DNA of 64,000 nt. Origin: Sphingomonas sp. Leaf343. GTDB lineage: Bacteria > Pseudomonadota > Alphaproteobacteria > Sphingomonadales > Sphingomonadaceae. The stretch lies in contig NZ_LMPG01000010.1 of the NCBI RefSeq assembly GCF_001423765.1, positions 63,220-127,219 on the forward strand, in the 5' to 3' direction. A program made the position numbers and the translations under genes. Shown in pieces: positions 1 through 64,000 of this stretch (its first letter is position 1; the number at the start of each line of letters is the position of its first letter). The notes under the pieces are model-generated. The model ran no database searches. It was not told the origin of the DNA and saw only the letters and a list, made by a program, of their open reading frames with translations.

Positions 1-1051
1 CCTTCACGCTGACGCGGTCGGGGGTCAGGTGCAGGATGTCGGCGATGCGCGCGATCATCGCTGCCCGGTGCGGTCCGATCTTCGGCGCCTCGCATATCAG
101 CGTCAGGTCCACGAAGTCGATTCGCCCCCCCCTGTCGGCGATCAGCCGCGCCGCATGGGCGAGGAACTGGTCCGACGCCGCACCCCGCCATTGCGGATCG
201 CTGGGCGGGAAATGCGTGCCGATGTCGCCCGCGGCGATGGTGCCCAGCAGCGCATCGGTCAGCGCATGGAGCGCCACGTCCGCGTCGCTGTGTCCGGACA
301 GTCCCTTGTCATGCGGGATCAGCACACCGCCCAGCCAAAGTTCCTCCCCGGCTTCCATACGGTGAACATCAAACCCCCCCGCCGACCGACTCTCCCACGC
401 CAAGCGGGCTTCCGCCGTCGCGAAATCATCGGGATAGGTGATCTTATCGAGCATCGCTTCGCCCTGCACCAACGCGACGCGTCCGCCAAGCCGTCGCACC
501 ATCTGCGCATCGTCCGTCGCCTCGTCGCCGGCCGGCCAGCCCGCATGCGCCGCTCGCAACGTGTCGAGCCGGAAGGCCTGCGGCGTCTGGACGCGGTGCA
601 ATCCGTCGCGCGGCACGACCTCGCCGAGCAGACCCTTACCGCGCACCAGCGTGTCCGCCACCGTCAGCACTGGCGTCGCACCGTCGTGATCGTCCAACGC
701 CGCCAGCACGCGCGCGATCACCGCAGGGGACACGAAGGGGCGGGCGGCGTCATGGACCAATACCCGTTCGACCGCATCCGATAGCGACGCCAAACCATTG
801 GCCACGGAATCGCGTCGGGTGGGGCCGCCTGCGACCAGCCGCATGTCGTGGCCCAGCGCATCGCGGGCGAGATCGTCCTGTCCGGCACCGATCACGACGA
901 CGACTTCATCGACATGCCCGGCAAAGGCGGCGACGGCGTAGGCGACCAGCGGCCGGCCGGCGACGATGCTGAATTGCTTGGGCAGGTCACCGCCGGCCCG
1001 CGAGCCGGAACCGGCGGCGACGATCAATGCTGCGGTGCGATGGCGAAGCAT
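1..1051 (-). CDS. ispDF: Bifunctional IspDF (partial, 3' end outside window)
   Basis: Catalyses two steps of the MEP isoprenoid pathway: CTP-dependent formation of CDP-methylerythritol (IspD) and cyclisation to MEcPP (IspF). Reading leftwards from the ATG at 1051, the first residues give an IspD nucleotide-binding motif (VAAGSGSRAGGDLPKQ). Later come VHDAARPFV and VQTPQAF, both typical of IspD. From about base 400 leftwards the frame continues without a stop into IspF (SGHSDADV, GDIGTHFPPSDPQW, CEAPKIGPHR). The fusion is common in alphaproteobacteria. The C-terminus lies beyond base 1. The gene is divergent from dusB with an 86-bp gap. An in-frame stop lies just upstream near 1132-1134, so the start is confined to this area, but I see no strong ribosome binding site. 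Confidence 0.93.
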   Translation of the reverse strand, partial: MLRHRTAALIVAAGSGSRAGGDLPKQFSIVAGRPLVAYAVAAFAGHVDEVVVVIGAGQDDLARDALGHDMRLVAGGPTRRDSVANGLASLSDAVERVLVHDAARPFVSPAVIARVLAALDDHDGATPVLTVADTLVRGKGLLGEVVPRDGLHRVQTPQAFRLDTLRAAHAGWPAGDEATDDAQMVRRLGGRVALVQGEAMLDKITYPDDFATAEARLAWESRSAGGFDVHRMEAGEELWLGGVLIPHDKGLSGHSDADVALHALTDALLGTIAAGDIGTHFPPSDPQWRGAASDQFLAHAARLIADRGGRIDFVDLTLICEAPKIGPHRAAMIARIADILHLTPDRVSVK

Positions 1052-1137
1052 GAACCGGCGGTAGCGTTCCGCGGCGAGGATCGCCAGCCTTGCATCGATC
1101 CCACGCTTCGGATAATGGATGCCTGATTTTCAGGCAC

Positions 1138-2136
1138 ATGCAGAAACTATCCCCCATCCAGATCGGCCCTGTCCGGATCGACCGTCCCGTCGTGCTCGCG
1201 CCGATGACGGGGGTGACCGATATGCCGTTCCGCACCCTCGTCCGGCGCTACGGCTCCGGGCTCAACGTCACCGAGATGATCGCCAGCCAGGCCGCGATCC
1301 GAGAGACGCGCCAGTCGATCCAGAAGGCCGCATGGCACCTTTCGGAGGAGCCGGTGTCGATGCAGCTCGTCGGCTGCACGCCCTATGAGATGGCGGAGGC
1401 GGCGAAGCTGGCGGAGGATCGCGGCGCGGCGATCATCGACATCAACATGGGCTGTCCGGTGCGCAAGGTCACGAGTGGCGATGCCGGATCGGCACTGATG
1501 CGCGATCTAAAGCTTGCCGCACAGTTGATCGACGCGGTGGTGAAGGCAGTGTCTGCGCCGGTGACGCTGAAGATGCGCATGGGCTGGTGCCACGACAGCC
1601 TCAACGCTCCCGAGCTCGCGCGGATCGCCGAGGATCTGGGCGCGAAGATGATCACGGTTCATGGCCGCACCCGCAACCAGATGTACAAGGGTCAGGCCGA
1701 CTGGCGTTTCATCGCCGGGGTCAAGCGGGCGGTATCGATCCCCGTTATCGCCAATGGCGACATCAACTCGATCGAGGACGCGGAGGCGGCATTGGAACAA
1801 TCCGGTGCGGATGGATTGATGATCGGGCGCGGCGCCTATGGCCGGCCATGGTTGCTGGGGCAAGTGATGGAATGGCTGGACACCGGCCGCCGCCGTGCCG
1901 ATCCTGATCTCGATGAACAATACTCTGTTATCATCGAGCATTACGATGCGATGTTGAAGCATTATGGTAGTGTCACCGGCGTCAACATGGCGCGCAAACA
2001 TATCGGCTGGTACACCAGAGGGCTGACCGGATCGGCGGAGTTCCGCAACGCGGTCAATCAGGAACCGGACGCCAGCCGGGTCAAGGCGATGCTCGCGGAC
2101 TTCTACGCCCCCTGGCGTCGTCTTGCCGCTGCCTGA
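1138..2136 (+). CDS. dusB: tRNA-dihydrouridine synthase B
   Basis: FMN- and NADPH-dependent reduction of uridines in the tRNA D-loop. The 332-residue product carries the Dus TIM barrel: [13 protein letters not shown] near residues 19-31, NMGCPVRKV with the catalytic Cys, [19 protein letters not shown], and NGDI / GRGAYGRPW for FMN phosphate binding. I chose the ATG at 1138; an in-frame extension to 1090 would run into the ispDF promoter region and adds nothing family-like. The gene heads the ntrBC cluster, as in many alphaproteobacteria, and its 3' end overlaps ntrB by 14 nt, so the two are probably co-transcribed and translationally coupled. Confidence 0.95.
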
Positions 2137-3208
2137 GGGGCGGCCCGGCGGCGGGCCGGGTGGGCTATCGGGCAGGCCCGGTTTCAGCGACCTGTTTACG
2201 GCCTTGCCCGTTGCGGTCGTCGTGATCGATCCGGACGACCGGATCGCGCATGCCAATGCGTTGGCCGAGCAAATGCTGAACCTGTCCGAACGGGTGATGC
2301 GCGGCCAGTTGCTGACCGCCATCCTGCCACCGCCAGAAGCGACGCAGGATCGCGACGGATATGGTTATGCGGTTTATGATACGGAGATCGCGACGGCACG
2401 GGGCGTACGGATGCGCGTGGATTTCGTTGAGGCGGCGGTGGCCGATCACCCCGGCTGGCGCACGATCACGCTGCACACCGCCGCCGGATCGCACCGGCTG
2501 GGCCATACCGCGGACCGGATCGGCGGCGCGCGTGCGGCGGAGGGCGCGGCAGCAATGCTGGCGCATGAAATCCGCAATCCGCTGTCCGGCATCCGTGGCG
2601 CGGCGCAATTGCTTGGCCCAAGCGAGCTGACACACCTGATCGTCACCGAGGTCGATCGCATCGCCGCGCTGATCGACCGGATGCAGGAGTTCGGCGACAC
2701 CCGCCCGCTGCCGCTGTCGGCGGAGAACATCTACCCGTTGCTGGATCACGCCCGCGCCGTGGCACTTGCCGGCTTCGCCCGCGGCGTGACGATCGAGGAA
2801 CGGTTCGATCCGTCGTTGCCACCCGCGCTCATCAACCGCGACGCACTGACTCAGGTTATCATAAACCTGTTAAAGAACGCGCGCGAAGCAGTTCGCAACG
2901 AGCGCAATGCGCGTATTGTGATGAGTACGGCCTATCGCCACGGCATCACCCGCAGCGGCGCGACCGGCCAGCCCCGCGTGCCGCTGCCGATCGAAATCTG
3001 CGTCGTCGACAATGGTCCCGGCGCGCCGGCCGACATCGCCGATCACCTGTTCGAACCGTTCGTATCGGGCCGACGCGAAGGGCAGGGGCTGGGCCTCGCA
3101 CTGGTCGACAAGCTGGTGCGCGACATGGGAGGGATCGTCCAATATAGTCGCGAGGGCATGCCAGAGACGACGGTCCTCAGGCTGCTTCTGCCGAGAGGTA
3201 CACCGTGA
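2123..3208 (+). CDS. ntrB: Nitrogen regulation sensor histidine kinase NtrB
   Basis: Cytoplasmic kinase/phosphatase of NtrC, normally governed by PII protein in response to nitrogen status. The 361-residue frame has a PAS-like N-terminal sensor (about residues 21-120) with no membrane segment, then the H-box [10 protein letters not shown] (His148), N-box NLLKNAREA (about 248-256), G1 DNGPG (296-300) and G2 GLGLA. The start is uncertain. The open frame begins at a TTG (2123) inside the dusB 3' end; no ATG precedes the PAS core. The stop codon overlaps the ntrC GTG (GTGA), so kinase and regulator are coupled. Confidence 0.93.
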
Positions 3209-4617
3209 GCCGCGTCCTGCTGGTCGATGACGACGCCGCGATCCGCACCGTCGTCGCACAGGCGTTGCGCCGTGCAGGGCACATCGTCAATACCGCGGAC
3301 AGCCTTGCCCAGCTCGATCGGGCGATCCTGGCGGAGGTGCCCGACGTGCTCATCACCGACGTTGTCCTGCCGGACGGCGACGGGATCGATCATGTCCGTG
3401 AAATTCTGACGCGCCACGCGCAATTGCCGGTGATCGTGCTGTCGGCGCAGAATACGCTGACGACCGCCGTCCGCGCCGCCGACCTTCAGGCGTATGACTA
3501 TCTGCCCAAGCCTTTCGACCTCGACGTGCTGGCACGCGCGGTCGATGGCGCGCTGGCGCGGGGGCAGGGGACGGCGGAAGATGCCGCCGCCGAGGACGCG
3601 ACCTTGCCGCTGATCGGACGGTCGGCGGCGATGCAGGACGTCTACCGCGTCATCGCACGCGTCGTGTCGACCGATCTGACCGTTCTGGTGTCGGGCGAGT
3701 CGGGCACCGGCAAGGAACTGGTCGCCCGTGCCATCCACGATCTCGGTATCCGTCGGGCCGCGCCGTTCGTCGCAATCAACATGGCCGCGATTCCGCGCGA
3801 GCTGATCGAGGCGGAGCTGTTCGGTCACGAACGCGGCGCGTTCACCGGTGCGGCCGTGCGCAACGCCGGGCGGTTTGAGCAGGCCTCGGGCGGCACGTTG
3901 TTCCTCGACGAGATCGGCGACATGCCGATGGAGGCGCAAACCCGGCTTCTTCGCGTGCTTCAGACCGGGGAGTTCACGACCGTCGGCGGTGCGCGGACCA
4001 TCCGCGCCGATGTCCGGATCGTCGCAGCGACCAACCGCAATCTCGCCGATCAAGTCGCGGCCGGGCTGTTCCGCGAAGATTTATTCTATCGTCTGAACGT
4101 GGTGCCGCTCAGCCTGCCGCCGTTGCGGGAGCGCGGCGACGATGTCGTGATCCTCGCCCGACATTTCCTCGATGCCGCCGCCGCGGAAGGACTGCCGCGC
4201 CGCCAGCTCGCCACCGACGCCGCCGAAGTGCTGCGCGCCCACGACTGGCCGGGGAACGTCCGCGAGCTGGAAAATCTGATGCGGCGGCTGGCCGTCCTCA
4301 CCCGCGACGAAGTCATCGGCGGCGACGCCATCACGGCGATACATGGCACCCGGGTCAGCGCCGCGCCGCAACCCAGCGTCGATTTCGACGAAGCGGTACG
4401 GGCGCTCGTCGGCCGGATCGCGCGCGAACGGCCCGAGGCGCTGGACGACGGCACGCTCTATGACCGGGTCATCGCAGAGGTCGAGCGTCCCCTGATCGAG
4501 ACGATGCTGGCCCGTCACGGCCAGAACCAGCTTCGTGCCGCCCGCGCGCTGGGGATCAATCGCAACACGCTGCGGAAGCGGCTCGATGCGCTGGGTCTGG
4601 ATCCTCGTAGATCGTGA
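3205..4617 (+). CDS. ntrC: Nitrogen regulation response regulator NtrC
   Basis: Sigma-54-dependent transcription activator phosphorylated by NtrB. The 470 residues comprise a receiver domain (acidic pocket DDD at 8-10, phospho-acceptor Asp52, Lys102), an AAA+ domain with Walker A GESGTGKE (164-171), an intact GAFTGA sigma-54 contact loop (211-216) and Walker B TLFLDEI, and a Fis-type helix-turn-helix near 445-466. It starts at GTG 3205, overlapping the ntrB stop. It is followed after 78 nt by ntrY, so the two systems may be expressed together. GAFTGA is present here but missing from NtrX (6958-8331). Confidence 0.95.
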
Positions 4618-4695
4618 TCCTGTCCCGATCCGGGAAACGCAGCTTCACCAAGATTGTGGTTTTCATGCAACGGTCGACCCTGTAGGACGACGGTA

Positions 4696-6936
4696 ATGAT
4701 CGCCACCGCGACGCCGTTCCAGTCCGACGACACGCCCTTGCGGCGGCTTCGGGTGACGCCCGCCGTCGAGATCGCGGTGCTGGTGTTCGCGGTGTCCGTC
4801 GCGGTCGCCAGCTATGTCATCCTGTCGGGGTTCGATGCGCCGGAACGGCTGATCCAGCCCCCGCTCGTGGCGCTGCTGCTCGTCGCCAATCTCGTGCCCG
4901 GCATCGCCTTGCTGATGCTCCTTGGGCGTCGCATCGCGCTGCGCCGCGCCGCCCGGTCGCCGGTCGGCGGAGAGGGGCGGCTGCACGTCCGGCTGGTCGC
5001 GATCTTCTCGGTCATGGCGGCGGTACCGATGCTGCTCGTCACCATCTTTGCGTCGCTGCTGTTCCAGTACGGCGTGCAGTTCTGGTATTCCGATCAGGCG
5101 CGGTCGATGATCAACAACGCCACTGACCTGGCGACGACGGCCTATCAGATGAGCCTCGACCGCTGGACGAGTGAGGCGACCGCCATGGCGAACGACCTCT
5201 CCGGCACGCTTGCGCAGCTTCCGGTCGACAGCGAGCAGTTCAAGGAATATTTCGGCCGTCAGGTCTATCAACGCAACCTGAACGAAGCCGCGATCTACTA
5301 CGACGCCCCCAAGGGGGAGGTGCAGACGATCGCGCTGGTCAATCCCTACAGCCGCGACCTGCGTCAAGTGATAGATCGCGCGAAGATCAAGGCGCTGCTC
5401 GCCGGCCAGCCGTTCATCGTCACCGACACCGGTCAGCGTATCCAGGTCATCACGCGGATGCCGGACATCGATGGCGCCTATCTCTACGCCGGACGGTTCA
5501 CGAATCTTCGGTTTATGAACGACCAGTCCAAGCGTGCCCGCGCCGTCCGCGGCGACTATCGCGCGCTGCTGGCCCAGGCGCGCAGCCTCCAGTTGAAGTT
5601 CAACGCAGCGCTGCTCGCGATTTCGTTCCTGATCGTCGGCGTCGCGGTCTGGATCGCGCTGAACGTCGCGGACCGGCTGGTGCGGCCGGTCGGCGAACTC
5701 GTCGCCGCCGCGCGCCGGGTCGCGGACGGTGACCTCGCCGCTCGCGTGCCCGATCCGCGTAGCCGGGACGAAGTCGGCACGCTGGCGCGCGCGTTCAATC
5801 AAATGACCGGTCGGATCGAGGCACAGAACGGCGCGTTGCTGTCCGCGAACGAACAGCTCGACAGCCGGCGCGCACTGATCGAGGCGGTGATGGCGGGCGT
5901 GTCCGCCGGCGTCGTTGCCACGGGACCTGATCGCCGCGTCAGCATCGCGAACGCATCGGCCGTCCGACTGCTTGGCCGTCCGGGTGAAGACGGCGTCGTC
6001 GGTCAGCCCTTGCTCCATATCGCGCCCGAACTCGATGCGCTGGTCGATGCCGGCGCGCGCGAGGCGGTGGTGCAGGTGGGCGAGGGGGCGGACGCCCGCA
6101 CGCTGGCGGTCCGCATCGCGCATATCGATCGTGGCCCGATCCTGACCTTCGATGACGTCACGCAGCAACTCGTCGATCAGCGCCGGGCCGCATGGTCCGA
6201 CGTCGCCCGCCGCATCGCTCACGAGATCAAGAACCCGCTCACGCCGATCCAGCTCGCGGCCGAGCGGCTGCAACGTCGCTACGGCAGCAAGATCGAAAGC
6301 GATGACGGCACCTTCGCAAGGCTGACGGAAACGATTGTGCGACAGGTCGGCGACCTGCGCCGGATGGTGGACGAATTCTCGTCCTTCGCTCGCATGCCCA
6401 AGCCGGTATTTCGAGAAGAGTCACTGATCGACGCCGCACATGAGGCACTGTTCCTGCACGAGGTCGCTCACCCCAATGTCCGGTTCGCGCTGGTACACGA
6501 CGACCCGCCGCCGGGCCTGGTCTGCGACCGTCGCCAGATCGGTCAGGCGCTGACGAATGTCGTCAAGAACGCGGTTGAGGCGATTGAGGCGACCGGGCGT
6601 GAGGGTGGCGAGGTGACGCTGACGCTGACGCAGGAGGATGACACGGTCATCGTTCGTCTGGCCGACGACGGCATCGGCCTGCCTGCCGCGCGAGAGCGGA
6701 TAGTCGAGCCCTATATGACCACGCGCGCGCGGGGCACCGGCCTCGGCCTCGCGATCGTCAATAAGATCGTCGAGGAGCATCTCGGCACGATCGATTTCTC
6801 CGACCGCGACGGTGGCGGCACGATCGTGACGATGCGCTTCGACGCCGCCGGCCTGTCGCGGCTCGATCAGGGGGCGACCACACCGGAGCCGGCCGGGGAG
6901 GGCCAGCTTGCATCGCTGACTTCACACCGAACATGA
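4696..6936 (+). CDS. ntrY: Nitrogen/redox sensor histidine kinase NtrY
   Basis: Membrane-bound partner of NtrX. The 746-residue product has hydrophobic segments near the N-terminus (two in the first 80 residues, another near 110), a periplasmic stretch, a further membrane helix around residues 300-325, then HAMP (VADRLVRPVGEL...), a PAS domain, and a kinase core with H-box IAHEIKNPLTP (His509), N-box NVVKNAVEA, G1 DDGIGLP and G2 GTGLGLAI. I place the start at ATG 4696 behind GGACGACGG. An upstream in-frame ATG at 4654 is possible but lies in sequence without family similarity. ntrX follows after 21 nt. Confidence 0.93.
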   Translation: MIATATPFQSDDTPLRRLRVTPAVEIAVLVFAVSVAVASYVILSGFDAPERLIQPPLVALLLVANLVPGIALLMLLGRRIALRRAARSPVGGEGRLHVRLVAIFSVMAAVPMLLVTIFASLLFQYGVQFWYSDQARSMINNATDLATTAYQMSLDRWTSEATAMANDLSGTLAQLPVDSEQFKEYFGRQVYQRNLNEAAIYYDAPKGEVQTIALVNPYSRDLRQVIDRAKIKALLAGQPFIVTDTGQRIQVITRMPDIDGAYLYAGRFTNLRFMNDQSKRARAVRGDYRALLAQARSLQLKFNAALLAISFLIVGVAVWIALNVADRLVRPVGELVAAARRVADGDLAARVPDPRSRDEVGTLARAFNQMTGRIEAQNGALLSANEQLDSRRALIEAVMAGVSAGVVATGPDRRVSIANASAVRLLGRPGEDGVVGQPLLHIAPELDALVDAGAREAVVQVGEGADARTLAVRIAHIDRGPILTFDDVTQQLVDQRRAAWSDVARRIAHEIKNPLTPIQLAAERLQRRYGSKIESDDGTFARLTETIVRQVGDLRRMVDEFSSFARMPKPVFREESLIDAAHEALFLHEVAHPNVRFALVHDDPPPGLVCDRRQIGQALTNVVKNAVEAIEATGREGGEVTLTLTQEDDTVIVRLADDGIGLPAARERIVEPYMTTRARGTGLGLAIVNKIVEEHLGTIDFSDRDGGGTIVTMRFDAAGLSRLDQGATTPEPAGEGQLASLTSHRT

Positions 6937-6957
6937 ACAACTGGCGGACATAGCATA

Positions 6958-8331
6958 ATGGCGCTCGACATCCTGGTCGTTGACGATGAAACGGACATCC
7001 GCGAACTGGTCGCGGGTGTGTTGGAGGACGAGGGCTACGAAACCCGTGGCGCCGCGCACAGCGATGCCGCGCTGGAGGCGATCGCCGAACGCCGGCCGTC
7101 GCTGGTGCTGCTCGACGTCTGGCTTCAGGGGTCGCGGCTTGATGGGCTGGAACTGCTGGACGAGATCAAGCGCCGCGATGCCTCGATCCCGGTTCTTGTC
7201 ATTTCTGGCCATGGCAGCATCGACACCGCCGTCGCCGCGATCCGCAAGGGCGCGGTCGATTTCATCGAGAAGCCGTTCGAGGCCGAGCGCCTGCTGCTGA
7301 TGGTCGCGCGTGCGACCGAAACCGAGCGGTTGCGCCGCGAGGTCGCATCGTTGCGCGCCTATGCTGGCCGCGACACCGACCTGACTGGCAACTCGGCCTC
7401 GATCAACGGCGTCCGTGCTACGCTGAAGCGCGTCGCTGCGACGGGAAGCCGCGTGCTGATCGTCGGCCCTGCCGGCGTCGGCAAGGAGGTCGCAGCCCGG
7501 CTGTTGCACGGCTGGAGCCAGCGGACCGCCGCGCCATTCGTCATAGTATCCGCGGCCAACATGACGCCGGAACGCGTCGAGGAGGAGCTGTTCGGGGTCG
7601 AGGAGGGAGGCGATCTCGTGCGGCCCGGTCTGCTCGAACAGGCACATGGCGGCACGTTGTTCCTCGACGAGATCGCCGACATGCCGGTGGCGACACAGGC
7701 GCGCATCCTGCGCGTGCTGACCGATCAAAGCTTCACGCGTGTCGGTGGCAGCCGGGTCGTGAAGGTCGACGTCCGCGTCGTCTCCGCCACCTCGCGCAAT
7801 CTGACCGGGGAGATCGCCGAGGGGCGGTTCCGCGAAGACCTATATTACCGGTTAAACGTCGTCCCCGTGATCCTGCCGCCCCTCGCCGACCGACGGGAGG
7901 ACATTCCACCGCTGGTCCAACACTTCATCGCGCATTACGCGTCCGAGCGCCGCGTGCCGACACCCGAGATCGCGCCCGATGCGATGGTCGCGCTGCAATC
8001 CTATGAATGGCCCGGCAACGTCCGGCAGCTTCGCAATGTCGTGGAGCGGACCGTCATCATGGCGCCCGGTGACAGGATCGGCCGCATCGATCTCGACCTG
8101 CTGCCAGCGGAGGTGCTGGGGCAAGGTGTGGCCGGCGGTAGCGGGACGACCGCGATCATGGGCGCGCCCTTGCGCGAGGCACGGGAATCTTTCGAGCGGG
8201 AATATCTGCGCGTCCAGATCCGGCGCTTCTCCGGCAATATCTCTCGCACTGCCAGTTTCATCGGCATGGAACGGTCTGCTTTGCACCGGAAGCTGAAATT
8301 GCTCGGCATCACGGAAACGCGCGAAGACTGA
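6958..8331 (+). CDS. ntrX: Response regulator NtrX, lacking GAFTGA
   Basis: Partner regulator of NtrY. The 457 residues comprise a receiver domain (DDE at 9-11, Asp53, Lys105), an AAA+ domain with Walker A GPAGVGKE (170-177) and Walker B TLFLDEI, and a C-terminal Fis-type helix-turn-helix ([18 protein letters not shown]). At the position of GAFTGA in NtrC the chain reads [13 protein letters not shown], so the sigma-54 contact loop is missing. It therefore probably acts as a DNA-binding regulator on other holoenzyme forms rather than as a sigma-54 activator (inference). It is the last gene before a 166-nt gap to hfq; a short inverted repeat at 8420-8436 lies in that gap. Confidence 0.93.
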
Positions 8332-8419
8332 CGCATATGAACGGGTGGATGGTAAAAACACTTTCTCCCGTGGCCGCACCACCTTCACTTCTCGTGGTAT
8401 CGTCGCCATAACGGTGGAG

Positions 8420-8440
8420 CCGGACGTCACGTCCGGTTTC
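8420..8440 (+). terminator. Possible weak terminator after ntrX
   Basis: Short hairpin CCGGAC-GTCAC-GTCCGG followed by TTTC, 89 nt after the ntrX stop and 58 nt before hfq. The T run is only three bases, so read-through into hfq is likely. It may instead be a regulatory or processing hairpin. Confidence 0.3.
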
Positions 8441-8497
8441 CGACGCCGGAAAACGGCGCATCGCGGGGCACCGCTCCGCCAACAAGAAGGGTGCCGC

Positions 8498-8989
8498 ATG
8501 GCCGAAAAGCAGACCTCCCTTCAGGACCTGTTCCTGAATGCCCTCCGCCGCTCCAAGACGCCGGTGACGATGTTCCTGGTAAAGGGTGTGAAGCTTCAGG
8601 GTATCGTCACCTGGTTCGATAATTTTTCCGTGCTGCTGCGCCGCGACGGCCAGTCGCAGTTGATCTACAAGCACGCGATTTCAACGATCATGCCCGGCGG
8701 CACGTTCGACCTCGACCCGATCCTCGACAGCATCGGCGAAGCGCAGCGCAAGTCACCGCTGTTGCAGGAATTGTTCCTGAATGCCGTCCGCAAGTCCGAA
8801 GACAGCGTGACGATGTTCCTCATCAACGGCGTCATGTTGCAGGGGCAGATCGCCAGGTTCGACCTGTTCTGCATGTTGCTTCAGCGTGAAGGCATGGTGC
8901 AGCTCGTCTACAAGCATGCTGTGTCGACGATCCAGCCGGCGCGTGCGCTGAACCTCGCCGAGGAGCAGGGCGAAGCGGCGGACGATTGA
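8498..8989 (+). CDS. hfq: RNA chaperone Hfq with two tandem Sm domains
   Basis: Hfq binds small RNAs and mRNAs and normally forms a hexameric ring of about 70-100-residue subunits. This 163-residue product holds two complete Hfq Sm folds. Copy 1 (about 7-66) has [15 protein letters not shown] and YKHAISTI. Copy 2 (about 88-147) has [15 protein letters not shown] and YKHAVSTI. They are joined by a linker of about 20 residues ([19 protein letters not shown]). Both copies keep the proximal-face Gln and the YKHA motif, so three chains could build a six-Sm-domain ring (inference). The start is ATG 8498 after AAGAAGGG. hflX follows after 10 nt, as in the classical hfq-hflX pair. Confidence 0.95.
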
Positions 8990-8999
8990 GGACAGCATC

Positions 9000-10292
9000 G
9001 TGAACACAGGGTTCGATCGTGATCGCGACGATGTCGTCCGCGGCGCACGCGCGATCGTCGTGCTGCCCGACCGGGGCGATTCGACGCGCGATGTCGAGGC
9101 GCGGCTGGAGGAATGTGCCGGGCTCGCCGCCGCGATCGGGCTGGAGGTGGTTGATCGCGCCGCGTTGCGCGTCCGCACGCCACGTCCTGCGACGCTGATC
9201 GGCAGCGGCCAGATGGAGGAGCTGGCGACGCGCGTAACGATGGAGGACGCGGCGCTGGTCGTGTTCGACGCCGCGCTGACGCCCGTGCAGCAACGCAATC
9301 TGGAAACCGGCCTGTCCGCCAAGGTCATCGACCGTACCGGACTCATCCTCGAAATCTTCGGCGAGCGCGCCGCGACCGCAGAGGGTCGGCTTCAGGTCGA
9401 ACTGGCGCATCTTGATTATCAGGCCGGGCGCCTGGTCCGCAGCTGGACTCATTTAGAGCGCCAGCGCGGCGGTTTTGGGTTTCTCGGTGGTCCCGGTGAG
9501 ACGCAGATCGAGGCCGACCGCCGCATGATCCGCGACCGGATGGCACGGCTGCGGCGCGAACTCGATCAGGTCAGCCGCACGCGGGGGTTGCACCGCGACC
9601 GGCGTCAACGCGCACCGTGGCCGGTGATCGCACTCGTCGGCTACACCAATGCGGGCAAGTCGACGCTGTTCAATCGCCTGACCGGCGCACACGTCATGGC
9701 CGAAAACCTGCTGTTCGCGACCCTCGATCCCACGCTGCGGCAGATTTCGCTACCCGGCATCGACAAGGCAATCCTGTCCGACACGGTCGGTTTCGTTTCC
9801 GATTTGCCGACGCAGCTCGTCGCCGCGTTCAAGGCGACGCTCGAGGAGGTGGTATCGGCCGACCTGCTGATCCACGTGCGGGACATCGCCCACCCCGATA
9901 CGGAGGCGCAGCGTGCCGATGTCGAGGCGGTCCTGGAGGAGATCGGTGTGACAGCGTCGACGCCCCGGTTCGAAGCGTGGAACAAGCTCGACCTGCTCGA
10001 CGACGACAGGCGCGCCGACGCGCTGCAACAGGCGGCGCGGCGAAGCGACGTGATGGTTATCTCGGCGTTGACCGGGGAAGGGGTGGACCGGCTGTCCACC
10101 GCCGTCGCCGGACGGCTGACCGAAGGACATCATCGCTACACGATCTCGCTCGACAGCACCGACGGGGCGGGGGCTGCGTGGCTGCACGCCAATGGTGAGG
10201 TGCTGGCGCAGGCGACGGCGGACGACGCGACGACGTTCGACGTGCGCCTGAGCGAAGAGGATTACGCGCGCTTCAACCGTCGCTTCGCTTGA
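9000..10292 (+). CDS. hflX: Ribosome-associated GTPase HflX
   Basis: GTPase that binds and splits stalled 70S ribosomes. The 430-residue product has the HflX N-terminal domain (LIGSGQMEEL), a coiled linker (GGFGFLGGPGETQIE, then an Arg-rich helix), and the G domain: G1 ALVGYTNAGKST near residue 213, G3 DTVGFVSDLP and G4 NKLD. The start is GTG 9000, ten nt after hfq. The 3' end overlaps the convergent mazG by 20 nt, so no terminator fits between the two. Confidence 0.95.
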   Translation: MNTGFDRDRDDVVRGARAIVVLPDRGDSTRDVEARLEECAGLAAAIGLEVVDRAALRVRTPRPATLIGSGQMEELATRVTMEDAALVVFDAALTPVQQRNLETGLSAKVIDRTGLILEIFGERAATAEGRLQVELAHLDYQAGRLVRSWTHLERQRGGFGFLGGPGETQIEADRRMIRDRMARLRRELDQVSRTRGLHRDRRQRAPWPVIALVGYTNAGKSTLFNRLTGAHVMAENLLFATLDPTLRQISLPGIDKAILSDTVGFVSDLPTQLVAAFKATLEEVVSADLLIHVRDIAHPDTEAQRADVEAVLEEIGVTASTPRFEAWNKLDLLDDDRRADALQQAARRSDVMVISALTGEGVDRLSTAVAGRLTEGHHRYTISLDSTDGAGAAWLHANGEVLAQATADDATTFDVRLSEEDYARFNRRFA

Positions 10293-11013
10293 CGGACGCC
10301 CAAAGTCGTTCCTTTTGATCCAGCGTCATTGCTGAAAATCCGGCGCCCGCCAGAGCCTCCATGCCCGCGAAGCGTCGCTCGAACTTGGCGTTGGCGTCGC
10401 GCAGCGCGGCCTCGGGATCGACGCCGCGATGGCGGGCGTAGTTCACGACGCTGAACAGCAGATCGCCGATCTCTTCGGCGAGTCCGTCCGGGCCGGCGTC
10501 ATCGACTTCCGCCAGTTCCTCGTCGATCTTCGCGCGCGGTCCAGTGGCATCAGGCCAGTCGAACCCGACCCGCGCCGCGCGCTTCTGCAATTTTTCCGAC
10601 CGGTTGAGCGCCGGCAGTCCCAGCGTGACGCCCACCAGCGCACCGGCATCGGCAGGCCGCTCGGCGGCCTTCACGGTATCCCAATCCGGCCGTTCGCCTG
10701 CGGATCCGAAGATGTGCGGATGCCGACGTTCCATCTTGTCGGCGATCGCCGCCGCGACGTCTTCAAACGCGAACAGACCATCTTCCTCTGCGATTCGGCT
10801 CTGGAACACGACCTGCAGCAAAAGGTCACCCAGTTCGTCGCGGACATCCTCGATCGATCCGCGTGCGACAGCATCGGCGACCTCGTAAGCCTCCTCGATC
10901 GTGTATGGCGCGATCGTGTCCCAGCGTTGCGCCAGATCCCATTCGCAGCCGCTGTCCCGGTCGCGCAGCCGCGCCATGATCGCGAGGAGGCGATCGAGCG
11001 ATGAATCACTCAT
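10273..11013 (-). CDS. mazG: Nucleoside triphosphate pyrophosphohydrolase MazG
   Basis: Hydrolyses (d)NTPs to NMP and PPi, a house-cleaning role. The 246-residue protein has the tandem MazG arrangement. In the first half, TIAPYTIEEAYEVADA and DELGDLLLQVVFQSRIAEE supply the EExxE/ExxD metal ligands. The second half (KIDEELAEVDDAGPDGLAEEIGDLLF, shortened to its key residues E, E, E, D) repeats the pattern. The start is ATG 11013. The 3' end overlaps hflX tail to tail. Confidence 0.94.
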   Translation of the reverse strand: MSDSSLDRLLAIMARLRDRDSGCEWDLAQRWDTIAPYTIEEAYEVADAVARGSIEDVRDELGDLLLQVVFQSRIAEEDGLFAFEDVAAAIADKMERRHPHIFGSAGERPDWDTVKAAERPADAGALVGVTLGLPALNRSEKLQKRAARVGFDWPDATGPRAKIDEELAEVDDAGPDGLAEEIGDLLFSVVNYARHRGVDPEAALRDANAKFERRFAGMEALAGAGFSAMTLDQKERLWASVKRSDG

Positions 11014-11045
11014 GATATCTCGTCGATAATAACCATTATGTAAAA

Positions 11046-11630
11046 CTAAGTCTTGTTTGGCTGGAGGATCAGGGTGCGACCTTCCACGCGCCACGACACC
11101 AGCCGCGACAGGAAGTTCATGCCGATGATGTCCTGATCGCCGAATGCCTCCGACACGACCGCCGCAATGTCGCTGACCGTGACACTACCGACCTTCAGCG
11201 ACTTTATCGTAACCCTACGCGCAACGACGCGACCATTGGCGGTATCGATCATCACTGGAAACGCGCGCTCGTTCAGGTCCAGCCCGGCGGCCTTCGCGGT
11301 TGCGACCGAAAGCGCAATCGTGGTCGCGCCACTGTCCACCAGCATCGGCGCTCGAACGCCGTTGATCGATGCGACCGCGTGGAAATGGCCGTCCTCGGCC
11401 ATGCCAATCCGTGTTTCGGTGCCCGACACCTCCTGATCGTCGAGAAGCCGGTTCAACGACGGCAGTCTGTCTCGTTGGCTGACCAGCACCAGCCCGATCG
11501 CGAAAATCCCTACCCATGCCGCCGCCATCCGTAGCGTTTGCCCCGGTGGCGGCCGCCGGGCGATCAGCGCGGACAGGGGCAGCAGGATCATCAGCCCGTA
11601 GAACACCATATCCACGGACCGCTCGCTCAC
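11046..11630 (-). CDS. TIGR02281-type membrane aspartic protease (retropepsin-like)
   Basis: About 194 residues: two hydrophobic N-terminal segments (FYGLMILLPLSALIA and MAAAWVGIFAIGLVLV), then a single retropepsin-like domain with the catalytic motif MLVDSGATTIALS and a closing IIGMNFLS. Families of this type are single-domain aspartic proteases anchored to the inner membrane; substrates are unknown. The catalytic triplet is DSG instead of the commoner DTG. I chose the GTG at 11630, which forms a GTGA overlap with the upstream metallo-hydrolase stop; an ATG at 11609 is the alternative. It is the last gene of the metG-tatD run. Confidence 0.8.
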   Translation of the reverse strand: MSERSVDMVFYGLMILLPLSALIARRPPPGQTLRMAAAWVGIFAIGLVLVSQRDRLPSLNRLLDDQEVSGTETRIGMAEDGHFHAVASINGVRAPMLVDSGATTIALSVATAKAAGLDLNERAFPVMIDTANGRVVARRVTIKSLKVGSVTVSDIAAVVSEAFGDQDIIGMNFLSRLVSWRVEGRTLILQPNKT

Positions 11631-12385
11631 AGGATCAGCCCGTCGTAACCGGGCTCGACCCCGAACGGCAGCTCTGCCGCCAACGTGGCGTAGTCCAGCG
11701 TATGATCCATGTGCACCGTCGCCGCCCGGCCCGGCCTCAACTCCGCAATCCACGCGAGCGACTGGGCCACCGTTGGGTGCGTCGGATGCGGCTCATGGCG
11801 GAGCGCATCAATGACAAGGACATCCAGATTCTGATACAGCGCTCGCATATCGTCGGTCATTGCACTGAAATCGGTGGCATATCCAATCCGCCTGCCGCCG
11901 GCTTCGAAGCACAGCCCCGCACTGGTGATGCGGCCGTGCGGCTGGTCGGCGACCGACACGACAATGCTGCCGATGGTCAGCCGGTCGGGCAGCACCGTCG
12001 CCTCTACCGTCGCCGGATAACCGCCCTTGCCCTCGAATACATAGGCGAACCGATCCTTCAGGACCCTCAGCGTCGCCGATCGCGCATGGCCGGGCACCGG
12101 CCGGCCAAGAGCATGATACAATTGGCGAAGGTCATCGATCCCGTGGCAGTGGTCGGCATGATCGTGCGTCCAGATTACTGCATCGACCCGGCCTACCTCG
12201 ACCGCCAGCAACTGCTCGCGCATGTCCGGACTCGTATCGACCAGAATGCGCGTATCGTCATGTTCGACGAGGATCGACGCGCGCGAGCGGCGGTTTCGCG
12301 GCTCATCTGGATCGCATGCGCCCCATTCGTTGCCGATCCGCGGCACACCGGACGATGTGCCGGAGCCGAGGATCGTGACCTTCAT
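11627..12385 (-). CDS. MBL-fold metallo-hydrolase (PhnP-like)
   Basis: A 252-residue metallo-beta-lactamase fold protein. It starts with ILGSGTSSGVPRIG and carries the zinc motif THDHADH, a downstream Asp (ATDFSAM) and the His in HMDHTL. The pattern fits the PhnP/RNase Z-like group of phosphodiesterases. It sits in the conserved order metG-tatD-MBL with 4-nt ATGA overlaps on both sides, so it is translated from a shared message with tatD. The substrate cannot be told from sequence. Confidence 0.88.
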   Translation of the reverse strand: MKVTILGSGTSSGVPRIGNEWGACDPDEPRNRRSRASILVEHDDTRILVDTSPDMREQLLAVEVGRVDAVIWTHDHADHCHGIDDLRQLYHALGRPVPGHARSATLRVLKDRFAYVFEGKGGYPATVEATVLPDRLTIGSIVVSVADQPHGRITSAGLCFEAGGRRIGYATDFSAMTDDMRALYQNLDVLVIDALRHEPHPTHPTVAQSLAWIAELRPGRAATVHMDHTLDYATLAAELPFGVEPGYDGLIL

Positions 12386-13158
12386 GCGCGCGTCTTGGCG
12401 AACAGGGTGTGGAAATTCTCCGCCGTCCGTTCGGCGAGCGCCACCGGATCGTCGCCACGCAACTTGGCTACGAACGCCAACGTATCGACGACAAACGCCG
12501 GCTCGCCGGGTCTTCCCCGATGCGGAACGGGCGCGAGGAACGGCGCGTCGGTTTCAACCAATATCCGCTCCGCGGGCAGGTCGCGCGCCGTCGCCTGTAG
12601 ATCAATCGCGTTCTTAAAGGTGACGATGCCGGAGATCGAGATGTAGAATCCCAACGCCAGCGCCTTGTCGGCGAAACTTCGACTGGCCGTGAAACAGTGG
12701 ATGACGCCGGGATAGGCCCCATTCCCCATCTCCTCCGCCAGGATGGCGGCGGTGTCCTCCTCCGCGTCGCGCGTATGGACGATCAGCGGCAGGCCGGTGT
12801 CGCGACACGCTGCGATGTGCGCGCGGAAGCTGGCCTGCTGCCGCTCCCGGTCGGAATGATCGTAATGATAGTCGAGGCCTGATTCACCAATGCCGACGAT
12901 CCGCGGATGCGTGGCGCGCTCGACGAGTTTGGCGGTGTCGACATGCGCGTGCTGGTCCGCCTCGTGCGGGTGGATGCCCACCGTCGCCCAGACGTCGGGC
13001 TCGCGCTCCGCGGTGGCGAGCACCGCGTCCCATTCGCTCTCCCGCGTGGCGATGTTGAGCATCGCCGTTACGCCGCGCGCACGGGCACGGGCCAGCACTG
13101 CCGGCTGATCCTCGACCAGCCCCTTGTAGTTCAGGTGGCAATGGCTGTCGGCAAGCAT
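12382..13158 (-). CDS. tatD: TatD family metal-dependent hydrolase
   Basis: A 258-residue amidohydrolase-fold protein with the HxH motif at the start (DSHCHL), GIGESGLDYHYD (metal Glu), IVHTRDAEEDT, GVIHCFTAS and LVETDAPFLAP. TatD proteins act as 3'-5' exonucleases or D-aminoacyl/DNA hydrolases. The gene abuts metG (its start shares base 13158 with the metG stop) and overlaps the metallo-hydrolase by 4 nt, so it lies in one operon with them. Confidence 0.92.
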   Translation of the reverse strand: MLADSHCHLNYKGLVEDQPAVLARARARGVTAMLNIATRESEWDAVLATAEREPDVWATVGIHPHEADQHAHVDTAKLVERATHPRIVGIGESGLDYHYDHSDRERQQASFRAHIAACRDTGLPLIVHTRDAEEDTAAILAEEMGNGAYPGVIHCFTASRSFADKALALGFYISISGIVTFKNAIDLQATARDLPAERILVETDAPFLAPVPHRGRPGEPAFVVDTLAFVAKLRGDDPVALAERTAENFHTLFAKTRA

Positions 13159-14708
13159 CAGGCGACCTCCGCCGGCAGCTCCAGCCGGGGGAAGGCAGGC
13201 TTCGGCGCGGCGAGGCGGAAACCGCTGGCCACCTGCGCCGCATACCAGCCGTCGTCGTCGATCGCCGCATGATCGCGCGCATCGGCGCCAAGCAGGTCAA
13301 GGATCGTCGCCGCGCCCGTGGGCACCACCGGCAGGATCGCGATCGCCAGCATCCGGATCGCGCGGACCAGCGTACCCAGCACCGCGTGCATCCGTTCCGG
13401 ATCGGTCTTGCGCAGCGACCACGGCGCCTGCACGTCGATATACTGGTTGCAGGCATAGACGCCGCGCATCCACGCCTCGATCCCCTGGCTCAGCGACAGG
13501 TCGCCGAACGCCGCTTTCAGCGCGGCGCAGGCGACGACGACCTCCTCGATCAGGACGGCGTCGGCATCGTCGCGCCGGCCGGCATCGGGAAACGCGCCGT
13601 CGAGATTCTTGGCGATGAACGACAAGGTCCGCTGGGCGAGATTGCCGAACGCGTTCGCCAGTTCGGCGTTGACGCGAGTCACGATCGCCTCGGGCGAGTA
13701 GGAGCCGTCCTGCCCGAAGCTGACCTCGCGCAGGAAGAAATAGCGGAGCGCATCGATCCCGAACGCGTCGGCCAGTGCCATCGGATCGACGACGTTGCCG
13801 ACCGATTTCGACATCTTCTCGCCGCGGCTGAGCAGGAAACCGTGCCCGAACACGCTCTTGGGCAGCGGGATCTTCGCCGACATCAGGAACGCCGGCCAGT
13901 AGACCGCGTGAAAACGGACGATGTCCTTGCCGATCAGATGCAGGTCCGCCGGCCAGAACCGCGCATTCGATACGCTCGCGTCGGGATAGCCCGTTCCGGT
14001 CAGGTAATTGGTCAGCGCATCGACCCACACGTACATGACGTGTCCGGGACTGCCCGGCACCGGCACGCCCCAGTCGAAACTGGTCCGCGATACGGACAGG
14101 TCCGACAGGCCGCCCTCGACGAACCGCATGACCTCGTTGCGGCGGCTGTCCGGCCGGATGAAATCCGGTTCGGCCGCATAGAGGTCGAGCAGCGGCTGCT
14201 GATACTTCGACAGGCGGAAGAACCACGTCTCCTCGGCCGTCCACTCGACCGGGGTCCCCTGCGGCGACAGGCGATCGTCGCCCTCCCCCGTCAGCTCCTT
14301 CTCGTCGTAAAATGCTTCGTCGCGAACCGAGTACCAGCCCTCGTACCGGTCGAGATACAGGTCGCCGGATTCCACCATCGCCTGCCAGATCGCCTGACTG
14401 GCGGCATAATGATCCCTGTCCACCGTGCGAATGAACCGATCATACGAGATGTGAAAGCGATCCGCCATACCACTGAAATGCGATGACATTTCATCTGCAA
14501 ACGCGCGAGTTTCCAGCCCCCGGGCGCGCGCCGCCTGCGCCATCTTCAGCCCGTGCTCGTCGGTGCCGGTCTGGAACAGCACGTCGCGCCCGGCCTGCCG
14601 CTGAAAGCGGGCGATGACGTCGGCGGCAACCATCTCGTACGCATGGCCGATATGCGGCCGTCCGTTGGGATAGTGGATCGCGGTGGTAATGTAGAAGGGC
14701 TCACCCAT
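13158..14708 (-). CDS. metG: Methionyl-tRNA synthetase
   Basis: Charges tRNA(Met). The 516-residue enzyme has the class I signatures HIGH (residues 19-22, in GRPHIGHAYE) and KMSKS (near 297, in RGEKMSKSVGN), and ends shortly after the anticodon-binding helical domain. It is the short form without the C-terminal tRNA-binding appendage. The ATG at 14708 has AGGGACGG upstream and opens with GEPFYITTAIHYPNG. A 78-nt gap separates it from holB. Confidence 0.96.
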   Translation of the reverse strand: MGEPFYITTAIHYPNGRPHIGHAYEMVAADVIARFQRQAGRDVLFQTGTDEHGLKMAQAARARGLETRAFADEMSSHFSGMADRFHISYDRFIRTVDRDHYAASQAIWQAMVESGDLYLDRYEGWYSVRDEAFYDEKELTGEGDDRLSPQGTPVEWTAEETWFFRLSKYQQPLLDLYAAEPDFIRPDSRRNEVMRFVEGGLSDLSVSRTSFDWGVPVPGSPGHVMYVWVDALTNYLTGTGYPDASVSNARFWPADLHLIGKDIVRFHAVYWPAFLMSAKIPLPKSVFGHGFLLSRGEKMSKSVGNVVDPMALADAFGIDALRYFFLREVSFGQDGSYSPEAIVTRVNAELANAFGNLAQRTLSFIAKNLDGAFPDAGRRDDADAVLIEEVVVACAALKAAFGDLSLSQGIEAWMRGVYACNQYIDVQAPWSLRKTDPERMHAVLGTLVRAIRMLAIAILPVVPTGAATILDLLGADARDHAAIDDDGWYAAQVASGFRLAAPKPAFPRLELPAEVA

Positions 14709-14786
14709 AGTCGCCGTCCCTACGGCGCACGCCTCGCACTGGCAATGTCCGAACGATCTTACGGGCGGCCTCTGCAACGACCTGGA

Positions 14787-15758
14787 TCAGTCGGCGTGCA
14801 GTCTCGCGAGAATGCACGCCATCTCGAACACGGTACCGCTAGCGTCCAGCGACAGACCGCGTGCGGCTCCGGCCAGTTCGCGCGCGGCGGCATGCGCATC
14901 GAGCGCGGTCCTCAGCGGCTCTCCCAAGCGCGCCTTCGCCGCGCAGGCGATGAATGCCGGAACCCGGTCGAGGAACGCTTCGTAGCGGGCCTGCGCCGGC
15001 TTGCCCGACAGTTGCTTCGCCAGCGCCGCGCGCTGGCCATTGTCGGGGTCCCCGTCCGCAGCGATAGCGGCGATCGCCTGATCCACCCTGCCGAGATCGA
15101 GGCCCGCGAAGCGCAGCCCCCGCCCCGGCGCGCCGTCCGCGGCGGCGACCAGCGCGGCGATCTCCGACTCGTCCGCCTCGGGCAATTGCGCGTGCAGGAC
15201 CGTCGCAACCTCCCCATCGGCCAACCGCTCGAAGCGCAGCAAGCGGCACCGGGAACGGATCGTCGGCAGCAGCTTGCCGGGTGCATGACTGACCAGCAGG
15301 AAGATCGTACCCGCCGGCGGCTCCTCCAGGTTCTTGAGCAAGGCGTTCGCGCCGCTGCGCTCCAGATCGTCGATCGAGTCAATCACGACCACGCGACGGC
15401 TGCTCATCGCGGGCGCGGTGGCAAACAGCGGCTGGAGCGTGCGAACCTGCGCGATCGTGATCGACCGCGCGAATTCGGGTTTGTCCGGGTCCTTCTGCAA
15501 CCGTTCGAGCAGCCGGTAATCGGGGTGCGAACCGGCCGCGAACAGGAACGCCGTACGGTGATCGTCCGGCACGCCGAAGCCCGGTGGCAACGACCGATCG
15601 ATGGCTTCGGCCAGCATCCGACGCGCTGCCATGCGCGCGAAGCTCGCTTTTCCGACCCCCTCGGGACCGGCGATCAACCAGGCATGATGCAACGCCCCGC
15701 TGTCCAGCGCCGCGCGAAATCCCGCCCGCGCCGCCGCGTTGCCGAGGAGTGACGTCAC
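14787..15758 (-). CDS. holB: DNA polymerase III delta' subunit
   Basis: Clamp-loader subunit. The 323-residue AAA+ protein has GPEGVGKAS (about 31-39), a Walker B-like VVVIDSIDDL, the SRC motif (IRSRCRLLRF) and LLKNLEEPPAGT, all typical of delta'. It starts at GTG 15758, only 4 nt after the carboxypeptidase stop. A thymidylate kinase gene, which often lies between these two genes in alphaproteobacteria, is absent. Confidence 0.9.
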   Translation of the reverse strand: MTSLLGNAAARAGFRAALDSGALHHAWLIAGPEGVGKASFARMAARRMLAEAIDRSLPPGFGVPDDHRTAFLFAAGSHPDYRLLERLQKDPDKPEFARSITIAQVRTLQPLFATAPAMSSRRVVVIDSIDDLERSGANALLKNLEEPPAGTIFLLVSHAPGKLLPTIRSRCRLLRFERLADGEVATVLHAQLPEADESEIAALVAAADGAPGRGLRFAGLDLGRVDQAIAAIAADGDPDNGQRAALAKQLSGKPAQARYEAFLDRVPAFIACAAKARLGEPLRTALDAHAAARELAGAARGLSLDASGTVFEMACILARLHAD

Positions 15759-15762
15759 CGCG

Positions 15763-16938
15763 TCATCCGAAGAACGACGTCAGCCCGTTCCATGCGCGGC
15801 GAAAGAAGCCCGCCTCCCCGACATCGGCCGCCGCGACCAGCGGCAGGCGCTGCTCGGGCACGTCCGGCGAGGACACGACGAGATCCGCGATATGCTGGCC
15901 CGCCTTGATCGGGGCCTTGATCGGCCCATTATAGACGACGCGGGCCTTCAGTTCGGGAGCCAGACCAGCGGGCAGCGTCACCGTCAGAGCCTTGGGCGCG
16001 ACGAGGCCGACGGTGGATGCATCGCCCATCTGGACGTCGGCGGTTTCGACCTGCTTGCCCTTGGCCGCGATCGGCTTGGCCTGCCACGCGCGAAAGCCCC
16101 AGTCCATCATCCGCACCGATTCCTCGGCCCGCTGTCCGAAGGTGTTGAGTCCGGCCACGACCATCACGAGGCGACGGCCGTTCTGTTCCGCCGATCCGGT
16201 GAAGCCGTACCCGGCCTCCTCGGTGTGGCCGGTCTTCAGCCCGTCGGCACCGGCGACGCGGCCCAGCAACGGATCGCGATTGGCCTGCGTGATCTCCGCG
16301 CCGCCCATCGTCTTGCCCCAGGTGAAATCCCGGCGCGAATAGAACTGCTTGTAGAGCTGCGGGAAGTTGGTGATCGTCGCGTCGGCCAGCTCGGCAAGGT
16401 CATGCGCGGTGACGAAGGTGACGCCGTTGTCGGGCCAGCCGTTCGACGTGCCGAAATGACTGTTCTTGAGGCCGATCTGCCCGGCCATCCGGTTCATCCG
16501 CTCCGTGAACGATTGTTCGGAGCCGGAAATATGCTCCGCCAGGACGACACACGCATCGTTCCCCGACAGCGTGACGATCCCGTAGAGCAGGTTGGCGACG
16601 CTGACCTGTTCGTTCGCCGACAGGAACATCGTCGATCCGGCCGCCGGGCCGTGCCAGCGCTGCCACGTCTCCGGGCGGACCGTGACCATGTCGTTCAGCT
16701 TCAGCTCGCCGCGCTTGATGAGGTCGAACGCGACGTAGACCGTCATCATCTTCGCCATCGATGCGGGCGGCATGCGGCGATCGGCGTCGCGCGCGAACAG
16801 CACCGCGCCCGTCGACAGGTCCTTAAGATAGGCGATCGGCGCGGGCGTCTGGAACTGCGGCGCAGCCGCGATCGAGGGTACGGCGAGCGCCGCGAGAGCG
16901 AGCGGTGCGGCGAACGGAGCGAGGTAAAGCCTGATCAT
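15763..16938 (-). CDS. D-alanyl-D-alanine carboxypeptidase (PBP5/6 type)
   Basis: Trims the terminal D-Ala from peptidoglycan pentapeptides in the periplasm. The 391-residue product has an N-terminal signal peptide (hydrophobic run ending SIAAAPQF), then the three penicillin-binding motifs: SMAK (SxxK), SGNDA (SxN) and KTGHTEEAG (KTG). A C-terminal beta domain and a short amphipathic tail follow. It lies directly upstream of holB and downstream of an MltB-like transglycosylase, so this half of the run links wall metabolism to metG-holB. Confidence 0.93.
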   Translation of the reverse strand: MIRLYLAPFAAPLALAALAVPSIAAAPQFQTPAPIAYLKDLSTGAVLFARDADRRMPPASMAKMMTVYVAFDLIKRGELKLNDMVTVRPETWQRWHGPAAGSTMFLSANEQVSVANLLYGIVTLSGNDACVVLAEHISGSEQSFTERMNRMAGQIGLKNSHFGTSNGWPDNGVTFVTAHDLAELADATITNFPQLYKQFYSRRDFTWGKTMGGAEITQANRDPLLGRVAGADGLKTGHTEEAGYGFTGSAEQNGRRLVMVVAGLNTFGQRAEESVRMMDWGFRAWQAKPIAAKGKQVETADVQMGDASTVGLVAPKALTVTLPAGLAPELKARVVYNGPIKAPIKAGQHIADLVVSSPDVPEQRLPLVAAADVGEAGFFRRAWNGLTSFFG

Positions 16939-16970
16939 GTCACGGTCCTTAGCGACGCTTCACGGCGGCG

Positions 16971-17990
16971 TCAGCCCTCCACAGCATCGGCGAGCAGACC
17001 CACCGACAAGGCGTAGAAATTCGAGCAGTTATAATCGAGGATGACACGATAATTGCCGGTCAGCAGGTACGCGGTGGCGCCCTCCCCGTCCGGCTCCATC
17101 AGCGTCGCCTGAACATTGTCCGCCGGAAAGGCGCGGCCCTGAGGCAGGATGCCGAGCGCGCGCCACTCCGCCATCGAACGCCAGCCGCTGTGCCGCTGGA
17201 ACACCCGCGGGCAGCGCGGGCTGACCAATGTGTTGCGGATCGCGCTGCGGTCGAACGTCGACGGCACCGACACCGCTACGCCCCACGGCTGGCCCGGACG
17301 CCAGCCCGCATTGGCGAAGTAATTGGCGATGGAGGCCAGCGTATCCGGCTGGCTCGACCAGATATCCGCACGGCCATCGCCATCGCCGTCGCGGGCGAGG
17401 CGGAGATAGATCGACGGCAGGAACTGCGGATTGCCCGTCGCCCCGGCCCAGCTGCCCTTCAATTGCGAGCGGGGCACGCCACGATCGATCATCTTCAGCG
17501 CGGCGATCAACTCCCCCTCGAACAGGGCTCGGCGACGTCCCTCGTATGCAAGGCTGGCGAGCGAGCGGATCAGGTCGAAATTGCCGGTGTAGCTGCCGTA
17601 GTTCGTCTCATGCCCCCAGATCGCGACCATGATCGACTCGGGGACGCCGGTCTGTTGCTCGATGCTCGACAGCCGGGCGCGCTGCGCCTGATAGACGCCC
17701 CGCCCACGCCCGATCCGGGCGGCATCGACATGCTGCGCGCGGTATGGCGCGAAGGGCGAGAAGCTGGTGCTTTGCGGGTTGCCGGGCTGACCGCGGTCGA
17801 GATCTATGACGCGCGGATTGACCGTCAGACCCATGAATTCGCGATCGACGGTGGCGGCCTGAACCCCTTGTGCGACCGCGCGCACCTTCACCTGCATCAG
17901 ATATGCGTCGAATGCAGCATCCTGCGCCGCGACGGGCGTGATATTGGCCGCTACGGCGATGACGGCCAGCGCCGCTTTCTGTCCCCACAT
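16971..17990 (-). CDS. Lytic murein transglycosylase, MltB family
   Basis: Cleaves the glycan strand of peptidoglycan to 1,6-anhydro products. The 339-residue protein has a signal peptide (QKAALAVIAVAANITPVAAQ) and the SLT_2/MltB fold: MVAIWGHETNYG with the catalytic Glu, GSWAGATGNPQFLPS, DGDGRADIW and the C-terminal DYNCSNFYALSVG. No lipobox is seen, so it is probably a soluble periplasmic form. The ATG at 17990 has a strong GAGGAGGGG site. The gene points away from tRNA-Ser, with 91 bp between them. Confidence 0.92.
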   Translation of the reverse strand: MWGQKAALAVIAVAANITPVAAQDAAFDAYLMQVKVRAVAQGVQAATVDREFMGLTVNPRVIDLDRGQPGNPQSTSFSPFAPYRAQHVDAARIGRGRGVYQAQRARLSSIEQQTGVPESIMVAIWGHETNYGSYTGNFDLIRSLASLAYEGRRRALFEGELIAALKMIDRGVPRSQLKGSWAGATGNPQFLPSIYLRLARDGDGDGRADIWSSQPDTLASIANYFANAGWRPGQPWGVAVSVPSTFDRSAIRNTLVSPRCPRVFQRHSGWRSMAEWRALGILPQGRAFPADNVQATLMEPDGEGATAYLLTGNYRVILDYNCSNFYALSVGLLADAVEG

Positions 17991-18081
17991 CCCCTCCTCA
18001 TCGCGGCCAAAGCCGTTCGCGACAACCCCGATCATCGCCGGGCTTGCACGGACCGGCGCGTCCGCTATCGGGGAGCGCACC

Positions 18082-18171
18082 GGAGAGATGGCCGAGTGGT
18101 TTAAGGCAGCGGTCTTGAAAACCGCCGTAGGTGGAAGCCTACCGTGGGTTCGAATCCCACTCTCTCCGCCA
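18082..18171 (+). tRNA. tRNA-Ser(TGA)
   Basis: A class II tRNA, 90 nt with the encoded GCCA end. The acceptor arms are GGAGAGA and TCTCTCC, the anticodon stem-loop is GCGGT-CTTGAAA-ACCGC with TGA at positions 34-36, followed by a long variable arm (GTAGGTGGAAGCCTAC) and a T arm (GTGGG-TTCGAAT-CCCAC). It reads UCA and related Ser codons. Confidence 0.97.
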
Positions 18172-18191
18172 CTATTCTCATCGGCAACGAA

Positions 18192-18225
18192 AAAGGCCGG
18201 GCGCTCCGATGAGCACCCGGCCTTT
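18192..18225. terminator. Bidirectional terminator between tRNA-Ser and rpmE
   Basis: AAAGGCCGGG pairs with CCCGGCCTTT around a GC-rich loop containing GCTC/GAGC. The A run on one side and T run on the other make it work in both directions, ending tRNA-Ser (+) and rpmE (-), which converge here. Confidence 0.8.
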
Positions 18226-18245
18226 GTTCGCGCAAACCGTGCGGC

Positions 18246-18476
18246 TTACTTGCGGAGCGTGAGCCCGCCGCCGAAACGCTTGTTGAAGCGTGCGACCTGA
18301 CCACCCGTGTCGAGCATCGTGCCGCGACCGCCGGTCCATGCCGGGTGCGCCAGCGGATCGATGTCAAGCGTCATCGTGTCGCCCTCCTTGCCCCAAGTGG
18401 AGCGGGTTTCGAACACGGTGCCGTCGGTCATGACGACCTTGATCGTGTGATAGTCGGGATGGGTATCGGCCTTCAT
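18246..18476 (-). CDS. rpmE: Ribosomal protein bL31
   Basis: A 76-residue large-subunit ribosomal protein. Recognisable parts are the start [23 protein letters not shown] in particular, then [14 protein letters not shown] and the end FNKRFGG. None of the four zinc Cys of the classical type is present, so it is the cysteine-free form. It ends at the bidirectional terminator shared with tRNA-Ser. fabZ, 96 bp upstream on the same strand, may or may not share its promoter. Confidence 0.95.
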
Positions 18477-18572
18477 GGGTCACGCTCCTGATGTGGCTGG
18501 TTCCGACCAGCCCGAAGAACAAGGCGAGGCCCTTATCGAGCCGCGCCGTCGATGTCAAAATTTACGCGGAGG

Positions 18573-19067
18573 TCAGGCCTGCGACGCCTTCGGCGGATCG
18601 GCGATCATCGCGGTGAACTGCGCCTCCGCAACGACCTGGCCGTCGATCTTCGCGCGTCCAGCGAACTTGCATACGCTGCCGCGTTTCTGCACGAATTCCG
18701 CCTCCAGATGGAGGAGAACGCCCGGCTCCACCGGCTTGCGGAACTTTGCGCCGTCGATCGCCATGAAATAGACGAGCTTGCCCGAACCCGCGAGACCGAG
18801 GCTCTCGACCGCGAGAATACCCGCGGCCTGCGCCAGCGCCTCGACGATCAGGACGCCGGGCATGATCGGCCGACCCGGGAAATGCCCTTGGAAGAACTGC
18901 TCGTTAATCGTCACCGCCTTGATGGCGACGATCCGCTCGTCCTTCACCAGCTCGGCGACGCGGTCGACGAGCAGCATCGGATAGCGATGCGGCAACGCCG
19001 CCATGACGTGCCCGATCTGGAGCGTCGTCATGGCGGTGTCGGCCGGCGCGGACGCCGTGTCGCTCAC
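18573..19067 (-). CDS. fabZ: 3-hydroxyacyl-ACP dehydratase FabZ
   Basis: Dehydrates 3-hydroxyacyl-ACP in fatty acid elongation. The 164 residues carry the hot-dog fold signature [18 protein letters not shown] with the catalytic His62 and Glu76, and [11 protein letters not shown]. It is the last gene of the bamA cluster and overlaps skp by 4 nt (ATGA). An N-terminal extension of about 12 residues ([11 protein letters not shown]) precedes a second possible start, Met13. Confidence 0.95.
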
Positions 19068-19723
19068 CGGCCGGTGTTGGCCGGACGGGCGGCCGGCGTC
19101 GTCGCGGCGGGCGTAGCTGCGGCCGGGGCCGCGGCACCCTGCTGCTGCTGGCCGGGCTGCCAGTTGGCGGGCGGGTTGATGCCGACCGACGGCACCAGAC
19201 GGTCCAACTCCGTCGTGATCGCAGCGGTCACGTCGGCAGCAGGCGCGGCGAACAGGGCCGCGTCGGGGCGCACGAGCAGCGATACGTTGCGGGCGCGGAC
19301 GACGGCCTGAACCGCCTCCGGCAGGCGTCCCGAAATCTGCTCGACCACATAAGCCTGCGCGCGCTGCGCCGGCAGGGTGATACGGCTCAATTCCTGCTGG
19401 GCGGCCTGCTCGCGGGTCTGGATCGTCTGCGCCTGCGTCTGGAGTGCGGCCTGATTGGCATTCGGTGCCGCACGGGCGGTATTGAACGCGGTCACGAGCG
19501 GCTGAAGCTCGCGGCCGATCGCCTCGCGACGGGCGTTCGCCTGATCGATCTGCGCCTTATAGGTCGTTTCGATCTGCGTCCGGGCGGTGGCCCAGGCGCG
19601 CGAGTTGGCGACCGCCTGATCCGGGTTGGCGACGGCGACGGTCTGCGCCGAGGTGGAGTTGGCGACGACAATCGCGGGAACCGCGACCGCAGCGGCGAGC
19701 AGCAGCTTCTTGAAGTTGGTCAT
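19064..19723 (-). CDS. skp: OmpH/Skp family periplasmic chaperone
   Basis: Escorts unfolded outer-membrane proteins to BamA. The 219-residue product has a signal peptide ([23 protein letters not shown]), a long central helical hairpin rich in Gln, Ala and Glu (the Skp tentacles, about residues 40-140), and a low-complexity tail of Gln, Ala, Pro and Thr. It starts at ATG 19723, sharing one base with the bamA stop triplet, and overlaps fabZ by 4 nt. The Ala/Pro tail is longer than in enterobacterial Skp. Confidence 0.9.
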
Positions 19724-22500
19724 CAGAACGAAGTCCCTACGTTGAAAGTGATGAGTTTGTCGTCGTCGCCCTTTTGCTTGACGAGGGCTTTGGCGATATC
19801 GATACGCAGCGGCCCGAACGGCGAGGTCCAGTTGACACCGAAGCCGACGGAAATACGCGGCTTGGGCGAGTCGCCGAGGAATCGCTCGGAGAAGGGCTGG
19901 TTGCGCTGGACGGTGTTGATCGACGTTCCCGTGCAGTTCGTCGCCCCGACGGTCGCCGAATAACCCGTTGGACAGGTCGTCGTCAGACCATTGATCGTCG
20001 CGTCGGAACTGACGACGGTGTAATAGGTGTTGCCGGCGGTATCCGTGATCGGATTGCCGATCACCCGCGGCGACCCGTCGGCATTGATGATGGGCTTGCC
20101 CGCCGCGTCGGTGACCACCGTATAGTTGGTCGTCAGACTCGGCCGCGTTATCCCAAACAGGCTGCCTGCCTGAACATAGACGGTCGGTCGCAGACCGAGT
20201 TCGCGTGCGCCCGCACCCAACGGAATCTCCAGTTCGGCCCGTGCGAGATAATAGGCACGGCCGCCCAGCGCATCGTCCTGAATCTGGCTGCGATCGGTCT
20301 GCAATTGCTGCGATCCGTCCGCATTGGTGATGTACGGGATACGCAGGATGCGCGGTCCGACGCCGCGGATGTCGAAACCGCGGAAGTTCGGTTCGCCAAG
20401 GTAGAAGCGGTCGATGATCCGCACCTTGTCGATGTTGGGACCGCGGCTCTTCTCCAGCGATCGGATATAGCCGCCCTCGCCCTGCAGCGAGAAGACGAAG
20501 CCGGAGCCGAGGCCATAATATTTCGCCGCCTGCGCCGTGGTCTTGATGTACTTCACATCGCCGCCCAGACCGGCGAAATCTTGGCTGAAGGAGAAGCGCG
20601 TACCCGCCGTCGGGCGCAGGCCGCTGTTGAGGCTGTTGTAGATCAGCGAATAGCCGACCGACGACGTCCAGCGATTGCCGAGCGAGTCGCAAAGGTACCG
20701 TCCCGCCAGCAGCGGATTGCAGCTGCCGTCACTGTTCAGGAAGGAATTGGCCAGTCCGACCTCGTCATATGAAAGCTTGTAGCGACCCGCGAGCTGCCAG
20801 TATTCCGTCAGCGGCACGCCGGCACGAAGCTGAAAACCGGTCGACACCTGGCTGAAGGTCGTGTTCCGGTCGCTGCCGATATAGTTGAACTGGTTGAAAT
20901 CCTGACGAAAGACGTCGAAGCCCACCGCGATATTTTTGTCGAACAGATATGGCTCGGTGAAGCCGGCCTGGATCGACTTCGAATAGGTCGAATAGTTGAC
21001 GCCGAAGCTGAGCGTCTGGCCCTTGCCGCGGAAGTTGTTCTGCGTGACGTTTGCCTGAACGATGAACCGTTCGAGGCTGGAGAAACCGGCCGAAAGCTGA
21101 AGCTCACCCGTCGACTTCTCCTCAACCGGCGCTTCCAGCACAACGCGATCGGGGGCGCTGCCCGGCGTCTGCTTGATCTCGAATTTGTCCTGAAAGAACC
21201 CCAGCGAGTTGACGCGGTCCTGCGAACGCTTGACCTGGAATGTGTTGAACGCGTCGCCCTCGCCCAGACGGATTTCGCGACGGATGACCTTGTCCTGCGT
21301 CTGCGTGTTGCCGTTGATCTCGATCCTGTCGACATAGGTGCGTTGCGCCTGACCGATATGGAAATTGATCCCCATCGTCAGCGTGTCCTTGTCACGCTGG
21401 TACTCGGGATCGACCTGCGTAAACGCATAACCGAACAGGCCCGCCGCCTGGCTGAGGCTGTCGAGTGCGTCCTCGACCAACTTGGCGTTGTACCAGTCGC
21501 CCTTCTTGATCGGCAGCGACGCCGCGAGCTTCGTGTTGTCGAAGTCGCGGATTTCGCTGTCGACGGAGACGTCGCCGAACTTGTAGCGGGCGCCCTCCTC
21601 GACCACGTAGGTAATGATGAAGTCGCGCTTGTCCGGGGTCAGTTCGGCGACCGCGCTCGTCACGCGGAAGTCGGCATAGCCCTCGGTCAGGTAGAACTGG
21701 CGCAGCTTTTGCTGGTCGTAGTTCAGGCGATCCTGATCGTAGGTCGTGTTCGACGACAGCAGGCGAAACCAGCGCGACTGCTTGGTCGCCATCTCGCCGC
21801 GCAGCTGGTCGTCGGTGAACTTTTCGTTGCCGAGGATGTTGATCTGGCGGACCTTCGACTTGGCCCCCTCAGCGATCTCGAACACCACGTCGACGCGATT
21901 CTGGTCGAGGCTGACCTGCTTCGGCTCGACGATCGCGGCAAAGCGACCCTGCCGGCGATACAGTTCGACGATCCGCGCGACGTCGGCGCGGACCGCGGTG
22001 CGCGTGAAGATCTGGCGTGGCGCGAGCTTGATCTCTTTCGTGATCTTGTCGCTTTTGATCGCCTTGTTGCCCTCAAGGATCACCCGGTTGATGATCGGGT
22101 TCTCGCGAATGCGCAGGACGATGTCGCCCGTCTCCACGCCGGAGATGGAATAGTCCGCGAACAGGTCCGATGCCGCCAGATCGACCAGCGCCTGATCGAG
22201 CGTCGCGGCGGTGTACGGCGCGCCCACCCTCAGCTTCGTATAGGACAGCACCGTGTCCGCTTCGATCCGCTGCGATCCTTCGACGCGCAGGGTGCGGATC
22301 GTTCCCGCGGCAGTGGCGGGCACCGTCGCGGCCGGGGTGGCGGGCGGCACCGCCTGACGCGTACCGGCGGGCGGCACCGCCTGACGCGTGCGAGCCTGAC
22401 CCGCGGGGCGGGCCTGCTGCGCATAGGCGACGCCTGCCAGCATGGAGGTCGCCAGCAGGGATGCGCCGATGCCGGCGACCTTGAAACCGTTATTCTTCAC
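19723..22500 (-). CDS. bamA: Outer membrane assembly factor BamA
   Basis: Central beta-barrel of the BAM complex. The 925 residues comprise a signal peptide (SLLATSMLAGVAYA), a Pro/Ala-rich spacer with a duplicated 9-residue unit, five POTRA domains (about 75-420), and a 16-strand barrel ending in Phe (ITFNVGTSF), the classical terminal residue. Barrel motifs include GGxGDVKY-like and the surface loop with YLGEPNFRGFDIRGVGPR (compare the family VRGF motif). The start is GTG 22500. The gene lies between rseP and skp in the conserved order and is probably co-transcribed. Confidence 0.94.
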   Translation of the reverse strand: MKNNGFKVAGIGASLLATSMLAGVAYAQQARPAGQARTRQAVPPAGTRQAVPPATPAATVPATAAGTIRTLRVEGSQRIEADTVLSYTKLRVGAPYTAATLDQALVDLAASDLFADYSISGVETGDIVLRIRENPIINRVILEGNKAIKSDKITKEIKLAPRQIFTRTAVRADVARIVELYRRQGRFAAIVEPKQVSLDQNRVDVVFEIAEGAKSKVRQINILGNEKFTDDQLRGEMATKQSRWFRLLSSNTTYDQDRLNYDQQKLRQFYLTEGYADFRVTSAVAELTPDKRDFIITYVVEEGARYKFGDVSVDSEIRDFDNTKLAASLPIKKGDWYNAKLVEDALDSLSQAAGLFGYAFTQVDPEYQRDKDTLTMGINFHIGQAQRTYVDRIEINGNTQTQDKVIRREIRLGEGDAFNTFQVKRSQDRVNSLGFFQDKFEIKQTPGSAPDRVVLEAPVEEKSTGELQLSAGFSSLERFIVQANVTQNNFRGKGQTLSFGVNYSTYSKSIQAGFTEPYLFDKNIAVGFDVFRQDFNQFNYIGSDRNTTFSQVSTGFQLRAGVPLTEYWQLAGRYKLSYDEVGLANSFLNSDGSCNPLLAGRYLCDSLGNRWTSSVGYSLIYNSLNSGLRPTAGTRFSFSQDFAGLGGDVKYIKTTAQAAKYYGLGSGFVFSLQGEGGYIRSLEKSRGPNIDKVRIIDRFYLGEPNFRGFDIRGVGPRILRIPYITNADGSQQLQTDRSQIQDDALGGRAYYLARAELEIPLGAGARELGLRPTVYVQAGSLFGITRPSLTTNYTVVTDAAGKPIINADGSPRVIGNPITDTAGNTYYTVVSSDATINGLTTTCPTGYSATVGATNCTGTSINTVQRNQPFSERFLGDSPKPRISVGFGVNWTSPFGPLRIDIAKALVKQKGDDDKLITFNVGTSF
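22339..22389. repeat. In-frame tandem repeat in the bamA N-terminal spacer
   Basis: A 24-bp identical block occurs at 22339-22362 and again at 22366-22389, a period of 27 bp. It encodes the residues GTRQAVPPA twice in the spacer between the BamA signal peptide and POTRA1. The multiple-of-three period keeps the frame, so copy number could vary without harm. Confidence 0.85.
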
Positions 22501-22574
22501 ACACCCACCCCGAAAGATACGCCGGCCCCTGCGCGGGTCGCCCTGCCCCAGACTTGTCACCCGATCAAGTCTGC

Positions 22575-23708
22575 TCACCCGATCAGGCCGGCGAGGCCGC
22601 GCCACAACCCGAAGGCACCTAGATCGTTGAAGGTCACGAGAATCATCAAGGCCAGGATCGCCGCCATGCCGCCGCGGAACGCCCATTCCTGCACCGCGAC
22701 GCTAACCGGCCGACGCCGGATCGCCTCAATCGCGTAGAACAGGAGGTGACCGCCATCAAGCATCGGCACTGGCAGCAGGTTGATGAACCCGAGATTGATG
22801 GAAACGAGCGCGATCAGGCCGATGAACGCCGGCCAGCCGAGCGTCATCTGCTCGCCCGATACCTTGGCGATGCGGATCGGCCCGCCGAGTTCGTCGACCG
22901 ACCGCCGCCCGGTGATGATCTGCCCCAGCGTGTCGAGTGTCCCACGGACGATGTCACCGACCTGATGCGCCCCGACCAGCGGCGCCTTGATCAGCGACAC
23001 CGGCTGATATTCGGCCGGCGGGCTGGCAATGCCGATACGGCCGATGCGATAGGCGTTGCCGAAGCGATCCTTCTCGGTGACCACGCCGATCGCCATGGTC
23101 GTGCTCCCGCGCGTTCCACCCCGTTCATAGGTGACGGCTACCGTCTCCGCGGGGCGCAGCATCGCGAACTGCGCGATATCGGCAAAGCTTTCCATAGCGC
23201 GGCCGTCGAGTGCAATCAGGCGGTCGCCCGCGCGCAGGCCGGCAACGGCGGCGGGGCTACGCTGTACGACGTCACCGACCACGGGGGGCGCGGTGCGCGC
23301 GCCGTAGAAGTGCGCAAAGCCCGCCAGAATCAGGATCGCGGCCACGAAGTTCACGAACGGCCCTGCCGCGACGACGATTGCGCGCTGCCACACCGGTTTC
23401 GCCTGAAAGGTGCGCGCGCGTTCGTCCGCCGGCAGCGCCAGCCATTCTGCGGTCGGCTGGCTGGCAGGCGTCATGTCGCCCGCAAAGCGAACATAGCCGC
23501 CGAGCGGAAGCCAACCCAGTTTCCAGCGGGTGCCGCGCTTGTCGGTCCAGCCCGCGACCTCGTTGCCGAAGCCGATCGAGAACGCCTCCGCCTTCACGCC
23601 GAACCAGCGGCCGGCGAGATAATGGCCCATCTCGTGGATGAACACGAGCGGGCCGATGACGCCGATGAAGGCAAGCAAGGTGAGCGGAACGCCCGGAGTG
23701 TCGATCAA
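22575..23708 (-). CDS. rseP: Site-2 zinc metalloprotease RseP
   Basis: Inner-membrane intramembrane protease that cleaves anti-sigma factors and signal peptides. The 377 residues carry HEMGH (25-29) within the first membrane helix, a PDZ domain in the middle (VAGLRAGDRLIALDGR), and the second active-site motif NLLPVPMLDGGH in a late membrane helix, followed by a final C-terminal helix. The best start is TTG 23708, which forms a TTGA overlap with the dxr stop. The order dxr-rseP-bamA is conserved in proteobacteria. Confidence 0.92.
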   Translation of the reverse strand: MIDTPGVPLTLLAFIGVIGPLVFIHEMGHYLAGRWFGVKAEAFSIGFGNEVAGWTDKRGTRWKLGWLPLGGYVRFAGDMTPASQPTAEWLALPADERARTFQAKPVWQRAIVVAAGPFVNFVAAILILAGFAHFYGARTAPPVVGDVVQRSPAAVAGLRAGDRLIALDGRAMESFADIAQFAMLRPAETVAVTYERGGTRGSTTMAIGVVTEKDRFGNAYRIGRIGIASPPAEYQPVSLIKAPLVGAHQVGDIVRGTLDTLGQIITGRRSVDELGGPIRIAKVSGEQMTLGWPAFIGLIALVSINLGFINLLPVPMLDGGHLLFYAIEAIRRRPVSVAVQEWAFRGGMAAILALMILVTFNDLGAFGLWRGLAGLIG

Positions 23709-24859
23709 GCCAAATCCTCTACGCGCCGACCCGCTATCGCTCTCGCCTCGGCATCGATCGCGAGCACCGCGTCGAGCGTCGCCGGAGCGGGCGGGTCGTA
23801 CCGGTCGAGGATATCGCCGACGATTGCGGCGATTTCGAGGAAGCCGATGCGACCCTGCAGAAACGCGGCGACGGCGATCTCGTTGACGGCGTTCAGGATC
23901 GCGGGACGGGCGCCACCCGCCTTCAACACTTCGCGCGCAAGGCGGAGCGCGGGGAAGCGATCCTCGTCGGGAGCGGCGAAATCCAGCCGACCGAGCTTGA
24001 CGAGGTCCAGCGGCTCCATCGGGGTCGCCATTCGATCGGGCCAGGCGAGACAATGGGCGATCGGTACGCGCATGTCGCTGGGGCCGAGCTGCGCCAGCAT
24101 CGATCCGTCGATATAGTCCACGGCCGAGTGGATCACCGATTGAGGGTGGATGACGATCTGGATGCAATCGGGATCGACCGGGAACAGCCGCGCCGCCTCG
24201 ATCAGTTCCAGACCCTTGTTCATCATCGTCGCCGAATCGACGCTGATCTTCGCGCCCATCGACCAGTTGGGATGCGCGACCGCCTGTTCGGGGGTCACGC
24301 TCGCCATCCGCTCCCGCGGCCATTCGCGAAACGGCCCGCCACTTGCGGTCAGGACGATGCGGCGGACGGCACGCGCGTCGTTGGCGGCGAGGCACTGGAA
24401 GATCGCATTGTGCTCGCTGTCGGCCGGCAGCAGCGTCGCACCGGATGCGGCCGCGGCGGCGAGGACGATCTCGCCCGCCGACACCAGCGGCTCCTTATTG
24501 GCGAGGACGACGGTGCCGCCCTGCCCCACCGCCGCCATCACCGGCTCCAGCCCGGCACAGCCAACGATCGCCGCCATCGTCCAGTCCGCCCCCGAGGCCG
24601 CGGCGGCGATCACCGCATCGCGTCCACCCTCGGCACGCGTCGCGGTGCCGGCCAGCGCGTCGCGCAGCGCCGGCAGGCGCGCAACATCGGCGACGACCGC
24701 CAGTTCGGCCCGTGTGCGGCGTGCGGCTGCGGCAAGACGCTCGACGTCGCCATTGGCGGTCAGCGCCCGAACGCGAAACCGCTCCGGCTCGCGCTCGATC
24801 AGGTCAAGCGTCGAGGTGCCGACCGACCCGGTCGCGCCCAGAACGGAGACGGTCTTCAT
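23705..24859 (-). CDS. dxr: 1-deoxy-D-xylulose 5-phosphate reductoisomerase
   Basis: Converts DXP to MEP with NADPH, the committed step of the MEP pathway. The 384-residue enzyme has the dinucleotide motif VSVLGATGSVG, LANKEPLVSAG, DSEHNAIFQCL with metal ligands, SGGPFR, and MGAKISVDSATMMNKGLELIEA. It overlaps cdsA at ATGA and rseP at TTGA. The other MEP genes in the window are ispDF (left edge) and ispE (46.5 kb). Confidence 0.96.
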   Translation of the reverse strand: MKTVSVLGATGSVGTSTLDLIEREPERFRVRALTANGDVERLAAAARRTRAELAVVADVARLPALRDALAGTATRAEGGRDAVIAAAASGADWTMAAIVGCAGLEPVMAAVGQGGTVVLANKEPLVSAGEIVLAAAAASGATLLPADSEHNAIFQCLAANDARAVRRIVLTASGGPFREWPRERMASVTPEQAVAHPNWSMGAKISVDSATMMNKGLELIEAARLFPVDPDCIQIVIHPQSVIHSAVDYIDGSMLAQLGPSDMRVPIAHCLAWPDRMATPMEPLDLVKLGRLDFAAPDEDRFPALRLAREVLKAGGARPAILNAVNEIAVAAFLQGRIGFLEIAAIVGDILDRYDPPAPATLDAVLAIDAEARAIAGRRVEDLA

Positions 24860-25686
24860 GCCAGCAGCGTCGGCAGGATCACGAGCAGCATCGCCACCGG
24901 CATAACCGGCACGACCCCGTCGAGCCGATCGAGGACGCCGCCATGTCCGGGCAGCGTGTTGCCGGAATCCTTGACCCCGGCGCGACGCTTCAGGGCGCTT
25001 TCGAACAGGTCGCCGGCCTGCGCCAGCACCGCCAATACGGGGGTGGCGAGAACCAGCATCGACGGAAGGCCATATCCCGCATGGATGATATAGGCGACCA
25101 GCGTCGCCAGCAGGATGCCGCCGATCAGGCCGGACCAGGTCTTGGCCGGGCTGATCTTCGGTGCCAGCTTCGGGCCGCCAATTGAACGGCCCGCGAAGAA
25201 CGCGCCGATATCGGTCGCCCAGACCAGCGACAGCGCCCAGAGCGCATGGACCAGCCCGGTGCCGGATTGCTCGCGGATCACCAGCAGCGCGAATACCGGC
25301 AAGCCACAATATAGCGTACCCGCCGCCAGCCGGGCGTTCCGCGTGACGATCGCAACGAAGAAGAACGCCGCGCCGAGCACGCCCAGCACGAAGAAATGCG
25401 GTCCTGCGGCCAGCGGCGACATCAGCGCCAGCGGCACCGACAGGGCGAACTGGCTCATGCGCTTGGTGCGGCGATCGACCTTTGCGAGATCGGCCCATTC
25501 GGCCATCATGAACAGGCAGACCACAACCGCCAGCAGCCACATTCCGATCCCGCCGAGCAACAGCGCGACCATAGCGACGGCGATCATCGCCACGCTGGCG
25601 ATCATCCGCAGGCGAAGATTGGACGGTGTCCGCAGTTTCGCGTCGGGCGTCGGCAACGCCGCAGGATCGTCAGGAAGCTCGCTCAC
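24856..25686 (-). CDS. cdsA: Phosphatidate cytidylyltransferase
   Basis: Makes CDP-diacylglycerol, precursor of all phospholipids. The 276-residue polytopic membrane protein has about seven hydrophobic segments and the CdsA signature near the C-terminus (KDSGNTLPGHGGVLDRLDG). The GTG start at 25686 overlaps the uppS stop (GTGA), which also gives a sensible cytoplasmic N-terminus. Its product feeds pssA (30.3 kb). Confidence 0.93.
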   Translation of the reverse strand: MSELPDDPAALPTPDAKLRTPSNLRLRMIASVAMIAVAMVALLLGGIGMWLLAVVVCLFMMAEWADLAKVDRRTKRMSQFALSVPLALMSPLAAGPHFFVLGVLGAAFFFVAIVTRNARLAAGTLYCGLPVFALLVIREQSGTGLVHALWALSLVWATDIGAFFAGRSIGGPKLAPKISPAKTWSGLIGGILLATLVAYIIHAGYGLPSMLVLATPVLAVLAQAGDLFESALKRRAGVKDSGNTLPGHGGVLDRLDGVVPVMPVAMLLVILPTLLA

Positions 25687-26429
25687 AAGCCGCCGTAACG
25701 CCGCTGACGCCGGGCGAACGCCGCGACCGCCGACGCCAGGGCGTCGCCGTCGAAGTCCGGCCACAGCGTCTCGACGAACAGCAGCTCGGCATAGGCCGCC
25801 TGCCAGAGCAGGAAGTTGGACAGACGCTGTTCCCCCGACGTGCGGATGACGAGATCGAGCGGCGGCAGATCCGCCGTGTCCAGTTCCGCCTCGATCGCCG
25901 CTTCGTCGATCATCTCCGCGGGCAGGCGTGCCGCCAGCCGGCGGGCGACCGCCGCGAGTTCGGCCTGCGCACCATAGTTCAGTGCGATCGCCAGCAACGG
26001 CCCGGTATTCGACGCCGTACTCGCGATCGCGTCATCGACCAGCGCGACGAGGTCGGGCGAAAATGCACGATAGTCGCCGATCACGCGCAACCGCACATTC
26101 TCCCGCGACAATTCCGCCAGATCGGAACGGATGAACAGCCGCAGCAATCCCATCAGGTCGCTGACTTCTTCCGCCGGCCGCCGCCAGTTCTCGGACGAGA
26201 AGGCGTACAGGGTCAGCGCCTCGATCCCCATCTCACGCGCCGCGCGCGTGACGCGGCGCACCGCCTCCACACCGGCACGGTGCCCGGCGAGTCGGGGCAG
26301 ATGCCGCTGCTTCGCCCAGCGGCCGTTGCCATCCATGATGATCGCGACGTGGCGCGGCACGCCCGCCTGCCCGCCTGTATCGACGGGCAGCGTCGCGGCC
26401 GCGGACGCCAAGGAACCCGGAGGGCTCAC
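25683..26429 (-). CDS. uppS: Isoprenyl (undecaprenyl) diphosphate synthase
   Basis: cis-Prenyltransferase making the C55 carrier lipid for the cell wall. The 248-residue protein has [14 protein letters not shown] with the catalytic Asp, [20 protein letters not shown] and [18 protein letters not shown] (shortened: [11 protein letters not shown]). The start is GTG 26429 within a GTGA overlap with frr. About 25 residues precede the conserved core. Confidence 0.95.
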
Positions 26430-26983
26430 TTGCCCAGAATTTCCTTCTCTTTCGCCGCCGATGCCGCATCGATATCAGCAATCGTCTTGTCGGTGATCTT
26501 CTGAAGCTCGGTTTCGTAACGCTTGCGCTCGTCCTCTCCGAACACGTTTTTCTTCTCGTCCACCTTCAGGCTGTCCATGCCGTCGCGACGCACGTTGCGG
26601 GCGGCGATCCGCGCCTTCTCGGCATATTGACTGGCCAGCTTGGCGAGTTCCTTGCGACGTTCCTCGGTCAGGTCGGGGATGGGGAGGCGCAGCGTCTGCC
26701 CATCGTTGATCGGGTTCAGACCCAGTCCGGCAGAGCGGATCGCCTTCTCGACCGGGCCGACGTTCGACTTGTCCCACACCTGCACCGACAGCATTCGCGG
26801 CTCGGGAGCCGACACGGTCGCGACCTGCGACAGAGGCATGTGGCTACCATAGACCTCGACGTTGACCGGATCGAGCAACGTCGTCGATGCACGCCCGGTG
26901 CGCAGACCGCCAAGATCGTGCTTCAGTGCGTCGACCGAGCCGGTCATGCGGCGCTGGATATCGGCCTTGTCATAGGCAGGCAT
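26426..26983 (-). CDS. frr: Ribosome recycling factor
   Basis: Splits post-termination ribosomes together with EF-G. The 185-residue protein has [40 protein letters not shown] and the C-terminal helix [19 protein letters not shown] (partial). The start codon overlaps the pyrH stop as TGATG, and the stop overlaps uppS as GTGA, so translation is coupled on both sides. Confidence 0.96.
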
Positions 26984-27705
26984 CAGTTCGTCTCCTGATT
27001 CTGTACAATCGTCGAAACGCCTTCACCGGCGAGCACGGCGGCGAAATTGCCATGTTCCCGGATATTGAAGACGACGATCGGGATATTATTGTCGCGACAC
27101 AGCGCGATGGCGGAGGCATCCATGACCTTCAGGTCGTCGGACAGCACTTTCGAATAGCTGACGGTATCGTACCGCGTGGCCGTCGGCACCTTTTTCGGAT
27201 CGGCATCATAGACGCCGTCGACCGACGTACCCTTGAACAGCCCGTCGCACTTCATCTCGGCGGCGCGCAACGCGGCACCGGAGTCGGTAGTGAAGAACGG
27301 GCTGCCGACGCCTGCCGCGAAGATCACGACGCGGCCCTTTTCCAGATGCCGTTCGGCCCGACGGCGGATGAACGGTTCGCAGACGCTCGCCATCGGGATC
27401 GCCGACTGCACGCGCGTATCGACCCCGATCTGCTCCAGCGCGTTCTGTACCGCGAGCGCATTCATCACGGTCGCCAGCATACCCATGTAATCGGCGGTGG
27501 CGCGCTCGATGCCCTTGGCTGCGGCCGACAGTCCCCGGAAGATGTTGCCGCCCCCGACCACGATGCAAAGTTCATAGCCCTGGGCGCGGACGTCGGCGAT
27601 CTCCTGCGCGACGCGCGCGGTAGTTTCGGGATCGATGGCGAGGCCGCCCTCGCCCATCAGGACTTCCCCCGACAGCTTCAACAGGATGCGTTTGAATTCT
27701 GGCAT
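26983..27705 (-). CDS. pyrH: Uridylate kinase
   Basis: Phosphorylates UMP to UDP; hexameric bacterial type. The 240 residues contain [47 protein letters not shown]-like (here [17 protein letters not shown]) and [12 protein letters not shown]. It is separated from tsf by 227 bp containing a hairpin. pyrH, frr, uppS, cdsA, dxr and rseP then run with no gap longer than zero bases. Confidence 0.96.
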
Positions 27706-27845
27706 GATACTCGAAAGGCTGTTGCAGGGCGGCGGGAACCTTAGGCGTGAGGTCCGGGAGGGGCAACCCGAGTGCGTGCCTGCACCGGAAAATCACACAT
27801 CCCGATCAGCCGCTGCACGAGAATGGCCGCGACAATCGTGACGAA

Positions 27846-27880
27846 GGGGCAGTCACGGGCAACTCGCCCATGACCGCCCC
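27846..27880 (-). terminator. Hairpin downstream of tsf (minus-strand transcript)
   Basis: Lies 53 nt after the tsf stop. The arms GGGGC.GTCA.GGGC and GCCC.TGAC.GCCCC pair through 13 bp with a 5-nt loop. The two unmatched positions are A/C on the plus strand but become U-G wobble pairs in the minus-strand RNA, so the hairpin is complete only in the tsf transcript. The run after it is UUCGU, a weak T tract, so termination is probably partial before pyrH. Confidence 0.55.
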
Positions 27881-27932
27881 TCCTGTCACCCAAATGATCC
27901 CCTTCCGTCGCCGGGAGGGAGGATCGCCCGGT

Positions 27933-28871
27933 TTACGCGGTAGGCTGCGGCACGCCCGACACGGCCGCGACTTCGGCGGCGAAGTCGGAGGCTTCCTTCT
28001 CGATGCCCTCGCCAAGCTGAAAGCGCACATAGTCCTTCAGCACGATCGTCGCGCCGGCGTCCTTGCCCGCCTTCGCGACGACGTCGCTGATCTTGGTCTT
28101 GCCGTCCATGACGAACAGCTGGCTGACCAGCGCATGCTCCTTGCGGTACTTGGCGATCGAGCCCTCGACCATCTTGGCGATGATCTCGGCGGACTTGCCG
28201 CTCTCACCGGCCTTTTCGGCAGCGATCGCGCGCTCGCGCTCGATCTCGCCCTCGTCGAGGTCGGCCTCGTTCAACGCCTTCGGGAACGCGGCGGCGATGT
28301 GCATCGCCAGCTGCTTGCCGAGCGACTGGAGCACCTCGTTCGACGCCTCCGATTCGAGCGCGACGAGCACGCCGATCTTGCCCAGACCCGGCGACTGCTG
28401 ATTGTGGACGTAGGACACGACTGCGCCCTTGGACACTTCGAGGCGCCGGGCGCGGCGCAGCGACTGGTTCTCGCCGATGGTTGCGACATTGTTGGTCAGC
28501 ACGTCGGCGACGGTGGTTCCGGACGGCATCGCCTCGCCCTTCAGCGTCTCGATATCGTCGCCGGTCGCCAGTGCAATCTGCGTGACTTCGCGGACGAAAT
28601 CCTGAAACTGATCGTTCTTGGCAACGAAATCGGTCTCGGAGTTCACTTCGACCGCAGCACCCCTGGTGCCAGACGTCGCGACGCCGACAAGACCCTCGGC
28701 CGCGGTACGGCTCGACTTCTTCTGCGCGGCCGCAAGACCCTTGGTGCGCAGCCAGTCGAGCGCGGCATCCATGTCGCCGGCGGTTTCGTTCAGCGCCTTC
28801 TTGCAGTCCATCATACCCGCGCCGCTCTTCTCGCGCAGGTCCTTGACCATCGCTGCCGTGATATCGGCCAT
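27933..28871 (-). CDS. tsf: Elongation factor Ts
   Basis: Guanine nucleotide exchange factor for EF-Tu. The 312-residue protein has the N-terminal UBA-like domain ([16 protein letters not shown]), [10 protein letters not shown], and the C-terminal PFV-type region replaced by [12 protein letters not shown], all family-typical. It follows rpsB after 90 nt that contain a strong hairpin, and precedes pyrH. Confidence 0.96.
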
Positions 28872-28904
28872 TGTCCTGATCCTTTTCGTTATCCGAATAT
28901 GTTT

Positions 28905-28942
28905 GCGGGCGGGGCGGAGCTATGATGCCCCGCCCCGCCCGC
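28905..28942 (-). other. Strong GC hairpin between rpsB and tsf
   Basis: GCGGGCGGGGC (28905-28915) pairs perfectly over 11 bp with GCCCCGCCCGC (28932-28942) around a 16-nt loop. There is no T run after it on the minus strand. It sits 19 nt after the rpsB stop and 34 nt before the tsf start, so it is more likely a processing or attenuation element than a full terminator. Confidence 0.55.
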
Positions 28943-28961
28943 TAGACTTCGCGCGTGACGG

Positions 28962-29819
28962 TTACGCGTCGATCTGGCGCTCGGCTTCCGCGGCTTGGCC
29001 GGCTTCCATAGCCTGATCGGCATCGGCGCTCGACACGGGATCGGTGCCGGCGTCCGCTGCGGGCGTCTCGATCGCCTGCTCCTCCGCCGGCGGCTCCATC
29101 ATCGCACCGATGTCGGCGCCCGAGCGGCGCTGCTGCTCCTGGCCGCCACGCGTCGCCGCGATCGCGATCGCCTCGCAATACAGGCGGATGGCGCGGGCTG
29201 CGTCGTCGTTCGCGGGAACCGGGAAGGCGATGCCGTCCGGCGACACGTTCGAGTCGAGGATCGCGACGACGGGAATGCCCAGCGTGTTGGCTTCCTTGAT
29301 CGCCAGCTCTTCCTTGTTCGCGTCGATCACGAACATGACATCGGGCACGCCGCCCATATCGCGAATACCGCCAAGCGACATTTCCAGCTTGTCGCGCTCG
29401 CGCGTCAGCTGGAGCACCTCCTTCTTGGTCAGGCCGTGCGTGTCGCCCGACAGCTGCTCCTCCAGCGTCTTCAGACGCTTGATCGAGTTGCTGATCGTTT
29501 TCCAGTTGGTAAGCATGCCGCCCAGCCAGCGGTGATTGACGAAATGCTGACCCGAACGACGCGCCGCGTCGGCGATAGGCTCCTGAGCCTGGCGCTTCGT
29601 GCCCACGAACAGGACCTTGCCACCACCGGCGACCGACGACGACACGAATTCGAGAGCGCGCGCGAACAACGGCACGGTCTGCGACAGATCGAGGATGTGG
29701 ACGCCGTTGCGGTCACCGAAGATGTAGGGCTTCATCTTCGGGTTCCAGCGATGGGTCTGGTGACCGAAATGCGCGCCGGTTTCGATGAGCTGCTGCATGG
29801 ATACGACTGGAGCCGCCAT
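28962..29819 (-). CDS. rpsB: Ribosomal protein uS2
   Basis: Small-subunit protein. The 285 residues open with [22 protein letters not shown] and contain [27 protein letters not shown] and [11 protein letters not shown], all uS2 signatures. The C-terminus carries an acidic Ala/Glu-rich tail of about 50 residues beyond the core. It is the first gene of the rpsB-tsf-pyrH-frr operon and has its own leader (29820-29920) and a candidate promoter upstream. Confidence 0.96.
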
Positions 29820-29922
29820 GATGATATTCCTTTGCCGGTTATGCCTCTGGGAAGCGGATGACGCGGCCTGAAAGACCGGCGCACCGGTATGTGGTGCTTC
29901 CCATGCGGAGTTGAGGCGCGCT

Positions 29923-29950
29923 GCTTAGCCGGACCACGCTCCGAATGCAA
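29923..29950 (-). promoter_or_regulatory. Candidate rpsB promoter
   Basis: On the minus strand, TTGCAT (29950-29945) is followed after 16 nt by CTAAGC (29928-29923), preceded by G to give GCTAAGC, which resembles the alphaproteobacterial -10 GCTANAW. It leaves an untranslated leader of roughly 95 nt before rpsB. The 318-bp region 29820-30137 holds this promoter, the leader and the divergent promoter at 29977-30005. I see no RNA gene in it. Confidence 0.4.
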
Positions 29951-29976
29951 GATGAGAACATTCCACGTACAGATGC

Positions 29977-30005
29977 TTGACGATGGAACGTGAGTGGAAC
30001 ATAAG
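29977..30005 (+). promoter_or_regulatory. Sigma-70-like promoter with LexA/SOS box in its spacer
   Basis: TTGACG (29977-29982), 17-nt spacer, CATAAG (30000-30005). The spacer contains GAAC-GTGAGTG-GAAC (29986-30000), which fits the alphaproteobacterial SOS operator GTTC-N7-GTTC read on the other strand. The same motif stands before recA at 46431-46445. The promoter points at the small membrane protein at 30138, with an untranslated leader of about 125 nt. LexA bound here would block polymerase (inference). Confidence 0.55.
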
Positions 30006-30137
30006 CGGTTCAGATCAGAACGAAGGACTGATCCATTAACATATGTAGTTCAGCCGGCATGAAACACACCGGGCGAACAGCAGGTTTCGGAACCGAACGA
30101 ATCCCGACCGGTTGAGTGGGGTCGAGGGGTTCGCGTC

Positions 30138-30389
30138 ATGGAGGCGGACATGGTGATGATCGTGGTTAGTGCGCTGGTATTTTCAACGGCTCTGGCAGTT
30201 TCGCTGGCAGTGATCGGCCTAGCGATAGGCCCGCAATGGCGGCGCATCGTGCGGATGGGGATGGGTCATGTGGAACCGTCCTTCGCACCATTGGAAGTCT
30301 TGGCCCTGGCCGAGCGGCGCATTGCCGTCAGGCGGTGGGCGTCGGCTCCGGTACCTTTGCCGATACGGCGGCTGCGCGAAGTCGCCTGA
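30138..30389 (+). CDS. Small single-pass membrane protein, possibly SOS-controlled
   Basis: 83 residues. A hydrophobic segment fills about residues 5-31 (VMIVVSALVFSTALAVSLAV and onward), followed by a basic cytoplasmic-looking tail with ALAERRIAVRRW and several further Arg. I do not recognise a family with a known function; the ERRIAVRRW stretch seems familiar from uncharacterised sphingomonad proteins, but that is memory only. ATG 30138 has GAGGGG about ten nt upstream; in-frame ATGs at 30150 and 30156 are alternatives. The last 62 nt overlap the 3' end of pssA on the other strand. A promoter with an embedded SOS box stands upstream (29977-30005). Confidence 0.6.
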   Translation: MEADMVMIVVSALVFSTALAVSLAVIGLAIGPQWRRIVRMGMGHVEPSFAPLEVLALAERRIAVRRWASAPVPLPIRRLREVA

Positions 30390-31140
30390 CTTTGGCATAG
30401 CTCGCAACGCTGAAGGGGATCAGCGCGATATAGATCACGCTGATTGCGCTGAGCGTGTGCCATGGCGCGGTAACGAGCGATGCTCCCAATAGGACAATCA
30501 ACGCCAACGCTTCAAACCGGATACGTCGGCGCAGGCGTAGCGATGTCCATGAGAAAGTCGCTACGCTCGACACCATCAAGGTGGCCACGATGATAGTCCA
30601 TGGGGCGACGAGGTAGGGGTTGGCAAAGACTGGCTCGCCCGACCATAACCAGAAGAACAACGGCAACAGTGCGAGTCCTGCTCCTGCGGGAGCGGGCACT
30701 CCGGTCAGGAAACCGGCGGATTTGTGAGGCTGCTCGGTTTCATCAATCTGTGCGTTGAAACGCGCCAGACGCAATGCACAGAATACGGCGAGGATCAGGG
30801 ATGCCATCCAGCCAAACCGTGGCAGGGTGGACAACGACCAAAGATAGAGGATGAGAGCCGGCGCGACGCCGAACGAGATGGCGTCTGAAAGAGAGTCGAG
30901 TTCGGCGCCGAACCTGCTCTCGCCGTGAAGCAGACGAGCGATGCGACCGTCGATGCCATCGAGCACGCCAGCAACCATAATCATCGCTGCCGCCATTTCC
31001 CAATTTCCGCCAATCGCAAAACGCACGCCGGACAAGCCCGAGCAAAGCGCCAGAGCCGTGACAGCATTGGGTGCGATTGCCCGGAGTGGAAGCCCCCGGG
31101 GTACGCGACGCTCGCGGCGACGGGCGGGTCGGAACGCCAT
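30328..31140 (-). CDS. pssA: CDP-diacylglycerol--serine O-phosphatidyltransferase
   Basis: Makes phosphatidylserine from CDP-DAG and serine. The 270-residue membrane protein has the CDP-alcohol phosphatidyltransferase motif DGIDGRIARLL...FGAELDSLSD (D-x2-D-G-x2-A-R-x8-G-x3-D-x3-D) and about eight hydrophobic segments. ATG 31140 lies 25 nt after psd; an in-frame extension overlapping psd lacks family similarity. Its product is decarboxylated by Psd, encoded directly upstream. Confidence 0.92.
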   Translation of the reverse strand: MAFRPARRRERRVPRGLPLRAIAPNAVTALALCSGLSGVRFAIGGNWEMAAAMIMVAGVLDGIDGRIARLLHGESRFGAELDSLSDAISFGVAPALILYLWSLSTLPRFGWMASLILAVFCALRLARFNAQIDETEQPHKSAGFLTGVPAPAGAGLALLPLFFWLWSGEPVFANPYLVAPWTIIVATLMVSSVATFSWTSLRLRRRIRFEALALIVLLGASLVTAPWHTLSAISVIYIALIPFSVASYAKVRRLRAAAVSAKVPEPTPTA

Positions 31141-31165
31141 CAGCGGATTGACCGAGACATGAATG

Positions 31166-31888
31166 TCATTGCGCGATCCCGACAGCAGCCGTTCCGCCGA
31201 TCCGGCCGAGGACGGTTTCGCCAGCGATCGACCGCTGACCCAGCGCAACTTGCGGCGCGCAATCGTCCGGCAGGTAGACGTCGACGCGGCTGCCGAAGCG
31301 GATCAGACCGACACGCTGCCCGGCGGCGACCATGTCCCCCGGCTTGACGAAGCCGACGATGCGGCGGGCAACGAGGCCGGCGATCTGGGTGAAGCCGATC
31401 TTGCGGCCGTCACGGGCCTCCACGACGAAATGCTGGCGCTCGTTCTCGTCGGAAGCCTTGTCAAGATCGGCGTTGAGGAACTTGCCGGAAATATAGACCA
31501 CTTGACGGATGGTGCCGGCGATAGGGGTGCGATTGATGTGCACGTCGAACACCGACATGAAGATCGATACGCGGACCAGCGGTGCCTCGCCCAGTTCGCC
31601 CACGAGTTCGCGCGGGATCGCGACACGCTGGATCATCGTGACCAGACCGTCGGCAGGGGCGACGATCAGGTTTTCACCTTGGGGCGTGGTGCGGACGGGG
31701 TCACGGAAGAAAGCGGCGACCCAGATGGTCAGGCCGACCAGCGGCCAGAACAGCACGTTGGAGACGATCGTCAGCAGAAGCGTTATCCCGGCCGAGATCG
31801 CGACGTATTTGCGACCCTCCGGATGAACGGCGGGGAAGCGCCACTTCACCGTGGAGGTGACGAGTGGCGGTTTGTCGAGTGAGGTCAT
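31166..31888 (-). CDS. psd: Phosphatidylserine decarboxylase proenzyme
   Basis: Converts phosphatidylserine to phosphatidylethanolamine; the pyruvoyl cofactor forms by self-cleavage at a Gly-Ser bond. The 240-residue short-type enzyme shows [11 protein letters not shown] near the C-terminus, with the GS cleavage pair. It also has a membrane-anchoring N-terminal helix pair ([20 protein letters not shown] and what follows), APADGLVT, and [16 protein letters not shown]. It forms a two-gene unit with pssA. Confidence 0.95.
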
Positions 31889-31962
31889 CGCGCCGGTCTA
31901 CCGTCCAACGCTTCGCCTGACAATCGCGCCGCCGCACCCGACGATGCAGCGGCGCGACCGGA

Positions 31963-32979
31963 TCACCCGAATGCAACCGTCGTTCGGCGGCGGCGGTGAC
32001 GGAGCGCGCCACCCGTGAGCGCGACACCGACGATCATCATCGCCCACGTCATCGGCTCCGGCACCGCGGCGAGCCCCAGCTGATCCGTCAGTCCCCGCCC
32101 GATAGCGCGGTGAATCTGCGTTGTCGGGTGGATGGTGTCGAAATAGACGAAGCCGTCACAGGCAGGCGCGGCGCCGGGAGCCTGAAGGCAGGCACGGCCG
32201 GTATCGAGCATCGTCGGCAGTCCGTAGCGTGCCGGATCGGCGTAGATCGTTCGCTGAAAATCGAACAAGTCGAAAAATCGCGCATTGCTGCCGGTGGCCG
32301 CCGCGAAGCTGCCGACCAGTCCTTCGAACGCCATGTTGAGGTTGAACGACAGGCCGGTTCCGATCGCCGACAGCGTTGGCAAACCCAGCTGCGTGACGAC
32401 CGGGATCTGGCCGATGTCGGGCAACCCGGTGACGATGAAGTTGCGGGCACCGCGAGCGTAGAGTGAGGCCAGCCCGTCCGTCATCGCGCCGAGTGTCGCG
32501 TCGAAACCGGGTCGATAGCCGGGGATCGTCGCCACTCGCTCCAGTTCCGATCGCACGTCGTTGCCGCCGAGCGTGATGAGGACCAGCGAACGGGAGTCGA
32601 AGACGTTGGCGGAGGCGTCGTACAATGCGATCTGCTCGGCGAAACTGGGACTTGCGTCGCCGATGACCTCGCGCGCCTGGGCCCCGCCCACGGAATAGTT
32701 TCGCCCGCCATATTCAGACGCGACCGCCGGCCCACCATCCACGGCACGGCCGACATAATCGGCGAAGGTGAAGCCGTTCGAGAAGCGACCGCGGAAGTAA
32801 CCAGCTGCGGTCGGAGCGGGATCGGCACCCCTCACGTCGCGCCGGAACTTCTGCGCGTTGCCGCCGTCGACCAGACTGTCGCCGAAGACGAACAGGTTGC
32901 TGTAGCCCTGCGCCGAAGCGGGCGCGGCGAGGATCAGCGCGGTTGCGGCGATCACCCTTTCCAGAGTTCCGGACGCCAT
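31963..32979 (-). CDS. Secreted GDSL/SGNH lipase-esterase with PEP-CTERM tail
   Basis: 338 residues: a signal peptide ([14 protein letters not shown]), then an SGNH hydrolase domain with [12 protein letters not shown] (catalytic Ser35), the block III motif LITLGGND, and a C-terminal D-x2-H ([11 protein letters not shown]). The last 35 residues form a PEP-CTERM sorting signal: [10 protein letters not shown], a hydrophobic helix, and a basic end (RHRRRR). Such proteins are handled by an exosortase, which is not in this window. The gene is divergent from icd. The substrate is unknown; ester hydrolysis is inferred from the fold. Confidence 0.88.
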
Positions 32980-33126
32980 GATTCTCTCCCTGATCTATTG
33001 TTAACGCATCTTTTACCACCCTCTCGGTCGTGCGGAAACGCCATTCCGCCCCGCGCCCGTTTACAGCGCGCAACCCGCATCCTAGACGGCGCGCAACCCC
33101 ATCATCGCTGCAAAGGACGAGACCGC

Positions 33127-34347
33127 ATGGCCAAGATCAAGGTGAAGACGCCCATCGTGGAAATCGACGGCGACGAAATGACCCGGATCATCTGGGAATG
33201 GATTCGCGAGCGCCTCATCAAGCCGTATCTCGACATCGAACTCGACTATTACGATCTCGGCATCGAACATCGTGACGCGACCGACGATCAGGTTACGATC
33301 GATGCAGCCAAGGCGACACAGAAATATGGCGTCGCGGTGAAGTGCGCAACGATCACCCCCGACGAGCAGCGCGTCGAGGAATTCGGTCTGAAGAAGATGT
33401 GGAAGTCGCCGAACGGCACGATCCGCAACATCCTCGGTGGCGTCGTGTTCCGCGAGCCGATCGTCATCAAGAACGTCCCTCGCCTGATCCCCGGCTGGAC
33501 GCACCCGATCGTCGTGGGCCGTCACGCTTTCGGCGACCAGTACAAGGCGACCGATTTCAAGGTCCCGGGTGCCGGTAAGCTGACGATGAAGTGGGTCGGC
33601 GAGGACGGTCAGGAGATCGAGCACGAGGTGTTCGACTTCCCTGCCGCCGGCGTCGCGATGGGCATGTACAATCTGGACGAGTCGATCCGCGACTTCGCCC
33701 GCGCGTCGATGCACTACGGCCTGAACCTGAAATGGCCGGTATATCTGTCGACCAAGAATACGATCCTGAAGGCGTATGACGGGCGCTTCAAGGACCTGTT
33801 CGCCGAGATCTTCGAGGCGGAGTTCAAGGACAAGTTCAAGGAAGCGGGCATCGTCTACGAACATCGCCTGATCGACGACATGGTCGCATCGGCGCTGAAG
33901 TGGAGCGGCGAGTTCGTGTGGGCGTGCAAGAACTATGACGGCGACGTGCAGTCGGATCAGGTCGCGCAGGGCTTCGGCTCGCTCGGCCTGATGACGTCGG
34001 TGCTCCTGACGCCGGACGGCAAGACGGTCGAGGCGGAGGCCGCGCACGGCACCGTCACGCGTCACTATCGCCAGCATCAGCAGGGGAAGGCGACCTCGAC
34101 CAACCCGATCGCGTCGATCTTCGCATGGACCGGCGGGCTGAAGTATCGCGGCAAGTTCGACGATACGCCGGAAGTGACGCAGTTCGCCGAGACGCTGGAG
34201 CGCGTCTGCATCCAGACCGTCGAGAACGGCCACATGACCAAGGATCTCGCGATCCTGATCGGCCCGGATCAGCCATGGATGACGACCGAGCAGTTCTTCG
34301 AGCAGGTTCGCTTGAACTTGGAAGCGAAGATGGCGGTCGCCGCCTGA
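33127..34347 (+). CDS. icd: NADP-dependent isocitrate dehydrogenase
   Basis: Oxidative decarboxylation of isocitrate in the TCA cycle. The 406-residue enzyme is of the eukaryote-like homodimeric type. It opens with [20 protein letters not shown] and has [34 protein letters not shown], and [11 protein letters not shown] (cofactor contact). ATG 33127 has AAGGACGAG upstream. A strong terminator follows 7 nt after the stop. Confidence 0.96.
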
Positions 34348-34354
34348 TCCGACG

Positions 34355-34382
34355 GGCGGAGCGGGATCCAGCCCGCTCCGCC
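34355..34382. terminator. Terminator between icd and the convergent membrane protein
   Basis: GGCGGAGCGGG (34355-34365) pairs perfectly over 11 bp with CCCGCTCCGCC (34372-34382) around a 6-nt loop. It fills the whole gap between icd and the stop codon of the convergent gene at 34383. There is no T run, so it may depend on stem strength alone. Confidence 0.6.
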
Positions 34383-34823
34383 TCATCGCATGCCGCGCGC
34401 CACCGCCGCGGCCCGAAGATATTGCCAGTAGATCGCGCACCCGAGCAGGTGGAACACGAACGGCAATCGCGTGATCCGCCAGAACTCCACGCGAGCGAAT
34501 GCCAGCCAGCCGAAGCCGATGCTGAACAGGCAGGCCAGCACCGACAGGACGAGCGACAGCAGCGTCGCTCCCGCCCCTGCTGCCAACGGGGTCCCGCCGC
34601 GGTAGCGGAAGAGATACGCGAAGCTCGCCGCCATCCACATTCCGAACCACATCGGCGACGTCATCAGCATCGCGACCATCAGCATGCCCGGGCCATCCGG
34701 GCTGGTTCCCCCCTCGGCGTAGTAAAGCCGGCCATGCCACATCACCAGCGGCAGGACGGCGACGCCGAGCAGCACGCCCGCAGTCCAGAGCATCAGCGCG
34801 GATCGAGGAGTCCGAAGCGTCAT
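34383..34823 (-). CDS. Uncharacterised four-helix membrane protein
   Basis: 146 residues with four predicted membrane helices (LWTAGVLLGVAVLPLVMW, the segment around GMLMVAMLMTSPMWFGMW, LLSLVLSVLACLFSIGFG, and FVFHLLGCAIYWQYL). I do not recognise a family. ATG 34823 is the simplest start; the open frame continues upstream but into Arg/Ser-rich sequence without helix character. It stands alone between icd (convergent) and the antiporter (divergent). Confidence 0.6.
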   Translation of the reverse strand: MTLRTPRSALMLWTAGVLLGVAVLPLVMWHGRLYYAEGGTSPDGPGMLMVAMLMTSPMWFGMWMAASFAYLFRYRGGTPLAAGAGATLLSLVLSVLACLFSIGFGWLAFARVEFWRITRLPFVFHLLGCAIYWQYLRAAAVARGMR

Positions 34824-34934
34824 GATCGTCGGTATGCGCCGAACATCGGCGATGCGCGAGGGCGACGATCCAAATCCGATGTGGCGGACGATCAAGCCTA
34901 GCCTGATCCGGCTTCGGCTGGTTAAGTCGGGCGC

Positions 34935-36710
34935 ATGGCGCTCAGGTTGGACAATGAAGGTTTCTCGGATGCTCTGGTGATCCTCGGCGCGGCCGGTCTG
35001 GTGATCCCGGCGTTCGCCCGGTTCCGGATCAGCCCGGTGATCGGGTTCATCCTGGTGGGTCTGGCGGTCGGCCCCGCCGGTCTGGGGCAACTGACGGGCA
35101 TGTTCCCGTGGCTCTATTACGTGACGATCAGCGACCCGGCGTCGATCGAGCCGTTCGCAGAATTCGGCATCATCCTGCTGCTGTTCTCGATCGGGCTGGA
35201 ACTGTCGTTCCGGCGATTATGGGGGATGCGGCAGCTGGTGTTCGGGACGGGGGCGGCCGAGTTGTTCGGGTCGGCCGCGCTGATCGCGATCGCGCTGCAC
35301 CTGATCGGACAGGACTGGGCGGGCGCGGCGGGACTGGGGCTGGCGCTGGCGCTGTCCTCAACCGCCCTGGTGCTGCCCTTGGTGGGAACGACGAGCCCGG
35401 TCGGACGCGGCGCATTCGGCATGTTGCTGTTCGAGGATCTGGCGCTGGTGCCGATCATCTTCGCGCTCGGCGCCATGGCCCCGACCGCGAGCGACGAAGG
35501 ATGGACCGGGATCGCGGGTGTCGCGCTGAGGGGCGGAGCGACCGTGGTCGCCATGTATCTCGGCGGGCGAATCGTACTACCGAGATTGTTCGCGCAGGCG
35601 GCGCGGACCAAGAGCCCCGAGCTGTTCCTAGCGGCGTCGTTGCTGGTCGTGATCGTCGCCTCCGTCGCGACGACCGCGGCGGGGCTGTCGCCGATCGTCG
35701 GCGCGCTGCTCGCCGGGCTGCTGATCGCGGAAACCGAATATCACAGCGAGGTCGAGGTGATGACCGCGCCGTTCAAGGGGCTGGCGCTGGGCGTGTTCCT
35801 CATCACGGTGGGTATGAGCCTCGACCTGAGACTGATCGGGCAGAACTGGTCGGGACTGTTGCTGGCGGTGGCGGGGGTGGTCGCGGTCAAGGCTGTCGTG
35901 ACGTACCTGCTGCTGCGGGTGGCGCATGCGCGCGCGGGCGTGGCGGCGGAGACGGGGCTGCTGATGGGCAGCCCGTCGGAGACGACGCTGATCGTGCTGG
36001 GCACCGCCGCGCAGGCGCAGTTGATCCTGCCGTCCACCGCCGCCTTCTGGCAGACGGTGACGGCGATCGGCCTGACGATCACGCCGTTGCTGGCGAAGGT
36101 GGGCCGGATCGCTGCCCGGCGGATAGAGGCGCGGGATATCGCCGCACCCATTCCGGAGGCCGACGACGGCGGCAGTCGCACCGTGCTGATCGGGTTCGGG
36201 CGCGTCGGACGGATGATCGCCGATATGCTGGCGACGCATGGGCAGCCGTACATCGCGGTCGAGGCGGATATCGACGCGGTGTCGCGGGCGCGGGCGGAGG
36301 GGTATCCGGTCTTGTTCGGCGACGTGGCGCGCGGCGAGTTGATCGACCGGCTAAAGCTTACCGCATCGCGCGCGCTGGTGCTGACGATGGACGATCCCGT
36401 ACTGACCGCGCGGCTGACGCGGCGGTTGCGGGCGGCGGCCCCTGCCCTGCCGATCATCGCCCGTGCGCGGGACGCGGGGCATGCGGCGGAACTGTACCGG
36501 GCGGGCGTGACCGATGCGGTGCCGGAGACCCTGGAGAGTTCGCTGCAACTGTCGGAGGCGGTGCTGGTCGATCTTGGGGTCGCGATGGGGCTGGTGATCG
36601 CGTCGATTCACGAGAAGCGTGACGAACTACGGCAGTTGATCCGGCGCGAGGCGGCGATGGAGCGGGAACCGCGCATCCGCCGGGTGCGGCGAAAGAGCGA
36701 CCTGGCCTGA
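34935..36710 (+). CDS. KefB-type monovalent cation:proton antiporter
   Basis: 591 residues: an N-terminal Na+/H+ exchanger domain of about 12 membrane helices (residues 5-385, including LSSTALVLPLVG and GALLAGLLIAETEYHSEVE), followed by an RCK/TrkA-N domain (VLIGFGRVGRMIADML, about 410-530) that binds nucleotide and gates transport. This layout matches CPA2 potassium efflux systems of the KefB/YbaL kind. The ion is inferred as K+ or Na+. It converges on the next gene with no spacer: the two stop codons are adjacent. Confidence 0.9.
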   Translation: MALRLDNEGFSDALVILGAAGLVIPAFARFRISPVIGFILVGLAVGPAGLGQLTGMFPWLYYVTISDPASIEPFAEFGIILLLFSIGLELSFRRLWGMRQLVFGTGAAELFGSAALIAIALHLIGQDWAGAAGLGLALALSSTALVLPLVGTTSPVGRGAFGMLLFEDLALVPIIFALGAMAPTASDEGWTGIAGVALRGGATVVAMYLGGRIVLPRLFAQAARTKSPELFLAASLLVVIVASVATTAAGLSPIVGALLAGLLIAETEYHSEVEVMTAPFKGLALGVFLITVGMSLDLRLIGQNWSGLLLAVAGVVAVKAVVTYLLLRVAHARAGVAAETGLLMGSPSETTLIVLGTAAQAQLILPSTAAFWQTVTAIGLTITPLLAKVGRIAARRIEARDIAAPIPEADDGGSRTVLIGFGRVGRMIADMLATHGQPYIAVEADIDAVSRARAEGYPVLFGDVARGELIDRLKLTASRALVLTMDDPVLTARLTRRLRAAAPALPIIARARDAGHAAELYRAGVTDAVPETLESSLQLSEAVLVDLGVAMGLVIASIHEKRDELRQLIRREAAMEREPRIRRVRRKSDLA

Positions 36711-37403
36711 TTACTTCGGACGGTACCAGCCGAAGGGAAGGAGGCGGTCGGCCAGTTCCTGTGCCTGTTTCGCATTGCCCTGACGCAGGGTGGCGGCGAC
36801 CTGCGCCGCGCTGCGCTGGACGATGCGATCGAGCGGGGTCGGCGCAGGCGCACGGACGGCGGTTTCCAGCAGGGTCCGGCCGCGCGCGTCTTCGGGATCG
36901 AGCTCGATCAGCATCATCCCCGCGAACCCGGCGAACATCGCGCGGTTGCCACCGAGCGCGACCGACCGTTCGATCGCGGCGATGCCCGTACCGCGCTGGG
37001 CACCGACGACGCGGCCGACGAGCCGCCCGACGCGGTTGATGACGCCCAGATGCCACGCGCCGAGGCCAAGCTGTGCCTCCGCATTGCGGGGGAAGCGGGC
37101 ACAGACCGTCTCGAACTCCTTGCGCGCTGCGGTCGCCTCCGACCGGCTGCCGGTCAGCTTCGCGCGATAGCCTAGCGCGACCGCCGCCAGCACGGCATAA
37201 TCCTCGTCATTGGGGCGCGCCGCCGCGATGTCGCGGACGCGGTCGACGCGGGACAGGGCGGTGTCACGATTGCGATCCTCGAACGCCGCCTGGGTCAGGA
37301 TGTCGCGCGCGGACTGGGCGATGGCCGGCATCGCGAGCGCCACGCAGGCGACCGCCGCCGACCCGATCCACCGTCCCCGCATCCCCATTCCCTTCGCTGT
37401 CAT
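36711..37403 (-). CDS. Secreted TPR-like protein of unknown function
   Basis: 230 residues with a signal peptide (SAAVACVALAMPAIAQS) and a helical body resembling tetratricopeptide repeats (ARKEFETVCARFPRNAEAQLGLG, and GRTLLETAVRAPAPTPLD). The protein is probably periplasmic. The first Met is at 37403, with alternatives 12 and 18 nt further on. It lies downstream of alaS after a 43-nt gap on its 5' side and may be expressed with it. No specific role can be assigned. Confidence 0.7.
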   Translation of the reverse strand: MTAKGMGMRGRWIGSAAVACVALAMPAIAQSARDILTQAAFEDRNRDTALSRVDRVRDIAAARPNDEDYAVLAAVALGYRAKLTGSRSEATAARKEFETVCARFPRNAEAQLGLGAWHLGVINRVGRLVGRVVGAQRGTGIAAIERSVALGGNRAMFAGFAGMMLIELDPEDARGRTLLETAVRAPAPTPLDRIVQRSAAQVAATLRQGNAKQAQELADRLLPFGWYRPK

Positions 37404-37446
37404 GAACGCCGAACCATCGGGAACGGATTAGGATAGCTGCCGCCGG

Positions 37447-40089
37447 TCAGGATACCAGCGCCGCGCGGATCGCGTCGAGCGCACCGGCCGCCTTGTCGCC
37501 GTCCGGTCCGCCGCCCTGTGCCATATCGGGACGACCGCCGCCGCCCTTGCCGCCGACCGCCGCGACGGCGACCTGAAGCAGCTCGACTGCGTTGCGGGTG
37601 CCGACGAGGTCGGGGGTGACTCCCACCGCGATCGAGGCGCGGCCATCGTTGACGGCGACGATCGCCGCGACGCCGGAGCCGAGCCGTTGCTTCGCCTCGT
37701 CCACCGCACCCCGAAGCCCCTTGGCGTCGAAGCCGTCGAGCACCTGACCGATAAAGGCTGTGCCGCCGACGTCCTCCGGACCGGCGGGTGCACCCGCGCC
37801 GCCGCCGGTCGCGATCGCCTTCTTCGCCTCCGCCAGTTCGCGCTCCAGCCGCTTGCGGTCGTCGAGCAGGGCGGCGACGCGCGCGGGCACCTCATCGGGC
37901 GTGGTGCGGAGCGTCGATGCAGCTTCCCGCAGCACCTCGTCGCGGTGAGAGAACCACGCGCGGGCAGCTTCGCCGGTCAGCGCCTCGACGCGGCGGACGC
38001 CGGACGACACGGCACCCTCGCCGATCACCTTGAACAGGCCGATCTCGCCCAGCGCGCCGACATGCGTGCCGCCGCAGAGTTCGAGGCTGTAGGCGCCGTC
38101 GTCGTCCTGCCCCATCGACACGACACGGACCTCGTCGCCGTATTTCTCGCCGAACAGCGCCATCGCGCCCTCTGCGATGGCTTCGTCAGGCGTCATCAGG
38201 CGGGTGACGACGGGGCCATTACCGCGGACCTGCTCGTTCACGCGCGTTTCGACCTCGGCGATGTCCGCAGCGGTAACGGCGACCGGTTGCGAGAAGTCGA
38301 AGCGCAGGCGGTCGGGCGCGACCAGCGAGCCCTTTTGCGCGACATGCGTGCCGAGCCGCTGGCGCAGCGCCTCATGCAACAAGTGGGTCGCCGAGTGGTT
38401 GGCGCGGATCGCGGCGCGACGGGTCAGGTCGATCGCCAGCTTCACGGCGTCGCCGACCCTGATCTCGCCCGACTGGACGTCGGCGTGATGGACCCAGATG
38501 CGGCCGAGTTGCTTCGACGTGTCGGTGACGAGCGCGTGCAGGCCGACGTCGCTCGACACGATGCCGGCATCGCCGACCTGACCGCCGGATTCGGCGTAGA
38601 ACGGCGTCTGGTTGACGACGATCGCAACTGTTTCGCCGGCGGTGGCGTGATCGACGCGCACGCCGTCGCGGATCAGCGCGACGACCTCCGCCTCGCCGGT
38701 GTCGTTGGCGTAGCCGGTGAACTCGGTCGAGCCGGACTGTTCGGCGATGTCGAACCACAGGTCGTCCGAAGCCTTGGCGCCCGACCCCTTCCATGCGGCG
38801 CGGGCGGCGCGCTTCTGTTCGGCCATCGCCGCGTCGAACCCGGCACGATCGACCGCGAGCCCCTGCGCGCGCAGGGCGTCCTCGGTCAGGTCGTACGGAA
38901 AGCCGTAGGTGTCGTAGAGCTTGAACGCGGTTTCGCCAGCCAGCGTGCCGCCCTCTGCCAGGCCCGCCGTCGCCTCGTCGAGAAGCTTCAGGCCGCGGTC
39001 GAGCGTCTGGCGGAAACGCGTCTCCTCCTGCTGGAGCGTCGCCTCGATCAGCGGCTGCGCGCGGACCAGTTCGGGAAAGGCCGCGCCCATCTCGGCGACG
39101 AGCGCCGGCACGAGCCGGTGCATCAACGGCTCCTTCGCGCCGATCAGGTGGGCGTGGCGCATCGCACGCCGCATGATCCGGCGCAGGACATAGCCCCTGC
39201 CCTCGTTCGCCGGCAGCACCCCGTCCGCGACGAGGAACCCGGCCGAGCGCAGATGGTCGGCGATGACGCGGTGCGACGCCTTCCACTCGCCGTCGGGCGC
39301 AGTGTGGGTGAGCGCGGTCGAGGCAGCGATCAGCGCCCTGAAAGTGTCGGTGTCGTAATTATCGTGGACGCCTTGCATCACGGCGGCGACGCGTTCGAGA
39401 CCCATGCCGGTGTCGATCGACTTCTTCGGCAGCTCGCCGACGATCTCGTTCGCGTCCTGCTCATATTGCATGAACACGAGGTTCCAGATCTCGACGAAGC
39501 GATCGCCGTCCTCGTCCGGCGAGCCGGGAGGGCCACCGGCGATATGGTCGCCGTGATCGAAGAAGATTTCCGAGCAGGGGCCGCAAGGGCCGCTGTCGCC
39601 CATCGCCCAGAAATTGTCCTTGGTCGGGATGCGGATGATCCGGTGATCGGGCAGGCCGGCGATCTTCTTCCAGAGATCGAACGCCTCGTCATCGGTATGG
39701 TAGACGGTGGCGGTCAGGCGATCCGGGTCGAGGCCCCATTCCTTCGTCAGCAGGGTCCACGCGTGAACGATCGCCTGTTCCTTGAAATAGTCGCCGAACG
39801 AGAAATTGCCGAGCATCTCGAAGAAGGTGTGGTGCCGCGCGGTGTAGCCGACATTGTCGAGATCGTTGTGCTTTCCGCCCGCGCGCACGCATTTCTGCGA
39901 CGACGTGGCGGTGACGTAGGGGCGGCTTTCGAGGCCGGTGAACACGTTCTTGAACGGGACCATGCCCGCGTTGACGAACATCAGCGTCGGATCGTTCTGC
40001 GGCACCAGCGGCGCGGACGGCACGATGCGGTGACCGGTCGAGCCGAAGTAATCGAGGAAGCCGCGGCGGATGTCGTTCGTGGATGTCAT
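37447..40089 (-). CDS. alaS: Alanyl-tRNA synthetase
   Basis: Charges tRNA(Ala). The 880-residue class II enzyme has the catalytic domain ([20 protein letters not shown], shortened here; [13 protein letters not shown]), the editing domain with HSATHLLH and CGGTHV, both zinc-binding motifs, and the C-Ala domain with a coiled coil and a Gly/Pro-rich hinge ([15 protein letters not shown]). It starts at ATG 40089 ([14 protein letters not shown]). A palindromic repeat lies 64-110 nt upstream. In its order relative to recA it is reversed compared with some bacteria, with other genes between. Confidence 0.96.
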
Positions 40090-40152
40090 GGGGCAGCGGC
40101 TTAGGCGAGCGACGGGATCGGCTCAAGCGCCCGATTCGCGGGGGACGAGACA

Positions 40153-40199
40153 CCGAAGTGGAGGAAGTGGAGGCGCTGGACGGATGTCCTCCACTTCGG
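40153..40199. repeat. Palindromic repeat, copy 1
   Basis: CCGAAGTGGAGGA (40153-40165) and TCCTCCACTTCGG (40187-40199) form a 13-bp perfect inverted repeat. The left arm also contains the 9-mer GAAGTGGAG twice in tandem (40155-40163, 40164-40172), so the right arm can pair with either, giving two mutually exclusive hairpins. A second copy lies at 45171 in the same orientation. This copy is upstream of alaS in a 212-bp gap; I see nothing else there. Confidence 0.85.
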
Positions 40200-40301
40200 C
40201 GCAGTGGCGCGGTTAGTGGAAGATGTTTGCTGTCGGGGCGTGAGGGCGGGCATGCGGGCGTTGTACGCGACGGCGGTGGTGTAGGACAGGATTTGACGGG
40301 C

Positions 40302-40970
40302 TCAGCCGTCGACGCCCCAGCGCAGGCCACCGGGCAGCGGGTCATGGGCGTAGTCGATCTGGAGCACGCGCCGGCGCCGCGACGGGGTGGTTCGTGCCGA
40401 TCGATGCAGGATGGGCGTGCTGTAGAACCATACCTCGCCTGCATCGGCGAGACAGGCATATTCGCCGCCAGCCTCGACGATCGAGCCGATCGCGTCCTCG
40501 GCGATGTAGCCGAGCCGGTGCGAGCCGGGGACGACCATCAAGGCACCGTTGTCCGCATCCACCGCGTCGACATGGATGCGGACGGTCAGCATGTGCTCGA
40601 TGACGCCGATCGGCGGCGCGACGTGGAGGCGGCCCTGCTTCACGGTAAACGGTCCGAAGCCGTCGGTTTCGACGCGCTCGGCCACCTCGATCGTGCGATC
40701 CTGATGCCAGCCGAGCGCCCAATTGGCTCCGTCACGTTTGTCGAACAGCAACGCGCGGACCGGCCGGGCATCGTCGCCGATCATCGTGGCTGCCGCTGCC
40801 GTGATGTCGGCCAGCGCCGGGAAGGCGTCGAGCAAGCCCGGGTCGATGCGTTTTCCGGGCTGGGTGGCCGGGAGGGCCTCGAATAGTCCCGACACCGCAT
40901 CGCGTGCGTCGTCGTTCAGGCGGTGCGGCCATTTCGCGTAGCCGCTCGTGGCGAGATCGCGCCGCATCAT
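40302..40970 (-). CDS. Phytanoyl-CoA dioxygenase family protein
   Basis: A 222-residue Fe(II)/2-oxoglutarate oxygenase of the PhyH type. It has the metal motif GWHQDRTIEV (HxD), a distal His (ILHRSART) and an Arg that could hold 2-oxoglutarate (RRRRVLQIDYA). The substrate is unknown. The start ATG at 40970 lies inside the stop of the upstream M24 peptidase (ATGA), so the two are translated together. Hydroxylation of a small molecule or amino acid released by the peptidase is possible, but speculative. Confidence 0.82.
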   Translation of the reverse strand: MMRRDLATSGYAKWPHRLNDDARDAVSGLFEALPATQPGKRIDPGLLDAFPALADITAAAATMIGDDARPVRALLFDKRDGANWALGWHQDRTIEVAERVETDGFGPFTVKQGRLHVAPPIGVIEHMLTVRIHVDAVDADNGALMVVPGSHRLGYIAEDAIGSIVEAGGEYACLADAGEVWFYSTPILHRSARTTPSRRRRVLQIDYAHDPLPGGLRWGVDG

Positions 40971-42217
40971 ACCGGCGCGTCGAGCGACCGGGGCGGCTTG
41001 CTGAACCACTTCGGACCGGTCGGGGTCATGTGGAAGCAATCCTCCAGCCGGACACCGAACTTCCCCGGCAGGTACAGGCCGGGTTCGTCGGAGAAGCACA
41101 TGCCGGCGGCGAGCGGCGTCGCCTCGTTATGGACGAGGTTGACGGGTTCGTGGCCGTCCATGCCGATGCCGTGCCCGGTGCGGTGCGACAGGCCGGGCAG
41201 GCGGTAGCGGGGGCCGTAGCCGGCGCTTTCGTAATAGCGGCGGACGGCGTCGTCGACGCTGCCGGCGGGTGCGCTGATTTTTGCGGCGGCGAAGGCGATC
41301 TGCTGGCCGCGCGCGACGGTGTCCCAGACTTTCCGGTGTTCCAGCGTGGCGGTGCCGTGGACCCAGGTGCGCGACACGTCCGATTGATAGCCGAGGACGG
41401 TGCAGCCGCAATCCATCAGCACGACCTGTCCGTCGGCGACGCGGATGACCTCCCGGCTGCCGTGCGGAAGCGCGGCGGCCGGGCCGATCAGGGCGAGGGC
41501 GAATTCGGGACTGCCGCCGAGCTTGCGGGTGGCGGCGTTCATGAGCGCGCCGATCTCCGCGCCGGTCATGCCCGCTTCGACCCGCGGATGCGTCCAGCGG
41601 TAGGCGGCGATCGTCACGTCGGTGGCGACCTGCATCAGTGCGATCTCCGCCGGGGTCTTGAGCATGCGACAGCCGCGCACGACCGCGTTGGCGCTGGTCA
41701 GGCGGGCGCGGGGCAGCGCGGCGGCGAGTGCCTCGACCGCGAAGAAGCGGACGGTTTCCTCGATGCCGATCGGCCGCGTGCCGAGGCGGCGATCGGTCAG
41801 GAAACCGGCGACGGTGCGCAGCGGGTCCTGATCCTCCTGCCATACGCGCACGTCCGCCGGGATCGCCAGCGTCTGGCGGACCGAGGGTTCCTCGAAAAAG
41901 GGCGTGACGATGCACGGGCGACCCTCCACCGGGATGACGACGGCGGTCAGCCGTTCGCTCCGGCCCCAGCGAACGCCGGTGAAATAGGTCATCGACGACC
42001 CCGATTCGATCAGGATCGCGCCGAGGCCGTTCGCCTTCATCAGCGCCTGCGCACGGGCAAGGCGACCGGCATATTCCTGCGGCCCGATCGGAACCGCGTC
42101 GCGCGTGATATCCTGAAGCCGCGACAGGTCCGGCCCGGCGGCGCGGAGTGCGCCCGCGACGGACAGGAACGGCAGCGCGGTGGCGGCGGCGAGCAGATGG
42201 CGGCGGGTGGCGAACAT
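40967..42217 (-). CDS. M24 family metallopeptidase (Xaa-Pro type) with Tat-like signal
   Basis: 416 residues. The N-terminus (RRHLLAAATALPFLSVAGA) looks like a Tat signal peptide, which suggests export. The M24 'pita-bread' domain has all five metal ligands in place: MDCGC (Asp), SDVSRTWV (Asp), THGxG-like HGIGMDG (His), DEPGLYL (Glu) and VRLEDCF (Glu). Xaa-Pro or related dipeptidase activity is likely. It is divergent from the symporter at 42292 (74 bp) and coupled to the PhyH gene downstream. Confidence 0.85.
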   Translation of the reverse strand: MFATRRHLLAAATALPFLSVAGALRAAGPDLSRLQDITRDAVPIGPQEYAGRLARAQALMKANGLGAILIESGSSMTYFTGVRWGRSERLTAVVIPVEGRPCIVTPFFEEPSVRQTLAIPADVRVWQEDQDPLRTVAGFLTDRRLGTRPIGIEETVRFFAVEALAAALPRARLTSANAVVRGCRMLKTPAEIALMQVATDVTIAAYRWTHPRVEAGMTGAEIGALMNAATRKLGGSPEFALALIGPAAALPHGSREVIRVADGQVVLMDCGCTVLGYQSDVSRTWVHGTATLEHRKVWDTVARGQQIAFAAAKISAPAGSVDDAVRRYYESAGYGPRYRLPGLSHRTGHGIGMDGHEPVNLVHNEATPLAAGMCFSDEPGLYLPGKFGVRLEDCFHMTPTGPKWFSKPPRSLDAPV

Positions 42218-42291
42218 GATCGAGGTGGGTAGGCCCCTTGACCGCGCCGCCGCAATCCCCTTCCCTTCCCGGCACGTATCGGGAGTTCGGA

Positions 42292-43626
42292 ATGGCCATG
42301 CGCCTCACTTACTGGATTTTGGGCGCGCTCGTTCTGGGGCTGGTCATCGGTTGGGGGCTGCATGTCGCTATCGACGACGGCAGCGCGGCGTCGGCGGACC
42401 GGCTGACGACGATCGCGGGATATTTCTCGATCCTGACGACGCTGTTCCTGCGCCTTATCAAGATGATTATCGCGCCTTTGGTGTTTTCGACGCTGGTCGT
42501 CGGCATCGCGCATATGGGCGACACGGCGGCGCTGGGGCGGGTGGGACTGAAGAGTCTGGGCTGGTTCGTGACCGCCAGCTTGTTGTCGCTGACGCTGGGG
42601 CTGATCCTGGTCAACGTGCTGCAACCGGGTGTCGGGCTGGCGCTGCCGTTGCCGCCGGCCACAGCGGACGCCGGTTTGGCGCGGGCGGCGTTCGATCTGA
42701 AGACGTTCGTCAGCCATATCGTGCCGGCGTCGATGGTCGAGGCGATGGCGACGAACGAGATTTTGCAGATCGTCGTTTTTTCCGTCTTCGTCGGCGTGGC
42801 GATCACGGCGGTCGGCGAGAAGGCCGCGCCGCTGGTGCGCGCGGTCGAGGCGCTGGTCGCGGTGATGTTGCAGATCACCAACTACGTCATGCGGTTCGCG
42901 CCGATCGCGGTGTTCGCAGCGGTCGCGTCGACGCTGGCCGAGCGTGGGCCGGGCGTACTCGGCGACCTCGCCTATTTCATGGGGTCCTTCTATCTCGGGC
43001 TGGCGCTGCTGTGGCTGCTGCTGATCGGGATCGCATTCGTGCTGCTCGGGCCGCGGACGCGGTTTCTGGTGCGGTATATCCGCGATCCGCTGATCCTCGC
43101 CTTTTCGACCGCATCGTCTGAGGCGGCGTATCCACGGACGCTGGAGGCGCTGGACAAGTTCGGGGTGCCGCCGCGGATCGCCAGTTTCGTGTTGCCGCTA
43201 GGCTATTCGTTCAATCTCGACGGATCGATGATGTACATGACGTTCGCGTCGCTGTTCATCGCGCAGGCCTACGGCATCCATCTGTCGATCGGCGAGCAGA
43301 TCACGATGCTGCTGGTGCTGATGGTGACGTCGAAGGGCATCGCCGGCGTGCCGCGCGCGTCGCTGGTGGTGATCGCGGGGACGCTGTCGCTGTTCAAGAT
43401 TCCAGAGGCGGGGTTGCTGCTGATCCTGGCGGTGGATCATTTCCTCGACATGGGCCGGTCCGCGACCAACGTCATCGGCAACGCGATCGCGGCGTCGGTG
43501 GTGGCGAAGTGGGAGGGCGGGCTCGATCCGCGCGAGGACCCGGACGTGATCGCCGCTACCGCCCCGGCGGGCGGTGGCCCGGCGGTGGCGGTGGAGCGGT
43601 TCGAGGATATACCCCCGCGCGCTTAG
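42292..43626 (+). CDS. Dicarboxylate/amino acid:cation symporter (DAACS)
   Basis: 444-residue glutamate/C4-dicarboxylate transporter homologue with eight hydrophobic segments and two re-entrant loops. The signatures are AFSTASSEAAYP (HP1), GYSFNLDGSMMYM (TM7, NMDGT-like) and DMGRSATNVIGN (TM8). The TM8 motif with DMGR is closer to the GltP/GltT side than to DctA, so acidic amino acids are a fair guess. ATG 42292 follows GGGAG. It stands opposite the peptidase gene, which could release substrate for it. Confidence 0.9.
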   Translation: MAMRLTYWILGALVLGLVIGWGLHVAIDDGSAASADRLTTIAGYFSILTTLFLRLIKMIIAPLVFSTLVVGIAHMGDTAALGRVGLKSLGWFVTASLLSLTLGLILVNVLQPGVGLALPLPPATADAGLARAAFDLKTFVSHIVPASMVEAMATNEILQIVVFSVFVGVAITAVGEKAAPLVRAVEALVAVMLQITNYVMRFAPIAVFAAVASTLAERGPGVLGDLAYFMGSFYLGLALLWLLLIGIAFVLLGPRTRFLVRYIRDPLILAFSTASSEAAYPRTLEALDKFGVPPRIASFVLPLGYSFNLDGSMMYMTFASLFIAQAYGIHLSIGEQITMLLVLMVTSKGIAGVPRASLVVIAGTLSLFKIPEAGLLLILAVDHFLDMGRSATNVIGNAIAASVVAKWEGGLDPREDPDVIAATAPAGGGPAVAVERFEDIPPRA

Positions 43627-43629
43627 GGT

Positions 43630-44256
43630 TCAGGCGTAGCGATAGGGGCCGCCCGCCTTCAGTGCGGCCTGATAGGCGGGTCGCGCGTGGACCTTCTCGA
43701 TCCAGGCGATCGTCGCCGGGCGGCCGGTATCGAGACCCGCGCGGTTGCGGGCGGCCTCCAACGGGAAACTCATCATGATGTCGGCGGCGGAGATCGCGTC
43801 GCCGGCGAACCACGGCCGCTGCGACAGCTCGCTCTCGACGTAATCGAGATGACGATCGATCATCGGCTGGATGCGGCCGGCGATCGTGTTGCCGACCAGT
43901 GGGATGCGCCCGAGGATCAGCTTCACGAGCAAGGGCGGCATCAGCGACCCTTCGGCGTAGTGCAGCCAGAAGCGATAGCGCAGCACCGCATCCCGGTGCG
44001 CCCGGGGTCCGAGGCGGCCGTCCGCCTTCTCGACCAGATATTCCACGATCGCTCCGGTTTCGGCGACGATCGTGCCGTCGTCCTCGATCACCGGCGACTT
44101 GCCGAGCGGGTGGACGCGGCGCAGTTCGGGCGGGGCGAGCATCGTCTTCGCATCGCGGGCGTAGCGCTTCACCTCATAGGGGAGGCCGAGTTCCTCCAGC
44201 ATCCACAGGATGCGCTGCGAGCGCGAATTTTCGAGATGGTGGACGATGATGGTCAT
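43630..44256 (-). CDS. Glutathione S-transferase
   Basis: 208-residue GST. It has a thioredoxin-like N-terminal domain (HHLENSRSQRILWMLEELGL, PLGKSPVIEDDG, ETGAIVEYL) and an all-alpha C-terminal domain (ISAADIMMSFPLE, the N-capping Asp motif). The candidate catalytic Ser lies at SRSQR. The start ATG at 44256 overlaps the upstream methyltransferase stop (ATGA); the stop lies 3 bp from the stop of the convergent symporter. The substrate is unknown. Confidence 0.9.
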   Translation of the reverse strand: MTIIVHHLENSRSQRILWMLEELGLPYEVKRYARDAKTMLAPPELRRVHPLGKSPVIEDDGTIVAETGAIVEYLVEKADGRLGPRAHRDAVLRYRFWLHYAEGSLMPPLLVKLILGRIPLVGNTIAGRIQPMIDRHLDYVESELSQRPWFAGDAISAADIMMSFPLEAARNRAGLDTGRPATIAWIEKVHARPAYQAALKAGGPYRYA

Positions 44257-45074
44257 GACGGCTCCCCTGCATGCGCGCGCCAGATCCATGCCGATGCGGG
44301 CAGGACGACGCGATCTTCGATGCGGTAACGCGCGAGCGCGGCGGAGAGACGCGCGCTCAACTGCGGGCGGTCCGCGGCGTCGGCGATCGCCCGCGCGACC
44401 GGGCCGATTCGCGTGAGGAACGAGGTGGCTTCGGCGACGGGATCGGTCCCCTCGCCCGCGACATAATCGAACTCGATCGCGGCGGCGGTGATCGCGGTCC
44501 AGCCCGTTCGGGTCAGCAGGTCGAGGACGTACGGCATGTCCGCGAAGGCGAACGGACCGGGGGCGTAGCCGATCGCATCGACTGGCGCTCGACCGGTGAC
44601 ATCCTCGACCAGTGCGGCGGCGAAGGCGTTGCGGGTCCGCTCGCGGAAGCAGGAGAAGACGAGCGGTGCGCCGGGTCTGGCGATTGCGCGGAGGCGGGTG
44701 AAGGCGGCGACCGGGTCGGCGAAGAACATGACGCCGTGGCGGGAATAGAGGAGGTCGAGGGGCTGCGGCAGCGGGTCGGTCGCGGCGTCAGCGATGCGAA
44801 AGCTCGCGGCCGGAACACGGGTCCGGGCGACGGCGACGAGTGGTTCGGACAGGTCGATGCCGGTGATGCGGAGATCCGGCCTGGCGCTGGCGAGCGCCGC
44901 ACTGGTCGCTCCCGCCCCGCAACCGATATCGAGGGCCGTACCCGTGTGGGGGGCCGCGGCGAGGATGGCGGCGTCCAGATGGCAGGCGAGATCGGAGAGG
45001 CTGCGGTCGGTGCGGTGATACTCGGCGGCCCAGACGTCGCCGACGCGGGTTTGCCAGTCCGTCGTAGAAGTCAT
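44253..45074 (-). CDS. Class I SAM-dependent methyltransferase
   Basis: 273 residues with the Rossmann SAM motif ALDIGCGAGATSAAL, ITGIDLSEPLV (motif II acidic residue) and DLLYSRHGVMFFADP. It resembles small-molecule methyltransferases of the UbiE/COQ5-like superfamily. It forms a two-gene unit with the glutathione transferase. The palindromic repeat copy 2 lies 97 bp upstream. The substrate is unknown. Confidence 0.85.
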   Translation of the reverse strand: MTSTTDWQTRVGDVWAAEYHRTDRSLSDLACHLDAAILAAAPHTGTALDIGCGAGATSAALASARPDLRITGIDLSEPLVAVARTRVPAASFRIADAATDPLPQPLDLLYSRHGVMFFADPVAAFTRLRAIARPGAPLVFSCFRERTRNAFAAALVEDVTGRAPVDAIGYAPGPFAFADMPYVLDLLTRTGWTAITAAAIEFDYVAGEGTDPVAEATSFLTRIGPVARAIADAADRPQLSARLSAALARYRIEDRVVLPASAWIWRAHAGEPS

Positions 45075-45170
45075 CGCTTGGGCCTTTGCCGGGTCAGGAG
45101 TGATCGGGGCGGGATTGCCGCGTCGCTTCGTTGCTTACAGCGGTGGAAAGTTCGGTGCTGCCATATTTAG

Positions 45171-45214
45171 CCGAAGTGGAGGAAGTGGAGGCGTTCGCGG
45201 GGTCCTCCACTTCG
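45171..45214. repeat. Palindromic repeat, copy 2
   Basis: CCGAAGTGGAGGA (45171-45183) and TCCTCCACTTCG (45203-45214). The first 23 bases match copy 1 at 40153 exactly, including the tandem GAAGTGGAG; the loop differs in sequence and is shorter. It lies in the 206-bp gap between the methyltransferase start and recA, just beyond the recA terminator. Confidence 0.85.
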
Positions 45215-45221
45215 CACCAAC

Positions 45222-45253
45222 GAAAAGGGGGCCGCCGTTGCCGGCAGCCCCCC
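45222..45253 (-). terminator. recA rho-independent terminator
   Basis: In the minus-strand RNA, GGGGGCUGCCG pairs with CGGCGGCCCCC around a short loop (one mismatch) and is followed by UUUUCG. It begins 27 nt after the recA stop. Confidence 0.75.
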
Positions 45254-45280
45254 GATCGACACGCGAAAGGCGTGCCGGGT

Positions 45281-46354
45281 TCAAACGTCGTCGTCCTCGC
45301 CGGGACCGACCATCAGTTCCTCCGCGACCTTGTCGGTGCGCTGACGGATGGCCTTTTCGAGGCGGCCCGACAATTCGGGGTTCTCGCGCAGGTAGGTCTT
45401 GGCGTTCTCGCGGCCCTGCCCGATGCGGATCGAATCGTAGCTGAACCACGAACCGGACTTCTCGACGAGGCCCGCCTTCACGCCGAGATCGAGGATCTCG
45501 CCAATCTTGGAGATGCCCTCGCCGTACATGATGTCGAATTCGACCTGCTTGAACGGCGGTGCGACCTTGTTCTTCACCACCTTCACGCGGGTGGCGTTGC
45601 CGGTGATCTCCTCGCCGGCCTTGATCGCGCCGGTGCGGCGGATGTCGAGGCGGACGGACGCGTAGAACTTCAGCGCGTTGCCGCCCGTCGTCGTCTCCGG
45701 ATTGCCGTACATCACGCCGATCTTCATGCGCAGCTGGTTGATGAAGATCACCATGCAGCGCGAACGGCTGATCGAGCCGGTCAGCTTGCGCAGGCTCTGC
45801 GACATCAGGCGGGCCTGAAGACCGACATGGCTGTCGCCCATCTCGCCCTCGATCTCCGCGCGCGGGACGAGCGCGGCGACCGAGTCGACGACGAGCACGT
45901 CGATCGCGTTGGAGCGGACGAGCGTGTCGACGATCTCCAGCGCCTGCTCGCCGGTATCCGGCTGCGACACGATCAGTTCGTCGATGTTGACGCCCAACTT
46001 CTTGGCATAGACGGGGTCGAGCGCGTGTTCGGCATCGACGAACGCCGCGGTGCCGCCGCCGCGCTGCGCCTCCGCGATGACATGCAGCGCGAGCGTGGTC
46101 TTGCCCGAGGATTCAGGGCCATAGACCTCGATCACGCGGCCGCGCGGCAAGCCGCCGACGCCAAGGGCGATGTCGAGGCCGAGCGAGCCGGTGGAGATCG
46201 TTTCGACCTGCATCGTCTCCTTGGAGCCGAGCCTCATCGCGGAGCCCTTGCCGAAGGCACGGTCGATCTGGGCCAGTGCGGCGTCGAGCGCCTTTTGCCG
46301 GTCGGTGGTAGCGGTTGCCATGCCGGTGTCGATCACTTTCAGATTGGCGGCCAT
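45281..46354 (-). CDS. recA: Recombinase RecA
   Basis: Strand exchange and LexA co-protease. The 357 residues contain Walker [10 protein letters not shown] (79-87), [18 protein letters not shown]-like ([18 protein letters not shown]), LMSQSLRKL (L2 region follows as GNALKFYAS), and an acidic C-terminus (GPGEDDDV). The start is ATG 46354. An SOS operator overlaps the promoter (46409-46445), and a terminator follows the gene. ispE lies on the same strand upstream, separated by 181 bp. Confidence 0.97.
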
Positions 46355-46408
46355 CAGGGGCTCCCATCGCTAGAGCAAGCGCGTGGCGGGGGCAACGCGT
46401 CTGGTTCC

Positions 46409-46445
46409 ATGTATATGGTTTGTTCTCTTGGAACAAGATGGGAAC
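46409..46445 (-). promoter_or_regulatory. recA promoter with LexA/SOS box
   Basis: GAAC-AAGATGG-GAAC at 46431-46445 (GTTC-N7-GTTC on the coding strand) is the alphaproteobacterial LexA operator. On the minus strand TTGTTC (46436-46431) is followed after 16 nt by ATACAT (46414-46409), so the operator covers the -35 region. It lies 77 nt before the recA start. Confidence 0.75.
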
Positions 46446-46535
46446 TGCAGGAAGTTCAGGCGCGCCGGGCCGTGAAGAGGAAGGAACGGCGGGCGCGGCA
46501 CCGCTCTCCCCTCGCGGCTTCGTGCGACAAACTTT

Positions 46536-47381
46536 TCAGGTCATGACGGTCGCGAGCGTCCACCAGCCCTTCGCGGAGGCCAAGGCGGCTGCGGTGTCGC
46601 GGGCGTCGGGCGTGTCGAACAGCGCGAAGCAGGTCGCGCCGGAGCCGGACATGCGGGACAGCAGCACGCCGGGGGCGGCATCGAGCAGCGCGCGGACCTC
46701 GCCGATGACCGGGGCGAGCGACCGGGCGGACGCTTCGAGATCGTTGCGGGCGGCCCGGGCGCGGACGAGCAGCGGCCCCTCCCCCAGCGGGCCGCGGTCG
46801 ATCCCGTCCCAGCCGGCGAAGACCGCGGCGGTGGAGACGGCGACGTTGGGATTGACCAGCAGCAACGGCGTACCGGAAGCGCCCTCGATCGGGATCAACG
46901 CTTCGCCCTTGCCGGTGCCGAGCGTGGTGCGGCCGAGCAGGCAGGCGGGCACGTCGGCGCCGAGGCCTTCGGCGATGGCGAACAGCGCAGGCGCGTGCGG
47001 ACCGATACCGGTCAACCTTGCAAGCGCGCGGAGGGTAGCGGCAGCGTCCGCCGAGCCACCACCGATGCCGGATGCGATCGGCAGGTTTTTGGTGAGTGTG
47101 ATCGCGACGGGAGGTGTGGTGTGATGTGTGCGGAAGGCGTCGCGGGCGGCGGTCACGAGGTTGGCGGGCGCCGTTCCATTCCCGACCGCGGAGGGAGATT
47201 GCAGGACTGCCGCGAAGGGACCTTCGATTTCGAACGAGTCCTCGGAAGCTTTCCCAACGGTGATCGTGTCGCCGTCGGCGGCGAAGGCGAACAGGGTTTC
47301 GAGTTCGTGATAGCCGTCCGGCCGGCGATGGCGGACGTGAAGCGCGAGGTTGATCTTGGCGGGAGCGGGTTCTGCGATCAT
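46536..47381 (-). CDS. ispE: 4-diphosphocytidyl-2-C-methyl-D-erythritol kinase
   Basis: ATP-dependent kinase of the MEP pathway, acting between IspD and IspF. The 281-residue GHMP kinase starts with PAPAKINLALHV, has the ATP loop LPIASGIGGGSADAAA and the C-terminal MSGSGATCFALFD. ATG 47381 is the natural start; the frame is open upstream but lacks similarity. The 239-bp gap upstream (47382-47620) holds a palindromic element at 47514. Confidence 0.95.
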   Translation of the reverse strand: MIAEPAPAKINLALHVRHRRPDGYHELETLFAFAADGDTITVGKASEDSFEIEGPFAAVLQSPSAVGNGTAPANLVTAARDAFRTHHTTPPVAITLTKNLPIASGIGGGSADAAATLRALARLTGIGPHAPALFAIAEGLGADVPACLLGRTTLGTGKGEALIPIEGASGTPLLLVNPNVAVSTAAVFAGWDGIDRGPLGEGPLLVRARAARNDLEASARSLAPVIGEVRALLDAAPGVLLSRMSGSGATCFALFDTPDARDTAAALASAKGWWTLATVMT

Positions 47382-47513
47382 CGCGCGGGTGATGCGGCAG
47401 GGGCGGTTCGGGGGCAAGATGAGGTTGCGGAGTTGCGGAAGGCTTCTGGTTGATGTCTGCGCGGGTCCAGCTTTCCTTGTCTGCATCACCCTGTGGCACT
47501 CCATACCGGTTCC

Positions 47514-47533
47514 ACCCCGGCGAAGGCCGGGGT
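47514..47533. repeat. Extragenic palindrome, CCCCGGC-GAAG-GCCGGGG type
   Basis: An 8-bp inverted repeat (ACCCCGGC / GCCGGGGT) with the loop GAAG. It lies in the 239-bp gap between the TPR gene and ispE. A diverged relative with the same stem-GAAR-stem plan is at 55743. Elements of this look are, as I recall, common in sphingomonad intergenic DNA. Confidence 0.6.
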
Positions 47534-47620
47534 CCCGTTTCGCCACTGCCCATGAAACCGGGAGCCTCTGCGGCATCTGGCCCCCTGCCTGCGCGGCGGC
47601 ACGGGCGTGAAATCAAGCGG

Positions 47621-49201
47621 CTAGCGCGCCGCCGGGCCGTTCTCGATCTTGGCCGTCAACCGGCCGATCGCTCGCGGCTCCGCGACCAGCGCGGCGGCGC
47701 GCCACGCGTAGCGGGCTTCGTAGCGGCGACCGGTGGCCCAATAGACGTCGCCGAGATGGTCGGCGATGTCGGCGTCGGCGGGGCTGTCCTGTGCGGCGCG
47801 TTCCAGCAGCGGCAGCGCGCGGGCAGTCTGGCCGGCGCGGTGATAGGCCCAGCCGAGCGAGTCGGCGATGGCCGGGTCCTCCGGCTCCAGCGCATGCGCC
47901 TTTTCCAGCATCCGCGTCGCGGCGGCGATATCCTCGCCGCGATCGACGAGACCGTAGCCGAGATAATTGAGGACCAGCGGCTGGTCGGGGCCGAGCGCTA
48001 CCGCGCGGCGCAGGGCGCGGCGGGCGTCTTTCCACCGATCGGCGGCGTCGAGCGCGGTGGCGTAGCGGAGCCACGCGTTCCAGCGTCTGGCGATGCGGGG
48101 ATCATCGAGAACACGGGCGTAGATGGGGGCGGCCTCCGCCGGGCTATCCGCCTCGACCAGCAGGTCGGCGAGGCGGACGCGATCGACGAAGGTCGCATCG
48201 GTTGCGGCGGCACGGGTGCGAGCGGCGGCGAGCGCCTCCGCCGACCGGTCGCTGCCGCCGAGCAGCGCGATGCGCGCGTCCAGCACCTCGCCCGACAGCG
48301 CCTCCTCCGACAGCGGGCCGACGACGGGGATCGCGGCGAGGTTGGTCAGGGCGGCGTCGGCATCGCCGGCACGCGCGAGCTGATTGGCGAGGATCAGGCG
48401 TGCCCGCGCATAATCGGGGTCGGCGTCGAGCGCGGCGCGGGCGAGCGACAGCGATAAGGTGCTGGCCTGCTCGCCACGGCCGAGATCCTCCGCCAGCCGC
48501 AGGAACAGGCGCGACATGCCGAAGGCGGGGGTCGGCTTTCGACCGACGGGAAGCGGCCGGCCGGTGCCGAGCAGCGCCTGTGCCCGATCCGGTTCGCCCG
48601 CGCCGACGAACAGCTCGGCGGCGGCGAGGCGCGGGGCGGGACTGGTGGTGGAGGCGAGGCCGGCGGCCGCGCTCCCCTCGCTCGCGCGACCGGCGGCGAT
48701 CAGCAGCAACGCACGGTGCTCGGCGACCAGCGGCCGGGCGACCGGGTCGATCGTCGTCCGGTCGAGCAGCGCGACGCCGGCATTGCCGCCCGCCGCCCAT
48801 GCCTCGATCATCGGCGCGAGGATGCGGAGGCGATCGGTGGAGAGGGCGCGCGTCGCCCGTGTCAGGGCGGCGGCGTCGCCGGCCCGGGCCGCATCGGCGA
48901 TCGGGAACAGCGCGGCATCGGCGGGCGCGACACCGGCATCGCGCAGGACGGCGGCGGTCTTGCGGACCAGCGCCGCGTCGCCACTCGCGATGCCGGCGCG
49001 GAAGGCGCGGATCGCGACGACCGGATCGTCCGGCGACGCCGCGAGGGCGGCGGCGTAGGCGGCAGATGCGGCCGGCCCGTCGCCGTCCGCTTCCGCCGCG
49101 CGCGCCGTCAGATACGCGGTGCGGCCGGTATCCGCCGCAGCCGGCGAGGCGAAGGCGGCGGCCAGCGCGATCAGGTTACATGTTCGGATAATTCGGGCCA
49201 C
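47621..49201 (-). CDS. Secreted tetratricopeptide repeat protein
   Basis: 526 residues with a signal peptide (IALAAAFASPAAA) and many TPR-like helical pairs rich in Ala. The clearest are near the C-terminus (LVLNYLGYGLVDRGEDIAAA, ALEPEDPAIADSLGWAYHRAG, SPADADIADHLGDVYWATGR). TPR proteins of this type serve as scaffolds in envelope assembly. The exact role is unknown. The GTG start at 49201 lies 26 nt inside the 3' end of the ETF-QO gene, so it is probably co-transcribed with it. Confidence 0.85.
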   Translation of the reverse strand: MARIIRTCNLIALAAAFASPAAADTGRTAYLTARAAEADGDGPAASAAYAAALAASPDDPVVAIRAFRAGIASGDAALVRKTAAVLRDAGVAPADAALFPIADAARAGDAAALTRATRALSTDRLRILAPMIEAWAAGGNAGVALLDRTTIDPVARPLVAEHRALLLIAAGRASEGSAAAGLASTTSPAPRLAAAELFVGAGEPDRAQALLGTGRPLPVGRKPTPAFGMSRLFLRLAEDLGRGEQASTLSLSLARAALDADPDYARARLILANQLARAGDADAALTNLAAIPVVGPLSEEALSGEVLDARIALLGGSDRSAEALAAARTRAAATDATFVDRVRLADLLVEADSPAEAAPIYARVLDDPRIARRWNAWLRYATALDAADRWKDARRALRRAVALGPDQPLVLNYLGYGLVDRGEDIAAATRMLEKAHALEPEDPAIADSLGWAYHRAGQTARALPLLERAAQDSPADADIADHLGDVYWATGRRYEARYAWRAAALVAEPRAIGRLTAKIENGPAAR

Positions 49202-50831
49202 CGCCGCCTTCCGGGACGACCCAGTTGATGTTCTGGGTCGGGTCCTTGATGTCGCAGGTCTTGCAGTGGACGCAATTCTGCGCGTTGATGACGAACTTCG
49301 GGTCGCCGGTGTCCTGCCCGACGATCTCGTAGACGCCGGCCGGGCAATAACGCTGCGCCGGTTCGTCGTACATCGGCAGGTCGTATTCGACGGGCACGTT
49401 CGGGTCGCGCAGCGTCAGGTGGACCGGCTGGTCCTCCTCGTGATTGGTGTTCGACAGGAACACCGACGACAGGCGATCGAAGGTCAGGACGCCGTCGGGC
49501 TTGGGATAGACCGGTGGCTTGACGAGGTCCTTGCGCCACAGGCTCTCATGGTCCGGGTGATGCTTCATCGTGAAGGGCATCTTCAGGCCGAAATGCTCCA
49601 GCCACATGGTGATGCCCGACAGGCCGGAACCGAGGAAGTCGCCGAACTTCTTGACCAGCGGCACGACGTTGCGGACGACCGACAACTCCTTCTTCAGCCA
49701 CGACGCCTCGAACGCCTCCGGATAGGCGGTCAGCTCGTCATGCTCGCGACCCTGCTGGATCGCGGCGAAGGCGGCTTCGGCGGCCAGCATCGCCGACTTC
49801 TGCGCGCCGTGCGTACCCTTGATGCGGGGGACGTTGAGGAAGCCCGCCGAACAGCCGATCAGCGCGCCGCCGGGGAAGACCAGCTTCGGGATCGACTGCA
49901 ACCCGCCGTCGTTGATCGCGCGCGCGCCGTAGGACACGCGCTTGCCGCCCGCGAGCAACTCCGCGACCGCGGGATGAGTCTTCCACTTCTGCATCTCCTG
50001 GAAGGGAGAAATATAGGGGTTGGTATAGCCGAGCCACGTCACGAAGCCGATCGACACCTGACCGTTGGCCTGATGATAGATCCAGCCGCCGCCGTTCGCG
50101 TCGTTGCCGAGCGGGAACCCCTGCGTATGGACGACGCGGCCGGGGTGATGCTTCTCCGGGTCGATGTCCCAGAGTTCCTTGACGCCGAGGCCGTAGACCT
50201 GCGGATCGCTGTTCGCGGCGAGATCGAAGGTGCGGATGACCTCCTTGGTCAGATGTCCGCGAACGCCCTCTGCAAAGAAGGTGTATTTGGCGTGGATTTC
50301 GAGACCGGGCGTGTAGTCACCCTTGTGCGTGCCGTCGCGGGCGACGCCCATGTCGCCGGTCGCGACGCCTTTCACGCGACCATTCTCGTCGAACAGGATC
50401 TCCGCCGCGGCGAAGCCGGGGAAAATCTCGACGCCCAGTTCCTCGGCGCGACCCGCGAGCCAGCGGCAAAGATTGCCCAGCGAACAGGTGTAGGTGCCCT
50501 TGTTATGCAGGAACGGCGGGGTCCACAGATGGGGCAGGTTGAACTTGCCCTTTGCGGTCAGCACCCAGTGGATGTTCTCCGTCACCGGCGTCTCCGCCAG
50601 CGGGCAGTCGGTATCGCGCCAGTCGGGGATCAGCTCGTCCATCGCCCGCGGGTCGATCACCGCGCCCGACAGGATGTGCGCGCCGACCTCGGAGCCCTTT
50701 TCCAGCACGCAGACGGCCAGTTCCGCACCGGCTTCGTTGGCGAGCTGTTTCAGACGGATCGCCGCCGACAGCCCGGCAGGGCCGGCACCGACGATCACCA
50801 CGTCGTAGGGCATCGACTCGCGTTCGCTCAT
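49176..50831 (-). CDS. Electron transfer flavoprotein-ubiquinone oxidoreductase
   Basis: Passes electrons from ETF (acyl-CoA and amino acid oxidation) to ubiquinone at the inner membrane. The 551 residues have an FAD motif (VVIVGAGPAGLSAAIRL), GCSAGFLNVPRIKGTH, and a C-terminal 4Fe-4S domain (YCPAGVYE and CVHCKTCDIKDPTQNI). ATG 50831. Divergent from the gene at 50952. The acyl-CoA ligase at 55872 feeds the same beta-oxidation route. Confidence 0.95.
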   Translation of the reverse strand: MSERESMPYDVVIVGAGPAGLSAAIRLKQLANEAGAELAVCVLEKGSEVGAHILSGAVIDPRAMDELIPDWRDTDCPLAETPVTENIHWVLTAKGKFNLPHLWTPPFLHNKGTYTCSLGNLCRWLAGRAEELGVEIFPGFAAAEILFDENGRVKGVATGDMGVARDGTHKGDYTPGLEIHAKYTFFAEGVRGHLTKEVIRTFDLAANSDPQVYGLGVKELWDIDPEKHHPGRVVHTQGFPLGNDANGGGWIYHQANGQVSIGFVTWLGYTNPYISPFQEMQKWKTHPAVAELLAGGKRVSYGARAINDGGLQSIPKLVFPGGALIGCSAGFLNVPRIKGTHGAQKSAMLAAEAAFAAIQQGREHDELTAYPEAFEASWLKKELSVVRNVVPLVKKFGDFLGSGLSGITMWLEHFGLKMPFTMKHHPDHESLWRKDLVKPPVYPKPDGVLTFDRLSSVFLSNTNHEEDQPVHLTLRDPNVPVEYDLPMYDEPAQRYCPAGVYEIVGQDTGDPKFVINAQNCVHCKTCDIKDPTQNINWVVPEGGGGPNYPNM

Positions 50832-50951
50832 GGCCTCTTCTCTCCAGCGGCCCCGCCGGCGATCCGCCGGGCGTGATGCCGCACCATCCTGTCCAATAAG
50901 CCGTTCCGCTACATTGACCGCCGCGTCAACCGTGGAGCATGACGCCCGGCG

Positions 50952-51683
50952 ATGGGGGCATACCGGAATATCGATACGGCACAGTCCGTTCCCGCCGACC
51001 GCGCGACGATCGCCAGCGCGATCGCGTGGTGGGCGGAGGCGGGTGTCGACGTGCTGGTCGAGGACGTCCCGCGCGACTGGCTGGCGGCCCCCGCCCCGGC
51101 TCCGGTGGCGGTGGAGGCCCCGGCGGCGGATTCGCTGCCCGCCACGCTGGAGGCGTTTCTCGGTTGGAGGGCAGGGTCGAATGCGCCCGAGGCGGCGTGG
51201 AGCGGTGTGTCGCTTGCCGCTACGGGTCCCGCCGATGCCAAGGTCATGGTGCTGGTCGATTGCCCCGACCGTGACGACGGCAATGCCGGCGCCCTGCTCG
51301 CGGGCGAGCCGGGCAGATTGTTCGACCGGATGCTCGCCGCGATCGGGCTGTCTCGCGAAACGGTGCACATCGCCGCGGTCTGCGCGCGTCGCCCCGCCGC
51401 CGGGCGGATGCCCCGCGATATCGAGGCAAAGCTGGGCGAGATTGCGCGCCACCATGTCGAACTGGTCGCGCCGGAACGGCTGCTGCTGCTCGGCGATGCG
51501 ACGAGCCGTGCCGTGCTGGCGATGGAGCGAATCGATGCGCGCGGTTCTTTGCAGGCGTTTAACCATAAAAGCGGACATACGAAGGTCGTAGCCTCCGCCC
51601 ATCCGCGGATGCTGATCGAGCGTCCGGCGATGAAGGCCGAAAGCTGGCGCGACCTGCAATTGCTGATGGGGGCAGATCGATGA
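50952..51683 (+). CDS. Uracil-DNA glycosylase-like protein with degenerate motifs
   Basis: 243 residues. The C-terminal half follows the UDG superfamily order: GRLFDRMLAAIGLSRETVHIA, ARRPAAGRMPRDIEAK, ERLLLLGDATSRAVL, and SAHPRMLIERPAMKAESW in the place of the HPxxLL motif. The first UDG motif (GEAPG in family 4/5) is replaced by VDCPD, and only two Cys are near cluster positions (DCPD, AVCARR), so the 4Fe-4S site looks lost. The N-terminus has a Trp-rich helix (AIAWWAEAGVDVLVED) seen, as I recall, in other alphaproteobacterial homologues. The stop overlaps the next gene (ATGA). Catalytic activity is doubtful. Confidence 0.65.
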   Translation: MGAYRNIDTAQSVPADRATIASAIAWWAEAGVDVLVEDVPRDWLAAPAPAPVAVEAPAADSLPATLEAFLGWRAGSNAPEAAWSGVSLAATGPADAKVMVLVDCPDRDDGNAGALLAGEPGRLFDRMLAAIGLSRETVHIAAVCARRPAAGRMPRDIEAKLGEIARHHVELVAPERLLLLGDATSRAVLAMERIDARGSLQAFNHKSGHTKVVASAHPRMLIERPAMKAESWRDLQLLMGADR

Positions 51684-53842
51684 GCTGCAACATGCGTTTG
51701 AGAGCGGCGATGACGGTGGCGCTGGCCAGCCTGCCCCTGCCCGCGATGGCGGCGGAATCGGGCGGCGACCCGTCCGGCGAAACCCGCTCGGCGCAGACGG
51801 CGCGGATTCCGACCCAGCTGGATGACGGGCAACGGGCGGCGTATGCACAGGTGTTCGCAGCGATCCGGGCGCAGCGTTGGCAGGACGCGCAGCTGGGGCT
51901 GGACGCGATGAAGCCGGGGCCGCTGCACGCGATCGCGCGTGCCGAACTCTACACCGCGAAGGGTTCGCCGCGTGTCGAGCTGGGGCCGCTGGTCACGCTG
52001 CTCAACGAAGCGCCCGAACTTCCGCAGGCGGAGGCGCTGCGGCGGCTGGCATCGTCGCGGGGCGCAACCGACCTGCCGCCGCTGCCGGTGGCGCAGCGGC
52101 TGATCTGGCAGGACGGCGCCCCCCGCCGCGTCCGTGCGAAGGCGACGAAAAGCGACTTGGTCGCGGCCGATCTCGCACAGAAGATGCAGCCCTACGTCAA
52201 GGTCGACGACGGCGCATCCGCCGAGGCGCTGCTGATTCAGACGAGCGGCCTTACCCCGGAGGCGATGACCGAGTGGCAGGCGAAGGTCGCGTGGATGTAT
52301 TTCCTGCGTGGCGACGACGCCAAGGTGCGCGAACTCGGCGCGCTGGCGGCGGCCGGCAGCGGCGACTGGGCGGTGCAGGGTCGCTGGATGACGGCGCTGG
52401 CGGCGTGGCGACAGGGTGACTGCGCAGCGGCGGAGACGGGGTTCGAGGGCGTGGCGGCACGCGCGGGCGATGTCGATCTGCGCGCGGCGGGCCTTTATTG
52501 GGCATCGCGGGCGGACATGGTGTGCGCGCGGCCGGACCGGATCGAGGGTCGCCTGAAAGCGGCGGCGCAGTTCGGCGAGAGCTTCTACGGACAGCTTGCG
52601 CGACAGGCGCTGGGGATGCGCGGCGCGATCGGTGCCAAGGGCGGGATGCGGGACGCGGACTGGACGCTGCTCGACAAGCGCCCGAACGTGCGCGTCGCGG
52701 CGGCGCTGATCGAGGTCGGCGAGGCCGATCTGGCGGACGACGTGATCCGCCAGCAGGCGAAGATCGGCAATCCGGCGGAGTTCGGCAGCCTCGTGAAGCT
52801 GGCCGAGACGCTCGACCTGCCGGCGACGACGATCTGGCTGGCGCACAACTGTCCGCAGGGCGTGACGCCGACCGCGGACGCGCGCTATCCAACGCCGAAC
52901 TGGCAGCCGGACAGCGGCTGGCGCGTCGACAAGGCGCTGGTCTACGCACACACGCTGGAGGAATCGCGCTTTCGGCCCAGGGTGACGAGCCAGGCGGGTG
53001 CTTACGGCCTGATGCAGATCATGCCCGCCGCTGCGACCGATTTCGCGCGTGAACGGGGCACGACGATCGACAAGGTCGCGCTCGGCAAGCCGTCGGTGAA
53101 CATGGATATCGGGCAGCGCCATCTGGAACGGCTGCGCGACATGGGCTTGACGGGCGGGCTGCTGCCAAAGGTGATCGCCGCCTATAATGCCGGGCCGAAG
53201 CCGGTCGGAGAGTGGAACACGCTGGTCCATGATGGCGGCGACCCGCTGATGTATATCGAGAGCATCCCCTATTGGGAGACGCGCGGATACGTCACGACGG
53301 TGCTGCGCAATTACTGGATGTACGAGACGCAGGGCGGCAAGTCGGCATCGACCAGCCGTGCCGCGTTGGCGCAGGGGATGTGGCCGCGCTTTCCGGGGAT
53401 GAGCGGCGCGCTGGCGGTCCGGATGCCGTCGCGTGGTGATAGCGGTGTGGCCTATGCCGCGGCTCCGGCCCGGGCCGTCGTGGCTGCCGTCCGGCCGCGG
53501 ATCGTTCGCGCGCCGGTGGTGACCGCCCCCGCCCCCACGGCGGTCGCGGTGGCGCAGGTCATCGCTCCGGTGCGGGCGGCGGTGACATTGCCGAATGCGG
53601 TATCGCCGATCCGGACCGCGGCGCTGGCGATGCAGCCGACGCCGGTGCCGTCCGCCCCCGCGAACAGTTTCGCCGAGAACATCGTGTCCGTCGTGAAGGC
53701 GATCCCCGGCACGGTGGCGGCGGCGGCGAGCGCGATGACCGACGGCGACCTGCTGCGGCGGGCGGCGGCGGCCATGGCGATGCAGCCGAACATCGTGAAG
53801 TCGGTCACCGCCACGATCGGCTCCAGCGTTCAGGGCGATTGA
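51680..53842 (+). CDS. slt: Soluble lytic murein transglycosylase (Slt70 type)
   Basis: 720 residues: a signal peptide ([16 protein letters not shown]), a long alpha-superhelical domain (about 40-400), then the Slt catalytic domain with [20 protein letters not shown], the catalytic Glu, QIMPAAA, and [11 protein letters not shown]. The C-terminal 130 residues are Ala/Val/Pro-rich low complexity, an extension beyond Slt70. It is coupled to the UDG-like gene upstream by an ATGA overlap and to moaB by a one-base overlap downstream. Confidence 0.92.
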
Positions 53843-54369
53843 TGGCAATCGACGAGAGCCGCACCTTTTTGCCGGTGCGGATCGCGGTGCTGACGGTGTC
53901 CGACACGCGCGGGCTGGCGGAGGATCGTTCGGGCGACACGCTGATCGAACGGCTGACGACGGCGGGCCACGTGCTGGCGGACCGCGCGATCGAGCGGGAT
54001 GATGTCGACACGATCGTGACGCGATTGCGCAGGTGGATCGCCGATCCGGAAGTCGATGTCGTCATCACCACCGGCGGCACCGGCGTGACCGGGCGCGACG
54101 TGACGCCCGAGGCGATCGAGCAAGTCGCCGAGAAGATGATCCCCGGCTTCGGGGAACTGTTCCGCTGGCTGAGCTATGCCAAGATCGGTACCTCCACGGT
54201 TCAGTCGCGAGCCTGTGCGTGCGTGGCTGGTGGCACCTATGTGTTCGCGCTGCCCGGTTCGACGGGGGCGGTGAAGGACGGGTGGGACGGTATCCTGCGC
54301 GAGCAGTTGGACAGTCGACATCGCCCCTGCAACTTCGTGGAGCTGATGCCGCGATTGCTGGAGCGGTAG
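53842..54369 (+). CDS. moaB: Molybdenum cofactor biosynthesis protein B
   Basis: 175 residues of the MoaB/Mog family, involved in adenylylation of molybdopterin. Motifs: [36 protein letters not shown] and [16 protein letters not shown] chose ATG 53842, sharing the last base of the slt stop; a TTG one codon earlier is also in frame. No other moa/moe genes are in the window. Confidence 0.93.
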
Positions 54370-54444
54370 CTTGCCGAGGGTCGGTACTCGCCCATCATCG
54401 ACAATGTTCTTGATACGTTCTGATTGCCATCGTACCATCGCGGC

Positions 54445-55515
54445 ATGGCAAACACCCGGCCCGTGCGCGGTGCGACTCACAATGTGGAGAGCCGGCGATT
54501 CAACCTGCCGCAGGTGGAAGCCGACGGAGACTGGCTGGATGAGCGGGAGGGGATCGACGGCGCGCTGGCGCCGCTGAAGACGACGGTCACCGTCGAGCGG
54601 CCGCGGACGATCATCAGCCGCAATGCCTCGCCCGACGTGCCGTTCGACCGTTCGATCAATCCCTATCGGGGGTGCGAGCATGGCTGCATCTACTGCTTCG
54701 CGCGGCCGAGCCACGCATTCCACGACCTGTCGCCGGGGCTGGATTTCGAAAGTCGGCTGTTCGTGAAGCCGGATGCCGCAATGCTGTTACGCACCGAATT
54801 ACGAAAGCCGGGCTATGTCGCGCGGCCGATGGCGCTCGGCACCAACACCGATCCGTATCAGCCGATCGAGCGCGAATGGCGGGTGACGCGGTCGATCCTC
54901 GAGGTGCTGGCGGAGACGGGTCATCCGGTGACGATCACGACAAAGTCCGACCGGGTGGTGCGCGATCTCGACATCCTCGCGCCGATGGCCGCCAGGGGAT
55001 TGGCGGCCGTGTGCATGTCGGTGACCTCGCTCGACCCGAAGATCGCCGGCACGATCGAGCCGCGCGCGCCGCATCCCGAACGGCGGCTGAAGGCGGTGGC
55101 GACGCTGTCGACGGCGGGGGTGCCGACCTATGTCTCGATCTCGCCGGTCATTCCCGCGATCACCGATCACGAAATCGAGCATCTGATCGAACGCGCCGCG
55201 GAAGCCGGTGCGCGCTACGCCTTCTTCCTGCCGGTGCGGCTGCCACATGAGGTCGCGCCGCTGTTCCGCGCGTGGCTCGACGAGCATTTCCCTGATCGTG
55301 CGGGCAAGGTCATGAGCGTGATCCAGTCGCTGCGCGGCGGGCGCGACAACGACCCGGAGTTCTTCACGCGCATGAAGGGCGCCGGGCCATGGGCGGAGTT
55401 GCTGGGCACGCGGTTCCGGATCGCGTGCCGCAAGCACGGGCTGAACAAGGAGCGGATCGCGCTGCGCACCGACCTGTTCCGCGCGCCGGCGGGTCCGCAG
55501 GGGGAGTTGTTCTGA
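54445..55515 (+). CDS. PA0069-family radical SAM protein
   Basis: 356 residues. The 4Fe-4S/SAM motif CEHGCIYC (CxxxCxxC) follows NPYRG, as in the PA0069 (Rv2578c-like) family, together with MALGTNTDPYQPIER and ITTKSDRVVRDLD. These are related to spore photoproduct lyase-like radical SAM enzymes; the reaction is not known. The ATG at 54445 is 75 nt after moaB. Earlier in-frame starts at 54424 are possible. Confidence 0.88.
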   Translation: MANTRPVRGATHNVESRRFNLPQVEADGDWLDEREGIDGALAPLKTTVTVERPRTIISRNASPDVPFDRSINPYRGCEHGCIYCFARPSHAFHDLSPGLDFESRLFVKPDAAMLLRTELRKPGYVARPMALGTNTDPYQPIEREWRVTRSILEVLAETGHPVTITTKSDRVVRDLDILAPMAARGLAAVCMSVTSLDPKIAGTIEPRAPHPERRLKAVATLSTAGVPTYVSISPVIPAITDHEIEHLIERAAEAGARYAFFLPVRLPHEVAPLFRAWLDEHFPDRAGKVMSVIQSLRGGRDNDPEFFTRMKGAGPWAELLGTRFRIACRKHGLNKERIALRTDLFRAPAGPQGELF

Positions 55516-55563
55516 GGCACTCCGGCCCCGGTCGCGCGTTGGAGCGGCAGAAAGGATGCCGAT

Positions 55564-55686
55564 ATGACCGATCAGGATCGCGCGAAAACCGAGACGCCGG
55601 AGCAGCCCGTCGAGCAGGAGGAATCCGGTGCGGGCTATGGAAACAATGCTGGCGAGCAGGGCGCGGAGAAGACGAAGGAGGATTAA
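55564..55686 (+). CDS. Small hydrophilic protein, 40 residues
   Basis: A short frame starting MTDQDRAKTETPEQPVEQ, rich in Glu, Gln, Lys and Gly, and ending GAEKTKED. The ribosome binding site AAAGGAT is well placed. No hydrophobic core or known motif; it is probably disordered. It lies 48 nt after the radical SAM gene in the same direction and could be its operon partner. I do not recognise it. Confidence 0.5.
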   Translation: MTDQDRAKTETPEQPVEQEESGAGYGNNAGEQGAEKTKED

Positions 55687-55742
55687 ATGATGGCCGTTGG
55701 CGGGCGGCGGTTAGCTGAACCCTGCCGCCGCTTGCCTGCTTC

Positions 55743-55811
55743 AACCAGCGAAAGCTGGGGTCTCTTCGGGTATGAGATCCCTGCAAGCGCTTGAAACCCA
55801 GCCTTCGTTGA
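55743..55811. repeat. Composite inverted-repeat element
   Basis: CCAGC-GAAA-GCTGG (55745-55758) is followed by an inner inverted pair (GGGTCTC 55758-55764 with GAGATCCC 55774-55781) and then CCCAGCCTTCGTTG (55797-55810), an imperfect inverted copy of the first part. It fills the gap between the 40-residue ORF and the convergent acyl-CoA ligase. The first hairpin resembles the element at 47514. Confidence 0.5.
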
Positions 55812-55871
55812 CGTGACGGGGTCGCCGAGGATGGTCCGTCCTAGACTGATGGCTTTGGTGGGGCTGCCGCC

Positions 55872-57464
55872 TCAAACCTCCGCTAGCACGTAGCCGCGGA
55901 AGCGTTCGCGGAGCGCGGTCTTCAGCAGCTTGCCCGTGGCGGTGTGCGGGAGTTTGTCGACGAAGACTATTTCGTCCGGCAGCCACCATTTCGCCACCTG
56001 TCCGGTGAGGTGCGTCTGGATGTCCGCGGCCGAGACGTCGCTGCCCGGCTTGCGGACGACGACGAGCAGCGGCCGCTCATCCCATTTCGGATGAGGGATG
56101 GCGATGGCCGCAGCCTCGGCGACGCCGGGGCAGCCGACCGCGGCGTTCTCGAGATCCACGGAGCTGATCCATTCGCCGCCGGACTTGATCACGTCCTTCG
56201 ACCGGTCGGTGATCTGCATCGTGCCGTCGGGATGAAGGACGGATACGTCGCCGGTGTCGAACCAGCCGTCCGCGTCGACCGCATCCTCGGTCGCGCCGTA
56301 ATAGCGTTTGATGACCCAGGGGCCGCGGACCTGAAGCTGGCCGGAGGATATGCCGTCGCGGGGCAGGACGTTGCCCGCGTCGTCGACGACGCGCAATTCG
56401 ATGCCGAACGGGATCTGGCCCTGCTTCGAGACGAGATCGAGCTGTTCGTTGCGCGACATCTCGTCCCATTCCGGCGGACGCTGACCGGCGGTGCCGACGG
56501 GGGAAGTTTCGGTCATGCCCCAGAGATGCGCGACCTCCATACCCATTCCCATGAGCCGCTCGATCATCGCGCGCGGCGCGGCCGAGCCACCGACGCTGGC
56601 ATATTTCAGATGTGCGGGCGGGGGATTGCCGGCATCGATATGGCCGAACACGCCGAGCCATACCGTAGGCACGCCGGCAAAATGCGTGACCTTGTAGCGG
56701 GTCATCAGGTCACACAGCACGGCCGGGTCATTGACCGCGGAAAAGACATAGCTTGCGCCCGCGATCGGCACGGCGAGCGGCAGGCCCCAGCCGGCGGCGT
56801 GGAACATCGGCACCACCGGCTGCACGATCGCGCGCGACGACAGGTTGAAGACCGCGGGCGTGATGACGGTCAGCGCGTGGATGACGGACGAACGGTGCGT
56901 ATACAGTACGCCCTTGGGATCGCCGGTCGTGCCGCTGGTATAGGCGAGCATGCACGGGTCGCGCTCCGGGCCCTCGGCCCACGCGTAATCGCCGTCCTCC
57001 CCCGCTAGCGATTCGGCGAGCGTGCCCGGCCCCTTCCCGTCCATGACCACATAGTGTTCGATGCTGGTCCAGCGATGCTTCAAGCGATCGACAATTGGCT
57101 GGAACATGCGGTCGTAGAGAAGGATGCGGTCGCCGGCGTGGTTGCCGATATAGACGAGCTGATCGTCGAACAGCCGCGGGTTGATCGTGTGGATCACGCC
57201 GCCCATGCCCATCGCGCCGTACCACGCGACGAGGTGGTTGGCATGGTTCATCGCCAGCGTCGCGATGCGGTCGCCGCGTTGCATTCCGAGACGTTCGAGC
57301 GCCTGCGCCAGCCGTTTCGCGTCATGGGCGATGCCGGCCCAGGTTGTGCGGCTCTCGCTGCCGTCCGCCCAACGGGTAACGATCGAGCGGCCGGCATGTT
57401 CGCGCGCGGCGTGGTCGATGATGCGCGACACGCGCAATTCCATGTCCTGCATCGATCCCAGCAC
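55872..57464 (-). CDS. Long-chain fatty acid--CoA ligase family protein
   Basis: Adenylates a carboxylic acid and transfers it to CoA. The 530 residues contain the AMP-binding signature [57 protein letters not shown] and the closing Lys motif [16 protein letters not shown]. Size and motifs fit medium/long-chain FadD3-like enzymes; the substrate is not certain. ATG 57464, with alternatives at Met5 and Met8. It lies 46 nt downstream of dnaE and may share its message. Confidence 0.9.
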
Positions 57465-57510
57465 GCGTCGACTCTCCCGGTCCGCCGACCGGCGGGAGCG
57501 CGCGGCCGGA

Positions 57511-60500
57511 TCAGCCGACCAGTTTCAGCCTCGTCTCGGAGGTCTTGAGCCGGGCGGCGGCGACACCGTGCAACGCCTCGATATGTCCCGCAAGCTCCGC
57601 ATCGAGCAGGAAATCCCGGCCGAGCAGCAACCGGGCTGGGCCGCGATCGGTGGTCAGCGTTGCCCATACCTCTCCGCGTGCCCCGCGATGATCGGACAGT
57701 AGCGTGGCAAGCGCGGAAAATGCTGCCTCATCAGTCACTTCGACCTCGATGACGAAACGGGCAGCGGCCGCCAGCGTTTCAAATGGCTGGATTCGCTTGA
57801 CCGACACGCGCGGTGTTTCCTCGCCCGGGCGACGGTCGAGTTCGACAGTGATGAGCGCGCAGCCGCCCATCCGCGCCGCTTCCTCCAGATCCTTGGCGAC
57901 GAGATCGTCGAAACAGGTGGCGACGAACTGCCCGCTCGAATCGGACAGCTGCGCCATCATGTAGCGTTTGCCGCGCGCAGAGGTGCGCCAGCGCGCGTCC
58001 TCCACCAGCACCGCCATCGTCGCACCGGCGCGTGTGCCATCGTCGGGGATCGTCAACTCGCCGAGCGAGGCGAAGCTGCGCGCGCCGTGCATGTGCGCGA
58101 GGTGCGAATGCCGGTCGACCGGATGCGCGGAGAAGTAGAAGCCGAACGCTTCCTTCTCCTGCTCCATCCGCTCCGACAGCGACCAGCGCACCGATGTGGG
58201 CAGCTTGATCGCGTCGCCGGCGTGGGCCGTGTCGCCGAACAGGCCGCCCTGCCCGCTGGTCTTTTGTTCGTGCGTGCGCGCGGCGACGGCGAGCAAGGTT
58301 TCCGCGACCGCGTGAACGCCGGCACGATTGTCGTCGATACCGTCGAACGCGCCCGCCGCGGCCAGCGTTTCGAGCTGACGCTTGTTCAGGAGGCGCGGAT
58401 CGACGCGGGTCGCAAGGTCGTCGAGGCCGGCGAAGGGACCGTTGGCGCGTTCGACGACGAGGCGTTCCATCGCGCCTTCGCCGACGGATTTGAGGGCGCC
58501 GAGGGCATAACGGACGGCGAGGCCCTCGTCGCCGCCGACGCTGAACGGCTGAACGTCGAAGTCGGGCTGGCTGGCGTTGATGCAGGGTGGCAGCATCGTC
58601 ACGCCGGCACGGCGGGCGTCCTCGACGAAGATGCCGAGCTTGTCCGTGAGCGCCATGTCGTAGCACATCGACGCGGCGTAGAATTCATGCGGGTGGTGCG
58701 CCTTCAGCCACGCGGTCTGATAGGCGAGCAAGGCGTAGGCGGCGGCGTGCGACTTGTTGAAGCCGTAGCCGGCGAACTTGTCGATCAGGTCGAACAGCTC
58801 GTTGGCCTTGGCCTTGGGGATGCCGTTCGCCTTTTCGCAGCCCTCGACGAAGGTCGAACGCTGCGCGTCCATCTCCGCCTTCACCTTCTTGCCCATTGCG
58901 CGACGCAGCAGGTCGGCGCCGCCGAGCGAATAGCCGGCCAGCACCTGCGCGGCCTGCATCACCTGTTCCTGATAGACGAAGATGCCGTAGGTTTCGGACA
59001 GGATGCCTTCGAGCAGCTTGTGCGGATAGACGATCGGCTCCGTCCCCTGCTTGCGGCGGCCGAAGCTGGGGATGTTGTCCATCGGGCCGGGCCGATAGAG
59101 CGAGACGAGCGCGATGATGTCGCCGAAATTGGTCGGGCGGACGGCGGACAGTGTCCGCCGCATCCCCTCCGATTCGAGCTGGAATACGCCGACCGTGTCG
59201 CCGCGCTGGAGCAACTGGTAGACGAGCGGATCGTCCCATTCGAGCGCGTCGAGCTGGATCGACACGCCGCGCTTGTTCAGAAGCTGCACCGCTTTCTGGA
59301 GCACCGACAGCGTCTTGAGGCCGAGAAAGTCGAACTTCACGAGCCCAGCGCCCTCGACATATTTCATGTCGAACTGGGTGACGGGCATGTCGGACCGCGG
59401 GTCGCGGTAGAGCGGCACCAGCTTCGCCAGCGGCCGGTCGCCGATCACGACGCCGGCGGCATGCGTCGAGGAGTGCCGCGGCAGCCCCTCCAGCTTGGTG
59501 GCGAGGTCCCACAGCCGGCGGACCTGATTGTCGTTGGCGTATTCCTTCGCCAGCTCGGGCACGCCGTTCAGCGCGCGCTTCAGGTCCCATGGGTCGGTCG
59601 GGTGGTTCGGCACGAGCTTGGCGAGGCGATCGACCTGACCGTAGCTCATCTGGAGGACGCGGCCGGTGTCCTTGAGCACGGCGCGCGCCTTCAGCTTACC
59701 GAAGGTGATGATCTGCGCGACCTGATCGCGTCCATATTTCTCCTGCACGTAGCGGATGACCTCGCCACGCCGGGTTTCGCAGAAGTCGATGTCGAAATCG
59801 GGCATCGACACGCGCTCCGGGTTCAGGAAGCGCTCGAACAACAGGCCGAGCTGGAGCGGATCGAGGTCGGTGATCGTCAGCGCCCAGGCGACGACGGAGC
59901 CCGCACCCGAACCACGGCCCGGACCGACTGGAATGTCGTGGTCCTTCGCCCATTTGATGAAGTCCGCGACGATCAGGAAGTAGCCGGGAAAGCCCATCTG
60001 GACGATCACGTCGACCTCGAACGCCAGCCGTTCACGATACAGGTCGCGCCAGCCCGCCTCGCCCTCGGATTCGCCCTTCAGCGCGCGCAGTTCGGCGATG
60101 CGGTCGAGCCGCGCCTCCAGCCCGGCGGCGGCGTCGTTGCGAAGCATCTCCGCCTCGCCGTCGAGGTCGCCGGCCAGTGTCGGCAGGATCGGCTTGCGGC
60201 TGGGGGCCATCACCGCGCAGCGTTGCGCGACGATCAGCGTGTTGGCGATCGCTTCGGGCAGATCGTCGAACAGCGCCTTCATCGTGTCGGCCGGTTTCAG
60301 CCACGCGTCGGGGCAACTGCGCGGGCGATCCTCCGTTTCGACATAGGTCGAGTTGGCGATGCAGAGCATGGCATCGTGCGCGTCGCCGAACGCACTTTCG
60401 GCGAAGCAGCAGGGATTGGTCGCGACGAGCGGCAGGTCGCGGTCATAGGCGAGATCGATCAGCGCCGGCTCGGCGGCCATCTCGACGGGATCGCTGCGGC

Positions 60501-61023
60501 GGCTGAGTTCGACATAGAGACGATTTTCGAAGAGCGACTGGAGCCGATCCATATAGGCCCGCGCACGGTCGGGCTGATCCTCCGCGAACAGGCGCGCGAC
60601 GGCACCCTCACCGCCGGCGGTCAGCGCGATCAGGCCATCGGTGTGGCGCGACAGCATCTCGAACGACACATGCGCCGCGAGTTCGATCGGGCGGTCGAGA
60701 TGCGCGGCCGATACCAGCGCGCAGAGATTGTCGTAACCGGTCGTGTCCTGCGCATAGAGCGCGATCCAGTCGATCGGCGCGGCTACGCCCTCCGGCATGT
60801 CCGGTCGCGCGATGCCGAGCATCGTGCCGATGATCGGCTGCACCCCGCCCTTCTTCGCAGCGTCCGAAAATGCCATCGCCGCGTACAGTCCGTTGCGGTC
60901 GGTCAGCGCGGCGGCGGGGAAGCCCAGCGCCTTTGCCTGCGCCGCGATCGCCTTCGGCTCGATCGCGCCATCGAGCATGGTGTATGACGAAAAGACGCGA
61001 AGTGGCACGAACCCGGAATGCAT
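57511..61023 (-). CDS. dnaE: DNA polymerase III alpha subunit, degenerate PHP domain
   Basis: Replicative polymerase. The 1170 residues comprise the PHP domain (1-270), polymerase palm with the catalytic Asp pair (SMPDFDIDFCETRRGEV, near 404-420), fingers (GRGSGAGSVVAW; LVSLYRPGPMDNIP), the beta-clamp region, and an OB fold. At the PHP start the usual metal His of the HLRVHS segment are replaced (VPLRVFSSYTMLDG), ALTDRN lacks the His after Asp, and PIIGTML lacks the usual Glu; metal-dependent proofreading by this domain is unlikely. ATG 61023 is chosen because it directly precedes the conserved FVPLRV. Confidence 0.95.
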   Translation of the reverse strand: MHSGFVPLRVFSSYTMLDGAIEPKAIAAQAKALGFPAAALTDRNGLYAAMAFSDAAKKGGVQPIIGTMLGIARPDMPEGVAAPIDWIALYAQDTTGYDNLCALVSAAHLDRPIELAAHVSFEMLSRHTDGLIALTAGGEGAVARLFAEDQPDRARAYMDRLQSLFENRLYVELSRRSDPVEMAAEPALIDLAYDRDLPLVATNPCCFAESAFGDAHDAMLCIANSTYVETEDRPRSCPDAWLKPADTMKALFDDLPEAIANTLIVAQRCAVMAPSRKPILPTLAGDLDGEAEMLRNDAAAGLEARLDRIAELRALKGESEGEAGWRDLYRERLAFEVDVIVQMGFPGYFLIVADFIKWAKDHDIPVGPGRGSGAGSVVAWALTITDLDPLQLGLLFERFLNPERVSMPDFDIDFCETRRGEVIRYVQEKYGRDQVAQIITFGKLKARAVLKDTGRVLQMSYGQVDRLAKLVPNHPTDPWDLKRALNGVPELAKEYANDNQVRRLWDLATKLEGLPRHSSTHAAGVVIGDRPLAKLVPLYRDPRSDMPVTQFDMKYVEGAGLVKFDFLGLKTLSVLQKAVQLLNKRGVSIQLDALEWDDPLVYQLLQRGDTVGVFQLESEGMRRTLSAVRPTNFGDIIALVSLYRPGPMDNIPSFGRRKQGTEPIVYPHKLLEGILSETYGIFVYQEQVMQAAQVLAGYSLGGADLLRRAMGKKVKAEMDAQRSTFVEGCEKANGIPKAKANELFDLIDKFAGYGFNKSHAAAYALLAYQTAWLKAHHPHEFYAASMCYDMALTDKLGIFVEDARRAGVTMLPPCINASQPDFDVQPFSVGGDEGLAVRYALGALKSVGEGAMERLVVERANGPFAGLDDLATRVDPRLLNKRQLETLAAAGAFDGIDDNRAGVHAVAETLLAVAARTHEQKTSGQGGLFGDTAHAGDAIKLPTSVRWSLSERMEQEKEAFGFYFSAHPVDRHSHLAHMHGARSFASLGELTIPDDGTRAGATMAVLVEDARWRTSARGKRYMMAQLSDSSGQFVATCFDDLVAKDLEEAARMGGCALITVELDRRPGEETPRVSVKRIQPFETLAAAARFVIEVEVTDEAAFSALATLLSDHRGARGEVWATLTTDRGPARLLLGRDFLLDAELAGHIEALHGVAAARLKTSETRLKLVG

Positions 61024-61117
61024 CCCCCGGAAGTAGGCGCTGGCGAACGATTCGACCAGCGTCGGAACCGTGCGTGCGACGGGCCGTTCGTCGCGGCATC
61101 CCAACAGGAGCATTATG

Positions 61118-61690
61118 ATGACCGACACACCGCGCGCGATGGAAGGATTGCGCACCAGGGGGATCGGCGCGGGGTGGGGCTGGATCCTCGCTTACGGGGT
61201 CCTGTCCGTGGTGCTCGGCATCCTCGCCTTCGCGGCGCCGTTCGCGGCGACGTTGGCGGCCACGCTTGTCATCGGCATTTTCCTCATGGCGGCGGGGGTG
61301 ACGTCGATCATCGCCGGCATCGTCGGCAAGGGCCATGAAAGCCGGGCCTATGCGATCCTCTTTGGCCTGTTGTCGCTGTTCATCGGTGGCGTCATGATGT
61401 TCGAACCCGCAACGGGCGCACTGTCGCTGGCAATGCTGGTCGCCGTATGGCTGGGCGTGCGGGGCGTGATGGAACTGGTGTTCGGGTTCCGCATGCGACG
61501 CGGCCGGGGGATGATGGTCGTGCTGGGTATCGTCAATCTCGTGCTGGCCGGCTTCGTGCTGGCAACGCTGCCGTGGTCGGCGCTGACGTTGCCGGGATAT
61601 GTGCTGGGGATCAGCTTCCTGCTGGGCGGCGCGACCTCGATCGGGGCAGCGCTGGCGCATCGGAAGGGCGAGCCTGCGTTCGCGGTGTAG
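61118..61690 (+). CDS. HdeD family membrane protein (DUF308)
   Basis: About 190 residues with six predicted membrane helices, for example GWILAYGVLSVVLGILAF, LVIGIFLMAAGVTSIIAGI and VLGISFLLGGATSIGAAL, in the two-fold repeated pattern of HdeD proteins. In enterobacteria HdeD aids acid resistance; here the role is unknown. AGGAG at 61106-61110 sits 7 nt before ATG 61118; ATG 61115 is the other choice. Divergent from dnaE. Confidence 0.88.
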   Translation: MTDTPRAMEGLRTRGIGAGWGWILAYGVLSVVLGILAFAAPFAATLAATLVIGIFLMAAGVTSIIAGIVGKGHESRAYAILFGLLSLFIGGVMMFEPATGALSLAMLVAVWLGVRGVMELVFGFRMRRGRGMMVVLGIVNLVLAGFVLATLPWSALTLPGYVLGISFLLGGATSIGAALAHRKGEPAFAV

Positions 61691-61799
61691 GCGGCGCGGC
61701 GAGTGTGAAGTGCGGTGGGACAGATCCGCGGGCGGTATTGCCTGCGGTCGCGCCCCGTGTCGCCCTGAGGGCGCGCCACCTTCCGGTGCCGGGGACGTT

Positions 61800-62273
61800 T
61801 CAGAGGAGGGCTTCGATGTCCTTGGTCAACTCTTCCGGCTTGGTCGTGGGTGCGTAGCGGGTAACGCGGATGCCGTCGCGCGAAACGAGGAACTTGGTGA
61901 AGTTCCACTTGATCGCCTTCGATCCGAGCAGGCCGGGCGCGGCGGCCTTCAGGTCCTCGAACAGCGGATCGGCCTGAGCGCCGTTGACGTCGATCTTCGC
62001 CATGACGGGAAAGTCGACGTCGTAGGTCAGCGAGCAGAAGTTCGCGATCTCCGCCGCGTCGCCCGGCTCCTGAGCGCCGAACTGGTTGCAGGGGAACGCC
62101 AGCACCGACAGCCCCCGACCCGCATAGGTACGGTGAAGCGCCTCCAGCCCCTCATATTGCGGCGTGAACCCGCATTTCGACGCGGTGTTGACGATCAGCA
62201 GCACCTTTTCCGCATAATCCGAGAGCGGCACCGGCGTGCCGTCCGCGGCACGGACGATATGGTCGTGGATCAT
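61800..62273 (-). CDS. Glutathione peroxidase family protein
   Basis: Reduces peroxides using thiols. The 157 residues have the peroxidatic Cys34 in NTASKCGFTPQY (Cys type, not selenocysteine), FPCNQFGAQEPG with the Gln, and WNFTKFLV with the Trp. The start shares ATGA with the stop of the upstream acetyltransferase, so the gene ends the lolCD-GNAT-gpx run. Confidence 0.94.
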   Translation of the reverse strand: MIHDHIVRAADGTPVPLSDYAEKVLLIVNTASKCGFTPQYEGLEALHRTYAGRGLSVLAFPCNQFGAQEPGDAAEIANFCSLTYDVDFPVMAKIDVNGAQADPLFEDLKAAAPGLLGSKAIKWNFTKFLVSRDGIRVTRYAPTTKPEELTKDIEALL

Positions 62274-62887
62274 GTCGTGGCTCCCCCGGGGCGGGCGTCA
62301 TGGCGTGCGAGCAGGTAGCGCAGATTAGCCCTCACCCCTGGCCATTCGCGGTCGAGGATCGAGTAGACGACGGTATCGCGCAGCCGTCCATCCGCCATCA
62401 CCTGATGCCCGCGGAGCACGCCGTCGCGGCGCGCGCCGAGCCGCTCGATCGCGGCCTGGCTGCGGATGTTGAGCTGGTCGGTGCGAATCTGCACGCACTG
62501 GCAGTCCATCGCGTCGAACGCGTGGGTCAGCAGCATCAGCTTCGCCTCGGTGTTGATGCCGGTGCGCTGCGCAGACTTCGCGTAGAAGGTCCCGCCGATC
62601 TCCAGCCGGCGATGCTGTTCCGCCATCCGCATCAGCCGGGTCGTGCCGACGACGGTGCCGGCCGCATCCTCGACCGCGAAGATCAACGCGCGGCCGTGAT
62701 CCTGTTCGGCGAAGGCGGCGGCGAACCAGCGGTCCGGCACCTTCATCATCGACACGTTGGCGTAGAAGATGTCCCAAAGATCGCCCGCGGATGCGGCCGC
62801 GACGAGAGCGGCTTCGTCCTTGCGGACCAGCGGGCGGAGCGTGACGTGGCGGCCGGCGAGCGTCGGCACCTGCCGCCAGAGGCTCAC
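62270..62887 (-). CDS. GNAT family N-acetyltransferase (RimJ/RimL-like)
   Basis: 205 residues with the RimJ/RimL-type layout: [39 protein letters not shown] (shortened), [13 protein letters not shown], and the C-terminal [17 protein letters not shown]. Targets may be N-terminal amines or antibiotics; not decidable here. The GTG start at 62887 overlaps the lolD stop (GTGA). Confidence 0.9.
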
Positions 62888-63558
62888 CGTAACCGGCCCT
62901 CGTGCAGGCGGACGACGCGGTCCATCTTCAGCGCCAGTCGTTCGTTATGGGTGGCGACCAGCGCGGCCGAGCCTTCGCCGCGGACCAGCCGCAGGAACTC
63001 CGCCAGCACGATGTCGGCGGTGTGTTCGTCGAGATTGCCGGTGGGCTCGTCGGCCAGCACCAGCGCCGGCCGGTTGGCAAGCGCGCGGGCGACGGCGACG
63101 CGTTGCTGCTCGCCCCCCGACAACTGGCTGGGCCGGTGCGTCAGCCGGTGGCCGAGGCCGAGTATGGTCAACAGGTCGCGCGCGCGGGCGAGCGCGGCAT
63201 CGCGCTCCGCGCCGTGGATGAGCTGCGGCAGGACGACATTTTCCGTGGCGTCGAAGTCGGGCAGCAAATGGTGGAACTGATAGACGAAGCCGAGCCGGTC
63301 GCGGCGCACCACGGTGCGGCCGGCGGCGTCGAGGCTGGCGGCTTCTTCGCCGGCGATGCGGATCGAGCCTTCGAACCCGCCCTCCAGCAGGCCGACCGCC
63401 TGAAGCAGCGTCGACTTGCCCGAGCCCGAGGCGCCGAGCAGCGCGACGATCTCGCCGGGCTGCACCGCGAGGTCGACGCCGCGCAGGACGTGGATCGTCT
63501 CCCCGCCTTGCGTGAAGCTGCGCGCGAGACCGGAGGTCTGGAGGACCGCATCATTCAT
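62884..63558 (-). CDS. lolD: Lipoprotein-releasing ABC transporter ATPase LolD
   Basis: Energises release of lipoproteins from the inner membrane for transfer to the outer membrane. The 224 residues have Walker A GASGSGKS (42-49), the signature LSGGEQQR, Walker [13 protein letters not shown], and the H-loop THNER. It overlaps the lolC/E 3' end by 8 nt, the usual pairing. Confidence 0.93.
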
Positions 63559-64000
63559 AGCGCAGCACCTCGACCGGATCGGTGTTCGCCGCCTTGAACG
63601 ACGGATAGAGCGTGGCCAGAAAAGTCAGGACCAGCGCCATGATGACGATCAGCGTGATCTCCGCCGGATCGGGCTTGGACGGCAGCGTCGTCAGATAGCG
63701 GATCGACGGGTCCCACAAATTCTGGCCCGTCACGAGCTGCACGAAGTTTACCACCGACTGGCGGAAGAACAGGAAGATCGCGCCCAGCAGCAATCCGGCA
63801 ACCGTGCCCAGAACGCCGATCGTCGTGCCCACCGTGATGAAGATGCGCAGCATCGCGCCGCGCGTCGCGCCCATCGTGCGCAGGATCGCGATGTCGCGTG
63901 TCTTGGATCGCACCAGCATGATGAGCGAGGATGCGATGTTGAACGCGGCGACGAGGATGATGATGCACAGCACGACGAACATCGCCACCCGCTCCACCGC
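63551..64000 (-). CDS. Lipoprotein-releasing system permease LolC/E (partial, 5' end outside window)
   Basis: The last 150 residues of a MacB/FtsX-type permease: membrane helices [40 protein letters not shown] and [19 protein letters not shown], with the family motifs [17 protein letters not shown] and the end [15 protein letters not shown]. It partners LolD. Many alphaproteobacteria have a single LolC/E-like permease; whether this is so here cannot be seen. The start lies beyond base 64000. Confidence 0.93.

Follow-up and report, generated by a model that had tools for sequence, protein, structure and literature searches.

Introduction

SOS division inhibitors have been identified in only a handful of bacteria, and for the most part they are not related to each other; yneA, divS, chiZ and sidA, for instance, are listed as having no relationship to sulA (PMC4211646). 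SidA of Caulobacter crescentus is described there as a LexA-controlled inner-membrane protein of 29 aa that acts on FtsW, and DidA of the same organism as a membrane protein of 71 aa with a single helix that is independent of SOS (PMC4211646). YneA of Bacillus subtilis, SosA of Staphylococcus aureus and ChiZ of Mycobacterium tuberculosis are damage-induced small membrane proteins that inhibit division at a late step, and late-acting small membrane division inhibitors are presented as seemingly widespread (PMC13396833). The open-licence literature, represented mostly by titles and the opening lines of abstracts, yielded no SOS division inhibitor of sphingomonads. In Sphingopyxis granuli TFA, lexA, recA and other SOS genes are induced under anoxia; the available part of the induced-gene table does not name the small membrane protein gene described here (PMC6472365).

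Our analysis concerns a window of 64,000 nucleotides from Sphingomonas sp. Leaf343, in which a promoter carrying a LexA/SOS box precedes a gene for a small membrane protein. Compared by description only, the locus resembles that of SidA (alphaproteobacterial, a LexA box, a small single-pass inner-membrane protein); SidA has 29 aa, whereas the sphingomonad protein has 69–93 aa with a long basic tail. DidA is similar in size and also has a single helix, but it is under the control of DriD, whereas the sphingomonad gene has a LexA box. YneA, SosA and ChiZ, again compared by description only, share the small membrane protein of the SOS kind. YneA, however, binds FtsW and carries a LysM domain on the outer side of the membrane, whereas the sphingomonad protein has no LysM match and its tail is predicted to be inside. 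SulA of Escherichia coli shares, as proposed here, SOS induction and removal after repair, but is a soluble inhibitor of FtsZ. TisB of E. coli is likewise an SOS-induced small membrane protein (SOS induction is predicted for the sphingomonad gene); it is much shorter and is controlled by an RNA antitoxin, and no RNA of that kind was observed at the sphingomonad locus.

The promoter and its LexA box

The promoter is located on the plus strand. The −35 hexamer TTGACG (29977–29982) and the −10 hexamer CATAAG (30000–30005) are separated by a spacer of 17 nt; the LexA/SOS box GAAC-N7-GAAC, with the sequence GAACGTGAGTGGAAC (29986–30000), lies inside, and its last C doubles as the opening base of CATAAG. 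An earlier note on this DNA had placed TTGACG-N17-CATAAG at 29977–30005 with the box in the spacer, and the coordinates bear this out. CATAAG is a poor match to TATAAT, and a scan of 29820–30500 for promoters of the E. coli type gave no promoter and no terminator. The arrangement was surveyed in the 96 distinct loci that combine a perfect box with an ORF, a set without L091 and L102 (boxes with one mismatch) and without loci found via pssA. TTGAC is located 9–11 nt before the box in 86 of the 96, and CATA comes after it in 63; in 22 loci, another box begins within 60 bases. In part of the genus (L046–L052, L054–L063, L072 and L075–L078), two LexA boxes are positioned 23–25 bases apart at the promoter.

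The box is an operator of the right kind for the host LexA. The same box (46431–46445, minus strand) is found 77 bp upstream of recA (45281–46354, minus strand; named by eye), in agreement with the shared operator type that the earlier note had claimed. Two overlapping boxes (G000:C10:341520 and 341531) are located just before the match to a LexA domain at 341581, the sole such match in the genome. The consensus for Caulobacter LexA is given as GTTCN7GTTC (PMC4211646; PMC12700426).

The window contains five GAAC-N7-GAAC sites, compared with 1.59–1.95 in shuffled sequences; five were reached by 2 and 6 of 100 shuffles. The excess in the window alone is modest, and the proof therefore rests on relatives. 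Genome-wide (3.6 Mb), 106 box sites are found versus 23 for the reversed pattern, which gives a chance of about 1% of finding a box in a given 450 bp. Under the stricter layout TTG...box...NTA, the genome has a single site, the one at the window locus.

The ribosomal protein gene rpsB (28962–29819, minus strand; named by eye) is divergent from the small gene. Control of rpsB by LexA was considered and is less likely because 167 bp separate the box from the start of rpsB and the promoter around the box faces away from that gene. A candidate promoter for rpsB, picked out by eye alone, is located at approximately 29950–29922 on the minus strand and was missed by the E. coli-type scan.

The small membrane protein

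The ORF opens at 30138, and the likely start is the ATG at 30150. This start, which most likely gives a protein of 79 aa plus stop (30150–30389, plus strand), is indicated by the ribosome binding site GGAGG (30140–30144), located 5 nt before the ATG, and by the best starts of relatives, which align there. The earlier note had described a single-pass membrane protein of 83 residues with a basic tail; the single pass and the tail hold, while the length was probably overstated by a start placed four codons early. The ratio dN/dS is 0.03–0.28 in 12 comparable pairs (codons 2–57, outside the overlap with pssA), and by this measure the ORF is a real protein under purifying selection.

Hydropathy places the hydrophobic helix at approximately residues 2–27 (30153–30230). 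The AlphaFold model of the window protein has helices at residues 2–37, 43–65 and 70–78, with a mean pLDDT of 87 and a pTM of 0.41. Just after the hydrophobic helix is the segment PQWRRI (residues 28–33; 30231–30248), of which P28, W30 and R32 are invariant in the 29 close members; these also have A54-E55-R56 in common. Among the 96 distinct proteins, the length is 69–93 aa, the tail has a net charge of +4 to +13 in all 96, and K or R before the hydrophobic core is absent from all 96. As no K or R precedes the helix and the tail is basic, the protein is predicted to have its N-terminus outside and its tail inside. In other genera, identity to the window protein drops to 18–37% with the plan unchanged: an uncharged N-terminus, one hydrophobic helix, a basic tail and a C-terminal AA (81/96). 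Four of the 31 distant loci (L063, L075, L077 and L078) fall below the hydropathy cut-off, yet their ORFs align.

The window protein matches no Pfam family and nothing over the cut-off in NCBIfam, where LysB alone appears (10.2 bits against a cut-off of 92.75). For the other 28 close members, weak matches were listed with E-values alone; the best are DUF1622 in Pfam (E 0.0033, two members) and LysB in NCBIfam (E 0.00068, 12 members). Residues 58–77 have weak similarity to Rz-like spanin (11 of 29 members, best E 0.00035) and to LysB (12 of 29, best E 0.00068), probably an effect of the charged tail. Matches to designed 'Pizza' proteins in the PDB (E 0.00027–0.0072) cover 21 profile positions, no stretch passes alone, and they were rejected. 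Neither LysM nor the SulA family (PF03846) is among the Pfam matches of the 29 members; SulA also has no match in the genome, and the E. coli control was positive. A family-wide profile search matched at least four of 298 genomes, with 19 of 67–215 candidates per listed genome scored. We do not take this result as absence, and the loci beside rpsB and pssA were examined instead.

Conservation within the genus

The earlier note had proposed a search for homologues and for a conserved box in relatives, named beforehand as a way to refute the idea; box and ORF proved to be conserved. A protein search of 151 genomes of the genus gave a match in 70. The set of 32 close loci consists of 30 places from the search (the window's own included) together with Sphingomonas sp. 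A2-49 and S. melonis AS2.3; nine strong places and four of 44 weak places were left out. All 32 are flanked by rpsB and pssA and have the box within a TTGAC...CATA promoter. Nine of the 32, nearly one lineage, have the identical box GAACGCAATGAGAAC, and L009 and L010 may duplicate a species within the set. Of 40 weaker places, 31 have rpsB and pssA on either side, and the box is present in every one of these (the strict promoter pattern in 14); the nine located elsewhere have no box within 450 bp.

Of the 81 genus genomes with no protein match, 21 were re-examined. Nineteen were searched with rpsB, which was found in 17 (G012 and G035 being the exceptions), and in 16 of these the box precedes a diverged membrane ORF (72–86 aa). 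In the 17th (G045) and in G132, the unit adjoins pssA, about 2 and 3.3 kb from rpsB; in G010, it adjoins rpsB. Altogether, a usable rpsB or pssA locus was available in 19 of the 21, and box and ORF are present in 19 of 19. Judged from these loci, a missing protein match in the genus is divergence rather than loss, where looked at.

Conservation across Sphingomonadaceae and beyond

The family was sampled with one genome from each of 29 genera, the window's own included. The box and a short membrane ORF are found in 27 genera, with 25 perfect boxes and two that are one mismatch off (L091 and L102). In 20 genera, a perfect box and membrane ORF are located beside rpsB, with pssA also there in 18; in five (L202–L206), they are beside pssA, away from rpsB or on a separate contig. 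In G157, the box lies beside pssA with no ORF passing the filter; this genome has 7% contamination and a stop within pssA. G175 gave no unit of box and ORF and no pssA match. Four further family loci from the sample of the order (L173–L176) all have box and ORF.

Outside the family at the level of the order, none of 22 loci (from the best 30) has the box, and a short hydrophobic ORF is present in three by a loose cut. Outside the genus at the level of the class, the box occurs in one of 28 loci (L121; from the best 30) and such an ORF in none. Among these class- and order-level loci, L129, L136, L139, L143, L195 and L198 are incomplete at their ends. From this distribution, the unit looks like an invention of Sphingomonadaceae.

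Overlap with pssA and the C-terminus

The conserved neighbour on the other side is a pssA-like CDP-alcohol phosphatidyltransferase gene (30328–31248, minus strand; PF01066 E 3.1e-23; TIGR00473 pssA 103.8 bits, cut-off 107). The two genes overlap tail to tail by 62 bases (30328–30389), in the same phase in 97 of 97 rows. SOS transcription would enter pssA antisense; the scan of 29820–30500 gave no terminator.

The protein ends in REVA (30375–30386, plus strand), a candidate degradation signal. The final residue is A in 95 of the 96 distinct proteins; 81 end in AA and 11, like the window protein, in VA. The overlap in one phase may force part of the C-terminal AA. In L103 and L170, by our reading, psd is located approximately 14 and 43 nt downstream and there is no overlapping partner; both proteins still end in RAAA, which weakens the overlap as sole cause. 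L101 ends in LA. CtrA, a ClpXP substrate of Caulobacter, is stabilised when its C-terminal alanines are changed (PMC4433202), and Lon clears SulA from the cell after repair (PMC13396833). By analogy, an inhibitor removable by proteolysis is plausible here.

The leader

The leader, from box to start, is 40–181 nt long in the 96 distinct loci. Perfect copies of TTATCCACA, which we take to be a DnaA box, number 17 in 11,597 bases of leader and occur in 15 of the 96 loci (L009, L010, L019, L021, L024, L025, L036, L039, L047, L088, L100, L105, L107, L114 and L161), versus two copies in the remaining, mostly coding 284,674 bases of the same loci. The window's genus contributes ten of the 15 loci, many of them related, and other genera contribute five. 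Allowing one mismatch, 26 of 96 leaders have the motif versus none of 373 random stretches. Against rpsB-side intergenic DNA, compared in 40 loci, there are eight copies in 3,656 bases of leader versus two in 7,827 bases. The window's own leader has no copy even at two mismatches. It is possible, from these counts, that DnaA is a second input to the gene in some lineages.

The fold of the leader has a z score of −1.5, with 15 of 200 shuffles equally good, and no Rfam family reaches its gathering score in 28500–31500. A leader RNA as the main product was rejected on these grounds.

Copies away from the conserved locus

Ten viral loci (L145–L154) encode relatives of the N-terminal half of the protein. 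All ten lack the box within 450 bp, and the AA end is absent from every ORF as read. PQWxRI is present in all ten, in part for the simple reason that the search patterns required PQWxRI or AERRIAVR. Nine non-syntenic bacterial copies (L053, L064, L065 and L079–L084) also have neither box nor AA end; one of them, L081, reads identical to the viral locus L147. L153 has genes for a CI-like repressor and for an HNH endonuclease nearby. A search of the annotated phage collection gave no match.

Proposed function

Because box, ORF and position are all conserved across the family, it is very probable that the LexA/SOS promoter drives the small membrane protein. We consider it probable, with moderate confidence, that the protein is a division inhibitor, by analogy with the systems described above. 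A small membrane inhibitor of the SOS kind is plausible here because this solution recurs (SidA, ChiZ, SosA and YneA) and the genome has no SulA match. On this reading, which we favour while allowing considerable room for error, the locus would belong to the core SOS genes of Sphingomonadaceae, and its product would be an inhibitor at a division checkpoint, working in the manner of SidA or YneA. From established LexA biology, LexA bound to the box between the −35 and −10 hexamers would exclude RNA polymerase in the undamaged cell; upon DNA damage, LexA would be cleaved and the gene transcribed. The product would insert into the inner membrane by its one helix, with the N-terminus outside and the basic tail inside. 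By analogy, it would most probably delay division by binding to a protein that acts late in the process, for example FtsW or FtsN, and would be removed after repair, perhaps by a protease recognising the C-terminal AA.

LexA control and a small hydrophobic protein would equally suit a membrane toxin of the TisB kind, induced by SOS and leading through depolarisation to dormancy. We regard such a toxin as quite unlikely: the protein has a conserved charged tail of about 50 residues with an AERR block, and the leader structure appears unremarkable by its z score and shuffles, with no Rfam family in the region. The constant phase of the overlap with the 3' end of pssA, and the persistence of the unit beside pssA where rpsB has moved off (L199 and L200), could instead point to a damage-induced regulator of phospholipid synthesis or the envelope acting via PssA, or to an antisense transcript that dampens pssA. 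L103 and L170, however, keep box and ORF in genomes in which pssA was not found, and purifying selection acts on the protein outside the overlap, so that we give this explanation only a small probability.

Another SOS function at the membrane, for example an anchor for a repair or transport factor or phage resistance, seems improbable to a similar degree; it would accommodate the copies of the N-terminal half in phages and at non-syntenic places, which have no box, but the ORF lies tail to tail with pssA and has no co-transcribed downstream partner. A chance box before an ordinary or false ORF might have been entertained from the window, where five sites against the expected number are not decisive. 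Family-wide conservation of box and ORF, together with purifying selection, effectively refutes it, and we assign it a negligible probability.

Taken as the division inhibitor that we favour, the gene is a single well-supported candidate for sphingomonads; 27 of the 29 sampled genera have it, and its promoter and start codon are defined. Its sequence diverges while promoter, place and plan stay fixed, which makes it a good case for the turnover of checkpoint proteins in evolution. A broader proposal, which we put forward tentatively and think rather unlikely as a whole, is a family-wide checkpoint in which a very fast-evolving LexA-controlled inhibitor is wired in several lineages to the replication initiator DnaA as well, by way of perfect TTATCCACA boxes in the leader, is destroyed through its AA signal, and has been copied by temperate phages without the box or the AA. 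If this were true, phages could hold host division on their own terms through copies that have no LexA box and no AA end.

Other matches to the LexA box in the window

Three further matches to the box are found in the window. The match at 19925–19939 lies within a long ORF (19723–22686, minus strand) and is probably due to chance; another is located at 15529–15543. The match at 54406–54420 is positioned just before an ORF (54424–55515) that appears by eye to be of the radical-SAM repair type and is a possible further SOS gene.
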